From: a virus
DNA: 64,000 nucleotides
Strand: one strand, 5' to 3'
IMG/VR virus record: IMGVR_UViG_3300032268_000759
Span: 1-64,000 of that record
The position numbers were made by a program, and so were the translations under genes. Shown here in pieces: positions 1 through 64,000 of this stretch; the first letter of the stretch is position 1, and every line of letters starts with the position of its first letter. The notes beneath the pieces are model-generated. The model was not told the DNA's origin, searched no databases, and saw only the letters and a list, made by a program, of their open reading frames with translations.

Positions 1-36
1 AAAACCAATTCAACATAACCCAAAAAACAATCTTAA

Positions 37-46
37 ATATTTATAA
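37..46 (+). promoter_or_regulatory. Late-type motif ATATTTATAA
   Basis: ATATTTATAA followed by TAAA lies 51 bases before the first ATG. The same motif precedes structural genes elsewhere in the window. Here it sits just upstream of a TTTGGC promoter, so the unit at 88 may be read in both phases. Late role is inferred. Confidence 0.4.
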
Positions 47-51
47 TAAAG

Positions 52-83
52 TTTGGCTTTTTAAAATACTTTAATTATATTTA
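52..83 (+). promoter_or_regulatory. Promoter P1 (TTTGGCT-N15-A-TTATATTTA)
   Basis: The -33 element TTTGGCT (52-58) and the -7 element TTATATTTA (75-83) are separated by the spacing shared by all class 1 sites. The ATG at 88 follows after 4 bases, so the transcript is probably leaderless. Confidence 0.75.
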
Positions 84-87
84 CACC

Positions 88-411
88 ATGGCAAGAACTG
101 TGAAACAATATGTACCACCAAACATTGAATTGGTAATACATGAACAAGAAGAAATTAAATTGTTAAAAGAGTCAGTTGAGTTTAAAACATTTATATTTGA
201 GCAAGTTTTAACAGCTATTAAAGATGCTATTAAAAATAAACTTAATGAGGCAAAAGTATTAAATGTAGTTAATTTTAATTATTCATTAACTATAACTAAA
301 TCACAGTTTAAAGATATTCTTAATAATATTTTAAAATTTAATGAAGAACAGGAAGAATATCTTAAATGTAAAGATATAACTAAATTAATTAAGAAGTATG
401 AGAAATTATAG
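88..411 (+). CDS. Hypothetical protein, 107 aa
   Basis: No family is recognised. The product is Lys/Glu-rich and probably helical, with no membrane segment or signal peptide. The ATG lies 4 bases after promoter P1, which supports this start and suggests a leaderless mRNA. The 3' end overlaps the next small gene by 14 bases, and that gene overlaps the following one by 4, so the three form one translationally coupled unit. Confidence 0.7.
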   Translation: MARTVKQYVPPNIELVIHEQEEIKLLKESVEFKTFIFEQVLTAIKDAIKNKLNEAKVLNVVNFNYSLTITKSQFKDILNNILKFNEEQEEYLKCKDITKLIKKYEKL

Positions 412-559
412 TTTTGCTTATTTCAATGATGAAAATAATGAAGCCATTGATACTAAACAGTTTAATAATTTATTAGAAGCAATTGAATTTTTTGCTAAAA
501 TAAAGAAATTATCACCAAGCGAGTTTTTAAAAATATATAAGGTTTTTGATAAAAAATGA
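398..559 (+). CDS. Small hypothetical protein, 53 aa
   Basis: This short ORF begins MRNYSFAYFNDENNEAID and ends with TGA. Its ATG lies inside the end of the previous gene and its stop overlaps the next ATG as ATGA, the arrangement expected of a translationally coupled phage gene. It is acidic at the front and Lys-rich at the back. No function can be assigned. Confidence 0.6.
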   Translation: MRNYSFAYFNDENNEAIDTKQFNNLLEAIEFFAKIKKLSPSEFLKIYKVFDKK

Positions 560-999
560 ATAATAAACAAGAATTAAATCAAATCTTCAGTGATATATTA
601 GGTGTTACTATAATACTTAATGAAGATAAATCTGGATATGATGAAAAAGCATTTATTAGAGTTATTGAAAACTGGGAACGTGCTTGGTTTGTAAAAAATG
701 ATTTAATTGATAAATATGGAATATTATTTGAAGGTGTTGATAATTTATTATTTCCAGCCTTAGAAGAAATGATTACATTAATGTATGGTGAGAAAAAATC
801 TGAAATAATACAGTGGTATATATATGAAAATAAAGATGAAAAGGGCAAACCCACTACATTAACAGATCCAAATACTAAAAAATCATATACATTAAATAAA
901 CCTAAAGATTTATATGATTTTATTCAACTTGAGTTTGATATAGATAATCTTCCAAGTATTGAAGATAGTGATGAAAATGAAGAAGACGATGAAGAATAA
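556..999 (+). CDS. Hypothetical acidic protein, 147 aa
   Basis: No family is recognised. The body is aromatic-rich and probably globular; the last 15 residues are almost all Asp/Glu, a tail often seen on phage proteins that compete for nucleic-acid-binding surfaces. It is coupled to the upstream 53-aa gene by a 4-base overlap. Two TATAAATA boxes follow it, before the next gene. Confidence 0.7.
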   Translation: MNNKQELNQIFSDILGVTIILNEDKSGYDEKAFIRVIENWERAWFVKNDLIDKYGILFEGVDNLLFPALEEMITLMYGEKKSEIIQWYIYENKDEKGKPTTLTDPNTKKSYTLNKPKDLYDFIQLEFDIDNLPSIEDSDENEEDDEE

Positions 1000-1003
1000 A
1001 GGT

Positions 1004-1027
1004 TATAAATAATTATGGTTATAAATA
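1004..1027 (+). promoter_or_regulatory. Direct repeat of TATAAATA (T4-late-like)
   Basis: TATAAATA occurs at 1004-1011 and 1020-1027 within a repeated GGTTATAAATA, 16 bases apart, 9 bases before the ATG at 1036. TATAAATA is the T4 late promoter consensus; it is the inverse of the TATTTATA found upstream of structural genes here. Promoter function is inferred. Confidence 0.4.
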
Positions 1028-1035
1028 GATAGAAA

Positions 1036-1347
1036 ATGACAAAACCGTGCATTAAATGTGGAGATGATATCCACCCAAAACGATTAGAAATATTACCTGG
1101 AACTAAAACTTGTGTTTGTTGTTCAACTGCTGGTAAAAAAAGAGGAGTAGATGTTCAATTAGGTGAAGGAGACCATACATATAATGAAATCATTATTATG
1201 GAAGAAGATGAGTATAGAAATTACTTAGCCTTAGAACAATCCCACCGTAAAACAATATCTGGGCAAGCAGCTTTAGATTATTTGGACCATGAGAATACAG
1301 ATCCAGATTTAGTTGAGCCTGAAGTAGATATAGCAATCCCAGAATAA
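1036..1347 (+). CDS. DksA/TraR-type C4 zinc-finger protein
   Basis: Cys5-x2-Cys8 and Cys26-x2-Cys29 flank a spacing with RLEILPGTK, matching the DksA/TraR zinc finger that docks small proteins on the RNA polymerase secondary channel. The remaining 70 residues are acidic and do not resemble the DksA coiled coil, so polymerase binding is possible but unproven. The stop overlaps the next ATG (TAATG), coupling it to the HTH/zinc protein; the pair may be regulatory. Confidence 0.7.
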   Translation: MTKPCIKCGDDIHPKRLEILPGTKTCVCCSTAGKKRGVDVQLGEGDHTYNEIIIMEEDEYRNYLALEQSHRKTISGQAALDYLDHENTDPDLVEPEVDIAIPE

Positions 1348-1979
1348 TGAAAGCCAAACCGCTTACAAAAGAAGATATATTGCGGGCAATGAGAAATACT
1401 AAAAGTAACAAAGCTGCGGCTCGTTATCTTAGTGTTTCATGGATGCATTATAAACGCTATGCTAAGTTATATAATGGAGAAGATGGTAGAACATTATTTG
1501 ATAATCATTTAAATCAAGCAGGTAAAGGTATACCTAAATTTTTAAATAATTCTAAAAAAGAACCAGCATTACTTGATTTATTAGAAGGTAGAGTACCAAT
1601 GACTAACTACCGACCTGAGAAAGTAAGAAGTCGTTTAATTAAAGAAGGTCTATTACAAGAGCATTGTTACCTATGTGGATTTAATGAACGTCGTGTATCT
1701 GATTATAAAATGCCTTTAATATTGGATTTTGTAGATAGGAATAAAAGAAACTACAAACAAGCAAATTTACGTTTATTATGCTATAATTGTTACTACATGA
1801 ATATAGGTGACTTATACACTAATAAACAACTGCATGGAATGGAAGATCATTTGACTACATTCAATAGTGAGGTGGATTGGGAGTTAGATGACTATCAAAA
1901 ACAACGACTACAAGAATTAGGTATGTATACTCCTCCAGACATAGAAAGTGATGGAACTGAATTTGTAAGTAAATGGTAA
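1347..1979 (+). CDS. HTH plus degenerate HNH/zinc-ribbon protein
   Basis: Residues 20-40 (KAAARYLSVSWMHYKRYAK) look like a helix-turn-helix. CYLCG near residue 107 and LRLLCYNCYYMN near residue 148 form the zinc site of an HNH-type fold, with LILDFVDRN between them. In active HNH nucleases the Asp is normally followed by His and the second Cys pair by His; here these are Phe and Tyr, so cleavage is doubtful and a DNA-binding or regulatory role is more likely. It overlaps the zinc-finger gene by one base. Confidence 0.65.
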   Translation: MKAKPLTKEDILRAMRNTKSNKAAARYLSVSWMHYKRYAKLYNGEDGRTLFDNHLNQAGKGIPKFLNNSKKEPALLDLLEGRVPMTNYRPEKVRSRLIKEGLLQEHCYLCGFNERRVSDYKMPLILDFVDRNKRNYKQANLRLLCYNCYYMNIGDLYTNKQLHGMEDHLTTFNSEVDWELDDYQKQRLQELGMYTPPDIESDGTEFVSKW

Positions 1980-1988
1980 TATTTATAT
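1979..1988 (+). promoter_or_regulatory. Late-type motif ATATTTATAT
   Basis: The motif begins on the last base of the previous stop codon and lies 3 bases before the ATG at 1992. It matches the class 2 sites found upstream of structural genes. Confidence 0.35.
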
Positions 1989-1991
1989 CAA

Positions 1992-2147
1992 ATGAAAAAG
2001 AAAAAACATATTGAAGTAATAACTGATTTTGATGAAAAGAAACAAAAACATCTAGAAAAATTAGCTACTCAGATGCTCAAAAATGATGATCGCAACAATA
2101 AGTTAAAAGAAAAATATATTGATAAAAAATTTTTAGATTTATTTTAA
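1992..2147 (+). CDS. Small basic protein, 51 aa
   Basis: This Lys-rich helical peptide begins MKKKKHIEVITDFDEKKQKH and ends KKFLDLF. It fits exactly between its neighbours, with one base before the next ATG. No family is recognised; size and charge suggest a nucleic-acid or protein adaptor, which is speculative. Confidence 0.6.
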   Translation: MKKKKHIEVITDFDEKKQKHLEKLATQMLKNDDRNNKLKEKYIDKKFLDLF

Positions 2148-2148
2148 C

Positions 2149-2448
2149 ATGGTTAAAGAAATAACAGTTCGTAATAACGAAGAGTTAATTGAAGTTATGG
2201 AAAATGGTAGTTATGAAATATCAAAATCTATAGTTGAAAACATTATAAAACATTTAAATAGTAAGAAAAAACGTGTACATGTTATAAGCATTTTCTGTGA
2301 AGAAGATCAGGCGGTTTATGACTTGACACTTGAAAGATCAAATTTCTTAAGTACACTCGAAAAGAATTTAACTACATTTGAGCAAGCCGAGGATTTTGAA
2401 GGTTGTATTGGTATTCAAAACGCAATTAATCAACTCAAACCCTCATAA
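2149..2448 (+). CDS. Hypothetical protein with UVR-like C-terminus, 99 aa
   Basis: The last 30 residues (LTTFEQAEDFEGCIGIQNAI) resemble the UVR helical hairpin of UvrB/UvrC and McsA, in which two short helices mediate protein-protein contact. A similar pattern, YFESIEEYEKCAFLIKIL, ends the protein at 34996-35412, so the two may share a fold. The N-terminal part is unrecognised. Similarity is by eye only. Confidence 0.65.
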   Translation: MVKEITVRNNEELIEVMENGSYEISKSIVENIIKHLNSKKKRVHVISIFCEEDQAVYDLTLERSNFLSTLEKNLTTFEQAEDFEGCIGIQNAINQLKPS

Positions 2449-2450
2449 TA

Positions 2451-2594
2451 ATGGCAAAAGCAAAAGCAAACACAACAGTTAAATCACACATCTCATCACC
2501 AAAAGTAAAAAGAAAAGGCATTCATGCCAAATCAAAATCAAGTAGTCTTAAATCATCAAAACTTTATAAAAAGTTAAGCAAAGGGCAGGGTTAA
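2451..2594 (+). CDS. Small very basic protein, 47 aa
   Basis: The product is mostly Lys, Ser and Ala (starts MAKAKANTTVKSHISSPK, ends KLYKKLSKGQG), without acidic residues, and is likely to bind nucleic acid. It begins 2 bases after the previous gene. Its last codons and stop lie within the 5' part of a terminator hairpin. Confidence 0.6.
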   Translation: MAKAKANTTVKSHISSPKVKRKGIHAKSKSSSLKSSKLYKKLSKGQG

Positions 2595-2608
2595 TCCGCC
2601 CTTTGTTT
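2583..2608 (+). terminator. Rho-independent terminator
   Basis: GGGC-A-GG pairs with CC-G-CCC across GTTAAT and is followed by TTTGTTT. The T-tract is also the start of promoter P2. Confidence 0.6.
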
Positions 2609-2637
2609 GGCCTCCCCAAATGTTGATGTTATATTTA
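2606..2637 (+). promoter_or_regulatory. Promoter P2
   Basis: TTTGGCC 2606-2612, 15-base spacer, GTTATATTTA 2628-2637. Drives the gene at 2661 with a leader of about 20 bases. The TTT of the -33 element is the tail of the preceding terminator. Confidence 0.85.
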
Positions 2638-2660
2638 TATTGTAATAAAAATAAATAGTT

Positions 2661-2963
2661 ATGGCGCAAAGAGGTAGAAAAAGTAAGTTACAAGTAGAAA
2701 CTGAGGCAGCAGAAGCATTAGCTACATCAATTAAATTTGAAAGACGTTATGTGGATGAGGATGGATCAGTTGAAGTTTGGAAGTATGATATTAGAAAAAA
2801 TCCAAATGGTCCATATGAAACAACAATGGAGTATCCAAAAGGTACTAAAACATTTGAACAAATACAAGAACTATTACCTAAAACTAAGCGTAGGTACTTA
2901 AACCCAGAAACAGGCAAAGATGTAGCTTATTCAAGAGCAAAGGAATTAGGACTTATAAATTAA
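2661..2963 (+). CDS. Hypothetical protein with basic N-terminus, 100 aa
   Basis: The start MAQRGRKSKLQ resembles an AT-hook-like basic arm (compare KRGRP in the protein at 21956). The middle has alternating charged and aromatic residues typical of a small beta-rich fold. It is a single-gene unit between promoters P2 and P3. No specific function is supported. Confidence 0.7.
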   Translation: MAQRGRKSKLQVETEAAEALATSIKFERRYVDEDGSVEVWKYDIRKNPNGPYETTMEYPKGTKTFEQIQELLPKTKRRYLNPETGKDVAYSRAKELGLIN

Positions 2964-2964
2964 G

Positions 2965-2996
2965 TTTGGCCTACCAAAAATAAGATGTTATATTAA
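2965..2996 (+). promoter_or_regulatory. Promoter P3
   Basis: TTTGGCC 2965-2971, 15-base spacer, G, TTATATTAA 2988-2996. The -33 element starts 1 base after the previous stop codon. Drives the Cro-like gene at 3022. Confidence 0.8.
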
Positions 2997-3021
2997 TATT
3001 AACATAAAAATAAAATAAGTT

Positions 3022-3234
3022 ATGAGCAAATTAAACAGAACTGCTAAGTTGAGTTTTTTCACAAGCAGAAAAAGAAGCGGAGATGCAACCCGTTTATCGG
3101 AAGTTACTGGTTATTCAGTATCACACATCAGTAATGTAATGTCAGGTGTACGTAGTGTACCTCAAGAGTTAGCGAATGAGATGTATAACATCAGTCGCAG
3201 ACGTATGAAGAACAGTGAGCGTTCAATCGCTTAA
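3022..3234 (+). CDS. Cro/XRE-like helix-turn-helix protein
   Basis: At 70 aa it is about the size of Cro-type repressors. DATRLSEVTGYSVSHISNVM is a good helix-turn-helix, followed by SGVRSVPQELANEMYNISRR as the third and fourth helices. It probably binds operators in the phage genome, but none is identifiable here. It has its own promoter and a strong terminator. Confidence 0.8.
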   Translation: MSKLNRTAKLSFFTSRKRSGDATRLSEVTGYSVSHISNVMSGVRSVPQELANEMYNISRRRMKNSERSIA

Positions 3235-3243
3235 TTGATTCCA

Positions 3244-3280
3244 GGGCATCCGAGTTGAAATAAACTCGGGCCCTTTTTTT
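3244..3280 (+). terminator. Strong rho-independent terminator
   Basis: GGGC-AT-CCGAGTT pairs with AACTCGG-GCCC across GAAATA and is followed by seven T. The T-run is shared with the TTTGGCT of promoter P4. Confidence 0.9.
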
Positions 3281-3309
3281 GGCTTTCCAAAGTAAAAATA
3301 TTATATTAA
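3278..3309 (+). promoter_or_regulatory. Promoter P4
   Basis: TTTGGCT 3278-3284, 15-base spacer, A, TTATATTAA 3301-3309. It starts in the T-tract of the Cro-like gene's terminator and drives the unit from 3324. Confidence 0.8.
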
Positions 3310-3323
3310 TAGAAATAAAGGTT

Positions 3324-3551
3324 ATGAAAAAGAATTTATCAATTACAAAATTGTGGTTACAGGCTAAAGATTTATTTGGAAAAGGTAAAATTGATAAAGC
3401 TGATGAGAATTTAGATTGGTGTTTAGTTATTCTATCTAAACATGCTTTAGCAGGTTCTAAAGGAACAGATTTACTAGAAGGTACTAAAATGGATGTTTGG
3501 TATGAGAGAGTTTGGACATCAATAGAACATATGGGTTTATTACCAGAATAA
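3324..3551 (+). CDS. Hypothetical protein, 75 aa
   Basis: The frame is open from 3279, but that stretch is promoter P4; the ATG at 3324 (MKKNLSITKLWLQAKDL) follows the promoter at the usual distance and is preferred. The sequence is helical with a possible TPR-like pattern (LFGKGKIDKADENLDWCLVIL). It is the first gene of a three-gene unit. Confidence 0.65.
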   Translation: MKKNLSITKLWLQAKDLFGKGKIDKADENLDWCLVILSKHALAGSKGTDLLEGTKMDVWYERVWTSIEHMGLLPE

Positions 3552-3552
3552 T

Positions 3553-3765
3553 ATGATTAAGAAAAAAAGACGTAAATACAGAAAACTTATTCCTGAAAAA
3601 GGATATGTTGTAATGACTGATGATTGTAGAGTATTCAGTGGACTAAAAGGTGGTTATCCTACATTTTCAGAAATCATTGATGAAGCAAAACAATTTACTG
3701 AAATTCATCAGTCAGAAATGTTACATTTAATGTACCCATTTAAATTAGAAACAATATGGCTTTAG
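3553..3765 (+). CDS. Hypothetical protein, 70 aa
   Basis: It has a very basic start (MIKKKRRKYRKL) and then a mixed alpha/beta pattern. It begins 1 base after the preceding gene and overlaps the next by 10 bases. No family is recognised. Confidence 0.6.
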   Translation: MIKKKRRKYRKLIPEKGYVVMTDDCRVFSGLKGGYPTFSEIIDEAKQFTEIHQSEMLHLMYPFKLETIWL

Positions 3766-4142
3766 GACAAAAAATAAGATATTTTATTAATAGTGTTAAA
3801 AATCTTATCAAGTGGTTTCCCATTATTTGGAATGACAGAGATTGGGATAGTGCTTATATTGAAGAAATGTTGTTATTTAAGTTGAATAACATGTATAAAC
3901 GATTCTCAGACCCAAATGCCACTTATGTTGATTGGAACAGTAAACATGCTAAACCTGCACTTAAAGCATTAAAACTATCTATTCAAATACTTAAACGTAG
4001 ACAAAGTAATTATTACACTGATTATTGGTGGAATAGAGGTCAAGAAGATAAAGATTTAATGATATCAAGTCAATTAGAACAAAGGGACTGGAAGTTGTTC
4101 TGTAAATTAATGGAAAAATATTCTGATTATTGGTGGGACTAG
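3756..4142 (+). CDS. Hypothetical phage protein with WNDRDWD motif, 128 aa
   Basis: The product contains IIWNDRDWDSAYIEEMLLFKL and two DYWW segments. The DRDWD-xx-LL-xxK pattern is one I associate with conserved proteins of unknown function in large tailed phages. It is rich in Trp and Tyr and has no membrane span. Last gene of the P4 unit. Confidence 0.7.
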   Translation: MALGQKIRYFINSVKNLIKWFPIIWNDRDWDSAYIEEMLLFKLNNMYKRFSDPNATYVDWNSKHAKPALKALKLSIQILKRRQSNYYTDYWWNRGQEDKDLMISSQLEQRDWKLFCKLMEKYSDYWWD

Positions 4143-4174
4143 TTTGGTCTCCCAAATGTAAGATATTATATTTA
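4143..4174 (+). promoter_or_regulatory. Promoter P5
   Basis: TTTGGTC 4143-4149, 15-base spacer, A, TTATATTTA 4166-4174. It begins on the base after the preceding stop codon. Drives three membrane-protein genes and the 11-residue-repeat gene. Confidence 0.75.
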
Positions 4175-4195
4175 AGTAAATTAAAAATTAAAAAT

Positions 4196-4354
4196 ATGAG
4201 TATAGCATTTATTATTGGTTGGTTATTTATGATAACCACATGGATTCCAAAATCATTTATTAAGGATGAGCGTAAACGCACAGGAACAAATTTAGCATTA
4301 GCTGCAATTGCTTTAGGTATTTTCATAGCAGATCTTGTATATCTTATATATTAA
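4196..4354 (+). CDS. Small two-span membrane protein, 52 aa
   Basis: MSIAFIIGWLFMITTWIP and LALAAIALGIFIADLVYLIY are two transmembrane helices joined by a short basic loop (KSFIKDERKR). The frame is open from 4130, but that stretch covers promoter P5, so 4196 is chosen. Function unknown; size fits a phage accessory inner-membrane protein. Confidence 0.6.
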   Translation: MSIAFIIGWLFMITTWIPKSFIKDERKRTGTNLALAAIALGIFIADLVYLIY

Positions 4355-4359
4355 ATAAT

Positions 4360-4491
4360 ATGTATTTAATAGGAATAATATTGGGATTTGGATTTCTAGT
4401 ATTAGTAGTTTCATTATACAATTCATTAAAGAAATTGATTAAAAAGAAAAATGGATCAAAATCTAAAAAACACAACAGAAGTGGAAAATAA
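4360..4491 (+). CDS. Small single-span membrane protein, 43 aa
   Basis: One hydrophobic helix (MYLIGIILGFGFLVLVVSLY) is followed by a very basic tail (KKLIKKKNGSKSKKHNRSGK), so the tail should face the cytoplasm. It overlaps the next gene by 41 bases in another frame. No family is recognised. Confidence 0.5.
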   Translation: MYLIGIILGFGFLVLVVSLYNSLKKLIKKKNGSKSKKHNRSGK

Positions 4492-4759
4492 CAAAAGTAA
4501 TCCATCATCAGGATTCTTTGATATTTTTTTATCTAAAGTAAAAGAGCAATCTTTTTTAATAATTCTTATGCTTGGCATAATTTATTACCAACATAGAATG
4601 ATGGAGGAAAGAGTTGGTTTTTGGCAAAGACAATTTGAACAAGAAGATTTGTATATTAAGCAAATTGAAAAAGAACGAAGAGATGATTTAATACAAAGAA
4701 ATGAATATCTGCTAAACCAAAGAGATAAATATGTAGAAGAAATTATAAACACAAAATAA
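4451..4759 (+). CDS. Single-span membrane protein with coiled coil, 102 aa
   Basis: A polar N-terminus, one membrane helix (SFLIILMLGIIYY, residues 34-46) and a charged coiled coil (residues 50-100) suggest an inner-membrane anchor with a coiled-coil stalk, as in inner-membrane spanins. The lysis cassette lies elsewhere (11.7-13.5 kb), so this role is uncertain. Confidence 0.6.
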   Translation: MDQNLKNTTEVENNKSNPSSGFFDIFLSKVKEQSFLIILMLGIIYYQHRMMEERVGFWQRQFEQEDLYIKQIEKERRDDLIQRNEYLLNQRDKYVEEIINTK

Positions 4760-4771
4760 AATAAATAAATT

Positions 4772-5821
4772 ATGTCAACAGAAACAAACACAAATTTAGA
4801 AACTAACCAAACAGCTGAAACACATTCAGATGGAACTTCAGGTGGTGCATCATTTGATAATACAACTACAGCGTCAGCTGGTGTATCAACAGGAGATGAG
4901 AACGCCTCAATTGGTATTGAAGTATCTGCTAAAACTGGAACTGAAGCATCAGTTGATGGTGGTTTAGATGGTAATAATGTTTATGTAGAAGCAAGTTACT
5001 CAGACACAACTGAAGTTCATGTTACAGTAGATGGTCAAGCTAATGCTGAAGGATTTGGTGTTAGTGGTACGGTAGATGCTTATGCTAAAACAGGAAACGA
5101 AGCTAGTCTTGAAGTGAGAGCAGGTGATGAAGGAGTAGTAGCTAATGGAAATTTATCAGCAGGATCAGCAGTTGGTGTAGATGGAGAAGGAACAGTTGAT
5201 TTAAGAGAAGGTTCAGTAACAGCAGGTGCAGGTGTATCAGTTGGAGAGCAAGTTGGTATTGGTGGTGGTGGAGAAGCCACTTTAGTAGATGGTGTTGCTA
5301 CTGTAGGAGTTAGTGGTGAAGTAGCAGTTTTATTAGGTGTTGATGTTGATTTAAGTGTGAGTATTGATACAAATCAAATAGCTGAAGATGCTAGATTAGC
5401 TGCTGAGAAATCTGAACAATTAGCTAAAGAAACTGAACGAATTGCAAAAGTAGCTGCTGAAGAAACTGAACGAAAAGCTAAAGAAGTAGCAGCTGAAACT
5501 GAAAGAAAAACAAAAGCAGCAGCTGATGAAGTTGAAAGAAAAGCTAAGGAAGCAGCAGCTGAAACAGAAAGAAAAACTAAGGAGGCAGCAGCAGCAGCTA
5601 AAAAAGAAACTGAAAGATTAGCTGCTGAGACTGAAAGAAAGACAAGGGAAGCAGCAGCTGAAACTGAGCGAAGGACTAGAGAAGCAGCAGAAGCAGCTCA
5701 AAGAGAAACAGAAAGATTGGCAGCAGAAACTGAAAGAAAAACTCGTGAGGCGGCTGAGGCGACAAAAAGAGAACTTGAAAAAGTAGCTAAAAAAGCTAAT
5801 CCTAAAAATTGGTTTAGATAA
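4772..5821 (+). CDS. Gly/Val beta-repeat protein with 11-residue coiled-coil repeats, 349 aa
   Basis: Residues 1-195 are low-complexity Gly/Ala/Val/Thr/Asp with alternating small residues, as in beta-roll or beta-solenoid segments, and no signal peptide. Residues 200-335 are about ten consecutive 11-residue units near AAETERKTREA. Eleven-residue (hendecad) repeats give straight or right-handed helices, as in LEA, apolipoprotein-like and TolA-like rods. The end (KKANPKNWFR) is basic. It could be a structural rod or a membrane- or protein-binding filament; resemblance to TolA or IF-2 in searches would be due to composition. Confidence 0.75.
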   Translation: MSTETNTNLETNQTAETHSDGTSGGASFDNTTTASAGVSTGDENASIGIEVSAKTGTEASVDGGLDGNNVYVEASYSDTTEVHVTVDGQANAEGFGVSGTVDAYAKTGNEASLEVRAGDEGVVANGNLSAGSAVGVDGEGTVDLREGSVTAGAGVSVGEQVGIGGGGEATLVDGVATVGVSGEVAVLLGVDVDLSVSIDTNQIAEDARLAAEKSEQLAKETERIAKVAAEETERKAKEVAAETERKTKAAADEVERKAKEAAAETERKTKEAAAAAKKETERLAAETERKTREAAAETERRTREAAEAAQRETERLAAETERKTREAAEATKRELEKVAKKANPKNWFR

Positions 5822-5831
5822 AAAAAGGTTT

Positions 5832-5908
5832 GGTCAGGTGGGTGTAATGAGGGAAGGTCCCAAGTCCATTTAATGGTTACTTATCCGGTTCGAGTCCGGC
5901 CCTGACTA
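5832..5908 (+). tRNA. tRNA-like element with degenerate interior
   Basis: GGTCAGG (5832-5838) pairs with CCTGACT (5901-5907), discriminator A. CCGG-TTCGAGT-CCGG is a T-arm with a canonical loop. The interior does not fold as a standard D and anticodon arm; it offers GGGA/TCCC and CCAT/ATGG mini-hairpins. No anticodon can be assigned. The acceptor stem matches the two tRNA-like elements near 26.1-26.4 kb. Confidence 0.5.
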
Positions 5909-5924
5909 CTAAATTAAAATAAAT

Positions 5925-6176
5925 ATGGTTATAGCGATAACAATCTTATCTGTATTATTAGTTGTCACAATGTTATTTGTGACAGCATGTATAATACACA
6001 TTCTAAAAATTCAGAAAGAATTAGAATTAATAAGTAAAGAACAAACAAATCAAAATACAGACATTAGGAATACAATGGTATCACTTATGTCTTTAATTCA
6101 AGCCCTTAGAGAAGCATCTGAGGTAGAACAAATTAATAAAACTTATAATTATAATAATATAAAAGGAGAAGCATAA
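5925..6176 (+). CDS. Single-span membrane protein, 83 aa
   Basis: The N-terminal 25 residues are one hydrophobic helix (VIAITILSVLLVVTMLFVTA), followed by a helical, probably coiled-coil region (KIQKELELISKEQ) and a polar tail. It starts just after the tRNA-like element and ends 1 base before the next gene. Function unknown. Confidence 0.6.
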   Translation: MVIAITILSVLLVVTMLFVTACIIHILKIQKELELISKEQTNQNTDIRNTMVSLMSLIQALREASEVEQINKTYNYNNIKGEA

Positions 6177-6177
6177 T

Positions 6178-6447
6178 ATGGCAGATATGAATGTTAGTTT
6201 TGATGTTGAAGATATCATTTGGGGTATGGATAGATATGAAAAACAAGATATGGTTGATTCACTTTATGATGATGGTTTTGTTCCAAGTAATGTTAAAAAA
6301 GATTTAGATTTAGTAATTGATCGTTTACCATTAACTTCATTAGAACAAGAATTATCTGATTTATTAGATAAAGTATGGAATAATAGAAATGTTATTAATA
6401 ATAATGATTTAGAAATATTAAAACACTTATCTAAGAAAGGGATATAA
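6178..6447 (+). CDS. Hypothetical protein, 89 aa
   Basis: An acidic helical protein starting MADMNVSFDVEDIIWGMDRY. The stop overlaps the next ATG by one base (TAATG). No family is recognised. Confidence 0.65.
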   Translation: MADMNVSFDVEDIIWGMDRYEKQDMVDSLYDDGFVPSNVKKDLDLVIDRLPLTSLEQELSDLLDKVWNNRNVINNNDLEILKHLSKKGI

Positions 6448-6737
6448 TGGAAGTAGGAAGTTTAGTGGAGTGTGTTAATGGTAATTTTGAACATAAACAA
6501 ATTGAACTAATAGCGAATAGACCTAAACAAGGTAAAATATATACTGTACGTTTAATAAAACAATATCCAAGTAATAAAATAGGAGTATTATTAGAGGAAA
6601 TAGTGAATGAACCATTAATGTTACCTAATTTAGATGGTTTATTTGAACCAACATTTGATATAAATCGATTTAGAGAAGTGCAAGAAGGTAGTATTGAAGA
6701 GTTAACTGAGATATTAGAACTAGAAAATACTAAATAA
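6447..6737 (+). CDS. SH3-like small phage protein, 96 aa
   Basis: GSLVECVN, QGKIYTVRLIKQYP and IGVLLEEIVNEP form a small beta-barrel pattern, ending FDINRFREVQ. I recognise this layout from short conserved proteins of Bacteroidota phages, function unknown. Proteins at 16421 and 21394 have comparable small barrels (KVRFT motifs). Confidence 0.65.
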   Translation: MEVGSLVECVNGNFEHKQIELIANRPKQGKIYTVRLIKQYPSNKIGVLLEEIVNEPLMLPNLDGLFEPTFDINRFREVQEGSIEELTEILELENTK

Positions 6738-6741
6738 CAAG

Positions 6742-6773
6742 TTTGGCTCCTCAGGGAGCCTTTGTTATATTTA
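6742..6773 (+). promoter_or_regulatory. Promoter P6 with built-in hairpin
   Basis: TTTGGCT 6742-6748, 15-base spacer, G, TTATATTTA 6765-6773. GGCTCC-TCAG-GGAGCC (6745-6760) is a perfect hairpin followed by TTTGTTATATTT, so the element probably also terminates the upstream unit. Drives 6794 to about 9256. Confidence 0.85.
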
Positions 6774-6793
6774 CACTGTAATAAGAAACAGAT

Positions 6794-7234
6794 ATGAGAA
6801 AAATAGTTTATAATGCAATACAGACACCTGATGGTACTGTATTAGAATCAACACATCATCATGATTATAAAGAATATGTTGATACTAATGGTAAAATGTA
6901 TATAGTTGATGGTGGCTTAGACTATAGTAGACATTCATCAAATGGTGATGAAGTATTATTAACTAAATATCAAGATCAATCACATGAACAAATACGTGAG
7001 CATGCTTTTAGAGCAGGTTATGGTAAGCCAGGTACTTCAGATTATGGTACTTATAGAATAACTCGTATTGCAGATATGGATGATGAATATTTAAATGAGG
7101 CTATTAAGTATGTTAAACAATTTATTTTAGATGTAGCAAATAATGTTCCAACAGCATTAGATAAATATGATGATGATGAACATCCATTTGCTTTACAAGT
7201 ATTATTAAATGAAAAACAATATAGAAACATATGA
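6794..7234 (+). CDS. Conserved phage protein, MRKIVYNAIQTPDGT family, 146 aa
   Basis: The start MRKIVYNAIQTPDGTVLES, the HHHDYKEYVD segment and YIVDGGLDYSRHS are, to my recollection, shared by a widespread family of phage and prophage proteins of unknown function. The C-terminal half is helical. It overlaps the next gene by 4 bases. Confidence 0.7.
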   Translation: MRKIVYNAIQTPDGTVLESTHHHDYKEYVDTNGKMYIVDGGLDYSRHSSNGDEVLLTKYQDQSHEQIREHAFRAGYGKPGTSDYGTYRITRIADMDDEYLNEAIKYVKQFILDVANNVPTALDKYDDDEHPFALQVLLNEKQYRNI

Positions 7235-7425
7235 TATATTTTGATATTTTTAACACAACAAAGTTTACAGGTACTGAGTTAAAAACAGCAAGTGCTATTG
7301 TAAAGAAGGAATTTCCTAATGGACCTAAAGTTAAGCATATGGAAGTGGAACAGTTTTCATTTAATGAAATAGCAAACCATATTCATATTTCATATCAAGA
7401 AGTAACTAAATCATTACACGCATGA
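7231..7425 (+). CDS. Hypothetical protein, 64 aa
   Basis: The C-terminal part (FSFNEIANHIHISYQEVTKS) could form a helix-turn-helix of the sigma-region-4 or MarR type, but the match is weak. It is coupled by 4-base overlaps on both sides. Confidence 0.6.
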   Translation: MIYFDIFNTTKFTGTELKTASAIVKKEFPNGPKVKHMEVEQFSFNEIANHIHISYQEVTKSLHA

Positions 7426-7631
7426 TTATAACACCAAAAGAAAAAGCAAATGAACTAGTAGAGTACTTCCTTGATCTTAAACCAATTAAGTTATCAGATT
7501 ACTCACACATATACTCACCTACAGCAAAACGATTTGCTTTAAAAGTATGTGATGAGGTATTAGGTGATATGGGTGCTGATAGAGGTTATGATTTTTGGAC
7601 TGAAGTAAAACAAGAAATAGAAAAGTTATGA
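7422..7631 (+). CDS. Conserved small phage protein (PKEKANELVEYF), 69 aa
   Basis: PKEKANELVEYFLDL, TAKRFALKVCDEVL and the closing WTEVKQEIEKL follow a pattern I associate with small conserved proteins of Bacteroidota phages and prophages. Helical; no known function. Overlaps its neighbours by 4 bases each. Confidence 0.65.
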   Translation: MIITPKEKANELVEYFLDLKPIKLSDYSHIYSPTAKRFALKVCDEVLGDMGADRGYDFWTEVKQEIEKL

Positions 7632-7834
7632 GAACGCAAACAGCAGTAGAATGGTTGATTGGTAAATTGCCAATGATAAACTTAGAAGATGGTTATTATA
7701 AGACTTTAATAAAACAAGCCAAAGAAATAGAAAAGGAGCAGATGTGTCAATTTGTAAGTGACTACATAGACGATGGACAAGACTTGACAGCGGAGGAATA
7801 TTACGAGCAAACATTTAAACTAGAAAAGTTATGA
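7628..7834 (+). CDS. TAVEWL-family small protein, 68 aa
   Basis: QTAVEWLIGKLP at the start and AKEIEKEQM in the middle define a small family; the protein at 19684 is a second copy (QTAVEWLVKEF, AKQMEKEQI). Helical, function unknown. Coupled to both neighbours by 4-base overlaps. Confidence 0.65.
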   Translation: MRTQTAVEWLIGKLPMINLEDGYYKTLIKQAKEIEKEQMCQFVSDYIDDGQDLTAEEYYEQTFKLEKL

Positions 7835-8154
7835 GTGATAAAGATGATAAAATATTAATGGAAATTTACAAACGTACTTACGCTGTAGCTACTCCACCAG
7901 CTGATTTTGATGTATTATTAGCCAATGCTACATTAGATGAACATAATAGAAAGGTAATACCATATGATGATTATGAATTGGAAGATGATGTTGCCCAACA
8001 AATAATTAATGATGTGATGAAGGAATTTAAAGTAGCTAAATGGAAACGCCAATCATTCAGTAATACATACTGGTTAGGTTGTTCACCTAAGAGTAAACGA
8101 GATGACTTATCAGATTGGGATGTTACACTTAATGATGGATTAGAAAATGAATAA
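7831..8154 (+). CDS. Hypothetical acidic protein, 107 aa
   Basis: It starts MSDKDDKILMEIYKRTYAVA and contains DYELEDDVAQQIINDVMKEF and KWKRQSFSNTYWLGCSPKS. It overlaps the start of thyA by 8 bases, so its translation is linked to thymidylate synthase. No domain is recognised. Confidence 0.6.
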   Translation: MSDKDDKILMEIYKRTYAVATPPADFDVLLANATLDEHNRKVIPYDDYELEDDVAQQIINDVMKEFKVAKWKRQSFSNTYWLGCSPKSKRDDLSDWDVTLNDGLENE

Positions 8155-9256
8155 TATAGATAAACAATATCAATCACTCCTACAAGACATACTTGATAAT
8201 GGAGTTGAGAAACAAGACAGAACAGGAACAGGTACAATCAGTGTATTTGGAAGACAAATACGTCATAAAATGAGTGATGGTTTCCCACTATTAACAACTA
8301 AGAAAATGGCTTGGAAAACTATGGTAACTGAATTACTATGGTTTCTACGTGGTGATACTAATATTAAGTATTTAGTTGATAATGGATGTCATATATGGGA
8401 TGGTGATGCTTATAAGAACTATTGTAACCAAATCCCTGAGTACAGTAAACAGTTCACTATGTCTAAGGAAGAATATATTGATAAAATCAAAACAGATGAT
8501 GAGTTTGCTAAACAGTGGGGTGAGTTAGGTCCAATTTATGGTAAGCAATGGAGAGCTTGGGATTTTCCTGAAGTAAATGGTTATTTTGGTCCTATTGATC
8601 AAATTAAAATACTTATTCAATCATTAAAAACAAATCCTGACTCAAGACGATTAATGGTTAATGCTTGGAATGTAGGTAAGTTACATGAAATGGTTTTACC
8701 TCCTTGTCATTATGGATTTCAAGTTTATACAAGAGAATTGAGTTTAGAAGAGAGATTATTATTGGCAGATAAAATCAATAAAGAAATTAGACAAGACTTG
8801 TATACATACTCTTTTAATAACCCAATTTATATTGGAGGTATACAACAAACAGATGATGATATGAGACATGAACTATTAAATGATTTATATATACCAACAA
8901 GAGCAATTTCTTTAATGTGGAATCAACGTTCAGTAGATACATTCTTAGGTTTACCATTCAATATAGCATCTTATGGTTTATTATTAGAAATTATTGCTAA
9001 AGCAGTTAATATGGTACCTGATGAATTGATTGGTAACTTGGGTGATGTACATTTATATAGTAACCATGTTGAACAGGCTAAGGAACAGATAACAAGAGAA
9101 CCATACCTATTACCAACATTAAAAATTAATTCGGGTAATGAGAACTGGCATTTATTAGACATAGATGAAATTATTAATAGTTTAGATGTTGACATTACAT
9201 TTAAAGTAGATGGTTATCAATCACATCCAGCAATCAAAGCACCTTTATCTAATTAA
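8147..9256 (+). CDS. thyA: Thymidylate synthase
   Basis: Converts dUMP to dTMP with methylenetetrahydrofolate. N-terminal QDRTGTGTISVFG and FPLLTTKKM, the catalytic LPPCHYGFQVY (Cys near residue 186), RSVDTFLGLPFNIASY and GDVHLYSNH are all typical. At 369 aa it is longer than the usual 260-290; extra sequence lies before GPIYGKQWR and after the active-site Cys, between VYTRELS and RAISLMWNQRS. The catalytic and folate-binding motifs are intact. Last gene of the P6 unit; supplies dTTP for replication. Confidence 0.95.
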   Translation: MNNIDKQYQSLLQDILDNGVEKQDRTGTGTISVFGRQIRHKMSDGFPLLTTKKMAWKTMVTELLWFLRGDTNIKYLVDNGCHIWDGDAYKNYCNQIPEYSKQFTMSKEEYIDKIKTDDEFAKQWGELGPIYGKQWRAWDFPEVNGYFGPIDQIKILIQSLKTNPDSRRLMVNAWNVGKLHEMVLPPCHYGFQVYTRELSLEERLLLADKINKEIRQDLYTYSFNNPIYIGGIQQTDDDMRHELLNDLYIPTRAISLMWNQRSVDTFLGLPFNIASYGLLLEIIAKAVNMVPDELIGNLGDVHLYSNHVEQAKEQITREPYLLPTLKINSGNENWHLLDIDEIINSLDVDITFKVDGYQSHPAIKAPLSN

Positions 9257-9265
9257 TATTTATAA
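9256..9265 (+). promoter_or_regulatory. Late-type motif ATATTTATAA
   Basis: The motif starts on the last base of the thyA stop codon and lies 6 bases before the lipoprotein ATG at 9272. No TTTGGC element is present. Confidence 0.5.
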
Positions 9266-9271
9266 TAAAAT

Positions 9272-9919
9272 ATGAAAAAAATATTAGCAATTGTTACATC
9301 TATAATGTTATTTAGTTGTAACCAACATGAGAAAGATCATGGAAAAGAAAAAGGTGTATTAAGAATTCATGAAGGTAAATTTGCATTTTGTGGAGCATCA
9401 AGTGCTGTACCAACAGGTAAAAAAATTATAATACAAGGTGTAGAGTATAATGAAGGCTGTGCTGTTTGCCCTGTGTTAGATGGACCATCAATTTCAAACT
9501 TAGCAATGTATGGTAGTGGAGGTACTTGGGGTGAATTTAATGTAGAAAATAATTTTGAAACACCTGATGGAACAAATAATACAATATGGTCTTTATTTTG
9601 GTATTTTGATTCAACAACTACTGTTCCTCAATTTAATCCTGAAACTAAAAAGTGGGAACTAATGGCACCAATAAATCGTATGTTTACTATTGATATGAGT
9701 GACCCAGCAACCAGTGAAAGTAATATGTTCGCGATGCCAGGAATTATATTTGATACAACTGAAACAGGTATTGTTCTTGCTAAAGTATATGGTCCATTAA
9801 ATGAAGATGCTGTTCCATTAAGAATTGCAGTTCCAGTTAAAAATGGAGAAACTTCAGTTACAGCGGCTAAAGAAGGTACACCATACCCTGTAGGCACACC
9901 AATCCCTACTAGTAAATAA
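9272..9919 (+). CDS. Lipoprotein, 215 aa
   Basis: MKKILAIVTSIMLFSC is a type II signal peptide with Cys16 as the lipidation site; the mature N-terminus (NQHEKDHGKEK) is charged. The rest is beta-rich with Cys pairs (FCGASS; GCAVC) and no recognised domain. It should sit on the host periplasmic or outer-membrane face. Preceded by a late-type motif, so it may be made late, for example to alter the cell surface before lysis; this is inference. Confidence 0.7.
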   Translation: MKKILAIVTSIMLFSCNQHEKDHGKEKGVLRIHEGKFAFCGASSAVPTGKKIIIQGVEYNEGCAVCPVLDGPSISNLAMYGSGGTWGEFNVENNFETPDGTNNTIWSLFWYFDSTTTVPQFNPETKKWELMAPINRMFTIDMSDPATSESNMFAMPGIIFDTTETGIVLAKVYGPLNEDAVPLRIAVPVKNGETSVTAAKEGTPYPVGTPIPTSK

Positions 9920-9940
9920 ATCACTTTATCAAATTAAGTT

Positions 9941-10639
9941 ATGACTAAAGTAAAGCAGGTAGAAGCTATCTTTATTTCTGATATACATTTAGGGAGTAAA
10001 GGCTCAAATGCATATCAACTACTTGAAATGCTAAAACAATATGAACCAAAGCGTTTATTCATTGTTGGTGACTTTATTGATGGTTGGTTATTAAAAAAGA
10101 GACATTACTGGACTCAAGACTTTACTAATATTATTCGTAAAATACTATCTTACTCTAAAAAAGGAACTAAAGTAATTTATATTACAGGTAACCATGATGA
10201 GTTTTTAAGACAATATTCACCAAGTGAATTTGGAAAAAATATAACTATATGTGATGAATATATTTGGAATGATTATTACATCACACATGGTGATTTATAT
10301 GATGGTGTAATTAAATTAAAGTGGCTAGCTCATTTAGGATCTGTTGGTTATGAATTAGCTATACAAATTGATCGTTTAATGAAACGATTTGGTTATAAAA
10401 GATCATTAAGTAAATGGGCTAAAGATAAAGTAAAAAATGCAGTTAAGTTTATTACTGATTTTGAAAACCAATTAGCATTTCAAGCCATTAAACGAAACTG
10501 CAAAGGTGTTATATGTGGACATATCCATAAACCTGAAGATAAACATATTCAAAAAATCCATTATCTTAATTGTGGTGACTGGATAGAAAATAATAGTTAT
10601 ATCATTTATAATGATGGTAAGTTTAAGTTATGGAACTAA
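9941..10639 (+). CDS. LpxH-like metallophosphoesterase
   Basis: All calcineurin-like motifs are present in order: DIHLG, GDFIDGW, GNHDE, THGDLYDG and GHIHKPED. Overall length and the GDFIDGWL form match UDP-2,3-diacylglucosamine hydrolases (LpxH family), which make lipid X in lipid A synthesis. No signal peptide; cytoplasmic. It overlaps the next gene by 10 bases. A lipid A-related role fits the neighbouring thioesterase but substrate is not proven; other LpxH-like enzymes have unknown substrates. Confidence 0.8.
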   Translation: MTKVKQVEAIFISDIHLGSKGSNAYQLLEMLKQYEPKRLFIVGDFIDGWLLKKRHYWTQDFTNIIRKILSYSKKGTKVIYITGNHDEFLRQYSPSEFGKNITICDEYIWNDYYITHGDLYDGVIKLKWLAHLGSVGYELAIQIDRLMKRFGYKRSLSKWAKDKVKNAVKFITDFENQLAFQAIKRNCKGVICGHIHKPEDKHIQKIHYLNCGDWIENNSYIIYNDGKFKLWN

Positions 10640-11049
10640 TATCAACATACATTTGTAAAACAGGTGATATAGGTGTACATTCTAATATGTTTGGAGGTCA
10701 TATAATGTCACTAATTGATGATGCCGCAGCAGCATACACTTGTCAGATTTGTGATACATTAAGAGTAGTTACAATTAAAATAGATGAATTGATATTTAAA
10801 AAACCAATCAAAGTAGGCAACATTGTTAAAGTATATGGTGAAGTTAAGGAGTTTGGTAATACATCAATTACACTATATGTTGAAGTGAGAAAACATAATG
10901 TATATACAGGTAAACAAGAAGTAGTTACCCATACTAATATTAAATTTGTTCGTATTGATGATGAAGGTAATTCATTAGCAATATCAGAACGAGTTAAGGG
11001 ACGTTATTATGAACGTGTTAAATCTATAGGTAAAGGATTATTAACTTAA
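10630..11049 (+). CDS. Hotdog-fold acyl-CoA thioesterase-like protein
   Basis: The segment HSNMFGGHIMSLIDDAAAAY is the characteristic hotdog helix with the catalytic Asp (compare YciA/acyl-CoA hydrolases), followed by beta strands IDELIFKKPIKVGNIVKVYGEV and an extended tail. It would cleave acyl-thioesters. Overlap with the LpxH-like gene suggests joint action on acyl chains or lipid A precursors during infection. The basic C-terminal end (VKGRYYERVKSIGKGLL) is longer than the minimal fold. Confidence 0.8.
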   Translation: MELISTYICKTGDIGVHSNMFGGHIMSLIDDAAAAYTCQICDTLRVVTIKIDELIFKKPIKVGNIVKVYGEVKEFGNTSITLYVEVRKHNVYTGKQEVVTHTNIKFVRIDDEGNSLAISERVKGRYYERVKSIGKGLLT

Positions 11050-11058
11050 TATTTATCA
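11049..11058 (+). promoter_or_regulatory. Late-type motif ATATTTATCA
   Basis: The motif begins on the last base of the preceding stop and is 10 bases before the ATG at 11069. Confidence 0.4.
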
Positions 11059-11068
11059 ATAAAACGTT

Positions 11069-11659
11069 ATGGATACTAAAGAATTCATTAAGCATGTTAA
11101 ACAGGAATGTAAAACTCATAACATTAAATGTGTTTTAAAAAATACTAAAACTGTTAAATTAACTAATGATAACGATCGCTGTTCAGGTTATTTTGATGAG
11201 GAAAGTTTAGTTGTAGCTATGAAACGTCCTGATGCAATTCAAATATTAGTTCATGAATATTGTCATTTAACTCAATGGGTTGAACAATGTGATATATGGA
11301 AAATGAGCACTAAAAATGGAAGCCATGATAAATTGTATAGATGGTTAGCAGGTGAAGAGGTTAAAGACATTGAAAAAGCAATTAACATATGCCGTGACCT
11401 GGAACTGGATAATGAAAAACGTGCAGTTAAAATGATAAAACACTTTAACTTACCTGTTGATATTGACATTTATATTAAAAAAGCAAACGCTTACATTCAA
11501 TATTATAACTATTTACCCATCTCACGTAAGTGGTGTAAACCAGGTAATAGCCCATATAAAAATGATCGTTTAGTAGAAGCCATGTCTACTAAGTTTAATA
11601 TGGATTATAATAAACTAACTAACAAGTTATTAAAACTATTCGAAGAAGAAAAAATCTAA
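11069..11659 (+). CDS. HExxH putative zinc metalloprotease, 196 aa
   Basis: ILVHEYCHLTQW (His62, Glu63, His66) is a zinc-protease signature in a helix, as in ImmA/IrrE- and SprT-like proteins. No signal peptide or membrane span, so cytoplasmic. The C-terminal part is basic and helical. Possible targets include host repressors or virion proteins; none can be named from sequence. Confidence 0.7.
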   Translation: MDTKEFIKHVKQECKTHNIKCVLKNTKTVKLTNDNDRCSGYFDEESLVVAMKRPDAIQILVHEYCHLTQWVEQCDIWKMSTKNGSHDKLYRWLAGEEVKDIEKAINICRDLELDNEKRAVKMIKHFNLPVDIDIYIKKANAYIQYYNYLPISRKWCKPGNSPYKNDRLVEAMSTKFNMDYNKLTNKLLKLFEEEKI

Positions 11660-11666
11660 CATATTT

Positions 11667-11918
11667 ATGAGTATGAATAAAATATTATTATTTCTTAATC
11701 ACCCCTTTGTAAAACTTATATTCAATAAACTTAAGGAAGTTTTTGGAAGTAAAGAATTTAAAGAACTAACAGTAGTTGAATCTACTGTTGAGCCGGTTAC
11801 AGAAGAAGTAACTATACCAAAATCAACCCCAGTTATTAAAGAAACAGTTACTACAAAGTCAGTTGCTAAAAAACCAGTTGTAAAAAATACAGGTAATAAA
11901 ACAACTAACAAAAAGTAA
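11667..11918 (+). CDS. Hypothetical Thr/Val/Lys-rich protein, 83 aa
   Basis: A short hydrophobic, basic start (MSMNKILLFLNHPFVKLIFNK) is followed by a low-complexity tail of Val, Thr, Pro and Lys. No family is recognised. First gene of a run of membrane-linked genes that looks like the lysis cassette. ATATTTATGA overlaps its start. Confidence 0.55.
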   Translation: MSMNKILLFLNHPFVKLIFNKLKEVFGSKEFKELTVVESTVEPVTEEVTIPKSTPVIKETVTTKSVAKKPVVKNTGNKTTNKK

Positions 11919-11919
11919 C

Positions 11920-12213
11920 ATGAAAAAATTTTTTAGAGAATTATTTGATGACAATAATTCCATCAACGAAAAAGCAGTTGTTGGGTTTATTGCCTTCTTT
12001 ATGCTTGTAATAGCACTAGGTACAGATCTTATCACTGGATATTTTGGTAACCCATTAGTATTAAATGAATTCATATTTGATGGCTTCATGGTTATTGTTT
12101 TAGGTTCATTTGGAATAGCATCTGTTGATAAATGGATGAATAAAAAAGATAAAAAACATGGCGAAGAAAATAGCAACAACAGCAGCATCAACGATAGCGA
12201 AGGAGGCGAGTAA
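11920..12213 (+). CDS. Probable holin
   Basis: Two transmembrane helices (AVVGFIAFFMLVIALGTDLIT and FIFDGFMVIVLGSFGIASV) with a charged N-terminus and a polar, acidic C-terminal tail. Size and topology match class II-like holins, and I recognise the INEKAVVGFIAFFMLVIAL pattern from holin-type proteins of Bacteroidota phages. It overlaps the next gene by 56 bases. It would form the inner-membrane lesion at lysis. Confidence 0.7.
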   Translation: MKKFFRELFDDNNSINEKAVVGFIAFFMLVIALGTDLITGYFGNPLVLNEFIFDGFMVIVLGSFGIASVDKWMNKKDKKHGEENSNNSSINDSEGGE

Positions 12214-12472
12214 CGTAGTGAAAATGCCTATCTCATTTGAGCAATTCTCAAAAGATCCAGTTAAAGGTTTATTATTTATAGTATTAATAGCAATTGGCTA
12301 TTTATATGTTGATGGTAAAATGAATTACCAAGCACAAATAGAAAAACATGAAGCAAAAATAATATTGTTAGAGAGTAAAACTGAACTATTATACACTGCC
12401 CTTAAACGTAGTGATAGTGCTCTAGCAGTAACTGTTACTAAGTTAGAAATTTTAACTCAAATATCTAAATAA
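12158..12472 (+). CDS. Membrane protein with periplasmic coiled coil (inner-membrane spanin candidate)
   Basis: A 35-residue Ala/Lys-rich start, one membrane helix (GLLFIVLIAIGYLYV, about residues 38-52) and a C-terminal coiled coil (NYQAQIEKHEAKIILLESKTELLYTAL). This is the layout of an inner-membrane spanin or second holin. It starts inside the holin gene and its stop overlaps the next ATG. Confidence 0.6.
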   Translation: MAKKIATTAASTIAKEASNVVKMPISFEQFSKDPVKGLLFIVLIAIGYLYVDGKMNYQAQIEKHEAKIILLESKTELLYTALKRSDSALAVTVTKLEILTQISK

Positions 12473-12807
12473 TGAAAACACTCCTAATCTCCTTTTTATT
12501 AACGTTGCTAGTTGTATCAGCCTCAACCCCAACAAGAGAAAAAGAATCAGAAGTTGACATAGATGCTATGTTAACTAAATGCAACACAAATTTAACCAAA
12601 GCATTAACTGTTACTAAAAAAGCAGATCAACAGCAAAAAGCTAAAATGATTGAAATGCATGAAACTGTAACTAAGTTAGAAGAAGAAAAAAAAGAATTAG
12701 AAACTACATTAACTGAAACAAAACATGAATTACAAACTGTTAAAGAAGTTATCAATAGCAATGCTGTTGATACTGGTGAGCGCTTCGACATATTCCCAAA
12801 GGATTAG
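12472..12807 (+). CDS. Signal-anchored coiled-coil protein (spanin-like), 111 aa
   Basis: MKTLLISFLLTLLVVSASTP is a signal peptide or signal anchor. Residues 25-95 form a long Glu/Lys coiled coil (KMIEMHETVTKLEEEKKEL). Its 3' end contains, in another frame, the start and signal peptide of the next gene, the nested arrangement known from Rz/Rz1 spanin pairs. Confidence 0.65.
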   Translation: MKTLLISFLLTLLVVSASTPTREKESEVDIDAMLTKCNTNLTKALTVTKKADQQQKAKMIEMHETVTKLEEEKKELETTLTETKHELQTVKEVINSNAVDTGERFDIFPKD

Positions 12808-13525
12808 AATAATAGGAAACGATACATTTGTAGCATTTACTCGTGAACAAGCAAAAGCAGTTAATGATACATTTACATCTCAAAAAAACAATATTAGTCG
12901 TTTAAAAACACAGGATAGTTTAAACACAGCAAACATTCAATATCTTAAACAACAAACTGAAGCTAAACAATTAAAAGATAGTATCACTTATTTTGAGCAA
13001 ATACTTCCAACATTAACTGAAATAAAGAAATTATTAGTCACTCAAATTGAAACACCATTTAAAGGTAATGTTGAAATAGGAGTGGGAGCAGGCGCATCTA
13101 CATATTTTGGATCATATAGACCATTTAGTTCTGTTATTGATGGTAAATATTATATCCCAGTAGGTGCAGGTGTATTGAAGTATAACTTCTATAAACACTT
13201 AACAACTCAGTTTGAGGTAATGGCGACTCAAATATCAGCTGGCCCAATCAATAAACAAATAATGGCTGGCATGTTACTTGCAAATTATAACATTGCTCCT
13301 AACACATATAGTGTTCGAGTAGGTATGATCCCAGTAGTAAGTGTTGGATATACTGTATTTGGATTACCAAAAGCAGTAGTTGTAGGAGCAGGATTAAAAG
13401 GATACTTTACATCAAATACAGCACTTGAAATAAATGTTAGATACCAATTAACTAATATTGATGACATTGGAGGAAATGACCACTTTATGTGGGGTCACCT
13501 CATGATAACAAGAAAAATAAAATAA
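12725..13525 (+). CDS. Exported outer-membrane beta-barrel-like protein, 266 aa
   Basis: MNYKLLKKLSIAMLLILVSASTYSQ is a signal peptide with a clear cleavage site, encoded out of frame within the previous gene. A coiled coil (residues 40-95) is followed by alternating strands rich in Gly and aromatic residues (VEIGVGAGASTYFG, VGMIPVVSVGYTVFGLPKAV, ALEINVRYQLTNI) typical of Bacteroidota outer-membrane barrels. It could be the outer-membrane half of a spanin complex or a surface protein blocking superinfection. Confidence 0.7.
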   Translation: MNYKLLKKLSIAMLLILVSASTYSQRIRIIGNDTFVAFTREQAKAVNDTFTSQKNNISRLKTQDSLNTANIQYLKQQTEAKQLKDSITYFEQILPTLTEIKKLLVTQIETPFKGNVEIGVGAGASTYFGSYRPFSSVIDGKYYIPVGAGVLKYNFYKHLTTQFEVMATQISAGPINKQIMAGMLLANYNIAPNTYSVRVGMIPVVSVGYTVFGLPKAVVVGAGLKGYFTSNTALEINVRYQLTNIDDIGGNDHFMWGHLMITRKIK

Positions 13526-13527
13526 CG

Positions 13528-13559
13528 TTTGGCTCCTCCAGGAGCCTTTGTTATATTTA
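13528..13559 (+). promoter_or_regulatory. Promoter P7 with built-in hairpin
   Basis: TTTGGCT 13528-13534, 15-base spacer, G, TTATATTTA 13551-13559. GGCTCC-TCCA-GGAGCC then TTTG forms a terminator-like hairpin. The ligase ATG follows after 4 bases, so its mRNA is probably leaderless. Confidence 0.85.
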
Positions 13560-13563
13560 CGTT

Positions 13564-14655
13564 ATGATATTAAATAAGTTGTATAAGCGTTCAATAACAG
13601 GAAAAGTTGTGGAATGGCAAATCGAGGTTAATAATAACAGTTACAGAACAACATCTGGATTTACAGATGGTATTAAAACAACTTCTGACTGGACACAATG
13701 TGAAGCCAAATCATACTGTACAGCAGATGAACAAGCACTTAAAGAAGCACAAGCCATACATCGTAAACGTATTGAGTTAGGTTCATTTGAAAATATAAAT
13801 GACATTGATACACCTGTATTTTTTAAACCAATGCTTGCTCATAAGTTTGAAGATTATAAAGACAAAATTAAATACCCAGTTTACACACAACCAAAACTTG
13901 ATGGTATCAGATGTATTGTAAAAGTAGATGGTATGTGGTCACGTAATGGTAAACGTATTGTATCTGCACCTCATATTTTTGAATCATTAAAAAACGTATT
14001 TGGCATTGCTCCTGATTTAATATTAGATGGGGAACTATATGCTGATAAATTTGCAAATGATTTTAATGCAATTTGTTCATTGGTTAAAAAAACAAAACCA
14101 ACAGAAGCAGATTTACTTGAATCAAAAAATAAAATTGAATATCACATTTACGATATGCCAAGTTTAGGTAATGGTACAGGAATATTCAGTAAAAGAATAA
14201 GTCATTTAGAAGGTTCTAGTTGGATTAGGGGATGTTGTAAGATAGTTAAAACTCACCTTATTGAAAATGAAACTAAGTTATTAGAGTGGTATGACTTTTA
14301 TATGGAAAGTGGATATGAGGGTCAAATGATTCGTTTAGATGAACTTTATGAAAACAAACGTTCAAAATCATTACTTAAACATAAATCATTTACTGATGAA
14401 GAATATACAATATTAGGTGTTGAAGAAGGTCAAGGTAATAAAACAGGTATGATTGGTTCATTTATATTTGAAAATAAAGATGGTAAACGATTCAATTCAT
14501 CACCTAAATTCAATTGGGAAGTATGTAAACAAATGTGGAATGAAAGAGACACATTAATAGGTAAACAAGCCACAGTCAAATATTTTAACTTAACACCTGG
14601 TGATAGTCCAGTTCCAAGATTTCCATATGTAACAGCAATTCGTGATTATGAATAG
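13564..14655 (+). CDS. ATP-dependent DNA ligase
   Basis: The adenylation lysine lies in QPKLDGIR (about residue 111), motif III is DGELY (about 155), motif IV EGQMIR (about 252) and motif V LLKHK (about 270). A C-terminal OB domain includes VEEGQGNKTGMIGSF and QATVKYF. The first 75 residues resemble a WGR-like domain (EWQIEVNNNSYRTTSG). Seals nicks, corresponding to T4 gp30. The frame is open upstream to 13489, but that part covers promoter P7. Confidence 0.92.
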   Translation: MILNKLYKRSITGKVVEWQIEVNNNSYRTTSGFTDGIKTTSDWTQCEAKSYCTADEQALKEAQAIHRKRIELGSFENINDIDTPVFFKPMLAHKFEDYKDKIKYPVYTQPKLDGIRCIVKVDGMWSRNGKRIVSAPHIFESLKNVFGIAPDLILDGELYADKFANDFNAICSLVKKTKPTEADLLESKNKIEYHIYDMPSLGNGTGIFSKRISHLEGSSWIRGCCKIVKTHLIENETKLLEWYDFYMESGYEGQMIRLDELYENKRSKSLLKHKSFTDEEYTILGVEEGQGNKTGMIGSFIFENKDGKRFNSSPKFNWEVCKQMWNERDTLIGKQATVKYFNLTPGDSPVPRFPYVTAIRDYE

Positions 14656-14658
14656 AAG

Positions 14659-14690
14659 TTTGGCCTCCCAAATATAAGATGTTATATTTA
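14659..14690 (+). promoter_or_regulatory. Promoter P8
   Basis: TTTGGCC 14659-14665, 15-base spacer, GTTATATTTA 14681-14690, 3 bases after the ligase stop. Drives the SWIM-protein and muramidase genes. Confidence 0.85.
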
Positions 14691-14710
14691 CACTGTAATA
14701 AGAAACATAT

Positions 14711-15139
14711 ATGTTATACGAAGTTCAAAAACGATTTAAAGATGGCACTGTAACAAATGAGTTAGTTTATAGTGAGGGTGCTTACAATAGTAAAGAACAA
14801 GATATTGTTTATTGTAATGTAAATTTATTTAAATATAAATATGAGGGTAAAGTTTTACCTCCAACTGTAATTAAGGGTGGATTAGGTAAGACATATATTG
14901 TTCCTACATGGCAAGAAGTTCATCCACAAACAACATTAAAGGATATTGAATGGATTAAACCAAAACCATTAAAATTAGATTCTATTAAATTTGAAGTAAC
15001 AGGTTCAAATGGAGATAAATACAATACTGTTTATAATCCAAATACTAATAAGTGGAAATGTTCATGCCCAGGCTCTTGGCGCGCGAAAAATAGTATTTGT
15101 AAACATATTAAAGCTAAAATTGAATTAACAACAATCTAA
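14711..15139 (+). CDS. SWIM zinc-finger protein
   Basis: WKCSCPGSWRAKNSICKHIKAKI (residues about 114-136, broken here as CxC, Cx, H) has the CxCxnCxH pattern of SWIM zinc fingers, which bind DNA or proteins. The front is beta-rich (MLYEVQKRFKDGTVT). Small stand-alone SWIM proteins are known in phages; the role is not established. It is cotranscribed with the muramidase 8 bases downstream. Confidence 0.75.
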   Translation: MLYEVQKRFKDGTVTNELVYSEGAYNSKEQDIVYCNVNLFKYKYEGKVLPPTVIKGGLGKTYIVPTWQEVHPQTTLKDIEWIKPKPLKLDSIKFEVTGSNGDKYNTVYNPNTNKWKCSCPGSWRAKNSICKHIKAKIELTTI

Positions 15140-15147
15140 TAAATAAT

Positions 15148-15729
15148 ATGAGAAACATTTTTAAAATTGATCCAGCAACACTTGAACCTCAACCGTTCAA
15201 TGTATTTAGAAAGATTATTATTACAACAGCAATTGTATCAACTGTCCTAAGTTCAATATTTTTATATATTGGATATAGTTTAGGTAGTGATGTATTAACA
15301 GGCTTATCAGAGGAAGAAAAATTAGTTATCATTCAAGAACATAATCAGTTTTCAGAAGATAGATTAATTGATAAACTAAAAGAGTTAAATGTTAAATTTC
15401 CTTATATAGCATTTGCTCAATCAAAACTTGAAACAGGTAATTTCACAAGTAAAGTATTTAAAGAAAATAATAATTTATTTGGGATGCGTGAAGCCAAACA
15501 ACGAATAACAACTGCTCAAGGTACAGAACATAACCATGCTTATTATACTACATGGGTTGAGTCAGTTCTTGATTACTCATTTTACCAATGTAAATACTTA
15601 TCTAGTATTAATAGTGAGGAACAGTACTTTCAATACTTAAGTCAAAGTTACGCTGAGAATCCAAACTATGTATCTATATTAAAGGGAATGATTATTAATG
15701 AAAATCTTAAAGCAAAGTTTGGCTCTTAG
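15148..15729 (+). CDS. Membrane-anchored GH73-like N-acetylglucosaminidase (endolysin candidate)
   Basis: One transmembrane helix (residues 22-46) is followed by a FlgJ/GH73-like domain: FAQSKLETGNFTSKVFKENN with the catalytic Glu, NNLFGMREAKQR, then HAYYTTWVESVLDYSFYQ. This enzyme class cleaves the peptidoglycan glycan strand. The anchor suggests a signal-anchor-release type endolysin or a wall-remodelling enzyme. The last codons (KFGS, stop) contain the -33 element of promoter P9. Confidence 0.8.
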   Translation: MRNIFKIDPATLEPQPFNVFRKIIITTAIVSTVLSSIFLYIGYSLGSDVLTGLSEEEKLVIIQEHNQFSEDRLIDKLKELNVKFPYIAFAQSKLETGNFTSKVFKENNNLFGMREAKQRITTAQGTEHNHAYYTTWVESVLDYSFYQCKYLSSINSEEQYFQYLSQSYAENPNYVSILKGMIINENLKAKFGS

Positions 15730-15749
15730 AAATAATGATGTTATATTTA
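15718..15749 (+). promoter_or_regulatory. Promoter P9, overlapping the muramidase stop
   Basis: TTTGGCT 15718-15724 lies in the coding sequence for the final Phe-Gly-Ser; G and TTATATTTA end at 15749. Drives 15773 onwards. Confidence 0.85.
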
Positions 15750-15772
15750 CTAGGTAATAAATAATTAAGGTT

Positions 15773-15961
15773 ATGGAAAAAAATCATATTATTATCAACT
15801 ATTATGTTGATTGGAAATCCACAGATTGGATGAAAGAATTATTTGAATTGAATGGTTTTGATTCAGATAGTATTAATTGGGATACAATGTTTGGAGGTAG
15901 CCTAAACCCAGAAACACCTGGTCGTGCACCATCTTTAAATGATAATCAAAACGGAATATGA
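15773..15961 (+). CDS. Hypothetical protein, 62 aa
   Basis: Begins MEKNHIIINYYVDWKSTDWM. Trp- and Asn-rich, without recognised motifs. Overlaps the next gene by 4 bases. Confidence 0.6.
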   Translation: MEKNHIIINYYVDWKSTDWMKELFELNGFDSDSINWDTMFGGSLNPETPGRAPSLNDNQNGI

Positions 15962-16419
15962 ACAAAGAATTTATACCTTACGAACAAGCATTAGCTCTTA
16001 AAGAGTTAGGATTTAATGAACCTTGTTTAGGATATTGGAGAAATGAAGATTTACCAAATCCTATAACTATAGGTCAATATACTACTAAAGAAGATATAGA
16101 GTATGAAATTAGTGGTCAAGATGAGTATCATAATTTTAAAAATATAATTGCACTTGCACCACTTTACCAACAAGCATTTAGATGGTTTAGAGAGAAGTAT
16201 AAAATGCATGCAGAAATAACATGGTCTCCTTCTTATGAATATGAACCTGAAAAATGGTCAGATGCTATCTATGAAATAACTTTTGTAAATGTATCTTATA
16301 CTAAAGAATGGGAAGCTGAGTCTCCAGATATGCAAAGAGCAAATGGTAAACAATTGACACACGAAGAAGCAGAACTTGAATGTTTGATTAAGTTAATAGA
16401 AATAGTAAAAACTAAATAA
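15958..16419 (+). CDS. Conserved phage/prophage protein (PYEQALALKELGF), 153 aa
   Basis: FIPYEQALALKELGFNEPCLGYW and LYQQAFRWFREKYKMHAEI are, from memory, hallmarks of a family common in Bacteroidota phages and prophages, function unknown. It is followed after 1 base by an SH3-like protein. Confidence 0.75.
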   Translation: MNKEFIPYEQALALKELGFNEPCLGYWRNEDLPNPITIGQYTTKEDIEYEISGQDEYHNFKNIIALAPLYQQAFRWFREKYKMHAEITWSPSYEYEPEKWSDAIYEITFVNVSYTKEWEAESPDMQRANGKQLTHEEAELECLIKLIEIVKTK

Positions 16420-16420
16420 C

Positions 16421-17038
16421 ATGAAAATAGGAGATAAAGTAAGATTTACAAATGATGGTAGTTGCTCAGCACCTACAGGTTCAACAGCAAGAGTAATTGG
16501 AATCAAAGCACCTTGGATTCAAGTAGAGTGGATTGATAAAGGAGATAGTGGACAAATGAATGGAAGTTACTATCCAGAACATTTTGAAGTAATTGAAGAA
16601 GTACAAAATAATAAAACAGTTATGTCAAAACAAAAACTAACAGTATCGGTTACTGATGTATTAGAGATTCATAGGATTGCTTGCACTAATTGGAAACAGA
16701 TAATTGTAAATTACTTATCAAGAGTAAATTCAGATCAAGAAATTACATTTAATCAAGAAGAAATAGATGAAATGTTTGAGGCAGCTACCAACTACCAAAT
16801 ACCATTACTTGAAAGAATATTTGGTGTACAATATACTGAATCTACATTAAAAGGTATAGCTAATGGTAAACCATTGTTTAGAGAAGATGCTAATGGAGAT
16901 GGAAAAGCGGGTATGATTGAGGTAAGAGCAGAAGATGAATATAAAAATAAAGCGTTTTGGTTGAGTCACATTTATAATTGGGAAATGAAAGAAGATAATA
17001 GTGGTATGTTAGTTTTAATTCCAACACTTAAAGACTAA
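16421..17038 (+). CDS. Protein with N-terminal SH3-like barrel, 205 aa
   Basis: MKIGDKVRFTNDG, TARVIGIKAPWIQVEWIDKG form a small beta barrel. The remainder is helical with an acidic stretch. The stop overlaps the ATG of the T9SS cargo gene, so the two are translated from the same message. No function is known. Confidence 0.65.
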   Translation: MKIGDKVRFTNDGSCSAPTGSTARVIGIKAPWIQVEWIDKGDSGQMNGSYYPEHFEVIEEVQNNKTVMSKQKLTVSVTDVLEIHRIACTNWKQIIVNYLSRVNSDQEITFNQEEIDEMFEAATNYQIPLLERIFGVQYTESTLKGIANGKPLFREDANGDGKAGMIEVRAEDEYKNKAFWLSHIYNWEMKEDNSGMLVLIPTLKD

Positions 17039-17733
17039 TGAAACAACTAATATTAATATTTACAATTCTTAGTATTGTTTTAATAATCAGCAATGTTTCA
17101 GCTCAAATGTCTTTTAACAACAAAACTGTGAGCGTAAGCGGCTGGGGGAATGATAATAATCCGAAAACTACCTTATGTGTCATAACCAATAATTCACCAT
17201 CTATAGCTGATTCAATGATTAATTGGTCAATAATATCTTTTGATATCCCAACAGGTTGGCAGTTTGATTTCTGTGATCCTTATGATTGTGTTTCTAATAT
17301 AGAATTAGGTTCTAACAACTTGTTTAAACTTAAAACTAAGACTTCAGGTCCTTTAAAAGGAGATTTCTATAGTAAATCAATCCCAGGTAATGCTACAATT
17401 AAAATACAATTGATATATACTAACAATTCGCACAATGCTGATACTATAATACTGATGGCAAGGGGTTGGGCAACAGGGTTAAATAATGTTAAAAAACAAA
17501 GTGAGGTAACTTTTTTTCCTAACCCAACAAAGGATATTATTACATTAAAATATGAAACAATAAAAGCAATTAATATAACTGTTTACAATGTTATGGGTGC
17601 AAAAGTAAAATCATTTATACATAGCAGTAACGAAACTTCCTTAAATATTAGCGATTTAGAAAAAGGATTGTACCATATTAGATTTTCAGACAATGGAAAC
17701 GTAACATCAAAATCATTTGTAAAAACCGAATAA
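17038..17733 (+). CDS. Secreted protein with type IX secretion (T9SS) C-terminal sorting domain
   Basis: A signal peptide (MKQLILIFTILSIVLIISNVSAQ) directs export. Residues about 155-231 are a type A T9SS sorting domain: FFPNPTKDIITLKYE, INITVYNVMGAKVKSF, LNISDLEKGLYHIRFSDNG, SKSFVKTE. This domain is recognised by the T9SS of Bacteroidota, which moves cargo across the outer membrane and anchors or releases it. The middle (residues 24-150) is a beta-sandwich-like domain, unrecognised. The gene looks host-derived and is in a phage operon with TAATG coupling, so it should be expressed during infection. Confidence 0.85.
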   Translation: MKQLILIFTILSIVLIISNVSAQMSFNNKTVSVSGWGNDNNPKTTLCVITNNSPSIADSMINWSIISFDIPTGWQFDFCDPYDCVSNIELGSNNLFKLKTKTSGPLKGDFYSKSIPGNATIKIQLIYTNNSHNADTIILMARGWATGLNNVKKQSEVTFFPNPTKDIITLKYETIKAINITVYNVMGAKVKSFIHSSNETSLNISDLEKGLYHIRFSDNGNVTSKSFVKTE

Positions 17734-17746
17734 AAATATAATTAAT

Positions 17747-17905
17747 ATGAAAACATTAGCAGGTTTAGTTTTATTACTAGTTATAATTCGACTATATATT
17801 ACTATTAGTAGTTTAATAGTTAATGGTTGGACATGGGATACTTTAATAGGAGTAGTAATTGTTACTTGGGGTATTTGGTTTTTTGAAAAATATAGAGCAA
17901 AATGA
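17747..17905 (+). CDS. Small two-span membrane protein, 52 aa
   Basis: MKTLAGLVLLLVIIRLYI and TLIGVVIVTWGIWFF are two membrane helices. Its stop overlaps the next ATG as ATGA. No family is recognised. Confidence 0.6.
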   Translation: MKTLAGLVLLLVIIRLYITISSLIVNGWTWDTLIGVVIVTWGIWFFEKYRAK

Positions 17906-18210
17906 GAAGAGCACTTAAAAAGAAAATCAATGTAATGGATGCTAGAACAACTCCATTAGAAATTATATATGAGTCACTAGTTAATTTTACTTGGGGTTTC
18001 TTAGGTAACAGCATAGTATTATTCATGGCTAAAGAAATGGATGTGGCTGTGTTTATTAATTTTATTCTATATTATACTTTAATATCATTTATTTTGAATA
18101 GAGCAAAGTACAAAACTAAATTAGGTAAATTTATTGTATTACCATTCTCAGCAGCGTTAGGTGCTTATAGTGGTTATATGTTTGCAAAATGGTTAACATT
18201 AGTTATATGA
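17902..18210 (+). CDS. Multi-span membrane protein, 102 aa
   Basis: A basic N-terminus is followed by about three membrane segments (SLVNFTWGFLGNSIVLFMA, VFINFILYYTLISFIL, FIVLPFSAALGAYSGYMF). Function unknown. Overlaps neighbours by 4 bases. Confidence 0.65.
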   Translation: MRRALKKKINVMDARTTPLEIIYESLVNFTWGFLGNSIVLFMAKEMDVAVFINFILYYTLISFILNRAKYKTKLGKFIVLPFSAALGAYSGYMFAKWLTLVI

Positions 18211-18533
18211 AAGTAATATTATTTATTTTATTAGCATTGGTTAGTTTACAATCAATAGCATCATCTCATGATTCATTATCAACATACTATTATATGGCTC
18301 CCTTAAAAGTAGAAACATTAACTGAGGAAGAAAATGATGGAGCATTAGCTATAGCATTAGGAGTGTTATTAACAGGTATTGGTATAGTTAAAGAATCAAC
18401 ACGTAAACCATATCCAAATCATGCGACAAGTATAGATCATGATCCTAACGCTCCACTAGTATTAAATTACTTATTAATTGGATCAGGATTAGGATTAACA
18501 GGTTATGGACTTAAATTAATAATTAAATTTTAA
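18207..18533 (+). CDS. Exported membrane protein, 108 aa
   Basis: MKVILFILLALVSLQSIASSHD is a signal peptide; the ATG at 18207 overlaps the preceding TGA and is preferred to the in-frame ATG at 18189. Two further hydrophobic segments (ALAIALGVLLTGIGIV, YLLIGSGLGLTGYGL) follow. No family is recognised. Confidence 0.55.
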   Translation: MKVILFILLALVSLQSIASSHDSLSTYYYMAPLKVETLTEEENDGALAIALGVLLTGIGIVKESTRKPYPNHATSIDHDPNAPLVLNYLLIGSGLGLTGYGLKLIIKF

Positions 18534-18536
18534 TAT

Positions 18537-18689
18537 ATGAGTAAATCAAGTAACACTTTAAGATGGGCAGCATTAGATGCTTGGCTCTTAGGTATCAAGA
18601 AAAACACTAAACAAAAACGTAAAGTGGAAGAGAGTATTGATTACAGTAGTGGTGAAGTGATTAGACATAAAAAACCTAATCGTAAATAA
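18537..18689 (+). CDS. Small basic protein, 50 aa
   Basis: MSKSSNTLRWAALDAWLLGI followed by a Lys/Arg-rich tail (KKNTKQKRKVEESID). It follows the previous gene closely and ends just before promoter P10. Function unknown. Confidence 0.55.
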   Translation: MSKSSNTLRWAALDAWLLGIKKNTKQKRKVEESIDYSSGEVIRHKKPNRK

Positions 18690-18691
18690 TG

Positions 18692-18723
18692 TTTGGCTCC
18701 GTGAGGAGCCTTCATTATATTTA
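18692..18723 (+). promoter_or_regulatory. Promoter P10 with built-in hairpin
   Basis: TTTGGCT 18692-18698, spacer, A, TTATATTTA 18715-18723. GGCTCC-GTGA-GGAGCC then TTCATT is terminator-like. ATG at 18728, so probably leaderless. Confidence 0.85.
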
Positions 18724-18727
18724 TACT

Positions 18728-18868
18728 ATGATGAAACAAGAAACAAAATTAATTAAAATTGAATTGACGGTTCAAGAAATATGGGGCGCGTCAAAACACA
18801 TGGTGGTTAAAAATAAGAAAAAATATAACCGAAAAGCAAAATATAACAAGTTTGGCTTAGCCGAATAG
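18728..18868 (+). CDS. Small basic protein, 46 aa
   Basis: Starts MMKQETKLIKIELTVQEIWG and ends KYNKFGLAE. Lys-rich. The codons for Phe-Gly-Leu are the TTTGGCT of promoter P11. The ATG 4 bases after P10 supports the call although the protein is short. Confidence 0.55.
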   Translation: MMKQETKLIKIELTVQEIWGASKHMVVKNKKKYNRKAKYNKFGLAE

Positions 18869-18882
18869 TGATATTATATTTA
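18851..18882 (+). promoter_or_regulatory. Promoter P11, inside the preceding gene
   Basis: TTTGGCT 18851-18857 is coding sequence; TTATATTTA 18874-18882 lies after the stop. Drives the unit from 18905. Confidence 0.8.
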
Positions 18883-18904
18883 CAATGTAATAAAAATAAA
18901 GATT

Positions 18905-19072
18905 ATGATAACAATAGAAATAATAGCAATGATATGGGCCATGATAACATCGTTTTATGGTTTAATAGCTAAAGTAAATAATGCAAGTGCATTTTTTATA
19001 TTACTTATTAAATTCATATCGTTTATAACTTTTATATGGTTCGGTTACAAATTAATACTATTAATACCTTAA
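18905..19072 (+). CDS. Small two-span membrane protein, 55 aa
   Basis: MITIEIIAMIWAMITSFYGL and FFILLIKFISFITFIWFGY are hydrophobic helices. First gene of the P11 unit, 3 bases before the next gene. Function unknown. Confidence 0.55.
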   Translation: MITIEIIAMIWAMITSFYGLIAKVNNASAFFILLIKFISFITFIWFGYKLILLIP

Positions 19073-19075
19073 ATT

Positions 19076-19342
19076 ATGAAACAAGAAACAATTGAAGAAG
19101 CTGCTGAAAATTATGGATGGAGAATTAAAATAAATACATTTTCTGACCCTGTAAAAGCTAATGACTTAGCAAATTCTGCTAAACAAGATTTTATTGAAGG
19201 TGCTAAATGGCAAGCTGAAAGAATGTATAGTGAAGAAGATATGGCAGAAGCATTTATTGCTTGTTGGAAAGCAAATGTTCCTGATGGAATTGAATGCAAA
19301 GTATCATTTAATGAATGGTTTGAACAATTTAAAAAGAAATAA
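19076..19342 (+). CDS. Conserved small phage protein (GAKWQAERMYSEE), 88 aa
   Basis: TIEEAAENYGWRI, DFIEGAKWQAERMYSEED and FNEWFEQFKKK are a pattern seen in many Bacteroidota phage proteins of unknown function. Helical and acidic. Confidence 0.75.
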   Translation: MKQETIEEAAENYGWRIKINTFSDPVKANDLANSAKQDFIEGAKWQAERMYSEEDMAEAFIACWKANVPDGIECKVSFNEWFEQFKKK

Positions 19343-19346
19343 CAAT

Positions 19347-19691
19347 ATGAGTGGAGGACATTTTGATTACAAGCAACATCATATCAATGAGATTGCTGAT
19401 AGTATAGAAAGAGTAGTTGAGAACAACGGCCGTAAAAAGACACAGGAGGAACTAAAAGAGGAATCTTGGCGTGGAGATGATTGGTATGAAAGATACCCAG
19501 AAGATTTACACCACTATAAGTACCCAGATGAAGTGATTGAGAAGTTTAAAGAAGGCCTAACTATCATGAAACAAGCAGCGATATATGCCCAACGCGTTGA
19601 TTGGTTACTATCGGGTGATGATGGCAATGAAAGTTTTATAGAGCGATTACAAAATGATTTATCGAAATTAGAAGGAGGCAAAAATGTCTAA
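19347..19691 (+). CDS. Conserved phage protein, MSGGHFDYKQ family, 114 aa
   Basis: MSGGHFDYKQHHINEIADSI is the characteristic start of a family found widely in phages; the frame is open further upstream, but this ATG is the family start and follows the previous stop by 4 bases. ESWRGDDWYERYPEDLHHYKYP and KQAAIYAQRVDWLLSGDDG are also typical. Helical, function unknown. Confidence 0.8.
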   Translation: MSGGHFDYKQHHINEIADSIERVVENNGRKKTQEELKEESWRGDDWYERYPEDLHHYKYPDEVIEKFKEGLTIMKQAAIYAQRVDWLLSGDDGNESFIERLQNDLSKLEGGKNV

Positions 19692-19920
19692 ACAAACAGC
19701 AGTTGAATGGTTAGTAAAAGAATTTAGTGAAATATTAGGACCAATTAAAACTGGGGACATGCAGCATTTATTATTGGTGGATGCAATTAAACGAGCCAAA
19801 CAAATGGAGAAGGAGCAGATAATTGATGCTTGTAATTTACAAAGAAATGATTATAAAGGTATGCCCACTTATAATAAAAGTGGAGAACAATACTACAATG
19901 AAACATACGGAGACAAATAG
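19684..19920 (+). CDS. TAVEWL-family small protein, second copy, 78 aa
   Basis: KQTAVEWLVKEFSEIL and AKQMEKEQIIDACN match the protein at 7628. The C-terminal YNKSGEQYYNETYG is typical of the longer form. Its stop TAG lies inside the first unit of the iteron-like repeats that follow. Confidence 0.65.
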   Translation: MSKQTAVEWLVKEFSEILGPIKTGDMQHLLLVDAIKRAKQMEKEQIIDACNLQRNDYKGMPTYNKSGEQYYNETYGDK

Positions 19921-20002
19921 AGGATGTAATAGAGGGTGCAATAGGAGATGTAAAGGGGATGTAAAAGAGGATGTAGAAGAGGATGTAAATAGGGGACGTA
20001 GA
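19916..20002 (+). repeat. Iteron-like tandem repeats, cluster A
   Basis: About seven degenerate 11-12-base units close to AATAGAGGATGT follow one another directly. They begin in the stop codon of the previous gene. In one frame they read as RGC/GDV/EDV repeats, but no gene start is associated. Confidence 0.7.
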
Positions 20003-20032
20003 AGTAATTACTTAATAGTAATTAAGTACTTC
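20001..20032. repeat. Imperfect 32-base palindrome
   Basis: GAAGTA at the left end is matched by TACTTC at the right, and the interior TTA/TAA blocks pair with two mismatches. It directly follows iteron cluster A, as expected of a replication-initiation structure; function inferred. Confidence 0.5.
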
Positions 20033-20188
20033 AAAGGAGGACTAGTCATATATACCTATATAAGTAGATACGATTAGGTGATATAGTAGGTGACAAGTTG
20101 ACAGGGCATAGTACAAGTTAAGGGGTCAGGGATCCACCCTTTCACCCACCCAGCCAAACTAAAGTTCATCGACAAAGTATATACTAGG

Positions 20189-20220
20189 CTTGGCCATTTA
20201 ATAAAAAAATGTTATATTAG
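20189..20220 (+). promoter_or_regulatory. Orphan promoter P12
   Basis: CTTGGCC 20189-20195, 15-base spacer, G, TTATATTAG 20212-20220. Spacing is exact, but no intact gene follows; it may drive a short RNA or a decayed gene. Confidence 0.65.
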
Positions 20221-20245
20221 GGCGCGTCTTGGTTAGGGGCGGCAT

Positions 20246-20389
20246 ATGTATAACGGACAAAAGGTCACACTCCTGGATAGGTAAAGTCACTGGCCAAGTA
20301 GTTAAACAATATCATTACCTATTACGTTGGGTTTAAACGTGAAATTAGTTGGTTTAAACAACAGTCAATTCGAGGTCGCCCAAGTAGGT
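20246..20389 (+). pseudogene. Probable decayed small SH3-like gene
   Basis: After P12, MYNGQKVTLLD is read from the ATG at 20246, then GKVTGQVVKQYHYLLR in a second frame, then VGFKREISWFKQQSIRG in a third. All three pieces look like consecutive parts of one small barrel protein, implying two frameshifts. Alternatively the region is non-coding RNA. Confidence 0.4.
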
Positions 20390-20428
20390 GATCCAATACC
20401 AAGTGGTATTAAAACGCAGTTTAAGCAA

Positions 20429-20512
20429 CAAAGAGGATGTAAAGAAGATGTACTAGAGGATGCAAAGAGGATGTAAAGAAGATGTACTAGAGGATGTAGG
20501 AAAGGAGATGTA
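20429..20512 (+). repeat. Iteron-like repeats, cluster B, with a 34-base tandem duplication
   Basis: Units like AAAGAGGATGTA, AAAGAAGATGTA and CTAGAGGATGTA alternate. A 33-base block at 20430-20462 is repeated without change at 20464-20496. Same unit as cluster A, about 430 bases away. Confidence 0.75.
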
Positions 20513-20555
20513 AAAAAAGCCAGGCAAAGAGCCAGGCCACCTTACTGCTCAAATG

Positions 20556-20587
20556 TTTGGCTTCGCGATCAATTGATGTTATATTTA
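20556..20587 (+). promoter_or_regulatory. Promoter P13
   Basis: TTTGGCT 20556-20562, 15-base spacer, G, TTATATTTA 20579-20587. Drives the gene at 20615. Confidence 0.85.
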
Positions 20588-20614
20588 TATCATAATAATT
20601 AATAATAACAACAT

Positions 20615-20983
20615 ATGAAAGTATTAACATCAAACAAAGCATTATTTAAGTTCGAAAACTTCGGACAACTAACTATTAACAATCAAATCGATAAAGATGA
20701 TTTATGGGGTGAAGGAGATAATTGGAAGTTATTTCTGAAAGAGAATAAGGAATTAAAAGAGTGTTTAAAGAAGATAGGTAAAGAAATGTTTGGCTCAGGT
20801 TATAAGATTAAAAAAGATATGTTTTGTTTAGTTAATCTTCCAGAAGCTAAAGAATATGATACATTGTATGTTCAAGTAACAGGAGATTCATCACTTTACT
20901 TTACTGAAGATTTTAGTGAGTTTCACGAAGATTGGAATACTGAGGAAAAATGGGGAGTGAAAGAGTGGATTGAGATGATTTAA
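20615..20983 (+). CDS. Hypothetical protein, 122 aa
   Basis: Starts MKVLTSNKALFKFENFGQLT; mixed alpha/beta with an acidic, Trp-rich C-terminus (HEDWNTEEKWGVKEWIEMI). A single-gene unit between P13 and a strong terminator. No family is recognised. Confidence 0.65.
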   Translation: MKVLTSNKALFKFENFGQLTINNQIDKDDLWGEGDNWKLFLKENKELKECLKKIGKEMFGSGYKIKKDMFCLVNLPEAKEYDTLYVQVTGDSSLYFTEDFSEFHEDWNTEEKWGVKEWIEMI

Positions 20984-20997
20984 AAAACATTTATTGT

Positions 20998-21037
20998 GAA
21001 AAGCTTGGCTGTAACATCGCTAGGCTTTTCATTTTTT
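20998..21037 (+). terminator. Rho-independent terminator fused with promoter P14
   Basis: GAAAAGC (20998-21004) pairs with GCTTTTC (21024-21030), with GC/GC inside, then ATTTTTTT. Its 3' arm contains the -33 element of P14. Confidence 0.8.
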
Positions 21038-21051
21038 TGATGTTATATTTA
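21020..21051 (+). promoter_or_regulatory. Promoter P14
   Basis: CTAGGCT 21020-21026 takes the place of TTTGGCT; G and TTATATTTA end at 21051. Spacing is exact. Drives 21079. Confidence 0.7.
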
Positions 21052-21078
21052 CAATGTAATAATAAATAATATAAAAAT

Positions 21079-21339
21079 ATGAAATTAACATTAGAACAAT
21101 TAAAAGAAAACTTTTTAAACAATTTTATCATTGAAAGAACTGAGTTATATGAAAATAATGATGGGACAATAGATGATGAAGCCAAAGAAGATTTGGAAGA
21201 TGATATTAAAGAGATGAAAGAAGAATTAAGTAAAATTAAATCTCTTAAAGGTATGGTTGGATTATTTGATGATGAGAGATTTGAGAGTTGGGATGTACAT
21301 GGAATGATAAGATTTGTATTAGAAGTTTGTGTTGAGTAA
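21079..21339 (+). CDS. Hypothetical acidic helical protein, 86 aa
   Basis: MKLTLEQLKENFLNNFIIER followed by a Glu/Asp/Lys coiled-coil-like middle and a VHGMIRFVLEVCVE end. Single-gene unit. No family is recognised. Confidence 0.65.
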   Translation: MKLTLEQLKENFLNNFIIERTELYENNDGTIDDEAKEDLEDDIKEMKEELSKIKSLKGMVGLFDDERFESWDVHGMIRFVLEVCVE

Positions 21340-21341
21340 TG

Positions 21342-21373
21342 TTTGGCCCTTCGGGGCCATTTTGTTATATTTA
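21342..21373 (+). promoter_or_regulatory. Promoter P15 with built-in hairpin
   Basis: TTTGGCC 21342-21348, spacer, G, TTATATTTA 21365-21373. GGCCC-TTCG-GGGCC then ATTTTG is a tetraloop terminator inside the promoter. Drives 21394. Confidence 0.85.
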
Positions 21374-21393
21374 CTAAGTTAAAATAATAATAT

Positions 21394-21615
21394 ATGAAAG
21401 CAGCAGATTTAAAATTAGGTCAAAAAGTTAGATTCACTCAAAATGAGGAAGTAGGCGTTTACTATGACAACTATTATGGAGCAATGACTCGTACATCAAA
21501 TGTAGAGTATGTGGGTATAGTTAAGGAAATTGTTAGTAAAACGTGTGTTATAGTAATGGATATGGGTGGAGATACTCACCCAGTTGAACCAAGAAAAATT
21601 AAATTGGAACAATAG
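21394..21615 (+). CDS. SH3-like small protein, 73 aa
   Basis: LKLGQKVRFTQNEEVGVYYD, VEYVGIVKEIVSKTCVIVMD form an all-beta barrel pattern like the start of the protein at 16421. Single-gene unit, function unknown. Confidence 0.65.
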   Translation: MKAADLKLGQKVRFTQNEEVGVYYDNYYGAMTRTSNVEYVGIVKEIVSKTCVIVMDMGGDTHPVEPRKIKLEQ

Positions 21616-21616
21616 G

Positions 21617-21648
21617 TTTGGCTATGTTGAGTTTTGATGTTATATTTA
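21617..21648 (+). promoter_or_regulatory. Promoter P16
   Basis: TTTGGCT 21617-21623, spacer, G, TTATATTTA 21640-21648, 1 base after the previous stop. Drives 21675. Confidence 0.85.
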
Positions 21649-21674
21649 CTGAGTAAAAATAAATAAATAAAATT

Positions 21675-21890
21675 ATGACAGTTAACGAATTAAAAGACAT
21701 ATTAGAACAATTTGATGGTGATATGGAAGTTAAGTTTTCTTACACATCAAGTGATTATTGGAAAACACAAGTAGCAGCAAATATTTTAGATGCTGAAGAA
21801 GGGTATGTTACTTATTCAGATTATCATAGAATGAATAAGGTTAGTGAAGATCAAGATGATGATACAGAAAGAGTAGTATTGTTAAGCTAA
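21675..21890 (+). CDS. Conserved phage protein (FDGDMEVKFSYTSSDYW), 71 aa
   Basis: MTVNELKDILEQFDGDMEV, DYWKTQVAANILDAEEG and VTYSDYHRMNKV then VVLLS are, from memory, shared by small proteins in many phages of Bacteroidota. Likely a compact alpha/beta fold; function unknown. Confidence 0.75.
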   Translation: MTVNELKDILEQFDGDMEVKFSYTSSDYWKTQVAANILDAEEGYVTYSDYHRMNKVSEDQDDDTERVVLLS

Positions 21891-21922
21891 TTTGGCTATG
21901 TTGAGATTAGATGTTATATTTA
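21891..21922 (+). promoter_or_regulatory. Promoter P17
   Basis: TTTGGCT 21891-21897 directly abuts the preceding TAA; G and TTATATTTA end at 21922. Drives 21956. Confidence 0.85.
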
Positions 21923-21955
21923 AAATGTTAAATTAAAAAAATAAAAATTAAGGTT

Positions 21956-22159
21956 ATGAAAAATCAATTAGAAAAATTAGAAGGATTTATCGGTACGGAA
22001 AGTGGTAAATCAGTAAAACGCGGCAGACCAATTCTTGAAGGTTCAAAACGCCAAATGCGTGAGACAATTAAGGCAGCAACAATTGCTGCAGGTGGAACCA
22101 TTAAGCGTGGTAGACCAAAAGGTTCAAGTAAGCCGAAAGCAGCTACAGTAGCTGAGTAA
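21956..22159 (+). CDS. Double AT-hook protein, 67 aa
   Basis: Two AT-hook cores, VKRGRPILEGSKRQ and IKRGRPKGSSKPK, lie 40 residues apart in a basic protein. AT hooks insert into the minor groove of AT-rich DNA, so it may organise phage or host DNA or modulate transcription. It is a single-gene unit ending in a terminator. Confidence 0.75.
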   Translation: MKNQLEKLEGFIGTESGKSVKRGRPILEGSKRQMRETIKAATIAAGGTIKRGRPKGSSKPKAATVAE

Positions 22160-22166
22160 TTAAAGT

Positions 22167-22190
22167 GGGTCGTGTAAGCGGCCCATTTTG
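22167..22190 (+). terminator. Rho-independent terminator
   Basis: GGGTCG (22167-22172) pairs with CGGCCC (22179-22184), one G-T wobble, followed by ATTTTG and then TTT of promoter P18. Confidence 0.65.
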
Positions 22191-22222
22191 TTTGGCTTCC
22201 CGGGTATGTGATGTTATATTTA
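22191..22222 (+). promoter_or_regulatory. Promoter P18
   Basis: TTTGGCT 22191-22197, spacer, G, TTATATTTA 22214-22222. Drives 22246. Confidence 0.85.
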
Positions 22223-22245
22223 TACTGTAATAAAAAATAAATAAT

Positions 22246-22503
22246 ATGAACAAGACAGAACAACTTAAACACGTAACAAAATCAGTTATCACATTTATGG
22301 CCGCTTTAAACTATGAAATTATAGATGATGAAGGCGGGAATTTAACATTTGATAATGGTAGAGGTAACAATAACAATTATATTGATTATCATAGATCATA
22401 TCAAGATGTATATGTTATGAATTGGGCTGATGACAGTACAAAAGAAATAGCAAATAAATTAGAACAGTTTGTTAAAATAGTTAAACAGGGCTTGGCCCTG
22501 TAA
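22246..22503 (+). CDS. Hypothetical protein, 85 aa
   Basis: MNKTEQLKHVTKSVITFMAA and an Asn/Gly-rich loop (FDNGRGNNNNYIDYHRSYQD). The final Gly-Leu-Ala-Leu codons contain the -33 element of promoter P19. No family is recognised. Confidence 0.65.
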   Translation: MNKTEQLKHVTKSVITFMAALNYEIIDDEGGNLTFDNGRGNNNNYIDYHRSYQDVYVMNWADDSTKEIANKLEQFVKIVKQGLAL

Positions 22504-22522
22504 TTATTTTATGTTATATTTA
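22491..22522 (+). promoter_or_regulatory. Promoter P19, inside the preceding gene
   Basis: CTTGGCC 22491-22497, 15-base spacer, G, TTATATTTA 22514-22522. CAGGGC-TTG-GCCCTG (22486-22500) is a perfect inverted repeat around the -33 element. Confidence 0.8.
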
Positions 22523-22542
22523 CAATGTAATAATAAAAATAT

Positions 22543-22908
22543 ATGACAAACGGATTTATTAAAAAAAACTTATCAACAATTAAGGAATTATTAATTTCAA
22601 ATGGGTTGGTTGATGAAAATTGGGAAACTGGTGAAATTTATGTTATTGATGGTAAATGGGGTGGATTTAAAAATGATTATTTTACAATTTCATTTATACA
22701 AAAATGGGTTTATAAGGATGATAATGTTGAACCAAATTGTATAAATATTAATGGTAAAAATGTTTATTGGAGTTATGATAGGAGAGATGAAGGGGCTTTT
22801 GATGTTAAATATTTGATTGGACGTGATAGTCGTTATGGTATTAATGATGAATGGACTATTAATTATTGGTTAAATAAAGGTGTAATTCCTGAACCATTTC
22901 CACGTTAA
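22543..22908 (+). CDS. Hypothetical protein, 121 aa
   Basis: Starts MTNGFIKKNLSTIKELLISN; Trp/Tyr/Asn-rich, probably beta-rich. Single-gene unit between P19 and P20. No family is recognised. Confidence 0.65.
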   Translation: MTNGFIKKNLSTIKELLISNGLVDENWETGEIYVIDGKWGGFKNDYFTISFIQKWVYKDDNVEPNCININGKNVYWSYDRRDEGAFDVKYLIGRDSRYGINDEWTINYWLNKGVIPEPFPR

Positions 22909-22910
22909 TG

Positions 22911-22942
22911 TTTGGCCTTCGGGCCTCATTATGTTATATTTA
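22911..22942 (+). promoter_or_regulatory. Promoter P20 with built-in hairpin
   Basis: TTTGGCC 22911-22917, spacer, G, TTATATTTA 22934-22942. GGCC-TTCG-GGCC is a compact tetraloop hairpin. Drives 22969. Confidence 0.85.
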
Positions 22943-22968
22943 CCGAGTAATAAAGATAATAAAAACAT

Positions 22969-23166
22969 ATGACACATTCAGTTTACACATGCGAAGATTT
23001 TAAAGTTGAAGGTAATATTTTAACTATTTGGGACGCTAAAGAAGTAGCTAAAGTTAATGATGTAGTAGGATTAAATAAAGTAATGGAATTAACAACTTAT
23101 AACACTTTAATATGTCCTGACATTTATTTACGTAATAGAGAAGTTGATATTATTATGTTTAAATAA
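22969..23166 (+). CDS. Hypothetical protein, 65 aa
   Basis: Starts MTHSVYTCEDFKVEGNILTI. Beta-rich; single-gene unit between P20 and P21. No family is recognised. Confidence 0.6.
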   Translation: MTHSVYTCEDFKVEGNILTIWDAKEVAKVNDVVGLNKVMELTTYNTLICPDIYLRNREVDIIMFK

Positions 23167-23170
23167 TTGA

Positions 23171-23202
23171 TTTGGCTATGTTGAGTTTAGATGTTATATT
23201 TA
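23171..23202 (+). promoter_or_regulatory. Promoter P21
   Basis: TTTGGCT 23171-23177, spacer, GTTATATTTA 23193-23202. Drives 23225. Confidence 0.85.
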
Positions 23203-23224
23203 CTAAGTAATAATAATAAATAAT

Positions 23225-23458
23225 ATGAACATAAAAGAAATTATTGGAGCAGTTATTGAAAGTAAACATGGTTGGGCTGTAGCTGAACAATTTGTAAGTA
23301 CTTGGGATGGTGAGGATTTTGAAAAACAAAATACTAATGCCTTAATTTATATTGAAAAGACAATTAAATCATTAATTGGTGAAGACATTTTTAGTGAACA
23401 TATTGAAGATGAGTTAGTGGGTTATTTATTAGGATTAGAAGAGTATTTGACCATGTAA
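23225..23458 (+). CDS. Hypothetical helical protein, 77 aa
   Basis: Starts MNIKEIIGAVIESKHGWAVA; acidic and helical (IEDELVGYLLGLEEYLTM at the end). Single-gene unit. No family is recognised. Confidence 0.6.
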   Translation: MNIKEIIGAVIESKHGWAVAEQFVSTWDGEDFEKQNTNALIYIEKTIKSLIGEDIFSEHIEDELVGYLLGLEEYLTM

Positions 23459-23465
23459 TAATTGG

Positions 23466-23497
23466 TTTGGCTCTCCAGGATCAAGGTGTTATATTTA
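23466..23497 (+). promoter_or_regulatory. Promoter P22
   Basis: TTTGGCT 23466-23472, spacer, G, TTATATTTA 23489-23497. Drives 23517. Confidence 0.85.
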
Positions 23498-23516
23498 CTA
23501 AGTAATAATAAATAAT

Positions 23517-23729
23517 ATGAAATTAATTAAAGTAACAACGTTAAATGATAAAAGTCCTATTTACATTAATGTAGAATATATAGGTCATTTTTATGAAGCA
23601 GCAGAAACAAGAAGCTATGGAACAGTAGATAAACCAAAACATACTGTAATAGGAGTAACTACTCATAATAATGGTGGATTTAGAATAACCGAAAGTGTAG
23701 AACAAATATTAAAGTTAATTCAGGACTAA
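23517..23729 (+). CDS. Conserved small phage protein (THNNGGF), 70 aa
   Basis: MKLIKVTTLNDKSPIYINVEYIGHFYE, KHTVIGVTTHNNGGFRITES and the closing EQILKLI are a layout I know from small conserved phage proteins; the first strand pattern is split here only for length. All-beta, function unknown. Confidence 0.7.
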   Translation: MKLIKVTTLNDKSPIYINVEYIGHFYEAAETRSYGTVDKPKHTVIGVTTHNNGGFRITESVEQILKLIQD

Positions 23730-23735
23730 ACAAGG

Positions 23736-23767
23736 TTTGGCTCTCCGGGATGATGATGTTATATTTA
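23736..23767 (+). promoter_or_regulatory. Promoter P23
   Basis: TTTGGCT 23736-23742, spacer, G, TTATATTTA 23759-23767. Drives the RadA-like gene. Confidence 0.85.
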
Positions 23768-23796
23768 TACTGTAATAAAAATAATAAATAAAGGTT

Positions 23797-24678
23797 ATGA
23801 AAAACATTGAAACAACAAAACGCGGAAAAGGTAGACCAAAAAAGGTTCAAAATGTAACTTATGTACCATCAGTTATTAACTTTGATCAGGTAACTAAGTT
23901 AAACAGTTTAGATATTGATCCTAAAATGTTAGAATCAATGCTAAGTGGTTTAGGTAACATGGATAAGTTTATATCACACGAAGGTGGTGTTCCATGTGCA
24001 AGTAATATAATGGGGATAGGTGACCCAGGAGTAGGTAAAACAACTATATTATTAGATGTATTATCAGGAATTCAAAATAGGGGTCGTAGAGTGTTATTTA
24101 TAAGTGGTGAAATGGGAAGAAAGCAGATGTATAAATATACAAATCGCTTTCCACAATTTGGAAATATACAAACATTATTCATGAGTGATTATTTAGAATA
24201 CAATACAAAGGATGTTGTAGAACAAATATTAAATCAAGGATGGGATTGTGTATTGATTGATTCAATTGCTGAGATTATTGATGGTGTGAGGGATGATAAC
24301 AATTGGGATAGGAAAATGGCTGAGTCATGGTTAGTTGATATGTGTGTTAAGATGAATAAGGGTGAGAATGATAAAAATATATTTACATCATTCTTATTAA
24401 TTCAGCAAGTAACAAAATCAGGTGTGTTTGTAGGTTCAAATAAACTTAAACATTTAACTGATGCAATGTTAGAGATGAGAAGAAGAAGTGAAAAAGATGG
24501 TGGTGGAACATATATGATGTTTTCAAAGAATAGAAATGGTGAGAGTGGAATGGAAATGGGTTATGATTTAGGAGCAAATTCAATTATATATGGTTCAATT
24601 TCAGAACGTTTTGAGGATGAGGATGAAGATAATGGGGTTGAGTTTGAGTTGACCAACCCAGATATGTTGAGAGGTTAA
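23797..24678 (+). CDS. RadA/RecA-superfamily ATPase with N-terminal AT-hook
   Basis: Walker A is GDPGVGKTT (about residues 75-83), Walker B is CVLIDSIAEI (about 150), with FISGEMGRKQMYKY between them as in RadA/Sms (SGEES) and DnaB-type cores, and LLIQQVTKSG as the sensor strand. KRGKGRPKK at residues 8-16 is an AT-hook-like arm. Acts on DNA in recombination, repair or as a helicase-like motor. It lacks the RadA zinc finger and Lon-like domain. Single-gene unit with its own terminator. Confidence 0.8.
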   Translation: MKNIETTKRGKGRPKKVQNVTYVPSVINFDQVTKLNSLDIDPKMLESMLSGLGNMDKFISHEGGVPCASNIMGIGDPGVGKTTILLDVLSGIQNRGRRVLFISGEMGRKQMYKYTNRFPQFGNIQTLFMSDYLEYNTKDVVEQILNQGWDCVLIDSIAEIIDGVRDDNNWDRKMAESWLVDMCVKMNKGENDKNIFTSFLLIQQVTKSGVFVGSNKLKHLTDAMLEMRRRSEKDGGGTYMMFSKNRNGESGMEMGYDLGANSIIYGSISERFEDEDEDNGVEFELTNPDMLRG

Positions 24679-24704
24679 TTTTTATTATTATTACAGCAGC
24701 GACT

Positions 24705-24730
24705 GAGCCCATAACGGGCTCTTTCGTTGT
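24705..24730 (+). terminator. Rho-independent terminator
   Basis: GAGCCC-ATAAC-GGGCTC followed by TTTCGTTGT, 27 bases after the RadA-like stop. Confidence 0.75.
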
Positions 24731-24752
24731 GGTATATTTGTTTTAAAATATG

Positions 24753-24784
24753 TTTGGTTATTGGGATAATTTATGTTATATTTA
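24753..24784 (+). promoter_or_regulatory. Promoter P24
   Basis: TTTGGTT 24753-24759, spacer, G, TTATATTTA 24776-24784. Drives 24812. Confidence 0.8.
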
Positions 24785-24811
24785 CAATGTAATAAATAAT
24801 AAAATAAAAAT

Positions 24812-25123
24812 ATGAAAAAATTTGAAAAAGTAATTGTTTGGAATGAAAAAACTAATGTAGGACCTTTATTAGTAATTGGAGATTTGATTGATGATAGAAT
24901 TGGGGGTGATTGGGGTGTGTATGATGAATATGAGGAAGTAAGATATAGTTGGGATTTAAGTGATGAGGATGATGTAGAGTTAGAAGAAGTAAGTTTAGAG
25001 GATATTAAAGAATTTGTTGGAGATGGAATTTGTATTGAAGTTGTAGAGGATGATAGGATTTGGTATAATGTTAGTATTAAAGATAATATGTTGTATGTTG
25101 ATTGGTTAAGTATTGAGATTTAA
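24812..25123 (+). CDS. Hypothetical strongly acidic protein, 103 aa
   Basis: A run of Asp/Glu (SWDLSDEDDVELEEVSLEDI) in the middle makes the protein very acidic, suggesting a DNA mimic or a binding partner of a basic protein; speculative. Followed by a hairpin terminator. Confidence 0.6.
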   Translation: MKKFEKVIVWNEKTNVGPLLVIGDLIDDRIGGDWGVYDEYEEVRYSWDLSDEDDVELEEVSLEDIKEFVGDGICIEVVEDDRIWYNVSIKDNMLYVDWLSIEI

Positions 25124-25127
25124 GAAA

Positions 25128-25151
25128 TGGAGGGCCTTGTTTGGCCCTCCA
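25128..25151 (+). terminator. Terminator hairpin containing promoter P25
   Basis: TGGAGGGCC pairs with GGCCCTCCA (9 bp) across TTGTTT. The loop and right arm supply the TTTGGCC of P25. Confidence 0.65.
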
Positions 25152-25171
25152 CATCATTGATGTTATATTTA
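25140..25171 (+). promoter_or_regulatory. Promoter P25
   Basis: TTTGGCC 25140-25146, spacer, G, TTATATTTA 25163-25171. Drives 25191. Confidence 0.85.
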
Positions 25172-25190
25172 CTAGGTAATAATAAATAAT

Positions 25191-25424
25191 ATGAACAGAC
25201 AAGAATTAATTAACACATTGAAAGAATTAGATGGTGAAACATTAGAACACATCATCAGAATAATTGGAATGGAAGATCAAATGTTGAGACAATTGATTAT
25301 GAAAGCACCTATGTTTCAAGTAATGGATTTAGTGAGGGAAAAGGATTATTTAGACATTGTAGAACTTGAAAGGGCTACAGACAATTATTTAGACATTGTA
25401 GAACTTGAAAGGGATTTGGCTTAG
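25191..25424 (+). CDS. Hypothetical protein with C-terminal tandem duplication, 77 aa
   Basis: NYLDIVELER occurs twice (DYLDIVELERAT then NYLDIVELERDL), from a 39-base duplication in which 30 bases are identical. The duplication extends the protein to a stop lying within promoter P26. Helical; no family recognised. Confidence 0.6.
   Translation: MNRQELINTLKELDGETLEHIIRIIGMEDQMLRQLIMKAPMFQVMDLVREKDYLDIVELERATDNYLDIVELERDLA
25345..25413 (+). repeat. Tandem duplication, 39-base period
   Basis: An identical 30-base block begins at 25345 and again at 25384. It appears recent because the copies have not diverged. Confidence 0.85.
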
Positions 25425-25446
25425 TTAATCACTGATGTTATATTTA
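25415..25446 (+). promoter_or_regulatory. Promoter P26, overlapping the preceding stop
   Basis: TTTGGCT 25415-25421 is coding sequence plus the T of the stop; G and TTATATTTA end at 25446. Drives 25475. Confidence 0.8.
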
Positions 25447-25474
25447 CTGAGTAATAAAGATAATAAATACAGTT

Positions 25475-25636
25475 ATGAAAAAAACAGAAATTGAAGTGAT
25501 AATTGAAGCACTAAAAAAGCAATTAAACACAACTGAGGAAATGTGGAACAATAAAGAATCACACGCCCAAATAGTTGGTTACTTACAGGGCACAATTAAA
25601 GGTGTTATTGGTCATTTAGAAACTAAATTAAACTAA
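25475..25636 (+). CDS. Small helical protein, 53 aa
   Basis: MKKTEIEVIIEALKKQLNTT with a heptad-like pattern. First gene of the P26 unit, 1 base before the next. Function unknown. Confidence 0.6.
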   Translation: MKKTEIEVIIEALKKQLNTTEEMWNNKESHAQIVGYLQGTIKGVIGHLETKLN

Positions 25637-25637
25637 C

Positions 25638-25790
25638 ATGCAAAATCAACACTTACGAATTGCTAAACAGTTAATTGAACTAAAGTACAATATCCAAGTA
25701 CTGGGTATTGAATTTGAAGATGGTAGTGGTAATAAATTTATTGTTACTGAGTCATCTAATCCAGCTAAGAAACGGTTTATTGTTTTATAG
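25638..25790 (+). CDS. Small hypothetical protein, 50 aa
   Basis: MQNQHLRIAKQLIELKYNIQ then a beta-rich half ending KKRFIVL. Fits exactly between its neighbour and promoter P27. No family is recognised. Confidence 0.55.
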   Translation: MQNQHLRIAKQLIELKYNIQVLGIEFEDGSGNKFIVTESSNPAKKRFIVL

Positions 25791-25795
25791 ACTGA

Positions 25796-25827
25796 TTTGG
25801 CTCACCGGATTAAGGATGTTATATTTA
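25796..25827 (+). promoter_or_regulatory. Promoter P27
   Basis: TTTGGCT 25796-25802, spacer, G, TTATATTTA 25819-25827. Drives 25853 and probably the two tRNA-like genes after it. Confidence 0.85.
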
Positions 25828-25852
25828 CCGAGTAATAAAAATAATAAATAAT

Positions 25853-26071
25853 ATGAAGACAGATAGAATGACAGCGCAAGACAGAGTGTTAAACCAGTTC
25901 AAGCACACATTAAGAACATCAGGCTCAATTGATGAAAAACCATTAACACTGGCAGAACAGATAGCGCAAGTGGATTCAGCACCAGTAGTTAAACGAGCGA
26001 GTGATGATTCAGAAATAGAAAAGCGTTATAACACTCCAATCTATAGTGAGGTGAGAGCGGGTAAGAAATAA
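25853..26071 (+). CDS. Hypothetical protein, 72 aa
   Basis: Starts MKTDRMTAQDRVLNQFKHTL; polar, probably disordered in the second half. Located immediately upstream of the tRNA-like genes. No family is recognised. Confidence 0.6.
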   Translation: MKTDRMTAQDRVLNQFKHTLRTSGSIDEKPLTLAEQIAQVDSAPVVKRASDDSEIEKRYNTPIYSEVRAGKK

Positions 26072-26078
26072 ATAATAT

Positions 26079-26153
26079 AGTCAGGTAGTTTAATGGTAAA
26101 ACGGCAGACTTTAAAATCTGCAACTACATGGTCAGTACATGTCCTGACTACCA
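26079..26153 (+). tRNA. tRNA with 8-base anticodon loop and encoded CCA
   Basis: A full cloverleaf can be drawn: acceptor AGTCAGG/CCTGACT (7 bp), D-arm GTTT-AATGGTA-AAAC, anticodon stem GCAGA/TCTGC, T-stem ACATG/CATGT with loop GTCAGTA, discriminator A and an encoded CCA. The anticodon loop is CTTTAAAA, eight bases, so the anticodon is ambiguous (UUA if U33 is the first T, UAA if the second). The T-loop lacks the usual TTCRA. Confidence 0.7.
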
Positions 26154-26227
26154 TCGCAAGTAGATTTGACAGCCGCGTAAAGGTGCTGCTACTAAAAAAC
26201 TCAATGACTGATGGAAAGACATCAAAC

Positions 26228-26375
26228 AGTCAGGTGGCGGAATGGTAGACGCTATTAAACGAAGTACAAGTTTGGTGAAGAAAGTATATACGAGAGAACA
26301 TCATATCAACGAACGGGTATGCTCTACGGGTCAAATTTTTGACAGAACTTACAGGTTCGAATCCTGTCCTGACTG
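26228..26375 (+). tRNA. Leu-type tRNA-like gene with about 60-base insertion
   Basis: Acceptor AGTCAGG/CCTGACT, D-arm TGGCGGAATGGTAGACGC of the Leu type, a variable-arm-like hairpin GTCAAA-TT-TTTGAC and a perfect T-arm ACAGG-TTCGAAT-CCTGT. Total length is 148 bases and no normal anticodon arm is visible between the D-arm and variable arm, so an intervening sequence or decay is likely. CCA is not encoded. A GTATATAC site (26284-26291) lies inside the insertion. Confidence 0.55.
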
Positions 26376-26384
26376 CTAAACATG

Positions 26385-26416
26385 TTTGGCCTCCCGATTC
26401 AGTTATGTTATATTTA
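26385..26416 (+). promoter_or_regulatory. Promoter P28
   Basis: TTTGGCC 26385-26391, spacer, G, TTATATTTA 26408-26416. Drives 26437. Confidence 0.85.
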
Positions 26417-26436
26417 CACTGTAATAAAAAACAAAT

Positions 26437-26736
26437 ATGATGAATCCAAAAATTAGAGAAGCGGCATTAGATTTTATTAAATCACAAATTAGACCAGGAC
26501 ACACATTATCAGGTCAGGAATTATATGATGTGTTTGATGTGGAACGTACATTATTTAATGAGCATTTTGGGGGTATGACAAAAACTGAATTGAGTCTATA
26601 CACCAGGTTTGTTACATGGTTAGACAATTCAAGTATGTGGAAATCGGATTTGACAGTGGATGAATTGTTTGAGGTATTCACAGGGATAGAATATGATTTA
26701 TTAATGGAATGTTATGAAGATAGCTTATATGAATAA
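26437..26736 (+). CDS. Hypothetical protein, 99 aa
   Basis: MMNPKIREAALDFIKSQIRP; the ATG at 26440 is equally possible. Helical with an acidic end. It overlaps the next gene by 23 bases. No family is recognised. Confidence 0.65.
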   Translation: MMNPKIREAALDFIKSQIRPGHTLSGQELYDVFDVERTLFNEHFGGMTKTELSLYTRFVTWLDNSSMWKSDLTVDELFEVFTGIEYDLLMECYEDSLYE

Positions 26737-26953
26737 ACGTAAAACAGTAAACGTGGAATGGTTAAAGGGTAAAGCTAATACATTATTAGCTAATCCTGAC
26801 CTGCTAATGGAAGAAAAGCTGGGCGTGATCACTATGATTGAAATGGTGCTGCTTGAATCAGACAACTATAATGGATTCAGGTTCCTATATTATGTGAATG
26901 GAGCAACACCTGAGTTAGGTACAGATGAATGGACAACCAGAAAATACATTTAA
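26714..26953 (+). CDS. Conserved small phage protein, 79 aa
   Basis: KTVNVEWLKGKANTLLANPD, EEKLGVITMIEMVLLES and YNGFRFLYYVNG follow a pattern I associate with small conserved proteins in Bacteroidota phages. The ATG at 26729 (MNKRKTVNV) is an alternative start closer to the family's usual beginning. Confidence 0.65.
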   Translation: MKIAYMNKRKTVNVEWLKGKANTLLANPDLLMEEKLGVITMIEMVLLESDNYNGFRFLYYVNGATPELGTDEWTTRKYI

Positions 26954-26968
26954 CCAATATCAACTAAC

Positions 26969-27028
26969 ATGACAACAGTATTTTTATTTATTATTATATG
27001 GGTGGTAATGTATATGGTTGCTGATTAG
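26969..27028 (+). CDS. Tiny membrane peptide, 19 aa (doubtful)
   Basis: MTTVFLFIIIWVVMYMVAD is a single hydrophobic helix with its own ATG and TAG, 15 bases after the preceding gene. Its size makes it uncertain. Confidence 0.3.
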   Translation: MTTVFLFIIIWVVMYMVAD

Positions 27029-27203
27029 AGCGGCCATTACATACTCCTTTTTCACATGGTTACATCCCCTATCTTTGTGCGTACGGTATACGTACGTGGT
27101 GCGAGAATGGCACGTATCTATAACGCGCGTTGCTATCCATATATACGTGCGCTATGATATCGCGTGGGTTAGACGAACCTTCACATCGAGTATAACCTTT
27201 ACG

Positions 27204-27342
27204 CATCGATTTTGTATATACATATATACTCGCCACAACCACAAACACAATTCTCAAAATACCATTTTGACCACATTCCACTAGGATGTGGATTTTCTCT
27301 TTTAAAAAAACTTTCCACATCGATAAAGTATATACATATATA
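27204..27342 (+). repeat. CATCGAT(4-5 bases)GTATATACATATATA repeats
   Basis: Copies at 27204-27227 and 27318-27342; a partial copy lies at 20168-20184 (CATCGACAAAGTATATAC) and GTATATAC also at 26284 and 28230. GTATATAC is an 8-base palindrome. All five are in gene-free or RNA regions. Confidence 0.6.
27271..27304 (+). terminator. Terminator-like hairpin
   Basis: CCACAT (27271-27276) pairs with ATGTGG (27286-27291), followed by ATTTTCTCTTTT. Confidence 0.5.
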
Positions 27343-27374
27343 TTTGGCTCCCTAAAAACAAGATGTTATATTTA
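27343..27374 (+). promoter_or_regulatory. Promoter P29
   Basis: TTTGGCT 27343-27349, spacer, G, TTATATTTA 27366-27374, directly after the second GTATATAC repeat. Drives the lipoprotein at 27395. Confidence 0.85.
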
Positions 27375-27394
27375 CAATGTTAAAAGAAACAAAT

Positions 27395-28045
27395 ATGAAA
27401 AATATATTAATAACAACAGTAGTAGGTTTAGCATTATTCACATCATGTGAAAAACCAGATCAAGGAGCTTACCCATGTCCAGATGGAAATTGTGATGGTA
27501 GATTTTGGGTTGAAACACCTACTACAGCAAAACAAGACAGTTTAGGTTATTGGCATGTTCCATTTTGGGGACCAAATTATTTCTCCATTAGAGGTGAATT
27601 AGATGAATTACATCCGGACTATGTTATAAATGGAGTCCCATTAATTGAAACCTCTTTTGATTCAGATTATTGGTTGTTGTTTGATACTATTCAATGGCGT
27701 TTCCCAGTGTATTCTCATTTGGGGTTATATCGTGATAAAAAATTTAAGGACCCAATTCCAATTGGTAATCGTACTTATACTTTAACTAATATAGCTAATT
27801 CTCACCCACCACTAAACATTGTTGGTTATCAGATATCTCCCCATATGTGTATGACGTGCCCGTACACTCCAACTCTGATTGGTACGTATAGTAAATACAA
27901 TTATCGCCCGAAACAAAACGTAGTATTCGATGATGAAATGATAGGTGACACAGCATCCATTTTTATTGAGGTGATGTTTAACTCGGATTTAGGCGAGCGA
28001 GTAACACGTAATTATAGAATGAATATTGTATTTGATCCTAAATAA
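27395..28045 (+). CDS. Lipoprotein, 216 aa
   Basis: MKNILITTVVGLALFTSC is a type II signal peptide (lipid on Cys18). The ATG at 27377 is in frame but sits at the transcript start; 27395 is preferred. The mature part is rich in Trp, Tyr and Pro, with paired Cys (PCPDGNC; CMTCP), and probably beta-structured. No family is recognised. It is expressed from a class 1 promoter, unlike the lipoprotein at 9272, so it may act during infection, for example at the host surface. Confidence 0.65.
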   Translation: MKNILITTVVGLALFTSCEKPDQGAYPCPDGNCDGRFWVETPTTAKQDSLGYWHVPFWGPNYFSIRGELDELHPDYVINGVPLIETSFDSDYWLLFDTIQWRFPVYSHLGLYRDKKFKDPIPIGNRTYTLTNIANSHPPLNIVGYQISPHMCMTCPYTPTLIGTYSKYNYRPKQNVVFDDEMIGDTASIFIEVMFNSDLGERVTRNYRMNIVFDPK

Positions 28046-28215
28046 TGGATAAAGAAACACTAAAAGGCTTAGAACATTTAATTAATACTAGTTCTAATTT
28101 AATTGATATTGATTTGGCTATAGCTATATTAACTCATAACATGGGTCCTGATATGGAAAGGGAGGTAGCTGTTGTGTTGGTTGCCGCTATTGAAAAACGA
28201 AAGTTAATTCAATAA
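28045..28215 (+). CDS. Small hypothetical protein, 56 aa
   Basis: MDKETLKGLEHLINTSSNLI; helical. Its ATG overlaps the lipoprotein stop (TAATG), supporting coupled translation. No family is recognised. Confidence 0.6.
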   Translation: MDKETLKGLEHLINTSSNLIDIDLAIAILTHNMGPDMEREVAVVLVAAIEKRKLIQ

Positions 28216-28293
28216 TATTTGGTATATAAGTATATACATATGAGAGGTGCATAGGGTAGGGATTGTAGGGTTGAATTATTTTGTGATTTAAAC

Positions 28294-28303
28294 ATATTTA
28301 TAA
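28294..28303 (+). promoter_or_regulatory. Late-type motif ATATTTATAA before the tail fibre gene
   Basis: Lies 23 bases before the ATG at 28327, the spacing of a promoter with a short leader. A GTATATAC site is 57 bases upstream. Confidence 0.55.
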
Positions 28304-28326
28304 TCACAATAATAACATTTTATTAA

Positions 28327-29913
28327 ATGGCAATCTTATCAAAAGTTGGTATAACATCTGGAAGCTTAATTCAAGCAGTTCAAATAACACAAATTATTGA
28401 TGCGTTAACAGCATCAGGTAGTGTGATCGATATTCTAGTAACAGGATCTGTAAATGTAGAAGGTCCTATTCGATTAGGAACACTAGGAGAAAACTCTCAA
28501 TCACCATTAATTTTTAATCCGGATGCGTCTGGAAATTCTGTTTTTTATGCTAAGAATCCTAGTGGTACTCTTACTATAGGTACAGGTGCAAATCCATATG
28601 CTGGTTCAGATTTAATGACTTTAAGTCCATTAGGTGCTTTAGGTGTAACTGGTATAAATGTTGGATTTACTGCTTCTGCTGGTAGTGTTCTTGTGAGTGG
28701 TAAAACAGGTTTAGGTACTACAACTCCTCAAGCTAGATTATCTGTTTCTAATAATGGTTCTCAAAGTATTGAAATGGATTATTCTGCTGTATTAAATGCT
28801 AATTACATTGAAAGCTACAATAGATCATCTTCTGCTCCCTTAGATTTAGTTTATTATATAAGTCCTGGTCCTACAGGTAGTCATAGATTTTATACTAATG
28901 GTGGACAAAGAATGATTATTAATAGAGATGGTTATGTAGGTATAAATACTGCTACTCCAACCGCACCATTAAATGTTAATGGTAATACTATTATTGATGG
29001 TGGTAATTTTACTATATCTAATTCATATCCTAGACTATTTTTAACAGATACAGATAGCAATTCAGATTATAGTTTAATAAATGATAATGGTGGATTTACT
29101 ATTTATGATGATACTAACTCAGCTGTAAGAATGTATATTTTACCTAATGGTAATGTTGGTATAGGAACTGTTTCTCCTAATACTAAATTAGATGTTAATG
29201 GTAATACCACAGTGACAGGTAGTATTACAGCTACAAGTACTATATCTAGTCCTACTATGACTACTACTACTTTTAGTTCTACTAATACTACTAATGTTAA
29301 TACAACAACTACTAATTTTAGTAGTTCAGGAACAGTAACTATAGGTACTCCAGGTGTAACCAATGCAAGCCATATACAGTTTTGGCCTAATGATGCGTCA
29401 GGTAATGCTTATTATATTCAAGACAGTGCTTCTATATTCAGTATAGGTGGTGGAGTTTATGGTTCAGGTACTAGTGTACTTTCAATTAATGGTAGTAATA
29501 ATGTAGGTATTGGTAAAACTACTCCTACTACTAAATTAGATGTAAATGGAAATGTATTAGTTACAGGATCTTTATTAATAACAGGAAATTTAGGCTATGA
29601 AGTTGGGGCTGGTGGTTTTGTATCACAAGCTACATCTAGAACTACTTCAGTTACTATAAATAAAGCATGTGGAACTATAATATTATTCTCAGCAGCAGGT
29701 ACAACTTCTTATACAACATTTACAGTGAATAATAGTTTAGTTGCCGCTACAGATGTGATAATAGTTAATGCTCGACAATCTACTAATCTTTATGAAACAT
29801 TTGTCACTGAAGTAGGTACAGGTAGTTTTAAAATTACTTTTAGATCAACAGGTGGAGTAGCAACAGATTCATTATTTATAAGTTTTGCTATTATTAAAGC
29901 TGTCACAACTTAA
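28327..29913 (+). CDS. Tail fibre or receptor-binding protein, 528 aa
   Basis: Three or more copies of a VGIGTxxPxxKLDVNG motif (GYVGINTATPTAPLNVNG, NVGIGTVSPNTKLDVNG, NVGIGKTTPTTKLDVNG) are typical of phage fibres and Bacteroidota adhesins. Between them are Ser/Thr/Asn-rich beta repeats, including a block of almost only Ser, Thr and Asn (about residues 305-340). The last 110 residues are a separate globular domain, a likely receptor-binding tip. Preceded by a late-type motif. Confidence 0.75.
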   Translation: MAILSKVGITSGSLIQAVQITQIIDALTASGSVIDILVTGSVNVEGPIRLGTLGENSQSPLIFNPDASGNSVFYAKNPSGTLTIGTGANPYAGSDLMTLSPLGALGVTGINVGFTASAGSVLVSGKTGLGTTTPQARLSVSNNGSQSIEMDYSAVLNANYIESYNRSSSAPLDLVYYISPGPTGSHRFYTNGGQRMIINRDGYVGINTATPTAPLNVNGNTIIDGGNFTISNSYPRLFLTDTDSNSDYSLINDNGGFTIYDDTNSAVRMYILPNGNVGIGTVSPNTKLDVNGNTTVTGSITATSTISSPTMTTTTFSSTNTTNVNTTTTNFSSSGTVTIGTPGVTNASHIQFWPNDASGNAYYIQDSASIFSIGGGVYGSGTSVLSINGSNNVGIGKTTPTTKLDVNGNVLVTGSLLITGNLGYEVGAGGFVSQATSRTTSVTINKACGTIILFSAAGTTSYTTFTVNNSLVAATDVIIVNARQSTNLYETFVTEVGTGSFKITFRSTGGVATDSLFISFAIIKAVTT

Positions 29914-29922
29914 TATTTAATA
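29913..29922 (+). promoter_or_regulatory. Late-type motif variant ATATTTAATA
   Basis: It begins on the last base of the tail fibre stop, 22 bases before the ATG at 29945; differs from the consensus at one or two positions. Confidence 0.35.
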
Positions 29923-29944
29923 AATACAATCAATAATTAAACAT

Positions 29945-30535
29945 ATGGCTTACACAAGAGAACAAATCGAAGCAGCTGTTAAAGCAAAAGGTTATGTATG
30001 GTTTGAAGGAGCAAAAGATTATGACATTAACATTGTTGGTGTTCGTAACTCAGCTACTGGAAATAAAGTTACTAATGTATTTGATGATACAATGACTGTA
30101 TCTTACAAAGTAAATGGAGCATGGATGTTTAAACAATGGTCTTGTACCACTGATCCAGGTACTAAAGGAGTTAAAGAATTCCATAACACAGCAGGTGTTG
30201 CTCGTTTAGTTGAAGGACAGTATCGTGGTTCACATGCACTTGGTTTACATCAAGGTAAGTATGAAGCTTTAAAACAAGCTAAACCAGTTAAGGTATACCG
30301 TGATGCTAATAAGGACATGACTTATGATGAGTCTAAAATTCAAGAAGGTATTTTTGGTATTAACATTCATAAAGCAGGTGTTGATTCAACTTATGTTGAG
30401 AACTGGTCTGAAGGATGTCAAGTATTTAAAAAGGCAGCAAACTTTGAAGAGTTTATGACTATTGCTCGTCAAGCAGCTAAAATTCATGGTCCATCATTTA
30501 CTTATACTTTAATTGAAAGTTCAGACATAAAGTAA
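29945..30535 (+). CDS. L,D-transpeptidase-like (YkuD-like) phage protein
   Basis: FGINIHKAG (His near residue 140) followed by NWSEGCQVF (Cys near 158) matches the H...SxGC catalytic layout of YkuD-type enzymes. These act on peptidoglycan peptides; in phages related proteins occur near tail or lysis genes. No signal peptide. It could be a virion-associated wall enzyme or a lysis accessory; activity is inferred from the motif only. Confidence 0.6.
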   Translation: MAYTREQIEAAVKAKGYVWFEGAKDYDINIVGVRNSATGNKVTNVFDDTMTVSYKVNGAWMFKQWSCTTDPGTKGVKEFHNTAGVARLVEGQYRGSHALGLHQGKYEALKQAKPVKVYRDANKDMTYDESKIQEGIFGINIHKAGVDSTYVENWSEGCQVFKKAANFEEFMTIARQAAKIHGPSFTYTLIESSDIK

Positions 30536-30582
30536 TGGAAGAGTACCCTGATTTTATTGATAATTATGATTTATAAGAAACG

Positions 30583-30614
30583 TTTGGCTCCCCAGGGAGC
30601 CTTCGTTATCTTTA
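30583..30614 (+). promoter_or_regulatory. Promoter P30 with built-in hairpin
   Basis: TTTGGCT 30583-30589, spacer, G, TTATCTTTA 30606-30614 (one change). GGCTCC-CCAG-GGAGCC then TTCGTT is terminator-like. ATG after 4 bases, probably leaderless. Confidence 0.8.
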
Positions 30615-30618
30615 CACT

Positions 30619-30939
30619 ATGAGTGAAAAGAAAGGTAATACAGTTAAAATTGAGTATGGTTTTGATACTTGGAAGTGTCTTGAGATATATGTTGAGTCAT
30701 TAGAAAGATGGCATCGTGTCACAGCTCGTGAATTTAGATCATATAGTGGTAAACGTAGAGTAACTACTTGGGATAAAGAGGATAATATAATTCACACTGA
30801 ACATAATGGTCCAGTATATTATTTCATGACTAATAATGTTTGTAAAGAACCTGATGGAAATAAAGTACAACATTTAGTTACACTTGAAAAAATGAAGCCA
30901 CGTATGTTTGAAGAATATGCTTTGGCTTCCCAGGAATAA
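30619..30939 (+). CDS. Hypothetical protein, 106 aa
   Basis: MSEKKGNTVKIEYGFDTWKC; beta-rich with HRVTAREFRSYSGKRRVT. The codons for the final Ala-Leu-Ala-Ser contain the -33 element of promoter P31. No family is recognised. Confidence 0.65.
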   Translation: MSEKKGNTVKIEYGFDTWKCLEIYVESLERWHRVTAREFRSYSGKRRVTTWDKEDNIIHTEHNGPVYYFMTNNVCKEPDGNKVQHLVTLEKMKPRMFEEYALASQE

Positions 30940-30952
30940 GATGTTATATTTA
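30921..30952 (+). promoter_or_regulatory. Promoter P31, inside the preceding gene
   Basis: TTTGGCT 30921-30927 is coding; G and TTATATTTA end at 30952. Drives the VWA/metalloprotease gene at 30980. Confidence 0.85.
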
Positions 30953-30979
30953 AGATGTAAAAATTAATAAATAAAAGTT

Positions 30980-32230
30980 ATGATAGACAATGTACACTCA
31001 GAGATTGCAAAGTACTCTAAAACTTTGATGTTTAAAGAACCATTTTATGGTTTATTTTTAATTGGTTTAAATAAAAAATTAAATAAAGGTATTGGTACAG
31101 CTTGTGTCTGTAAAGAAAACATCAATACCTCATTAATGATTAATCCAGATTTTTGGGTTAAACAAGATGAACAAACCAAAGTAGCTATTCTAAAACATGA
31201 GTTGTTACATATAGCATTTCACCATTTAACTCAATTAGATTCTTATAGTGATAAAGAGTTATTAAATATAGCAGCTGATATTGAGATCAATCAATTTATT
31301 GAAGATGTTTGGAAAGGTAAAACTTGGGAGGGTTTAGAAATAAATAAAAAACCATTTAAAGCACTTAGTTTACCTAAAAGAGCAGGTACTAGAGTTTATT
31401 ATGATTTATTAAAAAAGGAAGTTGATGATAATCCTGATGGTGATGTAGCTAAAATGTTAGGTGCTTTAAAAGACGCAGCTAATGGAGGAGCAGGATCAGA
31501 AATAACTGTAACTTTAGGTGATGGTTCAACTATGACTGTACCTTGTTCTCATGAAATGTGGAAAGAGTTTGAGGGAATGAGTGAAGCAGATAAGAAATTA
31601 TTAGGTAAACAAATTGATCATCAATTAAAAGAAGTAGCTAATATTACTAATAAATCAAGAGGCACCATACCATCAGAAATGGTAGAATATATTAATGGTT
31701 TATTTGAAATTGAAGAAGCAGTAATTGATTGGAAGGCGTATTTAAGACGCTTTAATGGTATGGCTACCAAAGTATATACTAAGAAAACTAGACGTAAATT
31801 AAACAAACGTTTTGTCGGTAATCCCGCACTTAAAATTAAACAACGTAAAAACACTTTAGTAGCAATTGATACTTCAGGTTCAGTTAGTAATAAAGATTTA
31901 GAGGAATTTTTTAATGAAATACATCATATTCATAAAACAGGTACTGAAGTAGATATTATTGAGTGTGATGCGGTTATTCAGAGAGTTTATAAGTATGATG
32001 GTAAACAAAAAGATAAAATAGAAGTTAAAGGTAGAGGAGGAACAGCATTTGAACCTGTAATTAAATATTTAAATACTCATAAAGGTAAATATCAAAATAT
32101 TATTTATTTGACTGATGGTGAATGTCCAGCACCTTCTACTAAACCAGCTAGACCTATATTATGGGTTATAAGTGAAAGTGGAACTATGGGAGATGATTTA
32201 CCAGGTGCTAAAGTTCAAATCAAAAGATAA
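30980..32230 (+). CDS. VWA-like protein with HExxH metalloprotease-like domain
   Basis: KHELLHIAFHH (about residues 72-82) is a zinc-protease helix; AADIEINQFIE follows, as in the putative metallopeptidase domain fused to VWA-like domains (DUF2201 type). The C-terminal part has a MIDAS-type DTSGSVS (about 296-302) and YLTDGECPAP. It pairs with the MoxR-like ATPase downstream. Such AAA+/VWA pairs remodel protein complexes or insert cofactors. Confidence 0.85.
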   Translation: MIDNVHSEIAKYSKTLMFKEPFYGLFLIGLNKKLNKGIGTACVCKENINTSLMINPDFWVKQDEQTKVAILKHELLHIAFHHLTQLDSYSDKELLNIAADIEINQFIEDVWKGKTWEGLEINKKPFKALSLPKRAGTRVYYDLLKKEVDDNPDGDVAKMLGALKDAANGGAGSEITVTLGDGSTMTVPCSHEMWKEFEGMSEADKKLLGKQIDHQLKEVANITNKSRGTIPSEMVEYINGLFEIEEAVIDWKAYLRRFNGMATKVYTKKTRRKLNKRFVGNPALKIKQRKNTLVAIDTSGSVSNKDLEEFFNEIHHIHKTGTEVDIIECDAVIQRVYKYDGKQKDKIEVKGRGGTAFEPVIKYLNTHKGKYQNIIYLTDGECPAPSTKPARPILWVISESGTMGDDLPGAKVQIKR

Positions 32231-32234
32231 TAGG

Positions 32235-32266
32235 TTTGGCTTTTCAGAACTATTATGTTATATTTA
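32235..32266 (+). promoter_or_regulatory. Promoter P32
   Basis: TTTGGCT 32235-32241, spacer, G, TTATATTTA 32258-32266. Drives the MoxR-like gene. Confidence 0.85.
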
Positions 32267-32308
32267 CAATGTTAAAAAGATAAAATAATAATTAAAAAAA
32301 TAAAGGTT

Positions 32309-33496
32309 ATGGCTAAAAAAACAACAAAAACAGAAGCGTTATCGTTAAATCCAAACGAATTAAAGGATTTTTTAAAACACATCATTACTAATAATCGTTA
32401 TTTACAGGATAATAATAAGATTCCTGTATCAACTGAGGTAGTAGGTGAATCAGGTATTGGTAAAACATCATCAATTATTCAACTAGCTGAAGAGTTAGAT
32501 TTGAGTTTTGTTAAATTAAATTTAGCTCAAATTGAAGAAATAGGTGACTTAGTAGGATTTCCAATCCGTCAATTTGAAATGGAACTAGATGGTTCTAAAT
32601 TATGGATTGATGAACATGCATTTGATGAGTATAGGAAATTAGGTTATAATTCAACTTCTAAAAATAGAATGAGTTATTGTCCACCTGAATGGATTGCTGG
32701 CAAATCAAATGGAGGTATTTTATTATTAGATGATTGGAATAGAGCTGACATTAGGTTTATTCAAGCTGTAATGGAATTAATAGATCGTCAACAATATATT
32801 AGTTGGAAGTTACCTAAAGATTGGCATATTATTTTAACCGCTAATCCTGATAATGGTGACTATTTAGTTAACAGTATTGATACCGCCCAAAAAACACGTT
32901 TTATCTCAGCTAATCTTAAATTTGATTTAAACAGTTGGGGTAAGTGGGCAGAGGAGAATGGGTTAGATGGTCGTTGTATAAATTTCTTATTAATGCATCC
33001 TGAATTAGTTACTAAGGAAATAAATGCTAGGAGTATAGTAATGTTCTTTAATTCAATATCATCTATTAAAACATTTGAAGAACAATTATCATTAATTCAG
33101 ATGATTGGTGAAGGTAGTGTTGGTACTGAGTTTGCTAGTTTATTTACAATGTTTATTAATAATAAATTAGATAAGATGATTTCACCACAAAACATATTTG
33201 AACAAGATGAGAAATATGTTATGAATACTCTAAAAGGTTTAGTAGGTAAAGATAAAAATTATAGAGCAGATATTGCCTCAACATTAGGTACTAGGGTTGT
33301 TAATTATTTAGATGTTTATTCTAAAACAAATAAAATTGAAAAACCATTAATAGATCGTTTAAGTAAAATTGTTACAGATGAGATTTTTGCTACTGATATT
33401 TGTTATCAAATGGTAAAATCAATTTATAATAATAATCCAAGTAAATTTAATTTATTAATGTTAAATAAAGATTTAGTTAAGTATATTATTAAATAA
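32309..33496 (+). CDS. MoxR-like AAA+ ATPase
   Basis: Walker A GESGIGKTS (about residues 46-54), Walker B ILLLDDWNRAD (about 137-147), then AVMELIDRQQYISWKLP and ILTANPDNGDYLVNSID (sensor 1 region) are typical of the MoxR/CbbQ group. It should be an ATP-driven chaperone partner of the VWA protein upstream. Each of the two has its own class 1 promoter. Confidence 0.88.
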   Translation: MAKKTTKTEALSLNPNELKDFLKHIITNNRYLQDNNKIPVSTEVVGESGIGKTSSIIQLAEELDLSFVKLNLAQIEEIGDLVGFPIRQFEMELDGSKLWIDEHAFDEYRKLGYNSTSKNRMSYCPPEWIAGKSNGGILLLDDWNRADIRFIQAVMELIDRQQYISWKLPKDWHIILTANPDNGDYLVNSIDTAQKTRFISANLKFDLNSWGKWAEENGLDGRCINFLLMHPELVTKEINARSIVMFFNSISSIKTFEEQLSLIQMIGEGSVGTEFASLFTMFINNKLDKMISPQNIFEQDEKYVMNTLKGLVGKDKNYRADIASTLGTRVVNYLDVYSKTNKIEKPLIDRLSKIVTDEIFATDICYQMVKSIYNNNPSKFNLLMLNKDLVKYIIK

Positions 33497-33498
33497 TG

Positions 33499-33530
33499 TT
33501 TGGCTCCTCAGGGAGCCTTCATTATATTTA
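33499..33530 (+). promoter_or_regulatory. Promoter P33 with built-in hairpin
   Basis: TTTGGCT 33499-33505, spacer, A, TTATATTTA 33522-33530. GGCTCC-TCAG-GGAGCC then TTCATT. Drives 33558. Confidence 0.85.
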
Positions 33531-33557
33531 TGATGTAAAAAATAAAAAATAAAGGTT

Positions 33558-34682
33558 ATGATAAAAAACAGCACATTAAAAACACACATTATTACTCAAA
33601 TCAATTATAATAATCATGGTGATTCTATGACTTATAATAATTGGAATAGAAGTTTTTACTTTGATTCACTTCAAATTAATAAATTAAGACTTAAAATTAA
33701 TCAATTATTAGAAAATAATAATACTTTAAGTAGTAGTGATTTGATTTATACTAATTCTTCTAGTGATATTCCTCGTTTTAAATTAAAAGAATTTATGATT
33801 GAAAAAGGTATTAATCGTACCTCTAGAATAGAACAAAGTACTTGTATTTTATTAAGTAAAAAATTATTACAAGAACTAAAAGGAATGAAAAAATTATTTG
33901 ATGATAAAGAAATAATATATTTTGTTAGTGAAGAAGTAGCTAGTATGTTATATAATGGATGGAATAATGATAAAAACTATTATGTTAAACCAGAAAAACC
34001 AAGTTTTAATGTAGATAAATGGTTATATTTACCAGAGTGGGTTATCAAACCATCAACAAATTATAATGTTTCTCTAACTAATTCTAAAAAATATGGTAAA
34101 TATGTTCCTACTCATTTTACTAAAGAAGAAGTATATATGATAGATCATAGAAGTAAAAAGTGGGTTGATTTATTAGACACAGTTAATTTCTTATATGAAA
34201 ATCCTAATATTAAAGTAGTATTTGATGAGGATTTATTTAAAGATCTTAATAAAGAAGGTATGGTTTTAGATTCAGATATAGAATCAACTTTAAAAGATAT
34301 GATTTATAGTAAAGATAAAGATAATATTAAATTAGGTTTAGAATTGATTTCTAATCTAGAGGTAAATGATCATACTTTATATAAAATGTCTTTACTATTA
34401 AATAACTTTATTAATATGGGTGGTGATAGACTTAATAGAAGTAATAGAGCTCAAATAACTCAATTATCTATGAATAATCGTAATTTAAAAACACTTTTAA
34501 ATACATTTAAAACTAAAGAAATATATTGGGATAGAGATTGGAAAACATTTGCTTCAGGTTTAATTAAAAACTTTAGAGGTACAGAACATGAAATACTAAT
34601 TAAAGAGTATTTTATTGATAAATTAAATAATGAGTTTGCATCATTATCAGGAGTAAAAATAGAGGATATTAAATTTGCTTAA
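33558..34682 (+). CDS. Hypothetical protein linked to the MoxR/VWA pair, 374 aa
   Basis: No domain is recognised. It is Asn/Lys-rich, mixed alpha/beta, with no signal peptide. Position after the MoxR and VWA genes, and similar expression, suggests it is their substrate or a third subunit; this is inference from context alone. Confidence 0.65.
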   Translation: MIKNSTLKTHIITQINYNNHGDSMTYNNWNRSFYFDSLQINKLRLKINQLLENNNTLSSSDLIYTNSSSDIPRFKLKEFMIEKGINRTSRIEQSTCILLSKKLLQELKGMKKLFDDKEIIYFVSEEVASMLYNGWNNDKNYYVKPEKPSFNVDKWLYLPEWVIKPSTNYNVSLTNSKKYGKYVPTHFTKEEVYMIDHRSKKWVDLLDTVNFLYENPNIKVVFDEDLFKDLNKEGMVLDSDIESTLKDMIYSKDKDNIKLGLELISNLEVNDHTLYKMSLLLNNFINMGGDRLNRSNRAQITQLSMNNRNLKTLLNTFKTKEIYWDRDWKTFASGLIKNFRGTEHEILIKEYFIDKLNNEFASLSGVKIEDIKFA

Positions 34683-34732
34683 GTAAAATATCTATATTAT
34701 ATTATAAACAAATAAAATAAGTTAAAACAAAA

Positions 34733-34915
34733 ATGAAAAAAGTAATCGTTTTAGTTGCTATTGCAACAGTATTTATGTCATGTACATCAAATAACAATTC
34801 AAATTCAGGTCTATTAGGTGGTGATTCAGCTACAGTATCAGTTGATTCTACAAATGTAGAATGTTGTGATTCAACAGCATTAGAATCAGCTATTCAAGAT
34901 ACATTTACAAACTAG
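34733..34915 (+). CDS. Small lipoprotein, 60 aa
   Basis: MKKVIVLVAIATVFMSC is a type II signal peptide; the mature part is Ser/Asn-rich, then acidic with a Cys pair (VECCDSTAL). Small phage lipoproteins often block superinfection or modify the envelope, but nothing specific is shown here. Confidence 0.65.
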   Translation: MKKVIVLVAIATVFMSCTSNNNSNSGLLGGDSATVSVDSTNVECCDSTALESAIQDTFTN

Positions 34916-34936
34916 TATCACAAGAATTACAGTTTT

Positions 34937-34983
34937 AATTCCCAATAAAGACTAGAAGATATTCTAGAAACTAATTGGGGATT
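34937..34983 (+). terminator. Nested inverted repeat, probable terminator
   Basis: A 10-bp outer stem (34937-34946 with 34974-34983, one G-T pair) encloses CTAGAA-GATA-TTCTAG (34952-34967). It is followed by a pyrimidine-rich TTCTTCTTGCCTT and the next ATG 13 bases on, so it could also control translation. Confidence 0.6.
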
Positions 34984-34995
34984 TCTTCTTGCCTT

Positions 34996-35412
34996 ATGGA
35001 CATAGAAAAAATATTTGACTTATTTGATACACCAGATGAACCTAAAAAACAGGTCATAATGGATATAAGTGAGCATCCTGCTTTTTGGATAGGTATGTTT
35101 CGTAAAATTATTATGAATCATTCTAACTTTAATTCAGCCCAATTATCTGTCTTTAAAACGGCTTTCCCTAATATGGACATAAACGATATTAGGAACGCAG
35201 GTGAGTTTATTATATACACTAGATCATACGAATTCTTACAGAAATTAAATATTGAGCGTGAGTTCGATTTACAGATATTAAAAGATAGCACTTCTATTGA
35301 GTTAGTTGTGTCTTTAAAATTATCTATTTCATATTTTGAAAGTATTGAAGAATATGAAAAATGTGCCTTTTTAATAAAGATTTTAACAATAGTGGAAGAA
35401 GGTTTAACCTAA
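34996..35412 (+). CDS. Hypothetical protein with UVR-like C-terminus, 138 aa
   Basis: The frame is open from a TTG at 34975 within the inverted repeat; ATG 34996 (MDIEKIFDLFDTPDEPKKQV) is chosen. The end (ISYFESIEEYEKCAFLIKIL) resembles that of the protein at 2149. Helical throughout. It starts the T4-like block leading to the late sigma factor. Confidence 0.65.
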   Translation: MDIEKIFDLFDTPDEPKKQVIMDISEHPAFWIGMFRKIIMNHSNFNSAQLSVFKTAFPNMDINDIRNAGEFIIYTRSYEFLQKLNIEREFDLQILKDSTSIELVVSLKLSISYFESIEEYEKCAFLIKILTIVEEGLT

Positions 35413-35539
35413 GTTAGGCCTTTTACCTATTAATACGTATCTTCTAATTACGGAAATAGGGAATTAGGGAACAGGAAAAAAATGAGATTAGAGAGAATGA
35501 ATAAGGTAACAGATGAAATAAACGAGAAAATAAAATAAT

Positions 35540-35740
35540 ATGAGATACAGAGAATTAACAACACGCAAGATCGAGAACATCGAGGGACAGCTGAAAGCGC
35601 TGAAATTTATGGTAAACAGAGGAGAACCAATACAAGATTTTCTTAATACTATAGAACATACTGAAAGTATCTTAGCTGAAGTAAAATCACTTCTCCAACA
35701 AGAACCACTCTCAGCAGATGAAGGATTTGGATTACAATAA
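35540..35740 (+). CDS. Small coiled-coil protein, 66 aa
   Basis: MRYRELTTRKIENIEGQLKA and ESILAEVKSLLQQ give a helical hairpin or coiled coil. Preceded by a 127-base gap containing only an 18-codon ORF (35482-35538). No function known. Confidence 0.6.
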   Translation: MRYRELTTRKIENIEGQLKALKFMVNRGEPIQDFLNTIEHTESILAEVKSLLQQEPLSADEGFGLQ

Positions 35741-35757
35741 TTTAATACTAAATAGTT

Positions 35758-36540
35758 ATGACATTAACAGCAGAACAAATACAAGAAAATTGGGATATAC
35801 TAATGTCTCAAATTGATACTTATATTTCTGAACCTCGTAGAACTAAACTTAAAGAATTCTATTCTAAATTTCAGGAACGTATTATGATGATGCCTGCATC
35901 ACATAAGAAAGAGTACCATAATGCTATGCCTGGAGGATATGTAGAACATGTTGTTCGAGTTATAGATTGTTCACTTAAAATAAATAATATTTGGGAAGAA
36001 ATGGGAGTAGATAATACTACATATACTCTTGAAGAATTAGTATTTTCAGCTTTGAATCATGACTTAGGTAAAATTGGAGATGAAGAAAATGAATCATATA
36101 TCCCTCAGACTGATCAATGGAGACGAGATAAGCTAGGAGAAGAATATATGTTTAACTCTAAGATACCATTTGCATCAGTACCTGATCGAGGTTTATTCCT
36201 ATTACAATCTCATGGTATCCAGTATACATTTAATGAGATGATTACTATCCAGACTCATGATGGTTTATATGATGAGGCAAATAAGAAATATTTAATGACT
36301 TATATGCCAGAACAAAAACCACGTACTGCTTTACCATTTATAATTCATCAAGGTGATTTTATGGCCGCCAGAATTGAGTGGGAACGTGATTGGCTACCTA
36401 AATTAAACTCAAACGTGCCTAACACAGGAAAAAATAGTACATTGTCGAATAAATCAGATACTAAAAAACTCCCAACTAAATCTAAAGCTCTTAGTAGTAT
36501 TAAGAGTGCAGGATTAATGAATATGTTAGATAATTTATGA
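35758..36540 (+). CDS. HD-domain phosphohydrolase
   Basis: GGYVEHVVRVIDCSL supplies the first His, FSALNHDLGKIGDE the HD pair (about residues 101-102), and QSHGIQ and IHQGDFMAARIEWE the later metal-binding positions. HD enzymes hydrolyse phosphate esters of nucleotides; dNTPase or cyclic-nucleotide activity are both possible. The tail (residues 215-260) is Ser/Lys-rich. It overlaps the next gene by 4 bases and is in the transcription unit of the late sigma factor. Confidence 0.8.
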   Translation: MTLTAEQIQENWDILMSQIDTYISEPRRTKLKEFYSKFQERIMMMPASHKKEYHNAMPGGYVEHVVRVIDCSLKINNIWEEMGVDNTTYTLEELVFSALNHDLGKIGDEENESYIPQTDQWRRDKLGEEYMFNSKIPFASVPDRGLFLLQSHGIQYTFNEMITIQTHDGLYDEANKKYLMTYMPEQKPRTALPFIIHQGDFMAARIEWERDWLPKLNSNVPNTGKNSTLSNKSDTKKLPTKSKALSSIKSAGLMNMLDNL

Positions 36541-36812
36541 TAGCAATAATAACAACATTAAGCGTTTTGGTCGTGATCTTAGGATTCACGACCATTAATC
36601 TTTTGCGAAAAAATGAAAAAGCAGAAGATATTATATTCTCATATAGAGAATACATTACTCAAGTCACAGAGGTAATTGATCAATCTAGTAAAAAATTAGA
36701 TGAAATTGATCAAAAAGGTATATTTAAAAGTGATGATGAAATTGGTTGGTTTTTTGAGAAAGTAAAATTAATTCAAGAAATATTAGACCAATATAGATTA
36801 AAAAACTTTTAA
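36537..36812 (+). CDS. Membrane-anchored conserved T4-like protein, 91 aa
   Basis: One N-terminal membrane helix (IAIITTLSVLVVILGFTTINLL), a coiled coil, then IFKSDDEIGWFFEKVKLIQE. The SDDEIGWFF segment is one I recall from small proteins encoded next to the late sigma factor in T4-like phages of environmental bacteria. Confidence 0.65.
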   Translation: MIAIITTLSVLVVILGFTTINLLRKNEKAEDIIFSYREYITQVTEVIDQSSKKLDEIDQKGIFKSDDEIGWFFEKVKLIQEILDQYRLKNF

Positions 36813-36813
36813 T

Positions 36814-37515
36814 ATGACTAAAGTAAAGAAAAAATCAGTTCAATATTTTACATCTGCTACAGAGGCAGCTATTGTAGAGTATAATAAAAGTGAGTCATTT
36901 AAAGATAAAAGTAAAATATATTACGAACGGATACATCCTGCTTTTCTTAAGTTAACAGAAAATATAATTCATACCTTTAAATTCTACTATACTGAAGTAG
37001 ATAATATAGAGGATTTACAACATGAGGTTATAACATTCCTATTATCAAAAATCCATCTATTCAACCCAGATAAAGGCGCTAAAGCCTACTCTTACTTTGG
37101 AACAATAGCAAAGCGTTACCTTATAATATCTAATGCTAAAAACTATAAAAAACGAGTAGATAAAGTGCCTATTGAAGATATAAGTGAAGATGAACGTCAT
37201 TCTTATATTATTGATCCAAATGTTGGGAGCCATGAAAAATTATATTGGTTCATAGATCAATATGTAGAACATTGTACTAATAATATATTTAAGATGTTCC
37301 CTAAAGAAATAGATGCCAAAATAGCAGATGCTATTCTTGAATTATTTCGTAAACGTGAACATATTGATATATTTAATAAAAAAGCATTATACATATATAT
37401 CCGTGAAATAATTGATGCTAAGACACCTAAAATAACAAAAATAGCTAATACATTATACTCTACATTTAAAAATGGGTATGCTTTTTATTTAGAATATGGA
37501 TATGTAAAGTTTTGA
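36814..37515 (+). CDS. gp55-like late sigma factor
   Basis: The segment VDNIEDLQHEVITFLLSKIH, then FNPDKGAKAYSYFGTIAKRY, corresponds to sigma-70 region 2, the part kept in T4 gp55, which redirects RNA polymerase to late promoters. The length (233 aa) fits gp55-like proteins, and no region 4 is visible. Location immediately before the baseplate operon, whose first gene follows a late-type motif, supports the role. Confidence 0.82.
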   Translation: MTKVKKKSVQYFTSATEAAIVEYNKSESFKDKSKIYYERIHPAFLKLTENIIHTFKFYYTEVDNIEDLQHEVITFLLSKIHLFNPDKGAKAYSYFGTIAKRYLIISNAKNYKKRVDKVPIEDISEDERHSYIIDPNVGSHEKLYWFIDQYVEHCTNNIFKMFPKEIDAKIADAILELFRKREHIDIFNKKALYIYIREIIDAKTPKITKIANTLYSTFKNGYAFYLEYGYVKF

Positions 37516-37522
37516 TCTATTT

Positions 37523-37532
37523 ATATTTATAA
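37523..37532 (+). promoter_or_regulatory. Late-type motif ATATTTATAA before the baseplate operon
   Basis: Lies 19 bases before the ATG at 37552 and 7 bases after the sigma-factor stop. Best-placed late promoter in the window because a long structural operon follows. Confidence 0.6.
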
Positions 37533-37551
37533 TTAAATAATTAACATAAAT

Positions 37552-37893
37552 ATGAGTGATTTTGATAAAATAGTATTTGGTAAAACTAAATTTTCTGATT
37601 TGTTGGAAGAAATATATGATAACCAAAAGAAAAAAGCTCGTCAAATTTCCGCTTTAATAACTGAATTAAAACCATTAGTAGGTGATATAGGTGATGCTAC
37701 ATTAATTGTTCCTTTAATAAAAGAATATCTTGAAATAGATGTTAAAAATGATGAGCAACTAATTAAAATAGCTACAATCATCCAGCGAGCTATGAATAAT
37801 GCTACTCCAACTGATGATGGATTTGGTATTTCTGAAGCTGAAAAAGCTCAATTATTAGCAGATATTAATAAAGTTAGTAAAGAAGATAAATAA
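37552..37893 (+). CDS. Conserved T4-like structural-region protein, 113 aa
   Basis: MSDFDKIVFGKTKFSDLLEE with helices ARQISALITELKPLVGDIGD. First gene of the baseplate operon; no known function. Overlaps the next ATG by one base. Confidence 0.65.
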   Translation: MSDFDKIVFGKTKFSDLLEEIYDNQKKKARQISALITELKPLVGDIGDATLIVPLIKEYLEIDVKNDEQLIKIATIIQRAMNNATPTDDGFGISEAEKAQLLADINKVSKEDK

Positions 37894-39134
37894 TGGCTAA
37901 ATTTAGAGAAGGTCAAGGAGCAATAAATAATGTTCATAACTCAACTCCATATGATAATGTTTTAGCAGGTTTATCTCAAAAGATTAAGTCAGTAGACACT
38001 AATGTAGTTAGAGTTAAAAGTATTATTCTTGATCCAACTCATCCTAGATATGATGAGTTAGGTGGAGAAAATAGTATTGGTACTATTATATTTGATGACA
38101 ATATTGAAATACCTAATATTAGTAATGATATTAGTGCATTTCCATATGCTCGTCCATTATATAGTAATATAAAACATTATCCTTTAATTAATGAATTAGT
38201 TTATATTTTTAGATTTCCTTCAAATGAAATAGGAAAAAATACAGCTCTTAAACAAATATATTATGCAGATGTAGTTTCATTATGGAACCATCCCCATCAT
38301 AATGCTTATCCAGACACACCTAATGCTTTACCTCCATCACAAGATAAAGATTATACAGAAACTGAAGCAGGTAGTGTTAGACGAGTAACAGATCAATCTA
38401 CTGAAATAAATTTAGGTGTTACATTTAAAGAACGAGATAATATACATCCTCTAACTCCATTTGAAGGAGATTTTATAACAGAAGGAAGATGGGGTAATAG
38501 TATTAGATTAGGTTCTACTGTTAAGGATACATCTAATAATTGGTCAGTCACAGGTACAGATGGAGATCCAATTATTATTTTTCGTAATGGTCAAGGAAAA
38601 CAAAATAATGATGGATGGGTTCATATTACTGAAGATATAAATAATGATGAATCATCTATTTATCTAACTAGTACTCAACAAATACCAATAAAAGCATCAA
38701 GTACTAATTATACTAGTTATAAAACTCAACCTGATAATCCAAGTCAATACTCAGGTAAACAAATAATATTAAATTCAGGTCGTTTAATACTAAATAGTAC
38801 TAATGACCATATACTCCTTACCTCTAATAAAACTATTAATTTAAACGCGGTATCCTCAATTAATATTGACAGTCCTACAACTATAATACAATCAAAATCA
38901 GTATTATTAGGTGGTAAAAACGCTACTGAATCTATATTATTAGGTGATACTACTATTAATTTATTAGTTGGATTAGTTGATCAATTAACTGCTTTAACTC
39001 AGGCCTTAACTACAGTAATGCCAGATGCTGGTCCTGCTGTTAGCCCCGCAGCAATTCAGTTAATACCATACTTAACCCAGTTAAGATTACAACTACGTAA
39101 TACTACACTCTCAAAAATAAGTAAAACATTATAA
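37893..39134 (+). CDS. gp5-like baseplate hub/central spike protein
   Basis: Residues 40-180 resemble an OB-like domain with the PFEGDFITEGRWGNSIRLGS motif that I associate with T4-like spike proteins. The C-terminal third has short beta repeats (KQIILNSGRLILNSTNDHIL; KTINLNAVSSINIDS) like the triple-stranded beta-helix of gp5. There is no lysozyme domain, unlike T4 gp5. It should form the membrane-piercing spike. Confidence 0.75.
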   Translation: MAKFREGQGAINNVHNSTPYDNVLAGLSQKIKSVDTNVVRVKSIILDPTHPRYDELGGENSIGTIIFDDNIEIPNISNDISAFPYARPLYSNIKHYPLINELVYIFRFPSNEIGKNTALKQIYYADVVSLWNHPHHNAYPDTPNALPPSQDKDYTETEAGSVRRVTDQSTEINLGVTFKERDNIHPLTPFEGDFITEGRWGNSIRLGSTVKDTSNNWSVTGTDGDPIIIFRNGQGKQNNDGWVHITEDINNDESSIYLTSTQQIPIKASSTNYTSYKTQPDNPSQYSGKQIILNSGRLILNSTNDHILLTSNKTINLNAVSSINIDSPTTIIQSKSVLLGGKNATESILLGDTTINLLVGLVDQLTALTQALTTVMPDAGPAVSPAAIQLIPYLTQLRLQLRNTTLSKISKTL

Positions 39135-39988
39135 TGGCTTTAGGAATTGATATAATCACAATCCAAAATTCTATACCTGATAATTTAAAGAGACAGGGTA
39201 TAGATAAGTTATCTAGTGTACTTATTAAAAAAGGTGAGGAGATTAAAACTCAAATTGAACCTAAATTAACACAAGAGATTCAAAAAGCAAAAGATGTATC
39301 ATTATGTGATGATATAGAGAAATTAAATCAATTAATTCAAACTCGAAATAATATAGTAAGTAAATTAAATAGTATATCTAAATTTGTAAATCAAGTATCA
39401 TTAGCATTTACAGGTATATCCACTTTACTTCAATTATTAATATTAGCTAAAAATATATTAGATGTCACTACATTGGCGTCATATATCGCATTAGGTTTTG
39501 CACCTGCGGTACCTGGTGCGGCAATCACTGCTATTGGCACTGTTCAAGATGCTTCAAATAAAATAACATATGATACTTTAGGTGCTTCACGTTTAGAAAA
39601 AGCCCAAAATATAATTGGAGGAGCAGCTATAGCAATAGCAGTATTATCAGCTACTATAAAAAGTGTTATATTATTATTAAATCAATTGGATGCTGAATTA
39701 AGTAAATGTACTAATATAGAATTAGACCCAGTTGATCAAAATTTAATTGATATAAGTAATCAAGTAATTGAAGCTGAAGCTACTATTAATGAGTCAATCT
39801 ATAAAGGATTTACTATTGAAATAGAAACAGTTCCATATGCAAATAATGTAGATCGTTATAAAGCAATTGGAGTTAATAGTGATGGTATTAAGTTAATAGA
39901 AACACCATTATCATTCACAACAAATAAGCAAACTTTAATAGATGAACTAAAATTTATTATTGATAGAGATAATTTAAAAGCTAATTAA
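39134..39988 (+). CDS. Baseplate-region protein with hydrophobic segments, 284 aa
   Basis: Helical N-terminus, then hydrophobic helices (SLAFTGISTLLQLLILA, YIALGFAPAVPGAAITAIG, GGAAIAIAVLSATIKSVILLL) and a beta-rich end (GFTIEIETVPYANNVDRYKA). Similar proteins lie next to the spike gene in T4-like phages of marine bacteria; they may be hub or tape-measure-related. Inference only. Confidence 0.65.
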   Translation: MALGIDIITIQNSIPDNLKRQGIDKLSSVLIKKGEEIKTQIEPKLTQEIQKAKDVSLCDDIEKLNQLIQTRNNIVSKLNSISKFVNQVSLAFTGISTLLQLLILAKNILDVTTLASYIALGFAPAVPGAAITAIGTVQDASNKITYDTLGASRLEKAQNIIGGAAIAIAVLSATIKSVILLLNQLDAELSKCTNIELDPVDQNLIDISNQVIEAEATINESIYKGFTIEIETVPYANNVDRYKAIGVNSDGIKLIETPLSFTTNKQTLIDELKFIIDRDNLKAN

Positions 39989-39992
39989 TTAA

Positions 39993-40002
39993 ATATTTAT
40001 AA
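39993..40002 (+). promoter_or_regulatory. Late-type motif ATATTTATAA
   Basis: 3 bases before the ATG at 40006. Confidence 0.45.
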
Positions 40003-40005
40003 CAA

Positions 40006-40356
40006 ATGAAACCAAGTGAATTTAAACAAATAATTAAAGAATCGGTTAGAGAAGCGATTCAGGATGAACTAAAAGATATACTTTTAGAAGCCCTTAAAAC
40101 TACTAAAACTCAAGTTACAGAACATGTGGTATCTAAAAATATAAATGATGTAATACCAACCGCAGATAAACGTCAAGCTTATATGAATGTATTAAATGAA
40201 ACTGCTGGATTTGCACCAGGCGCTGAAACCATCAGTATGAATACTAATAACATATTCAGACCAACAGGTACTAATACAGCAGCAGAAGGTTCATCATTAC
40301 CACCAGGTGAGGTAGATATGAGTCAAATTATGGGTTTATTAAATCCTAATAAATAA
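40006..40356 (+). CDS. Hypothetical structural protein with capsid-targeting-like N-terminus, 116 aa
   Basis: MKPSEFKQIIKESVREAIQD then KDILLE-AL: an amphipathic N-terminal helix ending in a possible (L/I)xE cleavage site, resembling proteins at 52796, 60046, 62840 and 63705. The rest is polar, Asn/Thr/Gly-rich and probably flexible. Could be a virion or scaffold component. Confidence 0.6.
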   Translation: MKPSEFKQIIKESVREAIQDELKDILLEALKTTKTQVTEHVVSKNINDVIPTADKRQAYMNVLNETAGFAPGAETISMNTNNIFRPTGTNTAAEGSSLPPGEVDMSQIMGLLNPNK

Positions 40357-40883
40357 TGGCATACGGTATATTTTACATATATTGCCACCGTAGAAAAACA
40401 GACGGAAAATGCTTTTATATAGGTAAAGGTACCGGATATAGATATAAACATTCATATGGTAGAAATAACTATTGGAATAATATAGTTAATAAATATGGAT
40501 TCACTTGGGAAATATTAGTAAATAACATCACTGAAGAAAAAGCATTTGAACTTGAATCTATTATTTGTAACCAAATCGGTTACGAAAATTTATGTAATAT
40601 AAATCAAGAAAAAGGAAATGGAGGATGGACTAGATCTGATGAAACCATTTTTAAATTAAAAAAACCAAAACCTAAAGGATTTGGTGATAAAATTAGTAAA
40701 ACTAAAACTAAATATATTGTATTGCAATATTCTTTAGATAATATATTTATTAAAGAATGGGATAATACATATGAAGCTGCTGAATATGTAGATGGAAATG
40801 CAACAGCTATAAGAGGATGTTGCACAGGAGAAAGAAAAACAGCTAATGGATATATTTGGAAATATAAATTAAAAACAACATGA
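40356..40883 (+). CDS. GIY-YIG homing endonuclease
   Basis: IFYIYCHRRKTDGKCFYIGK is the GIY...YIG motif pair; GTGYRYKHSYGRN, FTWEILVNNI and ITEEKAFELE supply the remaining Arg and Glu. Residues 125-172 (IKEWDNTYEAAEYVDG then GCCTGERKTANGYIWKYK) form a NUMOD1-type DNA-binding module. Free-standing homing endonucleases move into essential phage genes; this one sits between baseplate genes and its stop overlaps the gp25-like ATG. Confidence 0.85.
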   Translation: MAYGIFYIYCHRRKTDGKCFYIGKGTGYRYKHSYGRNNYWNNIVNKYGFTWEILVNNITEEKAFELESIICNQIGYENLCNINQEKGNGGWTRSDETIFKLKKPKPKGFGDKISKTKTKYIVLQYSLDNIFIKEWDNTYEAAEYVDGNATAIRGCCTGERKTANGYIWKYKLKTT

Positions 40884-41287
40884 GCTACGGAGCTAAAAAA
40901 ATATTTCCTATTGATAAGAAACCTAGAGTAGCCATAGGTGTGGGTATTCCTTTTAATCAACCTGGAGTATTTAGTTCTACTTATTTAACTCAAGATGCTA
41001 TTAAAACTAATTTAATTAATTATTTTCTTACTAATGCTGGTGAAAGATATATGAATCCTTCATTTGGAGGAAATTTAAGACAATTCATATTTCAACAAAT
41101 AACTAATGGTAATATTGATTTTTTAAAAGAAGATATTCAAACAAAAATAAATCAATATTTCCCTAGTGTAATAATAGGTAATTTAGATATATTACAAGAC
41201 ACTGATAATAATACTATAACTGTACAATTGTATTATTCAATAGCAGATACAGGTATAAATGATAACTTACAATTAGAATTTCAATAA
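40880..41287 (+). CDS. gp25-like baseplate wedge protein
   Basis: LINYFLTNAGERYMNPSFGG is the characteristic gp25/GPW motif, and the length (135 aa) matches T4 gp25 (about 130). It initiates sheath assembly at the baseplate wedge. The stop overlaps the gp6-like gene by one base. Confidence 0.9.
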   Translation: MSYGAKKIFPIDKKPRVAIGVGIPFNQPGVFSSTYLTQDAIKTNLINYFLTNAGERYMNPSFGGNLRQFIFQQITNGNIDFLKEDIQTKINQYFPSVIIGNLDILQDTDNNTITVQLYYSIADTGINDNLQLEFQ

Positions 41288-43143
41288 TGGCTGAAAAAAA
41301 AGACATAAGATATATTAATAGAGAATTTGGTGAATTGAAAACAGCGCTTATCAATTATACTAAAACCTATTTTCCAAACACATATAATGATTTTAGTCCA
41401 TCATCTCCAGGTACAGCTTTTATAGAAATGGCTGCTTATGTAGGTGATGTATTATCATTTTATCAAGATAATCAATTTCAAGAAACATTTTTACAATATG
41501 CTAGACAAGCTAATAATTTATATGAATTAGCTTATATGTTTGGCTATAAGCCAAATGTAACAGGTGTATCAACAACTAATATAGATGTATATCAACAATT
41601 ACCTTCTATAACTAGTGGTAGTGTTCAAATACCTGATTTTTCTTATGCTTTATATTTTGCTCCAAATTCATTAGTAAAAGCAAATTTATCAGGTTCAACA
41701 AGTTTCTTAATTCAAGATCCTATTGACTTTACAGTATCAAGTTCAGGAGATCCAACTGAAATAACAGTATATAGTATAAGTGGAGATCAACCTACAAGTT
41801 TCTTATTAAAGAAAACTCGTAAAGCAATTTCATCTACTGTTAATGCAACTACCTTCACTTTTAATGACCCAGTTCCATTTTCAACAGTTGAAATAAATAC
41901 TGAAAATATTGTTGGTATAATAGAAGTAATGGATAGTGATGGTAATCAATGGTATGAAGTAGATTATTTAGCTCAAGAAACAGTATTTGATTCAATAAAA
42001 AATACAAATGTTAATGATCCTAATTTTACATTAAGTAATGATACTCCATATCTATTAAAATTAAAACAAGTACAACGTAGATTTGCTACTCGTTTTATAA
42101 ATACAGGTTCATTACAAATTCAATTTGGATCAGGTATAGCATTTGAAGATGATGAGACAATAGTACCTAATCCATATAATGTTGGTTTAGGTTTACCATC
42201 AGAGCAAAGTAAATTAACCACCGCATACTCACCTTCAAATTTCATATTTACTAAAACTTATGGTATAGCTCCTTCAGCTACTACTTTAACAGTTATATAT
42301 TTAACAGGAGGAGGAATAAGTTCAAATGTTCCTGCTAATACAATTAATACAATAATAAGTACCCCAAGATTTGTAAATTCTAATTTAGCTTCATCAATTA
42401 TAGCTCAAAGTATACTTGGATCAGTAGCTATAAACAATCCAGAAGCAGCTGATGGAGGACAAGATGGAGACACAGTTGAAGAAATAAGACAAAATTCAAT
42501 AGCAAATTTTGCTACTCAACTTAGAACTGTAACTCAAGATGATTATTTAGTTAGAGCTTTATCAATGCCTTCTAAATATGGAGTTATAGCTAAAGCATAT
42601 ATTGAACCAGTAAGAGCGCAAAATATATCAACAGGTGAAATTCCTGCTACTTTAGATTTATATACTTTATCATATGATTCAAATAACAATCTAAGAACAT
42701 GTTCAACTACTTTAAAACAAAATTTATCTACTTATCTATCTCAATATAGAGTAATAGGTGATTCAATTAGAATTAGAGATGGATTTATTATTAACATAGG
42801 TGTAAATTTTGAAATAATAGTACTGCCAGATTATAATAATAATGATATTATACTTGCTTGTATAACTGCATTACAAAATTATTTTGCTATAGATAAATGG
42901 TTAATTAATCAACCAATTGTTTTAAGAGAATTATATATCTTATTAGATAAAATAGAAGGAGTTCAAACTATTAAAACTATAAATATAGTAAATAAAGTTG
43001 GTACTAGTTTAGGATACTCACAATACGCTTATGATATACAAGGTGCTACACAAAATGGTATTATCTATCCTAGTTTAGATCCATCAGTATTTGAAGTTAA
43101 ATATCCTAACACAGATATTCAAGGTAAAATAGTATCATTATAA
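41287..43143 (+). CDS. gp6-like baseplate wedge protein
   Basis: DFSPSSPGTAFIEMAAYVGD, DVLSFYQDNQFQETFL and NLYELAYMFGY are typical of the gp6/J-like N-terminus, and EEIRQNSIANFATQLRTVTQDDYL of the conserved core. At 618 aa it is close to T4 gp6 (660). Follows the gp25-like gene, as in other T4-like genomes. Confidence 0.9.
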   Translation: MAEKKDIRYINREFGELKTALINYTKTYFPNTYNDFSPSSPGTAFIEMAAYVGDVLSFYQDNQFQETFLQYARQANNLYELAYMFGYKPNVTGVSTTNIDVYQQLPSITSGSVQIPDFSYALYFAPNSLVKANLSGSTSFLIQDPIDFTVSSSGDPTEITVYSISGDQPTSFLLKKTRKAISSTVNATTFTFNDPVPFSTVEINTENIVGIIEVMDSDGNQWYEVDYLAQETVFDSIKNTNVNDPNFTLSNDTPYLLKLKQVQRRFATRFINTGSLQIQFGSGIAFEDDETIVPNPYNVGLGLPSEQSKLTTAYSPSNFIFTKTYGIAPSATTLTVIYLTGGGISSNVPANTINTIISTPRFVNSNLASSIIAQSILGSVAINNPEAADGGQDGDTVEEIRQNSIANFATQLRTVTQDDYLVRALSMPSKYGVIAKAYIEPVRAQNISTGEIPATLDLYTLSYDSNNNLRTCSTTLKQNLSTYLSQYRVIGDSIRIRDGFIINIGVNFEIIVLPDYNNNDIILACITALQNYFAIDKWLINQPIVLRELYILLDKIEGVQTIKTINIVNKVGTSLGYSQYAYDIQGATQNGIIYPSLDPSVFEVKYPNTDIQGKIVSL

Positions 43144-43152
43144 TAAAAGAAA

Positions 43153-44277
43153 ATGGCAATATACAAATTATATCCATATAAAGACGCTACTTTATATTCA
43201 TTCTATCCTAATGCAAACATGGGTTTAGATTCTATATTAGAAGTAGGTAATCCATTAACTATAGATGGCTCATCAGGAGTATTTAGAGCATTATTAGCTT
43301 TTGATCAAACTGAAATAAATAGTATTTTAAACACTAGAATTAGTAGTTCATTATGGCAGGCTAATTTAAAATGTTATATTGCTAATGCTGAAGGTGTAGA
43401 TTTTAGTAGTACTGTATTTGCATACCCAGTATCAGGTACTTGGAGTAATGGTACTGGTCAATTTGGAGATAATCCTATAACTACAGATGGTGTTAGTTGG
43501 GGATGGATAAACTATGAAAGTGGAAGTACTTGGAATATATCAACATTCCCAGCTTATGTAACTGCTTCATTTTTAAATTCAAATAAAGGAGGAGGAAATT
43601 GGTATACAGGTTCATCAAATCCTAATTTAAAAATTCCTGCTTCACAATCATTTGATATTAGAAGTGATAAAGATTTAAATATAGTTGTAACAGATACTGT
43701 TAAAGCTTGGTATAGTGGTTCTTTTAACAATGAAGGATTTATCATTAAATGGAGTGATTCTATTGAATTTAGTAATTTAGAAGCAATTCAACCTGATTTA
43801 AAATTCTTCTCAGTAGATACTCACACAATCTATCCTCCTGAATTAGAATTTAGATGGAGAGACTATATAAATAATACAGGCTCATCAGTACAAACCACAT
43901 TAACTACTTCTCAAATATATGCTTCAGTAATTGAAAACCCAGGATTTTTTTATCCTGAGAGTGTAAATAGATTTAGAATAGAATGTAGACCACAATATCC
44001 AACTCGTGTATACCAAACATCTTCAATATATACAAATAATTTTTATTTACCTACAGCATCATATTACGCTATAAAAGATTTAGATACTAATGAATATGTA
44101 ATTGATTTTGATACTAACTATACTCAAATTAGTGCTGATAGTACAAGTAATTATTTTGACATTTATATGAATGGTTTACAACCAGAACGTTACTATAAAA
44201 TTTTAATTAAAACTACAATAAATAATAGTACAATTATATTAGATAATAATTATTACTTTAAAATAATAAATGGATAA
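43153..44277 (+). CDS. Baseplate/tail protein with DNRLRE-like domain, 374 aa
   Basis: YPYKDATLYSFYPNANMGLD, RALLAFD, and VSGTWSNGTGQFGDNP followed by GVSWGWINYESGSTW are the landmarks of DNRLRE/CBM96-like beta-sandwich domains that bind carbohydrates or structural partners. The C-terminal half is unrecognised. Embedded in the baseplate operon; possible surface-binding role. Confidence 0.65.
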   Translation: MAIYKLYPYKDATLYSFYPNANMGLDSILEVGNPLTIDGSSGVFRALLAFDQTEINSILNTRISSSLWQANLKCYIANAEGVDFSSTVFAYPVSGTWSNGTGQFGDNPITTDGVSWGWINYESGSTWNISTFPAYVTASFLNSNKGGGNWYTGSSNPNLKIPASQSFDIRSDKDLNIVVTDTVKAWYSGSFNNEGFIIKWSDSIEFSNLEAIQPDLKFFSVDTHTIYPPELEFRWRDYINNTGSSVQTTLTTSQIYASVIENPGFFYPESVNRFRIECRPQYPTRVYQTSSIYTNNFYLPTASYYAIKDLDTNEYVIDFDTNYTQISADSTSNYFDIYMNGLQPERYYKILIKTTINNSTIILDNNYYFKIING

Positions 44278-44627
44278 TGGCTCAAGTTGAACTAAATAAA
44301 AGAGTATTCTCAAAAAATCAATACCAAAAGGTAATTGATACTTCTTTTACTCAATTAGTACCTTTAAATCAAACTAATATAACACCAACATCATCTGTTA
44401 CTGTAGATCAATTTTTTGAATCTTACAATCAATTATTCTTTGATATACCTAAATTTGGAGAAGTAAATTCTCATGAGTACCTTATAAAAACAAGTCAAGA
44501 ATATGTTGGTTCAACATTTCAATCAGATGAAATACAAGCATTAATTGATGAAGTTACATTCTTAAGACAACAAAATCTTGATTTACAGCAACAATATCAA
44601 GTAATAAATAACAACCTACCTAAGTAA
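44277..44627 (+). CDS. Small baseplate-operon protein with coiled coil, 116 aa
   Basis: Ends in a coiled coil (IQALIDEVTFLRQQNLDLQQ). Starts and stops overlap its neighbours by one base. Probably a virion or assembly protein; no family is recognised. Confidence 0.6.
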   Translation: MAQVELNKRVFSKNQYQKVIDTSFTQLVPLNQTNITPTSSVTVDQFFESYNQLFFDIPKFGEVNSHEYLIKTSQEYVGSTFQSDEIQALIDEVTFLRQQNLDLQQQYQVINNNLPK

Positions 44628-47600
44628 TGGATAGAATAGTTAATATACAAAATGTAGACCCTACAACTTTAGAGTTACAAAACTACTCTTCTGAGGATCA
44701 AAACCTGATTTCAAGTTTTGAATTGGAAAATTCTTTTACTTCTAGTGTTGACTATATAGAATATACAATATATGACTTCAATCAGAATATATTATTATAT
44801 ACTGATCAATTTTCAAATTATTCAATTATAAACAATAAAGTCCAAATAGATCCAGAAAATGATTTAGTATCATATGGATTTGATGAAGGACAATATATAA
44901 CTAATTATAATTTCTTTAAAAATATATTAGGTTCATCTAATGATAATACCTACTATATATCAGAAATAAGTTCAGATAGAACTGAAGTAAGATTAGATAC
45001 TACATTAATTGATAATATTCTTGTAATATCATCATCAACAGATTTCTCAATTCAATTACAACAATCTAATTATTATAAAGATTTTTATTTAAATTTTGGA
45101 AATAATAATTTAGTAATAGCAAATAATGTTTTATTAGATACATCTGATCCTACTAATCCAACTGTATTAATTAAACTATATGAACCATTACCTACTAATT
45201 TTGATTTAAAAACAGAATTATGGGTAGTTGAATCTATAGCTGATCCTTTATCATATCAAATTAGTATTTCATTAATATTTGATAGTGTAGATAGTGGTAT
45301 ACAATTAAATGGTCCTAATTTTAATATATCAACTAAAGATAGGATTAATAATTCTTCTGAATATGCTAGCTTTAATTCAATAACAAATACTACTTCACAA
45401 TTTGGTAGTTCAAGTTTACGTTATCAATTAAATAGTTTATTAGTAGAAAAAGGAATAGAAATAAATATTGATTATAATAGTTATTATAATTTTGTATTTT
45501 TCTCATCAGCTCAAACTCGATTAGAAAATTTCTATTATAAAATGTCATTACTTGAAGAATATACAGCTAATGCTAAAATGTCTTCAACAGGTTCATCAAG
45601 TACTTCATATTATGTTTCATCAAGTTATAACATATATCAAGCTAAAATAGATGATATTATAACTAATTTTGATGGATATGAATATTTCTTATATTTTGAA
45701 TCAGGTAGTAAATGTTGGCCTAAAACTAATGATGAACAACCATATATTAATGCTACAGTAAATTCATTAGTAGTTCAAAATTGGTTAGCTGAACAATATG
45801 CTAGTGCTTCAGACTATGATAATAATTTAAATCCTAATGCTTTAATAAATACTATTCCTAGTTATCTAAGAGATGATCCTTCAAATTCACAATATGAATT
45901 ATTTGTGGAAATGGTAGGTCAACATTTTGATAGTATCTGGGTTTATATTAAAGATATAGATAATAAATATAACGCTGATAATCGTTTAGATTATGGTGTG
46001 TCTAAGGATTTAGTAGCAGATGTATTAAGAGATTTAGGTGTTAAAATATATCAAAATAACTTCTCTGTAGATGATTTATATACATCATTTATAGGAATAA
46101 CCCCAGGTGGTTCATCTTTACCTTCAACAGGAAATGAATTAATTACTAACTATGTAACAGCTTCTCTATCACCTTATGTACTACCAGGATATGTTATCAC
46201 AGGATATGTTAATGGTAAACCTATTATAGTACCATTAGATGATATTAATAAATCAATATATAAACGTATATATCATAATGTACCTTACTTATTTAAGAAA
46301 AAAGGTACTATTGAAGGACTAAGAGCATTAATAACTTTATATGGTATTCCTGATACTATTTTAAGGATAAATGAATTTGGAGGTAAAAATAAAGATAATT
46401 CTAATGACTGGGATCAATGGCAAAACCAATATAATTACTCATTATATTCATCACTTGTAGATAATTATCCTACATCTGAAAGTGGAAGTGTTTATGGTAG
46501 TGGTACATATGGTACTTCAGTTTATACCTCAACTTCAAATAAATCAGGGGTTGTTATTATTCCTTGGGATAAATTATCAACAACTAATACCAGCCCAGCA
46601 TCAATAGCTTTTAGATTTAAAACAGAAGGTGTTTCTTTTTTCTATCCTAGTCAATCATTATTATTTAATGAATTATCATTAGGTGGTAATGCTTTTAGTT
46701 TAGTATTAGAACGCTCAGAATCAATATATGGAACCTACTCAGGTTCAGGTGCTCCAATCTCACCAACATATGATTGGGGTACATTAAAATTAATACTACC
46801 AGATACATCAGTATCATGTAGTGTTTATTTACCTTTATTTAATAGTGGTTGGTGGTCAGTATTAGTAACTCGAACTAATTCAACTCACAGTTTATATGTT
46901 AAAAACAAAATAAATAATGGAGAGGATGGAAACCAATTAGGTTTTCAAGCATCATCTAGTGTGATATCTTCAAATCCAAGTTGGAATAATGTTGGTAATT
47001 CATATTTAGGTGGATTCAGATCAGGAGTAACCAGTAGTCTTATATCAGGTAAAATTTATACTCCATTTTTAGGTACTTTTCAAGAATTTAGATATTATAG
47101 TTTACCACTAAATGAAGGTACATTTGATGATTTTGTAATGAATCCTTACTCTATAGAAGGAAATACAATTGATGGTGCTCAATCATCAGTTGAAATTCTT
47201 AAATTAAGAGCACCATTAGGTTCAATATTAGATATAGATGTATCACAAAGTGCAAGAACATCAGTTCATCCAAGTTTAACTGTTGTTCCTACTACTTCAT
47301 CATTTTATAATGGTACTAACAATTATACTATAACAGGTAGTTTTCAATTTGTATCAAATACTGAAACTATATTTTTAGATCAATTCCCAGCTGGTATAAG
47401 AAATACTATTAATAATAAAATTAAAATAGCTCAAACTATTTTACCAACGGGAGATACATTATCACCTTATATTAGAATACAACAAGATTCACCTGTAAGT
47501 GGTAGTTATACTAAAGATTTAAATTTATTAGAAGTAGCATTTTCCCCACAAAATGAAATAAATGAGGATATTATAGCTCAATTAGGGTATTTTAACTTAG

Positions 47601-49636
47601 GAGATTATATTGGTGATCCAAGACAGTTGGCTCAATCTAAAGATTTTTATCCTGATTTAAATACTTTAAGAGATGAATACTTTAAAAAATATACTTCAAA
47701 TTATAATTTAACTGATTATATTCGTTTAATAAAATACTTTGATAACTCATTATTTAAAATGATTAAAGATTTTGTTCCTGCAAGAACAAGTTTATCGTCA
47801 GGTATAGTTATTAAACAGCATTTATTAGAAAGAAATAGATACAGAGTACCTTCAGCTTCATACTCAGAACCATACTATACAGCATCAGTTAAATCATTTC
47901 CATTTGATTTTAACTCATCACAGTTATATAAAACTACAGCTGCTGGGGCAGGAGAATTTGATTCAGTATATATAGATAGTTTAAATCAAGCTTGGTCTGA
48001 ATCTATTGTCACTCCATTAGGTATAGTAAATAGAATTCATAATGATAAAAGTGAATTTTTAACAGGTGAATTAAGTGGAAGTACAATTGTAGCATCAACT
48101 CAAAGTTTAGGTCCAACTCCACTTTTATTTAATTTAGATTTAATATCTACAGATAATGGAGCAGGTTTAATCACATACTATGATATTAATTTTAAATTTA
48201 AATCAGATAAAACATATTATATTCAACTTAATATTAATAATACTGATACAACATTTTTAGGTAATATCTATGCTTTTTGGTTAGGTACAAGTTTATTAGA
48301 TTCAAGTGATATTATATATGAAAATGCTAGCATCCCAGTATCAACACTGTTATCTCCATTTATAAAAATTGAGAATGCTAAAACTAGAACATTAAGAGTA
48401 GTTAATGCTAGTTTATTTAATAATAATACATCTATATCTGCCTTAATATACGAAACTCCAAATGATTTACCTGAACCATTATTAAATAATGTTTCAATAT
48501 ATCCACCAAGTAGATATTTTATGGATATTGATTATTCATCAGGTCAACTTTCTCCAACTAATCAAGGAGTACTTATTACAGGATCAGCTACTAAAGCTCC
48601 TGTACAAGATTATAATTATAATGTTCGTAGAAGTACTTTACCAAGATATGCTGGTAGTAAATTAACAGGAGCAAAAATAAATGTTCATACAGATGGAGAT
48701 ATTAGTTATGGTAAAGAACCTGTAATTAACAACTACCAAACATCTTTTTTAACATTTAAAGAAATTAGAAATGCTTATCCTGAGTTAGTAGGTAAATCAA
48801 CATTATGGATTAATAGTCTAGTTGATAAAGATGGTAATCAATTAGCTGTAAATTTTAGTACTGGTTCAAATTACTATTATAATTTAATTGATAATTTTGG
48901 AAAAGATAGTCAAGTAAACTTACAAATAACTACAACACCTACAGGCTCAACATCAACTGATTTAGATTTATCTACAACTGTATATAGACCTGCTTTATTA
49001 TGGCCTAAAGTAGTATTAACCAATGAATCAGGAAGTACTTTAAATAGTGATAATACTATTAGATATGTAACTGCTTCAATAGCTATAAATGAAACTTTAA
49101 TTTCAAGTGGAGTTGTTTCACCTTACACTCTTTTAAGTTCTAGTGTGTGGGGAACAGGAGGATCAACTTTATTGAATGTGATAACATCATCAACCCAATT
49201 ATATAATACTTATGTAGCATCAGCTTTTTTCCCAAGTTATTCATTTAGTCAAAATAATACAACAACTTCATCAGTAGGTGGAGTTGGAGGATATGATCCA
49301 ATAACATTAGATATATCTCATATTAAAGTTGGAAATGAAATTAGATTTAATCAAGATGAAAGTAGAGTATATGTCATTAAAGAAGTAAATCTTAACCCTA
49401 TGTTATTTTATATATGGTTAGTTCTTGATAAACCAATACCTTCAGCTCATACTTCTTCATTAAATAATGGATTTTTAATCAGAGAATATCAAACTGATCC
49501 ATCTAAACTAGTAATAAATGCTCCTAAATTAGTAGGAGGCGCACCAGGATATTTAACACCACAATATATATCTCCTGATCTTATAGCGAGTTTAGATAAA
49601 ACAGTTGAAACTTTAAAAGAAACCGGAATATTATAA
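44627..49636 (+). CDS. Giant baseplate wedge/tail protein with LamG-like domain, 1669 aa
   Basis: The largest gene in the window. YKRIYHNVPYLFKKKGTIEG and LRALITLYGIPDTILRINEF (residues about 545-585) recall tail protein I/baseplate wedge modules. Residues about 640-860 are a LamG-like lectin sandwich (SIAFRFKTEGVSFF, SLVLERSESIYG, GWWSVLVTRTNSTHSLYVK, SYLGGF). The remainder is beta-rich. Position after gp6- suggests a gp7/gp10-type wedge role, possibly with glycan binding. Confidence 0.75.
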   Translation: MDRIVNIQNVDPTTLELQNYSSEDQNLISSFELENSFTSSVDYIEYTIYDFNQNILLYTDQFSNYSIINNKVQIDPENDLVSYGFDEGQYITNYNFFKNILGSSNDNTYYISEISSDRTEVRLDTTLIDNILVISSSTDFSIQLQQSNYYKDFYLNFGNNNLVIANNVLLDTSDPTNPTVLIKLYEPLPTNFDLKTELWVVESIADPLSYQISISLIFDSVDSGIQLNGPNFNISTKDRINNSSEYASFNSITNTTSQFGSSSLRYQLNSLLVEKGIEINIDYNSYYNFVFFSSAQTRLENFYYKMSLLEEYTANAKMSSTGSSSTSYYVSSSYNIYQAKIDDIITNFDGYEYFLYFESGSKCWPKTNDEQPYINATVNSLVVQNWLAEQYASASDYDNNLNPNALINTIPSYLRDDPSNSQYELFVEMVGQHFDSIWVYIKDIDNKYNADNRLDYGVSKDLVADVLRDLGVKIYQNNFSVDDLYTSFIGITPGGSSLPSTGNELITNYVTASLSPYVLPGYVITGYVNGKPIIVPLDDINKSIYKRIYHNVPYLFKKKGTIEGLRALITLYGIPDTILRINEFGGKNKDNSNDWDQWQNQYNYSLYSSLVDNYPTSESGSVYGSGTYGTSVYTSTSNKSGVVIIPWDKLSTTNTSPASIAFRFKTEGVSFFYPSQSLLFNELSLGGNAFSLVLERSESIYGTYSGSGAPISPTYDWGTLKLILPDTSVSCSVYLPLFNSGWWSVLVTRTNSTHSLYVKNKINNGEDGNQLGFQASSSVISSNPSWNNVGNSYLGGFRSGVTSSLISGKIYTPFLGTFQEFRYYSLPLNEGTFDDFVMNPYSIEGNTIDGAQSSVEILKLRAPLGSILDIDVSQSARTSVHPSLTVVPTTSSFYNGTNNYTITGSFQFVSNTETIFLDQFPAGIRNTINNKIKIAQTILPTGDTLSPYIRIQQDSPVSGSYTKDLNLLEVAFSPQNEINEDIIAQLGYFNLGDYIGDPRQLAQSKDFYPDLNTLRDEYFKKYTSNYNLTDYIRLIKYFDNSLFKMIKDFVPARTSLSSGIVIKQHLLERNRYRVPSASYSEPYYTASVKSFPFDFNSSQLYKTTAAGAGEFDSVYIDSLNQAWSESIVTPLGIVNRIHNDKSEFLTGELSGSTIVASTQSLGPTPLLFNLDLISTDNGAGLITYYDINFKFKSDKTYYIQLNINNTDTTFLGNIYAFWLGTSLLDSSDIIYENASIPVSTLLSPFIKIENAKTRTLRVVNASLFNNNTSISALIYETPNDLPEPLLNNVSIYPPSRYFMDIDYSSGQLSPTNQGVLITGSATKAPVQDYNYNVRRSTLPRYAGSKLTGAKINVHTDGDISYGKEPVINNYQTSFLTFKEIRNAYPELVGKSTLWINSLVDKDGNQLAVNFSTGSNYYYNLIDNFGKDSQVNLQITTTPTGSTSTDLDLSTTVYRPALLWPKVVLTNESGSTLNSDNTIRYVTASIAINETLISSGVVSPYTLLSSSVWGTGGSTLLNVITSSTQLYNTYVASAFFPSYSFSQNNTTTSSVGGVGGYDPITLDISHIKVGNEIRFNQDESRVYVIKEVNLNPMLFYIWLVLDKPIPSAHTSSLNNGFLIREYQTDPSKLVINAPKLVGGAPGYLTPQYISPDLIASLDKTVETLKETGIL

Positions 49637-49645
49637 TATTTATTA
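49636..49645 (+). promoter_or_regulatory. Late-type motif ATATTTATTA
   Basis: Begins on the last base of the preceding stop and lies 18 bases before the ATG at 49664. Confidence 0.5.
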
Positions 49646-49663
49646 ACATATAAACAAATACAA

Positions 49664-50317
49664 ATGGCATACTTAAATAATTCAGTAGTAACAGTAGACG
49701 CTATATTAACAACAAAAGGTCGCGAACTTTTAGCAAAAAGCGATGGTAGTTTTAGAATTACCCAATTTTCATTAGCAGATGATGAAATTGATTATACTTT
49801 ATATAATCCAACACATCCATCTGGGTCAGCTTATTATGGTGAAGCATTAGCGAACTTACCTTTACTTGAAGCATTTCCTCAAGAAACCCAAATTATGAAA
49901 TATAAATTGGCTACTTTACCTCGTGGAACTTCAAAATTACCAATATTAAATTTAGGTACATCAAATATAGTTATACCTCAAGGTGGAACATATATTATTA
50001 ATCCTCAAACTTTAAACTATTTAGGTGGTAATTCAACAACAGAACAGTCAGGTTACACTGCTACTATATCTGATGTTCGTTTATTAAAATCATTTACTGG
50101 GACAGGTGTTAATACAGCAGCGGCTCAAGCATTAAATGTTTCAACTACTATAGGTACAAATGTATCTAAAACAGTAGTAGGTACTACAATTAGTTTAACT
50201 GCTACAACTGTTAATACATTGTTTGGTGCAAACTCATCAGCAACAGCTACATTAACAGTAGAAGGTAGAGATAGTGGTGCTCGTGTTACTATTCCTGTTA
50301 CTATAACAAAATCATAA
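49664..50317 (+). CDS. Conserved tail/baseplate protein with Ig-like end, 217 aa
   Basis: MAYLNNSVVTVDAILTTKGR and GSFRITQFSLADDEIDYTLY are typical of a conserved structural family in T4-like phages of Bacteroidota and cyanobacteria (from memory). The last 70 residues resemble an Ig-like domain (TATLTVEGRDSGARVTIPVT). Confidence 0.7.
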   Translation: MAYLNNSVVTVDAILTTKGRELLAKSDGSFRITQFSLADDEIDYTLYNPTHPSGSAYYGEALANLPLLEAFPQETQIMKYKLATLPRGTSKLPILNLGTSNIVIPQGGTYIINPQTLNYLGGNSTTEQSGYTATISDVRLLKSFTGTGVNTAAAQALNVSTTIGTNVSKTVVGTTISLTATTVNTLFGANSSATATLTVEGRDSGARVTIPVTITKS

Positions 50318-50330
50318 AATTAAATAAAAT

Positions 50331-51371
50331 ATGTCATTCAAAAGATTAGACCCAGAAGATTTTATACTATCAGCAGATTCAATAACTGCTGCGTTATGGA
50401 CTACTAACAACCCAACATTAAGTACTTTCTTTACTTCATCAACTCAAGAAGCATCAACTACAGGTGATTATTACTTAAGTGTATATCAAACTAGTTCAGC
50501 TTTATCAGGTTCAGAAGTTCAATTTGATACTACATATGGTAACAAATTTGGTAGTGGTAGTGCTTTATATAATACATTAGTACCAGAAAATTCTCCAACT
50601 AAAACTATATATGGTCAATATAGAGCATTGGTTTTAGGAGATGAAAATTCTGATTTTGTATTTGGTAATATAACATCTTCTGATTTTTGGGCTATATCAG
50701 TTTCAAGAAACAGATATAAAGAATCATTATTTCCAGGTTCATTAACTTTAAGACTATCAGGTTCAACAGGTTTAAATATATTATTAACTGATGATTCACA
50801 ATATGTTTCTACTGTATCTTTCTTAGATTCAGGTCGAGTTTATAATTTAATTTCAGGTTCAGCTGGTGTAAAAAGCACAACAACTGCTACAACTAGTGAT
50901 GGTTGGTCATTAAACTCAGGTTCATATGGTTGGTTCTTACCAGATATTGGAACAATATTACTTAATCCATTAGCATTAGGAAGTTCAGTAGTAGGTGGTG
51001 GTATTTCATTAACATCAAATAAAACAAATAATTCTGATGGACAAAATCCTCAACTATTGTTTAGAGCAATTAGTGGTAGTGGTCCATCTTTAGCAGCATT
51101 CCGTTTAAACTCTCAAGAAACAATTACTTCAGATTACGTATTTGTTAGAGCTAGAAACTCAGAATTTAACTACTCAGAAAATCCAACATTCATATCTGGT
51201 TCAACAGGTGAAGTGTTATATGATGATTTTATTAATAATCCTCAAGTATATTTCACAACTGTAGGCATGTATAATGATAACAATGAATTAGTAGCAGTAG
51301 CTAAATTATCAAAACCATTAGTTAAAGACTTTACTAAAGAAGCTTTAATTCGTGTGAAATTAGATTTCTAA
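50331..51371 (+). CDS. Tail/baseplate structural protein, paralogue A, 346 aa
   Basis: Ends with VFVRARNSEFNYSENPTFIS, FTTVGMYNDNNELVAVAKLS and KDFTKEALIRVKLDF; the next gene ends in the same way, so the two are diverged duplicates. The N-terminal half is Ser/Thr/Gly-rich beta. A gp8-like or fibre-attachment role is possible. Confidence 0.7.
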   Translation: MSFKRLDPEDFILSADSITAALWTTNNPTLSTFFTSSTQEASTTGDYYLSVYQTSSALSGSEVQFDTTYGNKFGSGSALYNTLVPENSPTKTIYGQYRALVLGDENSDFVFGNITSSDFWAISVSRNRYKESLFPGSLTLRLSGSTGLNILLTDDSQYVSTVSFLDSGRVYNLISGSAGVKSTTTATTSDGWSLNSGSYGWFLPDIGTILLNPLALGSSVVGGGISLTSNKTNNSDGQNPQLLFRAISGSGPSLAAFRLNSQETITSDYVFVRARNSEFNYSENPTFISGSTGEVLYDDFINNPQVYFTTVGMYNDNNELVAVAKLSKPLVKDFTKEALIRVKLDF

Positions 51372-51374
51372 TGA

Positions 51375-52301
51375 ATGGGTGCTTACAAAACATTACTTGC
51401 ACAAGATATAATTATAACTCCATTTGAGGTGAACAAACTGTTCACCTTTTATGGAAATAATCAACTAATTGGTTCTGAAGTAGGTATTGATAGATTTTTA
51501 GGTAAAAACATAACCTCAAGTTTTGGACAAGATTCAACATTATTTAATCCAAATACTGATCCTACAACAGGACAATTATCTACTCAATATCAAAGACTAA
51601 TATATAATTCAATAAAAGAATTATATTACTCTAATTATTTAAGCTCAAGTTTTGGCTCACCAGTAACTACAGCTAGTTTAATTCCTGGTAAAGACACAGA
51701 CGGAAATGTACTAGTAGGAGGAACATATTCTCCATTATTCTATAATTACTTACAAACTACCTTATCATACCCACACTTTTTTCCAACATCATCAGATGCT
51801 ATTATAGGTGTATTAGCTATACCTTCAAGATTATTTGGAGATAACATTTCACCTAATAGTTTAGTTTATATTTGTGATAGTGGAAGTTACACAGATGATG
51901 GTGAAGGTAATTTAATATCTGGTAGTAATATTGTAGGTAACGTCATATACCAACATGGTATGGTAGTGTTATCAAGCGGTAGTAATAGTGTTATAAATAA
52001 CTTTATCTCAACTAATAACACAACTTGCTCATTTAAAAGCTCATATTCAATATATGAAACTCAATACAAATGTACTATCAGAGAAAATGAATTTAACTTT
52101 AGTCAAAATCCTACTTTACTATCTGGAAGTAGTAATGATACGTTATATAATTTTGCTACTGGTTCTTACTTTGCTCCGTTTATAACAACAGTTGGTTTAT
52201 ATGATGAACAACAAAATTTAGTAGCTGTAGGTAAATTGGCACAACCCTTACCATCATCAAGAACAACAGATATGACAATATATGTCAATTTAGATAGATA
52301 A
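51375..52301 (+). CDS. Tail/baseplate structural protein, paralogue B, 308 aa
   Basis: TIRENEFNFSQNPTLLSGSS, ITTVGLYDEQQNLVAVGKLA and the closing MTIYVNLDR match paralogue A. The N-terminal part differs, which suggests different attachment partners. Starts 3 bases after paralogue A. Confidence 0.7.
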   Translation: MGAYKTLLAQDIIITPFEVNKLFTFYGNNQLIGSEVGIDRFLGKNITSSFGQDSTLFNPNTDPTTGQLSTQYQRLIYNSIKELYYSNYLSSSFGSPVTTASLIPGKDTDGNVLVGGTYSPLFYNYLQTTLSYPHFFPTSSDAIIGVLAIPSRLFGDNISPNSLVYICDSGSYTDDGEGNLISGSNIVGNVIYQHGMVVLSSGSNSVINNFISTNNTTCSFKSSYSIYETQYKCTIRENEFNFSQNPTLLSGSSNDTLYNFATGSYFAPFITTVGLYDEQQNLVAVGKLAQPLPSSRTTDMTIYVNLDR

Positions 52302-52306
52302 AAAAT

Positions 52307-52768
52307 ATGCATTTATTAGAATTAGTTACGACAATTGAAGATTTAATTGATGATGAGAATTTTGATTCAACTCAATATGAAGGGTACATATACATGACCA
52401 CTAACTTGGAAACAAATCGTAGTTATATAGGTAAGAAAAATTTCTTCCATAAAACCAATGTTAAATTAGGTAAAAAAGAATTAGCTAACTTACCAGTTAC
52501 ACGTGGTAGAACCAAACAAACTAAATTAGTAGTTAAACCAAGCGATTGGAAAACATATTATGGTTCATCACAGGAAATAAAAGAGGATCTTAAAAAATAT
52601 CCTAAAGATAAATTTGTACGAGTATTATTAAAACTTTGTAAATCAAAAAAATCTTTAACTTATTATGAAAACAAATATTTATTCCAATATGGAGTACTAG
52701 AAGATCCAAAACAATGGATTAACGATAATATCCAGGGTCGTTTTTTCTCATCTGATACCTTAGAATAA
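52307..52768 (+). CDS. SegE-like GIY-YIG endonuclease-family protein
   Basis: YEGYIYMTTNLETNRSYIGK has the GIY-YIG pair in the variant form seen in T4 SegE-like proteins, followed by KKNFFHKTNVKLGKKELANL and SDWKTYYGSS. The length (153 aa) fits the minimal domain. It could be a homing nuclease or a domesticated repair enzyme. Sits at the border of the tail operon and the capsid-cargo block. Confidence 0.75.
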   Translation: MHLLELVTTIEDLIDDENFDSTQYEGYIYMTTNLETNRSYIGKKNFFHKTNVKLGKKELANLPVTRGRTKQTKLVVKPSDWKTYYGSSQEIKEDLKKYPKDKFVRVLLKLCKSKKSLTYYENKYLFQYGVLEDPKQWINDNIQGRFFSSDTLE

Positions 52769-52775
52769 AAGATAT

Positions 52776-52785
52776 ATATTTATAA
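52776..52785 (+). promoter_or_regulatory. Late-type motif ATATTTATAA
   Basis: 10 bases before the ATG at 52796, the first gene of the capsid-targeting-peptide block. Confidence 0.5.
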
Positions 52786-52795
52786 CAAAATAACT

Positions 52796-53113
52796 ATGAA
52801 AATACAAGACTTACGTAAACTAATCAAAGAAGAAATACAAAACGTATTAAATGAAGCAACTGACTTCAAATCATTTACTGTTCTTCAACCAGGTGGATCT
52901 TGGTATGAAGTTAAATATGGTGCGGGTAAATCATTTATAGCTGCAGGTGTTGGCAAACCTGAAATGACATTAATAGGTTCAACTCCAGAAGAAAAAAAAG
53001 TTTTTGATGAAATAGCACAAATGATTGGAGGTCAAGTTCAAGAAAATGATGTATTTGGATTTGAACTATCTATTCCAGCAACTAAATTTAAAGAATTATT
53101 TAATGTACAATAA
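52796..53113 (+). CDS. Candidate capsid-cargo protein, 105 aa
   Basis: MKIQDLRKLIKEEIQNVLNE followed by ATDF is an amphipathic N-terminal helix ending LNE-A, matching the (L/I)xE cleavage rule of the T4 prohead protease gp21. The mature part is a small beta-rich domain (FTVLQPGGSWYEVKYGAGKS). In T4, such peptides target internal proteins into the capsid. Cleavage and packaging are inferred. Confidence 0.65.
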   Translation: MKIQDLRKLIKEEIQNVLNEATDFKSFTVLQPGGSWYEVKYGAGKSFIAAGVGKPEMTLIGSTPEEKKVFDEIAQMIGGQVQENDVFGFELSIPATKFKELFNVQ

Positions 53114-53118
53114 CTAAT

Positions 53119-53670
53119 ATGAAAAAACAAATATTAAACGAAGAATTTCGTAGAATGAAAAAAATTGCAGGTTTAATCACTGAAAACGAAATTAGTGAAG
53201 AAACCCTAACTGAAAACAAATACAGAGCATCAGATTTTCCTGAAGTAACTGGATTTGAAGAAGATAATAATAGGATAATCATTACTTTTTCTGACAATAC
53301 TAAAGATTTAATTGAACCAAGAAATTTTGCTAATAAAGAAGTAGGATACTCTAAATTCCTTGAGTTATTAAATACTATGGATACTGATCCTAAAGCTAAA
53401 CAAGCAGTAAGTGATTTTTTAGAAATCAAAAGATTTAATGTAATTAGTACAAGTGACATTAATAAACTTTTAGCTGATAATGGTGTAGATGAAGAATATT
53501 ATGCAGGTATGGGTGGTAAAGAAATTGAAGGAGGAACAGAGGAATGGTTAGATATATTATCTGATATTACTGGTAAAGACGCTTATAGTGGAGAATTCAG
53601 TAAAAAAGATGATATGAAAATACAAACATTCATGAATCATCTAAGTCGTTTAGGTATTGAAGTAGTATAA
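53119..53670 (+). CDS. Candidate capsid-cargo protein with RMKKIAGLITE peptide, 183 aa
   Basis: EEFRRMKKIAGLITE-NE near the start (residues 8-24) parallels FKRMQKLAGLITE-GE in the protein at 59007; both end in an ITE cleavage-like site. A second possible site, LTE-N, follows. The rest is acidic and alpha/beta, unrecognised. Confidence 0.65.
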   Translation: MKKQILNEEFRRMKKIAGLITENEISEETLTENKYRASDFPEVTGFEEDNNRIIITFSDNTKDLIEPRNFANKEVGYSKFLELLNTMDTDPKAKQAVSDFLEIKRFNVISTSDINKLLADNGVDEEYYAGMGGKEIEGGTEEWLDILSDITGKDAYSGEFSKKDDMKIQTFMNHLSRLGIEVV

Positions 53671-53683
53671 AAAATATAAGTAA

Positions 53684-53703
53684 GCTTGGTTCGCCAAGCT
53701 TTC
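53684..53703 (+). terminator. Hairpin overlapping promoter P34
   Basis: AAGCTTGG pairs with CCAAGCTT across TTCG (8 bp), followed by TCTTTATTAT. Confidence 0.65.
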
Positions 53704-53716
53704 TTTATTATATTAC
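53685..53716 (+). promoter_or_regulatory. Promoter P34 with built-in hairpin
   Basis: CTTGGTT 53685-53691, 15-base spacer, A, TTATATTAC 53708-53716. The primase ATG follows after 5 bases, so probably leaderless. Confidence 0.65.
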
Positions 53717-53721
53717 TGCTA

Positions 53722-54645
53722 ATGGTAAACCAACTATTAGTTACATTAATAAATTCTGTACTTGGTACAGGTAAGTCAACATCAAGAGGTAATTATGCTT
53801 ATACTTGCCCGAGTTGCCACCACCATAAACCAAAACTAGAGATATGTTTAGATGAAACTAGTCCTGATTTTCAAAAATTTGGATGTTGGGTTTGTAAGGT
53901 TAAAGGTAAAAAACTAATTAATTTATTTAAATTAGTTGGAGCTCACTCAGATGTGATGTTAGAGCTTAAATCATTAGTTAAAAACGTCACACCCGTTGAA
54001 CAAAGACAACTTGAGGAAATTAAAGTTATATTACCTGAAGAGTTTAAATCTGTACTTAATTCTACAACATTATCATCAAAACAAGCTTTGTCATATCTAA
54101 AAGGACGAGGCATAACAGAAGATGATATTATTAAATATAATATAGGTTATTGTGAGTCAGGACTATATTCAAATATGATTATTATACCATCATATAATGA
54201 ATCTGGTTCTTTAAATTATTTTGTTGGTAGAAGTTTTATACATGACTCAGATAGAAAACTTAACCCAGATGTATCTAGAGATATAATACCATTTGAAATA
54301 TTCATTAACTGGAATTCACCTATAATATTATGTGAAGGAATGTTTGATGCTATAACAATTAAACGAAATGCTATACCATTATTAGGTAAAAATTTACAGT
54401 CAAAATTAATGAAAAAAATTGTTACTTCAACTGTAAAGAAAATATATATAGCATTAGATAAAGATGCTATAAAACAAGCACTTGATTTTTGTGAACAATT
54501 AATAAATGAAGGAAAAACAGTTTACTTAGTAGAATTAACAGATAAAGATCCAAATGAAATAGGTTTTAAACAATTTACAACACTAATCCAAAACACGTTC
54601 CCGTTAACCTATTCAGGACTGTTAGAAAAAAAATTATCATTATGA
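53722..54645 (+). CDS. DnaG-like DNA primase
   Basis: CPSCHHHKPK and FGCWVCKVKG (about residues 28-57) make a CHC2-type zinc site; LKGRGITEDDIIKYNIGYCE is the linker typical of DnaG-type primases; CEGMFDA (about 204) and IALDKDA (about 246) are the TOPRIM metal-binding motifs. Makes RNA primers, corresponding to T4 gp61. The frame is open to 53686 but that region is promoter P34, so 53722 is chosen. Overlaps the nuclease gene by 4 bases. Confidence 0.88.
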   Translation: MVNQLLVTLINSVLGTGKSTSRGNYAYTCPSCHHHKPKLEICLDETSPDFQKFGCWVCKVKGKKLINLFKLVGAHSDVMLELKSLVKNVTPVEQRQLEEIKVILPEEFKSVLNSTTLSSKQALSYLKGRGITEDDIIKYNIGYCESGLYSNMIIIPSYNESGSLNYFVGRSFIHDSDRKLNPDVSRDIIPFEIFINWNSPIILCEGMFDAITIKRNAIPLLGKNLQSKLMKKIVTSTVKKIYIALDKDAIKQALDFCEQLINEGKTVYLVELTDKDPNEIGFKQFTTLIQNTFPLTYSGLLEKKLSL

Positions 54646-55409
54646 GTCAAATAAAACACTCTTACAATCGTATCTTAGAAATATCAGACGATCACAAACA
54701 AATCACATTGCCTGATTCAAGATATTATAGACGAAATGGAGAATATTATCCAAGTGTTACATATGTTTTAGGTTATTATCCAAAAGGTAAATTTTTTGAA
54801 GATTGGTTAAAAAAAGTTGGTTACTCAGCTGAACATATTGTTAAAAAAGCAGCTGATGAAGGTACTCAAGTTCATGAGATGATTGAGGAATATCTTGAAG
54901 GTAAAGAATTAAGTTATTTAAATCAACATGGTGCTCCATCAATGCATCCTGATGTTTGGGTAATGTTTTTAAAATTTGTTGAATTTTGGGAAACATATAA
55001 TCCAAAACTTATTGAAACTGAAGTACATTTATTTTCAGACGAGCTTAAAGTAGCTGGTACATGTGATATGATTTGTGAAATTGATGGTAAGTTATGGTTA
55101 ATAGATTTTAAAACATCAAATCATATCCAATTAACATATCAATTACAAACAGCAGTATATGGTCAATGTTACAAAGAATGTTATGGAAAAACTATTGATA
55201 ACTATGGTGTGTTATGGTTGAAATCATCTAAACGTAAACTTAATAAAGAAAAAATGTCTGGTAAAGGTTGGGAAATAGTAGCATCAGAACGTACTCATGA
55301 AGAAAATATTGAAATATTTAAAACTGTGAAACGTTTATTTGATTTAGAAAATCCAAACAGTTCACCAATATTTACTGAATTTAAAACAACTGCTAAACGA
55401 ACTTTATAG
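54642..55409 (+). CDS. PD-(D/E)XK nuclease, RecB/Cas4-like
   Basis: KAADEGTQVHEMIEEYLEGK gives the upstream His/Glu, VAGTCDMICEIDGKLWLIDF followed by KTSN the Asp and Asp-x-Lys of the active site, and YQLQTAVYGQCYKE the QxxxY helix typical of RecB-family exonucleases. Probably processes DNA ends during replication and recombination. Coupled to the primase. Confidence 0.85.
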   Translation: MSQIKHSYNRILEISDDHKQITLPDSRYYRRNGEYYPSVTYVLGYYPKGKFFEDWLKKVGYSAEHIVKKAADEGTQVHEMIEEYLEGKELSYLNQHGAPSMHPDVWVMFLKFVEFWETYNPKLIETEVHLFSDELKVAGTCDMICEIDGKLWLIDFKTSNHIQLTYQLQTAVYGQCYKECYGKTIDNYGVLWLKSSKRKLNKEKMSGKGWEIVASERTHEENIEIFKTVKRLFDLENPNSSPIFTEFKTTAKRTL

Positions 55410-55424
55410 TTCTAATTTTCATAA

Positions 55425-55434
55425 ATATTTATAG
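55425..55434 (+). promoter_or_regulatory. Late-type motif ATATTTATAG
   Basis: Immediately upstream of the P35 hairpin, so the unit at 55476 may have both promoter types. Confidence 0.35.
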
Positions 55435-55456
55435 GAGACTTGGCATCCCCAAGTCT
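55435..55456 (+). terminator. Hairpin overlapping promoter P35
   Basis: GAGACTTGG pairs with CCAAGTCTC across CATC (9 bp), followed by TTCATTAT. Confidence 0.65.
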
Positions 55457-55470
55457 CTTCATTATATTTA
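55439..55470 (+). promoter_or_regulatory. Promoter P35 with built-in hairpin
   Basis: CTTGGCA 55439-55445, 15-base spacer, A, TTATATTTA 55462-55470. ATG at 55476, so probably leaderless. Confidence 0.7.
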
Positions 55471-55475
55471 CATCG

Positions 55476-56300
55476 ATGATAAAACTTGTAGACCTATTAT
55501 TAGAAATATCCCAAAATAAAATGGTAGTCATGGCTGGTGGAGCTGGGGCAGGTAAATCGTATTTACTTAATAAAGTAAAATCTAAAGAACCAAACATAAA
55601 AATACTTAATCCTGATTCATATATTGAGGACAAAAATAGTCCAATGTATAATAACTTAACAAAAGCATCATCACAAATTGATGATGTGGATGTACCTAAT
55701 GCTATAAGTAGAGGTGAATCATTTATTTGGGACACAACAGCATCTAATGCTGCTAAAATGATTGGTGGTGAATATCGTCGTAAACAAGTAAAAGGAATAT
55801 TAAATACTGAAGGTTATGATGAGATGATGGTAATGGTTTATACACATCCTATAGTGTCATTTTTACGTAACTTTAAACGTGAACGTAAAGTACCTACAGT
55901 AGGTGTATTATCAACTTGGAATAATGTTTATGGTAATATAGACACATATAAGTCGAAATTAGGCGATAATTTTATATTGTATCAAGCGCCTGATAAAGAA
56001 TACGCTAAAGAAATACAGGCGTTTAACTCAGCGATTTCTAACGGAAAATTAAATGACTATTTCTCAAACTTGTTATCAACAGGTGAATATGCTTCAACAT
56101 TTAGAAAAGACAAACCTGAACCACAAACACCAGAAGAAATAGAAAAAGCTGAAAAAGCTAAAGAACAATCAAAAGCTTTAGTTAACACTCAGATTGATAG
56201 ACTTGAAAAAGAGTTTATGAATATTGAAAATAAAATCAAAGATTCTATCATAACTGATGAGAATGAAGTAGTAAACAGAATAGTTAACTTTATAAAATGA
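55476..56300 (+). CDS. Zeta-toxin-like P-loop kinase
   Basis: VVMAGGAGAGKSYLLNKV has the Walker A loop (about residues 20-27); ILNPDSYIEDKN and FIWDTTASNAAKM are the substrate-side positions seen in zeta toxin and polynucleotide kinase-like enzymes. The last 60 residues are a coiled coil. It may phosphorylate a nucleotide sugar, nucleotide or RNA end. Overlaps the fusion gene by 4 bases. Start chosen after P35; the frame is open to 55440. Confidence 0.75.
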   Translation: MIKLVDLLLEISQNKMVVMAGGAGAGKSYLLNKVKSKEPNIKILNPDSYIEDKNSPMYNNLTKASSQIDDVDVPNAISRGESFIWDTTASNAAKMIGGEYRRKQVKGILNTEGYDEMMVMVYTHPIVSFLRNFKRERKVPTVGVLSTWNNVYGNIDTYKSKLGDNFILYQAPDKEYAKEIQAFNSAISNGKLNDYFSNLLSTGEYASTFRKDKPEPQTPEEIEKAEKAKEQSKALVNTQIDRLEKEFMNIENKIKDSIITDENEVVNRIVNFIK

Positions 56301-57757
56301 GTTTAGGTAAATACTTAGCAGAAATTATAATAGAACCAACTCCTAAAAAAGTGGCTTTATATCCTGGTGCTTTTAAACCACCACATAAAGGACATTTTGA
56401 GTTAGTTCAACGTCTATCTAAAGTATCAGATGAAGTATTAGTCATTATATCTCCTATAGCTCGTGATGGTATCACAGCTGAACAATCTTTAAGTGCTTGG
56501 AAATTATATTTACCATTTTTACCTAAAGCAAAAGTAGTAATATCAAATGTATCTTCTCCTGTATCATATGTTTATGATTATGTAAAATCAAATCCACAAC
56601 AAGATATTCAAGTAGCATTTGGTAAAGATGAAGGTGAAAGATATAAAGCCTTTTTAAACAAAGAAAAATATCCAAATGTAAAAGTTTATGATGCTGGTAA
56701 TATAGGAAGTTTAAGTGCATCTGGTTTACGTGCAGCTATAAAATCTAATAATCCAGTTGATATAGCTAAATTTTTACCACAAGGTATAGAAGTAAATGAT
56801 TTTTTAAATGCTTTAAAACTTAGTCCAAGAACTGAACCTACATTTAATAGTATAAATGAAAATATATCTGACCCAGATTTTACAAATGCATTAGCTAGTA
56901 TAACTAAACATTATGTTGATAATGGATACAATGTAAAACCATTACCTAAAGTAAAAATAATAAGTAATGATGAAGTAAACGCTTCTAATATGTTAGGTAA
57001 AACAGCATATTATGATCCAACAAATAAATCAATTACTTTATTTACAGCTGGGAGACATCCAAAAGATATATTACGCTCATTCTCACATGAGATGATACAT
57101 CATATACAAAACTTAGAAAATAGATTAAATAATATTACTACTACCAACACAACTGAAGATGATTATTTAAGCCAATTAGAACAAGAAGCTTACTTAAACG
57201 GTAATATGAATTTTAGGAATTGGGAGGATGGTATTAAAAATAAGGTTATGAACGAACAACAAACAACAAATAAATACCGTATATTCTGTGATATGGATGG
57301 TGTATTAGTAGACTTTGACAAAGGTTATGAAGATTTAACAGGTTTACATACCAAACATGTTGATGTGCAAGATAGTAATGAGTTTTGGAACAAATTTAGA
57401 GAAGGATTAAAAGAAAAAAACATAGGTGAATTAGAATATTGGTCTAGATTAGACTGGATGTCTGATGGAAAAGAATTATGGAACTATATTAAACAATATA
57501 ACCCATATGTGTTAACAGCTCCATCTCGTGATCCTCAATCAAGAGAAGGTAAACGAGCTTGGGCTGAACGTTTAGATAATATGAAAAATATTTATTTTAA
57601 AGCAGCAGCATTTAAATCTGAATATGCTGCTCCAAATCGAATACTTATTGATGATAGAGCAGATACCATTGAAAAATGGAATAAAAATGGAGGTATAGGT
57701 ATATTACATACATCTACATCTGATACAATTGAACAACTTAAAAAATTAGGACTATAA
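56297..57757 (+). CDS. Three-domain fusion: nucleotidyltransferase, HExxH protease-like, HAD deoxyribonucleotidase-like
   Basis: Domain 1 (residues 14-165): VALYPGAFKPPHKGHFELVQ carries the HxGH site of NMN/pantetheine-phosphate-type adenylyltransferases and SLSASGLRAAI the second motif. Domain 2 (about 200-310): FSHEMIHHIQN, a zinc-protease helix near residue 263. Domain 3 (about 325-486): FCDMDGVLVDFDKGY and RILIDDRADTIEKW, matching HAD 5'(3')-deoxyribonucleotidases. It would link nucleotide or NAD chemistry with proteolysis. Substrates are not determined. Starts MSLGKYLAEI, a short peptide possibly cleavable after LAE. Confidence 0.8.
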   Translation: MSLGKYLAEIIIEPTPKKVALYPGAFKPPHKGHFELVQRLSKVSDEVLVIISPIARDGITAEQSLSAWKLYLPFLPKAKVVISNVSSPVSYVYDYVKSNPQQDIQVAFGKDEGERYKAFLNKEKYPNVKVYDAGNIGSLSASGLRAAIKSNNPVDIAKFLPQGIEVNDFLNALKLSPRTEPTFNSINENISDPDFTNALASITKHYVDNGYNVKPLPKVKIISNDEVNASNMLGKTAYYDPTNKSITLFTAGRHPKDILRSFSHEMIHHIQNLENRLNNITTTNTTEDDYLSQLEQEAYLNGNMNFRNWEDGIKNKVMNEQQTTNKYRIFCDMDGVLVDFDKGYEDLTGLHTKHVDVQDSNEFWNKFREGLKEKNIGELEYWSRLDWMSDGKELWNYIKQYNPYVLTAPSRDPQSREGKRAWAERLDNMKNIYFKAAAFKSEYAAPNRILIDDRADTIEKWNKNGGIGILHTSTSDTIEQLKKLGL

Positions 57758-58164
57758 TGATAAAAAGATTAGTAACAGACTCACCAGAAACATTAAACAT
57801 ATTAGTGAATAATGTTAAAACTTTATTTACTAAAAAAGATAGTACAGGTAAACCATACAAGTACTCAACTAAAATTTCAACTGAAAAACGCAAATTTCAA
57901 AATCCAGATACTAAACAAATTGAAGAAAAGGATATTGAAGTACTAACTATCACTGATGTTGAAAGTAAAGATGTGGTAACAGTTAAAATGATACCACTTA
58001 TTAAACCAGGAGAAATGCGTTTTGAAATTGGTGGAGAAGGTGAAACTACAGTTGGATCTAAAATAAAAGATACAGTTATAGGTAAAGGTCAATGGAAAGA
58101 TTATTCTAAAGATACTTTAAAAACTAAGTTAACTGAAAATATTGTAAAAAAATTAAAACAATAA
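57757..58164 (+). CDS. Hypothetical protein, 135 aa
   Basis: MIKRLVTDSPETLNILVNNV; Lys/Thr-rich, mixed alpha/beta. Starts and ends overlap neighbours by one base, so it is expressed with the fusion protein. No family is recognised. Confidence 0.65.
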   Translation: MIKRLVTDSPETLNILVNNVKTLFTKKDSTGKPYKYSTKISTEKRKFQNPDTKQIEEKDIEVLTITDVESKDVVTVKMIPLIKPGEMRFEIGGEGETTVGSKIKDTVIGKGQWKDYSKDTLKTKLTENIVKKLKQ

Positions 58165-58721
58165 TGTTAAATAAAGAGTTTCAAAAAAAAGATGTACAAC
58201 GTCTTCGTAATATTGTTCAAGGTAAATATGGAGATAAAACTGTTGTAGGTGTTGGTTATACTAAAAAATATGAAAATCATATTGAAGGAGATATATGGGA
58301 AGAAAATGGACGTACATGGACTATTAAGAATAGTATTAAACAAAATATAACTAAATTAGATAAAGCTAAAGAGTTATATGCTATGCCTATATTATGTCCT
58401 AAATGTAGTAAACCAATGAAATCTCATATAGATAAACCATTCTATAATATTCATAAGCAATGTATGAATTGTGTTGTTGAGTTTGAAACTAAATTAAAAA
58501 TAGAAGGTAAGTGGGAAGAATATCAAAAACAAATTCATAACTCAGAAATTGATAATGTAATTAATGAATTTAAAGTTTGGTCTCAAGAAGAACTAGATGA
58601 ATCAATAGAATCATTTGTAACTGAAGGAGGTGTTGTTGAAAAGTGGCAAGGAGGTAATAAAAATATTGTTAAACAAAATATAGAAGATTCTATAAAATTT
58701 TTGGAAACTCTTAAAAAATAA
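58164..58721 (+). CDS. Conserved T4-like protein with zinc ribbon, 185 aa
   Basis: MLNKEFQKKDVQRLRNIVQG and EGDIWEENGRTWTIKNSIKQ lead to CPKC (about 79-82) and CMNC (about 100-103), a zinc ribbon. I recognise this layout from T4-like phages of marine bacteria; function unknown, nucleic-acid binding likely. Confidence 0.7.
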   Translation: MLNKEFQKKDVQRLRNIVQGKYGDKTVVGVGYTKKYENHIEGDIWEENGRTWTIKNSIKQNITKLDKAKELYAMPILCPKCSKPMKSHIDKPFYNIHKQCMNCVVEFETKLKIEGKWEEYQKQIHNSEIDNVINEFKVWSQEELDESIESFVTEGGVVEKWQGGNKNIVKQNIEDSIKFLETLKK

Positions 58722-58758
58722 TTTTCCTATGTTTCACCTAATAAATTAAATATGGATA

Positions 58759-58980
58759 GTGATAAACAAGCAACAAAAGACGAACCTCGAAGTATTATCT
58801 CAAATATTATTAATGGTAGGAATGTTTTTCAATCCATTAGGTTTCGATATCCTTTTTTATTCAGTGATGAAACTCACGAATTCTTATTGGATTACAACAT
58901 CTCTTTTCTACCTGGCATCAGCGTCATGCTTTGGTGTTTATTACTTTTTGCGTAAAAAATTAAAGAATAATAAATCTTAA
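58759..58980 (+). CDS. Membrane protein with GTG start, 73 aa
   Basis: The frame from GTG 58759 encodes hydrophobic helices (ILLMVGMFFNPLGFDILFY; ITTSLFYLASASCFGVYYF) and a basic tail, a coherent membrane protein. An overlapping ATG frame (58752-58955) is less protein-like. ATG 58816 is an alternative shorter start. Confidence 0.55.
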   Translation: MINKQQKTNLEVLSQILLMVGMFFNPLGFDILFYSVMKLTNSYWITTSLFYLASASCFGVYYFLRKKLKNNKS

Positions 58981-58981
58981 C

Positions 58982-58998
58982 ATATTTATATATAAATA
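58982..58998 (+). promoter_or_regulatory. Late-type motif with adjoining TATAAATA
   Basis: ATATTTATAT (58982-58991) overlaps TATAAATA (58991-58998), so both orientations of the T4-late-like box are present 8 bases before the ATG at 59007. Confidence 0.5.
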
Positions 58999-59006
58999 AT
59001 AATACA

Positions 59007-59819
59007 ATGAACAATCAATTTAAAAGAATGCAAAAACTCGCTGGTCTAATTACTGAAGGTGAAGCTGCATACGAATATGAAAAAGGTAAAGAAGCTGGGG
59101 AAAAAGCTGAAAAGAAAAAAATGAAAAAATCTGAACTTAAAAAACAGATTAAAGAAATGATTTTAGCTGAGATAGATATTGATTTATCTAACACTGATAG
59201 TTTTTATGATTTCTTAGCTGAAGGAGAATTAACAGCTGATTCATTATATAAGATGTTTGAAAAAGAAGGTCTAATTGATGATAGACGTGAATATGATGAA
59301 GAAGATTTAATGGCTGCTTACCCTGGTTTATCTCAATCTGAAGCTGAAAAATTAGTAAATAAAATATCAGATGGGCTAAACGAAGCCAAGAAAAAGAAAA
59401 AAGATAAAGACAAAGAAGTTGAAGACGTTGAAATAGACACAGACGTTGATATGGGTGACAAAATGGATATGGGTGCCGAAATGAACACCACACCAGTTCC
59501 AGCAGCATCAGACGTTCAAAAAGAACTAATGGACGCGTTAGAAGCAGCTAAAGCATCAGGCGACGAAAAGTTAGTTCGTCAAATCGGAAATGCGTTAACA
59601 TACTTCACTCGTAGTCAAGTATCTAAAGACGAAAATCCACCATCAATGAATGAGGAAATAAGTATGGAAGCTATAGATAGACTAGAAGGTTTAGCTAATA
59701 TGCAAGATTTAGCTGTACTAAAAGCTAAACTTCGTATCTTATCTTCAGATTGGATGCAAGATGGATTTGAGAAAGAAGATATTATTGAATATATAACTGA
59801 ACTTATAAACCAAATATAA
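59007..59819 (+). CDS. Candidate capsid-cargo protein with two targeting peptides, 270 aa
   Basis: Begins MNNQFKRMQKLAGLITE-GE, then at residue 39 MKKSELKKQIKEMILAE-ID: both known N-terminal patterns of this gene set occur in tandem, each ending in an (L/I)xE site. The middle is acidic with a Lys/Asp-rich low-complexity stretch, followed by helices SDVQKELMDALEAAKASGDE and EAIDRLEGLANMQDLAVLKA. Possibly a scaffold or packaged protein; cleavage is inferred. Confidence 0.65.
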   Translation: MNNQFKRMQKLAGLITEGEAAYEYEKGKEAGEKAEKKKMKKSELKKQIKEMILAEIDIDLSNTDSFYDFLAEGELTADSLYKMFEKEGLIDDRREYDEEDLMAAYPGLSQSEAEKLVNKISDGLNEAKKKKKDKDKEVEDVEIDTDVDMGDKMDMGAEMNTTPVPAASDVQKELMDALEAAKASGDEKLVRQIGNALTYFTRSQVSKDENPPSMNEEISMEAIDRLEGLANMQDLAVLKAKLRILSSDWMQDGFEKEDIIEYITELINQI

Positions 59820-59824
59820 ACAAA

Positions 59825-59992
59825 ATGAAACAAGAGTTATTTGAAAAAATGCATCAAACATGGGATATGTTTGTAGTAGAGCACAATGGTACAAGTAAAG
59901 CTGCTCAAGGTCGCGCAAGAAAATTATCAAGCGAACTAAAAAAGTTAGCTGCTGAATACAAAAAAGTATCAGTTGCTGAAGCGAAAGCATAA
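59825..59992 (+). CDS. Histone H1-like (Hc1-type) DNA-binding protein, 55 aa
   Basis: MKQELFEKMHQTWDMFVVEH then GTSKAAQGRARKLSSELKKL follows the Hc1 family pattern (KAAGTRARKALQELKKL in typical members). Small, basic and Ala-rich, it probably condenses DNA and may be packed with the phage genome or act on the host nucleoid. Followed by a strong terminator. Confidence 0.7.
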   Translation: MKQELFEKMHQTWDMFVVEHNGTSKAAQGRARKLSSELKKLAAEYKKVSVAEAKA

Positions 59993-60029
59993 TGAAGGTG
60001 GAGGACTTATATAGTCCTCCCTTCATATT
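59993..60029 (+). terminator. Strong hairpin terminator
   Basis: GGAGGACT-TATAT-AGTCCTCC (8 bp) extended by TGAAG/CTTCA, with ATATTTAAAAT following. It separates the Hc1-like gene from the next cargo gene. Confidence 0.7.
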
Positions 60030-60045
60030 TAAAATAAAAAATACT

Positions 60046-61140
60046 ATGAAAAAATCAGAATTAAAAGAATATATTAAAGAACTTTATTCATCTAAAGATG
60101 AAACATTAAATGAAGAGTTTAATCCAGCTGACAAAATAATGATGGATGTTCCATTATTTATTCGTTTATTAGAATATGCTCGTGAAGATGCTAAAACTGA
60201 TATGGATTTACATAATATAACTGAAAAAGCTATTAGTTTAAGTACAGAAGATAAAGTATTAACTATGTCTGACTACAATAGTATTGTAGGTGGTTTAAAT
60301 GAAGGAATAGCTGGATCTCCTGGTTTATCTCAAATAGCAGATGAAATATACGCTAAGATGCCTAAAGAAGGATCTTATGATGCTTTTAAAGAAACTCAAA
60401 AGCATATTAAAGTATATAACTTAAGTCCTGAAGAAGAAAAACAAGTATATGCTATCATTAGAGACAAAGAAAATGACAATCTAGCAGAATCAGCTATTGG
60501 TGAAAAGAAATTAACATCTGCTGAGTTAAAAAAACGTGAAGAAATAGTTAAATCAATGAAAGATACTTTTAAAGGTCCTAAAGCAGCTATGTATGCTATA
60601 GCAACTGATAAAGCTAAAAGAGTAGCTGAAGATTTAGATATTGGTCATGAAGATGATGAGCCAGCAATGTTAAAAGCTGATGTTTATCGTATAATGGAAT
60701 ACGCTGAAGAATTATATAAAATGCTAAATACATTTGATCAAATATCAGGTGAAGTAGATTTTCCAGATTGGTGGCAATCAAAAATTCATATAGCAGCAGA
60801 AAATATGGATAAAGCTAAACATTATTTAGAATTTGAAATGAAACAATCTAGTATGGATAATAAGGTTAATATGTCTGCTTTAGCAGAAGTTATAGCTAAA
60901 AAATTAAAAGAATCAGCAGGTGGTACTTTAGATTTTGCTAGTGGTAAATTATCTAAACCAACCCCAAAAGAAGGTGAAGTATACTTAAAAGACTTAAAAC
61001 CAGGTGACAAATTTTCTACTGGTAAATTAGAATATGTAGTAGTAAATTCTGAAAAGGGTGATCGTGGAGTAGGAGTAAAATACTCAGATGGAACTGGCAA
61101 TATGAATTTCAGAGGAGATGTGATTGTTAAAAAGAAATAA
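60046..61140 (+). CDS. Candidate capsid-cargo or scaffold protein, 364 aa
   Basis: MKKSELKEYIKELYSSKDET then LNE-EF is the targeting-peptide pattern; the frame is open to 59992 but the ATG after the terminator is preferred. GLNE-GIAG near residue 85 is another possible cleavage point. Long helical middle, then an SH3-like C-terminus (VYLKDLKPGDKFSTGKLEYV). No enzyme motif seen. Confidence 0.65.
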   Translation: MKKSELKEYIKELYSSKDETLNEEFNPADKIMMDVPLFIRLLEYAREDAKTDMDLHNITEKAISLSTEDKVLTMSDYNSIVGGLNEGIAGSPGLSQIADEIYAKMPKEGSYDAFKETQKHIKVYNLSPEEEKQVYAIIRDKENDNLAESAIGEKKLTSAELKKREEIVKSMKDTFKGPKAAMYAIATDKAKRVAEDLDIGHEDDEPAMLKADVYRIMEYAEELYKMLNTFDQISGEVDFPDWWQSKIHIAAENMDKAKHYLEFEMKQSSMDNKVNMSALAEVIAKKLKESAGGTLDFASGKLSKPTPKEGEVYLKDLKPGDKFSTGKLEYVVVNSEKGDRGVGVKYSDGTGNMNFRGDVIVKKK

Positions 61141-61164
61141 TCAAATTTCTATAAATTAAAAATA

Positions 61165-61602
61165 ATGACTAAACAAGAACTAATAGATAAAATTAAGTCA
61201 ATAGCTAAAGAAAAATATGAGCCACAAATTACATTTGTGTCTGGTATGAAATTTACAGCTATTCAAGCATATCCTAAATTGCATGATGTGCTTGTTGAAT
61301 TAATGACTAATGCTTATGAAATATTTGTTGTTGATGTTGAATGGGTAGCCCCAAAACCAACAACATTTAGAATTCAATTAGCTAATGGTGAATATTTTTT
61401 CTTAACTAATACAGATAGAACTTGGATAGCAACAGTAGAAGGTAAAAAATTCTATATGCTAAATTTAAATGAAAAACAAGATGCTATTAATTCTATAGCT
61501 CGTGTGTTAAGATACGGTAAAACTAAATCAGAAATTGAAGCAACAAAAACAACTGAAAAAACTTCAACTGAAGAAATCCCAGAAGAATTACCAGCAGCCT
61601 AA
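61165..61602 (+). CDS. Conserved T4-like protein, 145 aa
   Basis: MTKQELIDKIKSIAKEKYEP, a beta-rich core (FRIQLANGEYFFLTNTDRTW) and a Thr/Glu-rich tail. Similar proteins lie among head-region genes of T4-like phages of marine hosts (from memory). Function unknown. Confidence 0.65.
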   Translation: MTKQELIDKIKSIAKEKYEPQITFVSGMKFTAIQAYPKLHDVLVELMTNAYEIFVVDVEWVAPKPTTFRIQLANGEYFFLTNTDRTWIATVEGKKFYMLNLNEKQDAINSIARVLRYGKTKSEIEATKTTEKTSTEEIPEELPAA

Positions 61603-61613
61603 AATAAAATAAA

Positions 61614-62828
61614 ATGGATGTATTAGATTTGTTTTTTAAAAAATATTCTTATAAATTTCCTAAAGGATATCCTGACATGAATAATGAGCAGGATATCTTA
61701 TTACTTGAAAATATATTAAATGAACTAGGTGTAGATCTAAATGAAGGATCAGTTATGAATAATTCTGCTAAAGCTATTAAGAAAATTCTTAATTCTCCAG
61801 AAGGAAAACAATATAATTTTAAATTACAAACTGCAAGTAATAGATTAGGTAATTTAGATAAAATATCTAAAGAAGATTTTTTAAATATACTTAACTCTGT
61901 ATTTCCAAATATTAAAATTATAGTACATGCCCCAGGTGAAGGTCCTAATATTAAGCCTAAAGGTAGTTCTAAATTTAATATGTATGAATTCAATACTGAA
62001 GATGGTAAGGTACAAATTATATTATCTGGTGGAGCAAATGAAGGAGAAAAATACGAACAATCATTTACTAGTGATTTAAAAGCATCAGCAGGTCAATCAT
62101 TAGAAAGTATTGAAAATGAAAATGTTAAAAAATTATTTCAATCATTAAATATTGATCCTAAAAATTTAACACCTGAGGATATTGATTTTGCTGGTACGGC
62201 TGATACAAAACGATCTCTTAGTTTTACCAACCCAGAGAATATTGGTAAAAAAATAGCTGATGTTATTATAAAATATAAAGGTAAAGAATATTATATATCA
62301 TTAAAAAATATTTCAGGACATACTTTCTATAATGGAGGTAATGTTCCATTTATAGTATTTGATGAAAATAATAAAGTAGTCTTTGATAAATCTAAATATA
62401 ATAATAATGAAATAATTAAAACATTATTTGAAATATTTAATATAGATATTAATAAAGTAACCCAAGGATTAAATGAATATATAGCTGGAGAAGGTAACAT
62501 TTCTAATAGTTTTGAACCAGTTAATAATATTAATGTTAATGCTGTTAAAAATATGATAACATCAGGTTTTGGATATGGTTACTATTATGTTAAAGAAAAA
62601 AAAGATGGTTTAAGTGTAATATCTCTTTTAACACAAGAAGACGCGTATAGAGCTATAGGAGATATATCATCTGCTTCTATAAAATATCCTAATTCTGAAA
62701 CAAAATCTCTAACTATTAAAGTACCTTTAGATAGTGAAATATTTGGAAAGGTAGATTGTTTAATAGAAATAAGAAATACAACAGGTAATGTTTTACCATT
62801 ATCTCTTAAAATAAAAACTAACAAGTAA
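61614..62828 (+). CDS. Candidate packaged protein with restriction-nuclease-like core, 404 aa
   Basis: ENILNELGVDLNE-GS near residues 30-46 offers LNE cleavage-like sites. KYEQSFTSDLKAS, FAGTADTKRSLSF and then KKIADVIIKYKGKEYYISLK give an order of Glu, Asp and SLK compatible with a PD-(D/E)XK-type active site, but one acidic position is replaced by Ser, so this is tentative. C-terminal part unrecognised. Confidence 0.6.
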   Translation: MDVLDLFFKKYSYKFPKGYPDMNNEQDILLLENILNELGVDLNEGSVMNNSAKAIKKILNSPEGKQYNFKLQTASNRLGNLDKISKEDFLNILNSVFPNIKIIVHAPGEGPNIKPKGSSKFNMYEFNTEDGKVQIILSGGANEGEKYEQSFTSDLKASAGQSLESIENENVKKLFQSLNIDPKNLTPEDIDFAGTADTKRSLSFTNPENIGKKIADVIIKYKGKEYYISLKNISGHTFYNGGNVPFIVFDENNKVVFDKSKYNNNEIIKTLFEIFNIDINKVTQGLNEYIAGEGNISNSFEPVNNINVNAVKNMITSGFGYGYYYVKEKKDGLSVISLLTQEDAYRAIGDISSASIKYPNSETKSLTIKVPLDSEIFGKVDCLIEIRNTTGNVLPLSLKIKTNK

Positions 62829-62837
62829 TATTTATCA
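62828..62837 (+). promoter_or_regulatory. Late-type motif ATATTTATCA
   Basis: Begins on the last base of the preceding stop and lies 2 bases before the ATG at 62840. Confidence 0.45.
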
Positions 62838-62839
62838 AC

Positions 62840-63703
62840 ATGGATAAATTAAGACAAATAATTAGAGAATCGTTAAAAAACCGCGCTTTAAATGAAGATT
62901 GCGGTTGTGGTTGCCATGGTAAGTGTGGTGATGATGCTCCTGTTTTAAATGAAAATTTAGCACGTAAACCATTACTAAGTGAACACCTACAATACCATGT
63001 TGATAATAAAAAACCACTAACTGAAAACACATTCCGTTATGGTTCCTCAGCATTCCTTGATTTATGGAAAGAAGCAAGAAAATTATACTCACGTAACTTA
63101 CTTGAAGTTGCTGGTTTAGATAAAGATATTATAGTTGAAACTGACTTAGGTGAATATGGTATATATGAAGGTCAAGAAGTACCATTAGATTTACCTATGA
63201 TTGAAGAAGGTCAAATGTTAGATAACTATGAAGTTGATTTTTTTCATACTAAAGCTAATGTATATGCTAATATAGAAATACCTAGTGAAAATCCAACATT
63301 TGAAGATGATATTCAAATAAAAGGAACAGGTAAAACTGAAGAAGAAGCTTTTGAAGATTTAAAACAAAATTACAATAATTACAAGAAAACAGGAATAAAT
63401 GAAGCTAAGTATCAAGGTAAAGAGGTTCAACTTAATAAACCTAAACGTGGTGGATCAAAGAAATTTTTTGTATATGTTATGAATCCTAAAACTAAAAAAG
63501 TTAAAAAAGTACAGTTTGGAGCAGCAGGTGGAGGTCAAAACTTAGCAGTTAAACTTAGAGATCCTAAAGCACGTAAAGCATTCGCTGCACGCCAAAACTG
63601 TGATAAGAAAAAAGACAGAACAACACCTGGTTACTGGAGTTGTAATATAGGTAGATATTGGAAATCATTGGGCGGTAGCTCAAATTTTAGCGGGTATTGG
63701 TAA
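62840..63703 (+). CDS. Candidate capsid-cargo protein with DUF5872-like C-terminus, 287 aa
   Basis: MDKLRQIIRESLKNRALNE-DC is followed by CGCGCHGKCG, then repeated LNE, LSE and LTE sites (residues 36-63), an arrangement inviting serial cleavage. The last 80 residues (VQLNKPKRGGSKKFFVYVMN, KVQFGAAGGGQNLAVKLRD, TTPGYWSCNIGRY) match a domain of unknown function seen in T4-like phage head-region proteins. Confidence 0.7.
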   Translation: MDKLRQIIRESLKNRALNEDCGCGCHGKCGDDAPVLNENLARKPLLSEHLQYHVDNKKPLTENTFRYGSSAFLDLWKEARKLYSRNLLEVAGLDKDIIVETDLGEYGIYEGQEVPLDLPMIEEGQMLDNYEVDFFHTKANVYANIEIPSENPTFEDDIQIKGTGKTEEEAFEDLKQNYNNYKKTGINEAKYQGKEVQLNKPKRGGSKKFFVYVMNPKTKKVKKVQFGAAGGGQNLAVKLRDPKARKAFAARQNCDKKKDRTTPGYWSCNIGRYWKSLGGSSNFSGYW

Positions 63704-63704
63704 T

Positions 63705-64000
63705 ATGAAACTATCAGAATTAAAACAAATAATTAGAGAAGAATACAGTTCAGCTTCAAAATTATATGAAATTGAAGGTGTTATTGCCATTGATACAGAT
63801 ACAGCATTTCATAAACAAATTATGTCTGATGTTCGCGCTATTAAAGGAGTTACAATTGTAAAGGATTATATTTATGACCCAGCAGGAGCATCAAGTAATA
63901 GAGGATATGCTAATTTAAATATAAAAATTGATCCATCACCATTTCCAGGTATGCAAGCTAAAGAAATTGTTGATATAGTAATTGATGATATTAAAAACAT
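63705..64000 (+). CDS. Candidate capsid-cargo protein, partial at window end
   Basis: MKLSELKQIIREEYSSASKL begins with the same amphipathic peptide as its neighbours; LYE-IEG is the nearest possible cleavage site. The following part (VIAIDTDTAFHKQIMSDVRA) looks like a ferredoxin-like alpha/beta domain. The reading frame runs off the window, so length is unknown. Confidence 0.65.
   Translation, partial: MKLSELKQIIREEYSSASKLYEIEGVIAIDTDTAFHKQIMSDVRAIKGVTIVKDYIYDPAGASSNRGYANLNIKIDPSPFPGMQAKEIVDIVIDDIKN

Follow-up and report, generated by a model that had tools for sequence, protein, structure and literature searches.

Proteins that carry a sorting domain of the type IX secretion system (T9SS) have been described from phages before. 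Cryophage is reported to have three T9SS type A cargo genes, for which its authors propose superinfection exclusion or competition (PMC7468147), and T9SS-domain proteins are also encoded by the crAss-BACON cluster 2 phages (PMC6949934). Proteins that follow the Q-rule, i.e., the occurrence in Bacteroidota of signal peptides with a glutamine after the cleavage site (PMC5837995), have also been noted in phages of Porphyromonas gingivalis (PMC10367356). The use of host secretion systems by phages for display on the outside is little documented, and T9SS was noted only in passing. The gene discussed here resembles those of Cryophage in that proteins with a type A C-terminal sorting domain (CTD) are phage-encoded and lie in variable genomic islands; it differs in its passenger, an orthologue of a host surface protein instead of an endoglucanase, a GH39 or a PA14 protein, and in belonging to a T4-like phage. 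With crAss-BACON cluster 2 it shares the presence of T9SS sorting-domain proteins among phage genes, whereas those are crAss-like phages with BACON repeats and the genes lie near head genes. Since phage-encoded T9SS cargo was already known, ours is not a new kind of protein, and the strategy, which an earlier note on this DNA called unusual, is not without precedent: apart from Cryophage and crAss-BACON cluster 2, phage relatives also carry T9SS cargo. As far as we searched, two things appear to be new: in a T4-like phage, an orthologue captured from a host in its full length, and a cohesin-type cargo that is conserved and has a member in a cultured phage.

The window that we analyzed comprises positions 1 to 64,000 of IMG/VR record IMGVR_UViG_3300032268_000759, a T4-like phage of 154,840 bases. 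Its T4-type large terminase (72769-74346 of the record) has its best named matches in the Flavobacterium phages immuto (59% identical), and further phage genes encode baseplate wedge proteins, an ATP-dependent DNA ligase, a thymidylate synthase, and a glucosaminidase endolysin. Because no tyrosine integrase was detected in the record, the phage is likely to be lytic. The earlier picture of a T9SS cargo in a lytic-type phage holds for the type A cargo, the T4-like terminase and baseplate, and the lack of a detectable integrase. The features of the locus, all on the plus strand, are:

15148..15729, +, glucosaminidase-type endolysin, left conserved flank (75% identical in contig L111)
16421..17038, +, upstream phage gene, 205 aa; its TAA overlaps the ATG of the cargo gene; homologue in the 197-kb phage contig L110
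17038..17733, +, phage-borne T9SS cargo gene, 231 aa; TIGR04183 and PF18962 above cut-off, full-length host orthologues
17038..17103, +, Sec signal peptide, residues 1-22; predicted cleavage before Q23 (Q-rule), A22-Q23 conserved
17104..17490, +, passenger domain, residues 23-151; homologue in 54/64 genomes of one Bacteroidota family, no Pfam or PDB match
17272..17289, +, CDPYDC motif, C79 to C84, likely disulfide; C79, D80, and C84 invariant in 11/11 homologues
17515..17724, +, type A T9SS sorting domain (CTD); profile matches and PDB fold matches
17902..18210, +, 102-aa membrane protein, right conserved flank (82% identical in L111)

The frame 17038-17733 starts with ATG, runs without internal stop for 231 codons, and shares one base of its start codon with the stop of the upstream phage gene. 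The product had been read as a protein with a signal peptide and a type A sorting domain, and the profile searches bear out the latter: TIGR04183 matches residues 160-229 of 231, at the extreme C-terminus, with 46.9 bits (E=2e-12; curated cut-off 23 bits), and PF18962 scores 52.2 bits (E=7e-14; cut-off 27 bits). The type B model TIGR04131, proposed for the same comparison, is not listed for the product at E<=1. In the whole 154,840-bp record this product is the sole match to TIGR04183 or PF18962. The signal peptide, assigned by eye, reads MKQLILIFTILSIVLIISNVSA, and the residue that follows the predicted cleavage site is a glutamine; A22-Q23 is invariant across the five close host orthologues, and Q23 is found in 11/11 aligned homologues. 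Fold prediction, suggested earlier for the passenger, gave a fair model of the CTD (pLDDT about 70-82) and an unreliable one of the passenger (about 32-49; AlphaFold2, six sequences), for which AlphaFold2 on one sequence was likewise of low confidence. From the fold search only matches of the CTD, the sole part of the model with fair confidence, were used: it resembles the mirolase CTD (8qb1) and the translocon-bound CTDs of NucA and RemA (8glk, 8gl6). Ig-like domains are common in phage structural proteins, and a CTD-like beta-sandwich might accordingly be a merely structural or glycan-binding part of a virion protein. We consider this very improbable for a product with a predicted cleavable Sec signal that follows the Q-rule, whose gene lies near the ligase and endolysin genes instead of in the tail/head block (which begins at about 28 kb), and whose full-length orthologues are bacterial chromosomal genes.

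No family among the Pfam and PDB profiles matched the passenger, PADLOC (uninformative for superinfection exclusion proteins) had no match for it, and PHROGs has no family for the 231-aa protein. Contrary to what was first stated, the passenger can be recognised: one Bacteroidota family has a T9SS surface protein encoded on the chromosome, and the phage gene is very likely a captured orthologue of it. A scan of 84,980 prokaryote genomes returned five full-length relatives (L088-L092) with 68-79% amino acid identity, all in Bacteroidota MAGs whose names point to lake, reservoir, pond, and activated-sludge samples; the nearest is L088 (MAG ZE-13may13-124), with 82.7% nucleotide identity. In 5/5 MAGs, on contigs of up to 279 kb, the orthologue occupies one syntenic chromosomal place, in the order recX, Nfu-type scaffold, Omp28-like T9SS protein (opposite strand), and cargo orthologue, with a DUF4920-like lipoprotein and PDH E1-beta next in four of the five. 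Names of unscanned neighbours are sequence readings, while Omp28 and CTD matches come from profile searches, the Omp28 match being under its Pfam cut-off. The Omp28-like protein (about 1750-3850, minus strand, in L088-L092) has a CGPC or CPPC motif and is encoded head to head with the cargo orthologue; a similar pairing occurs in some distant members (L106, L109), and the two host proteins may act together.

Searched by itself, the passenger has a match in 54 of the 64 genomes of the donor GTDB family, nearly always one per genome. Across the phylum, a single-sequence search of 296 genomes retrieved the donor family's own member only, and a profile search had matches in 13 of 395 genomes, weak ones except for the family's own member. 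SprA is encoded in all five nearest genomes, together with 86-129 T9SS CTDs each. In 11 homologues including the phage copy, 23 positions are invariant, so that the phage copy keeps all of them; they include Q23, W63, W74, C79, D80, C84, the PNP motif, and G210/Y212. The phage copy thus resembles the host gene in full length, in identity, and in its invariant residues, and differs from it in that the latter belongs to the bacterial core genes and is more strongly constrained by purifying selection. The recX/Nfu/Omp28-like neighbourhood is absent around the phage copy, which is surrounded by phage genes, as a captured gene would be. The product is very likely a T9SS cargo of host-gene origin; by sequence comparison, the phage most likely captured the gene intact, from a Bacteroidota lineage near L088. 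The cargo gene also indicates, indirectly, which lineage this uncultured phage probably infects.

The nearest phage relative, L111, has the endolysin and the 102-aa membrane protein in common with our phage. Between these flanks, over 1.6 to 2.2 kb, the gene content differs, and L111 has no T9SS gene. In L110 the homologue of the 205-aa upstream gene also overlaps the next gene by one base, but that is a different gene. The cargo gene therefore lies in a variable island. Matches to the Bacteroidota promoter pattern were no more frequent than expected by chance, and none was located just upstream of the cargo gene. A host-like gene that is unique in its record could also betray an assembly chimera or bacterial contamination. 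We find this scarcely credible here: both flanks are syntenic with a phage contig, the one-base overlap is with a phage gene, the GC content is phage-like (0.293 versus 0.357 in L088), the nearest host copy is just 82.7% identical, and the other genes of the host locus are missing.

The phage gene groups with L088 (support 0.99), and its GC content has drifted to the phage value. Simple polarised counting of substitutions gave 28 nonsynonymous and 8 synonymous changes for the phage branch; since synonymous sites are saturated, a codon branch model was used instead. In this model omega is 0.17 on the phage branch versus 0.067 elsewhere, below 1 (p=0.0018) and 2.6 times higher than in the hosts (p=0.0095). 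The phage branch is under purifying selection, weaker than in the hosts, and its raised omega is compatible with relaxation. As some of this branch may represent evolution in the host that preceded capture, not all of the purifying signal has to date from the phage era, and omega therefore supports, without proving, a function in the phage. The raised omega and the substitution counts, saturated as they are, might suggest a neutral hitchhiker, i.e., a host gene recently captured, useless to the phage, and heading for decay, and the gene was indeed found in one phage only: no other viral copy came up when viral contigs were scanned, either with the protein or with alignment A1 of host and phage sequences. 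Such a gene would hardly be expected to show an open frame with all invariant residues kept and an omega below 1, a start that overlaps the upstream stop, and a phage-like GC content of 29%; in addition, T9SS cargo has been repeatedly retained by related phages. We judge this explanation improbable. The retained invariant residues and the near-universal, mostly single-copy presence of the passenger in the donor family would also fit an unchanged function, whereby the phage copy sustains the normal envelope function of the host protein, much like an auxiliary gene and without an effect on adsorption. This is an unlikely though serious alternative, since omega on the phage branch exceeds that of the hosts and the close relative L111 does without the gene.

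The explanation that we favour, and hold to be somewhat probable, is that a captured host gene is exported by T9SS during infection and remodels the surface of the infected cell. The product would be exported by Sec, cut before Q23 with cyclisation of the latter to pyroglutamate, and would fold into a small domain with a disulfide; the translocon of the host's T9SS (SprA/PorV) would then move it across the outer membrane by means of the type A CTD. Secretion during infection is quite probable. The surface would thereby gain an additional version, slightly altered, of a protein resident in the host, and the remodelling would most plausibly consist of competition with, or masking of, that protein, resulting in less adsorption by other phages or by the phage's own released progeny. 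Superinfection exclusion is perhaps the benefit. In Flavobacterium columnare, exposure and resistance to phages go along with mutations in gliding genes linked to T9SS (PMC9233685). T9SS-dependent surface components can therefore matter for adsorption, which makes masking or replacement of such a component a reasonable first hypothesis, one that the authors of the Cryophage study have put forward too (PMC7468147).

Among 50 related viral records, found via the ligase and the upstream gene, TIGR04183 is above cut-off in six, with two unrelated passengers. One is a 185-aa protein of a 124-kb relative (L192, 1471-2028, minus strand) that combines a signal peptide followed by Q with a T9SS CTD and is encoded next to a tailspike-like gene; its passenger has no recognised identity. 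The other, in L193-L197, is a protein of ~630 aa with cohesin and dockerin-like domains and a T9SS CTD. Its family amounts to 41 contigs in a further IMG/VR scan (L198-L237 among them), several near-identical; all inspected complete ORFs (22/22) have a signal peptide followed by Q and a PNP-type C-terminal tail, and PF18962 is above cut-off in 14/14 tested records. A relative is gp15 of the cultured Flavobacterium phage immuto (Immutovirus immuto, vB_FspM_immuto_2-6A), annotated as cohesin domain-containing only, with signal peptide, Q, and a CTD of 34.6 bits (PF18962 cut-off 27). The openly accessible literature that we searched contains no description of gp15 as T9SS cargo. In immuto (NC_055915.1, 11598-13422) the cohesin-type protein is divided into gp14 and gp15, each starting with a signal peptide and Q. 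Immuto gp15 and L198-L237 are like our gene in stemming from T4-like phages and in having signal peptide, Q-rule, and CTD; unlike it, they have a cohesin/dockerin-like passenger that is conserved among phages and unrelated to that of 17038-17733. No T9SS CTD was found in 45 terminase-related records, mostly short fragments.

Since several relatives have tagged proteins, such phages probably rebuild the surfaces of infected cells. More tentatively, and with rather less than even confidence, we propose that T4-like Bacteroidota phages systematically use the host T9SS, a conserved cohesin-type cargo and interchangeable accessory cargos, captured host surface proteins included, coating or altering the infected cell and so controlling further adsorption. 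With a captured surface protein and a cohesin family in a cultured phage, surface remodelling by T9SS and the control of superinfection become testable questions.

A CTD match in the 735-kb megaphage LR756501.1 was rejected as a typical C-terminal tag because it is internal, covering residues 84-154 of a Fib_succ_major protein of 446 residues. There, the product of 5815-7155 (L191) has an internal T9SS-type CTD followed by the Fib_succ_major domain, and the record has another CTD match at 48860-49051.

Elsewhere in our phage, 12725-13525 encodes a protein of 266 aa whose N-terminus looks like a signal and precedes a Q (STYSQ); it has no homologue in the related phage loci and is possibly another exported protein. 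The products of 9272-9919 and 27377-28045 both have lipoprotein-type signal sequences; the phage may therefore send more proteins to the envelope of its host. A long run of genes that closes the record (141315-154763) reads as sugar-nucleotide, glycosyltransferase-like, and aminotransferase-like functions, which suggests phage-directed changes of surface glycans.
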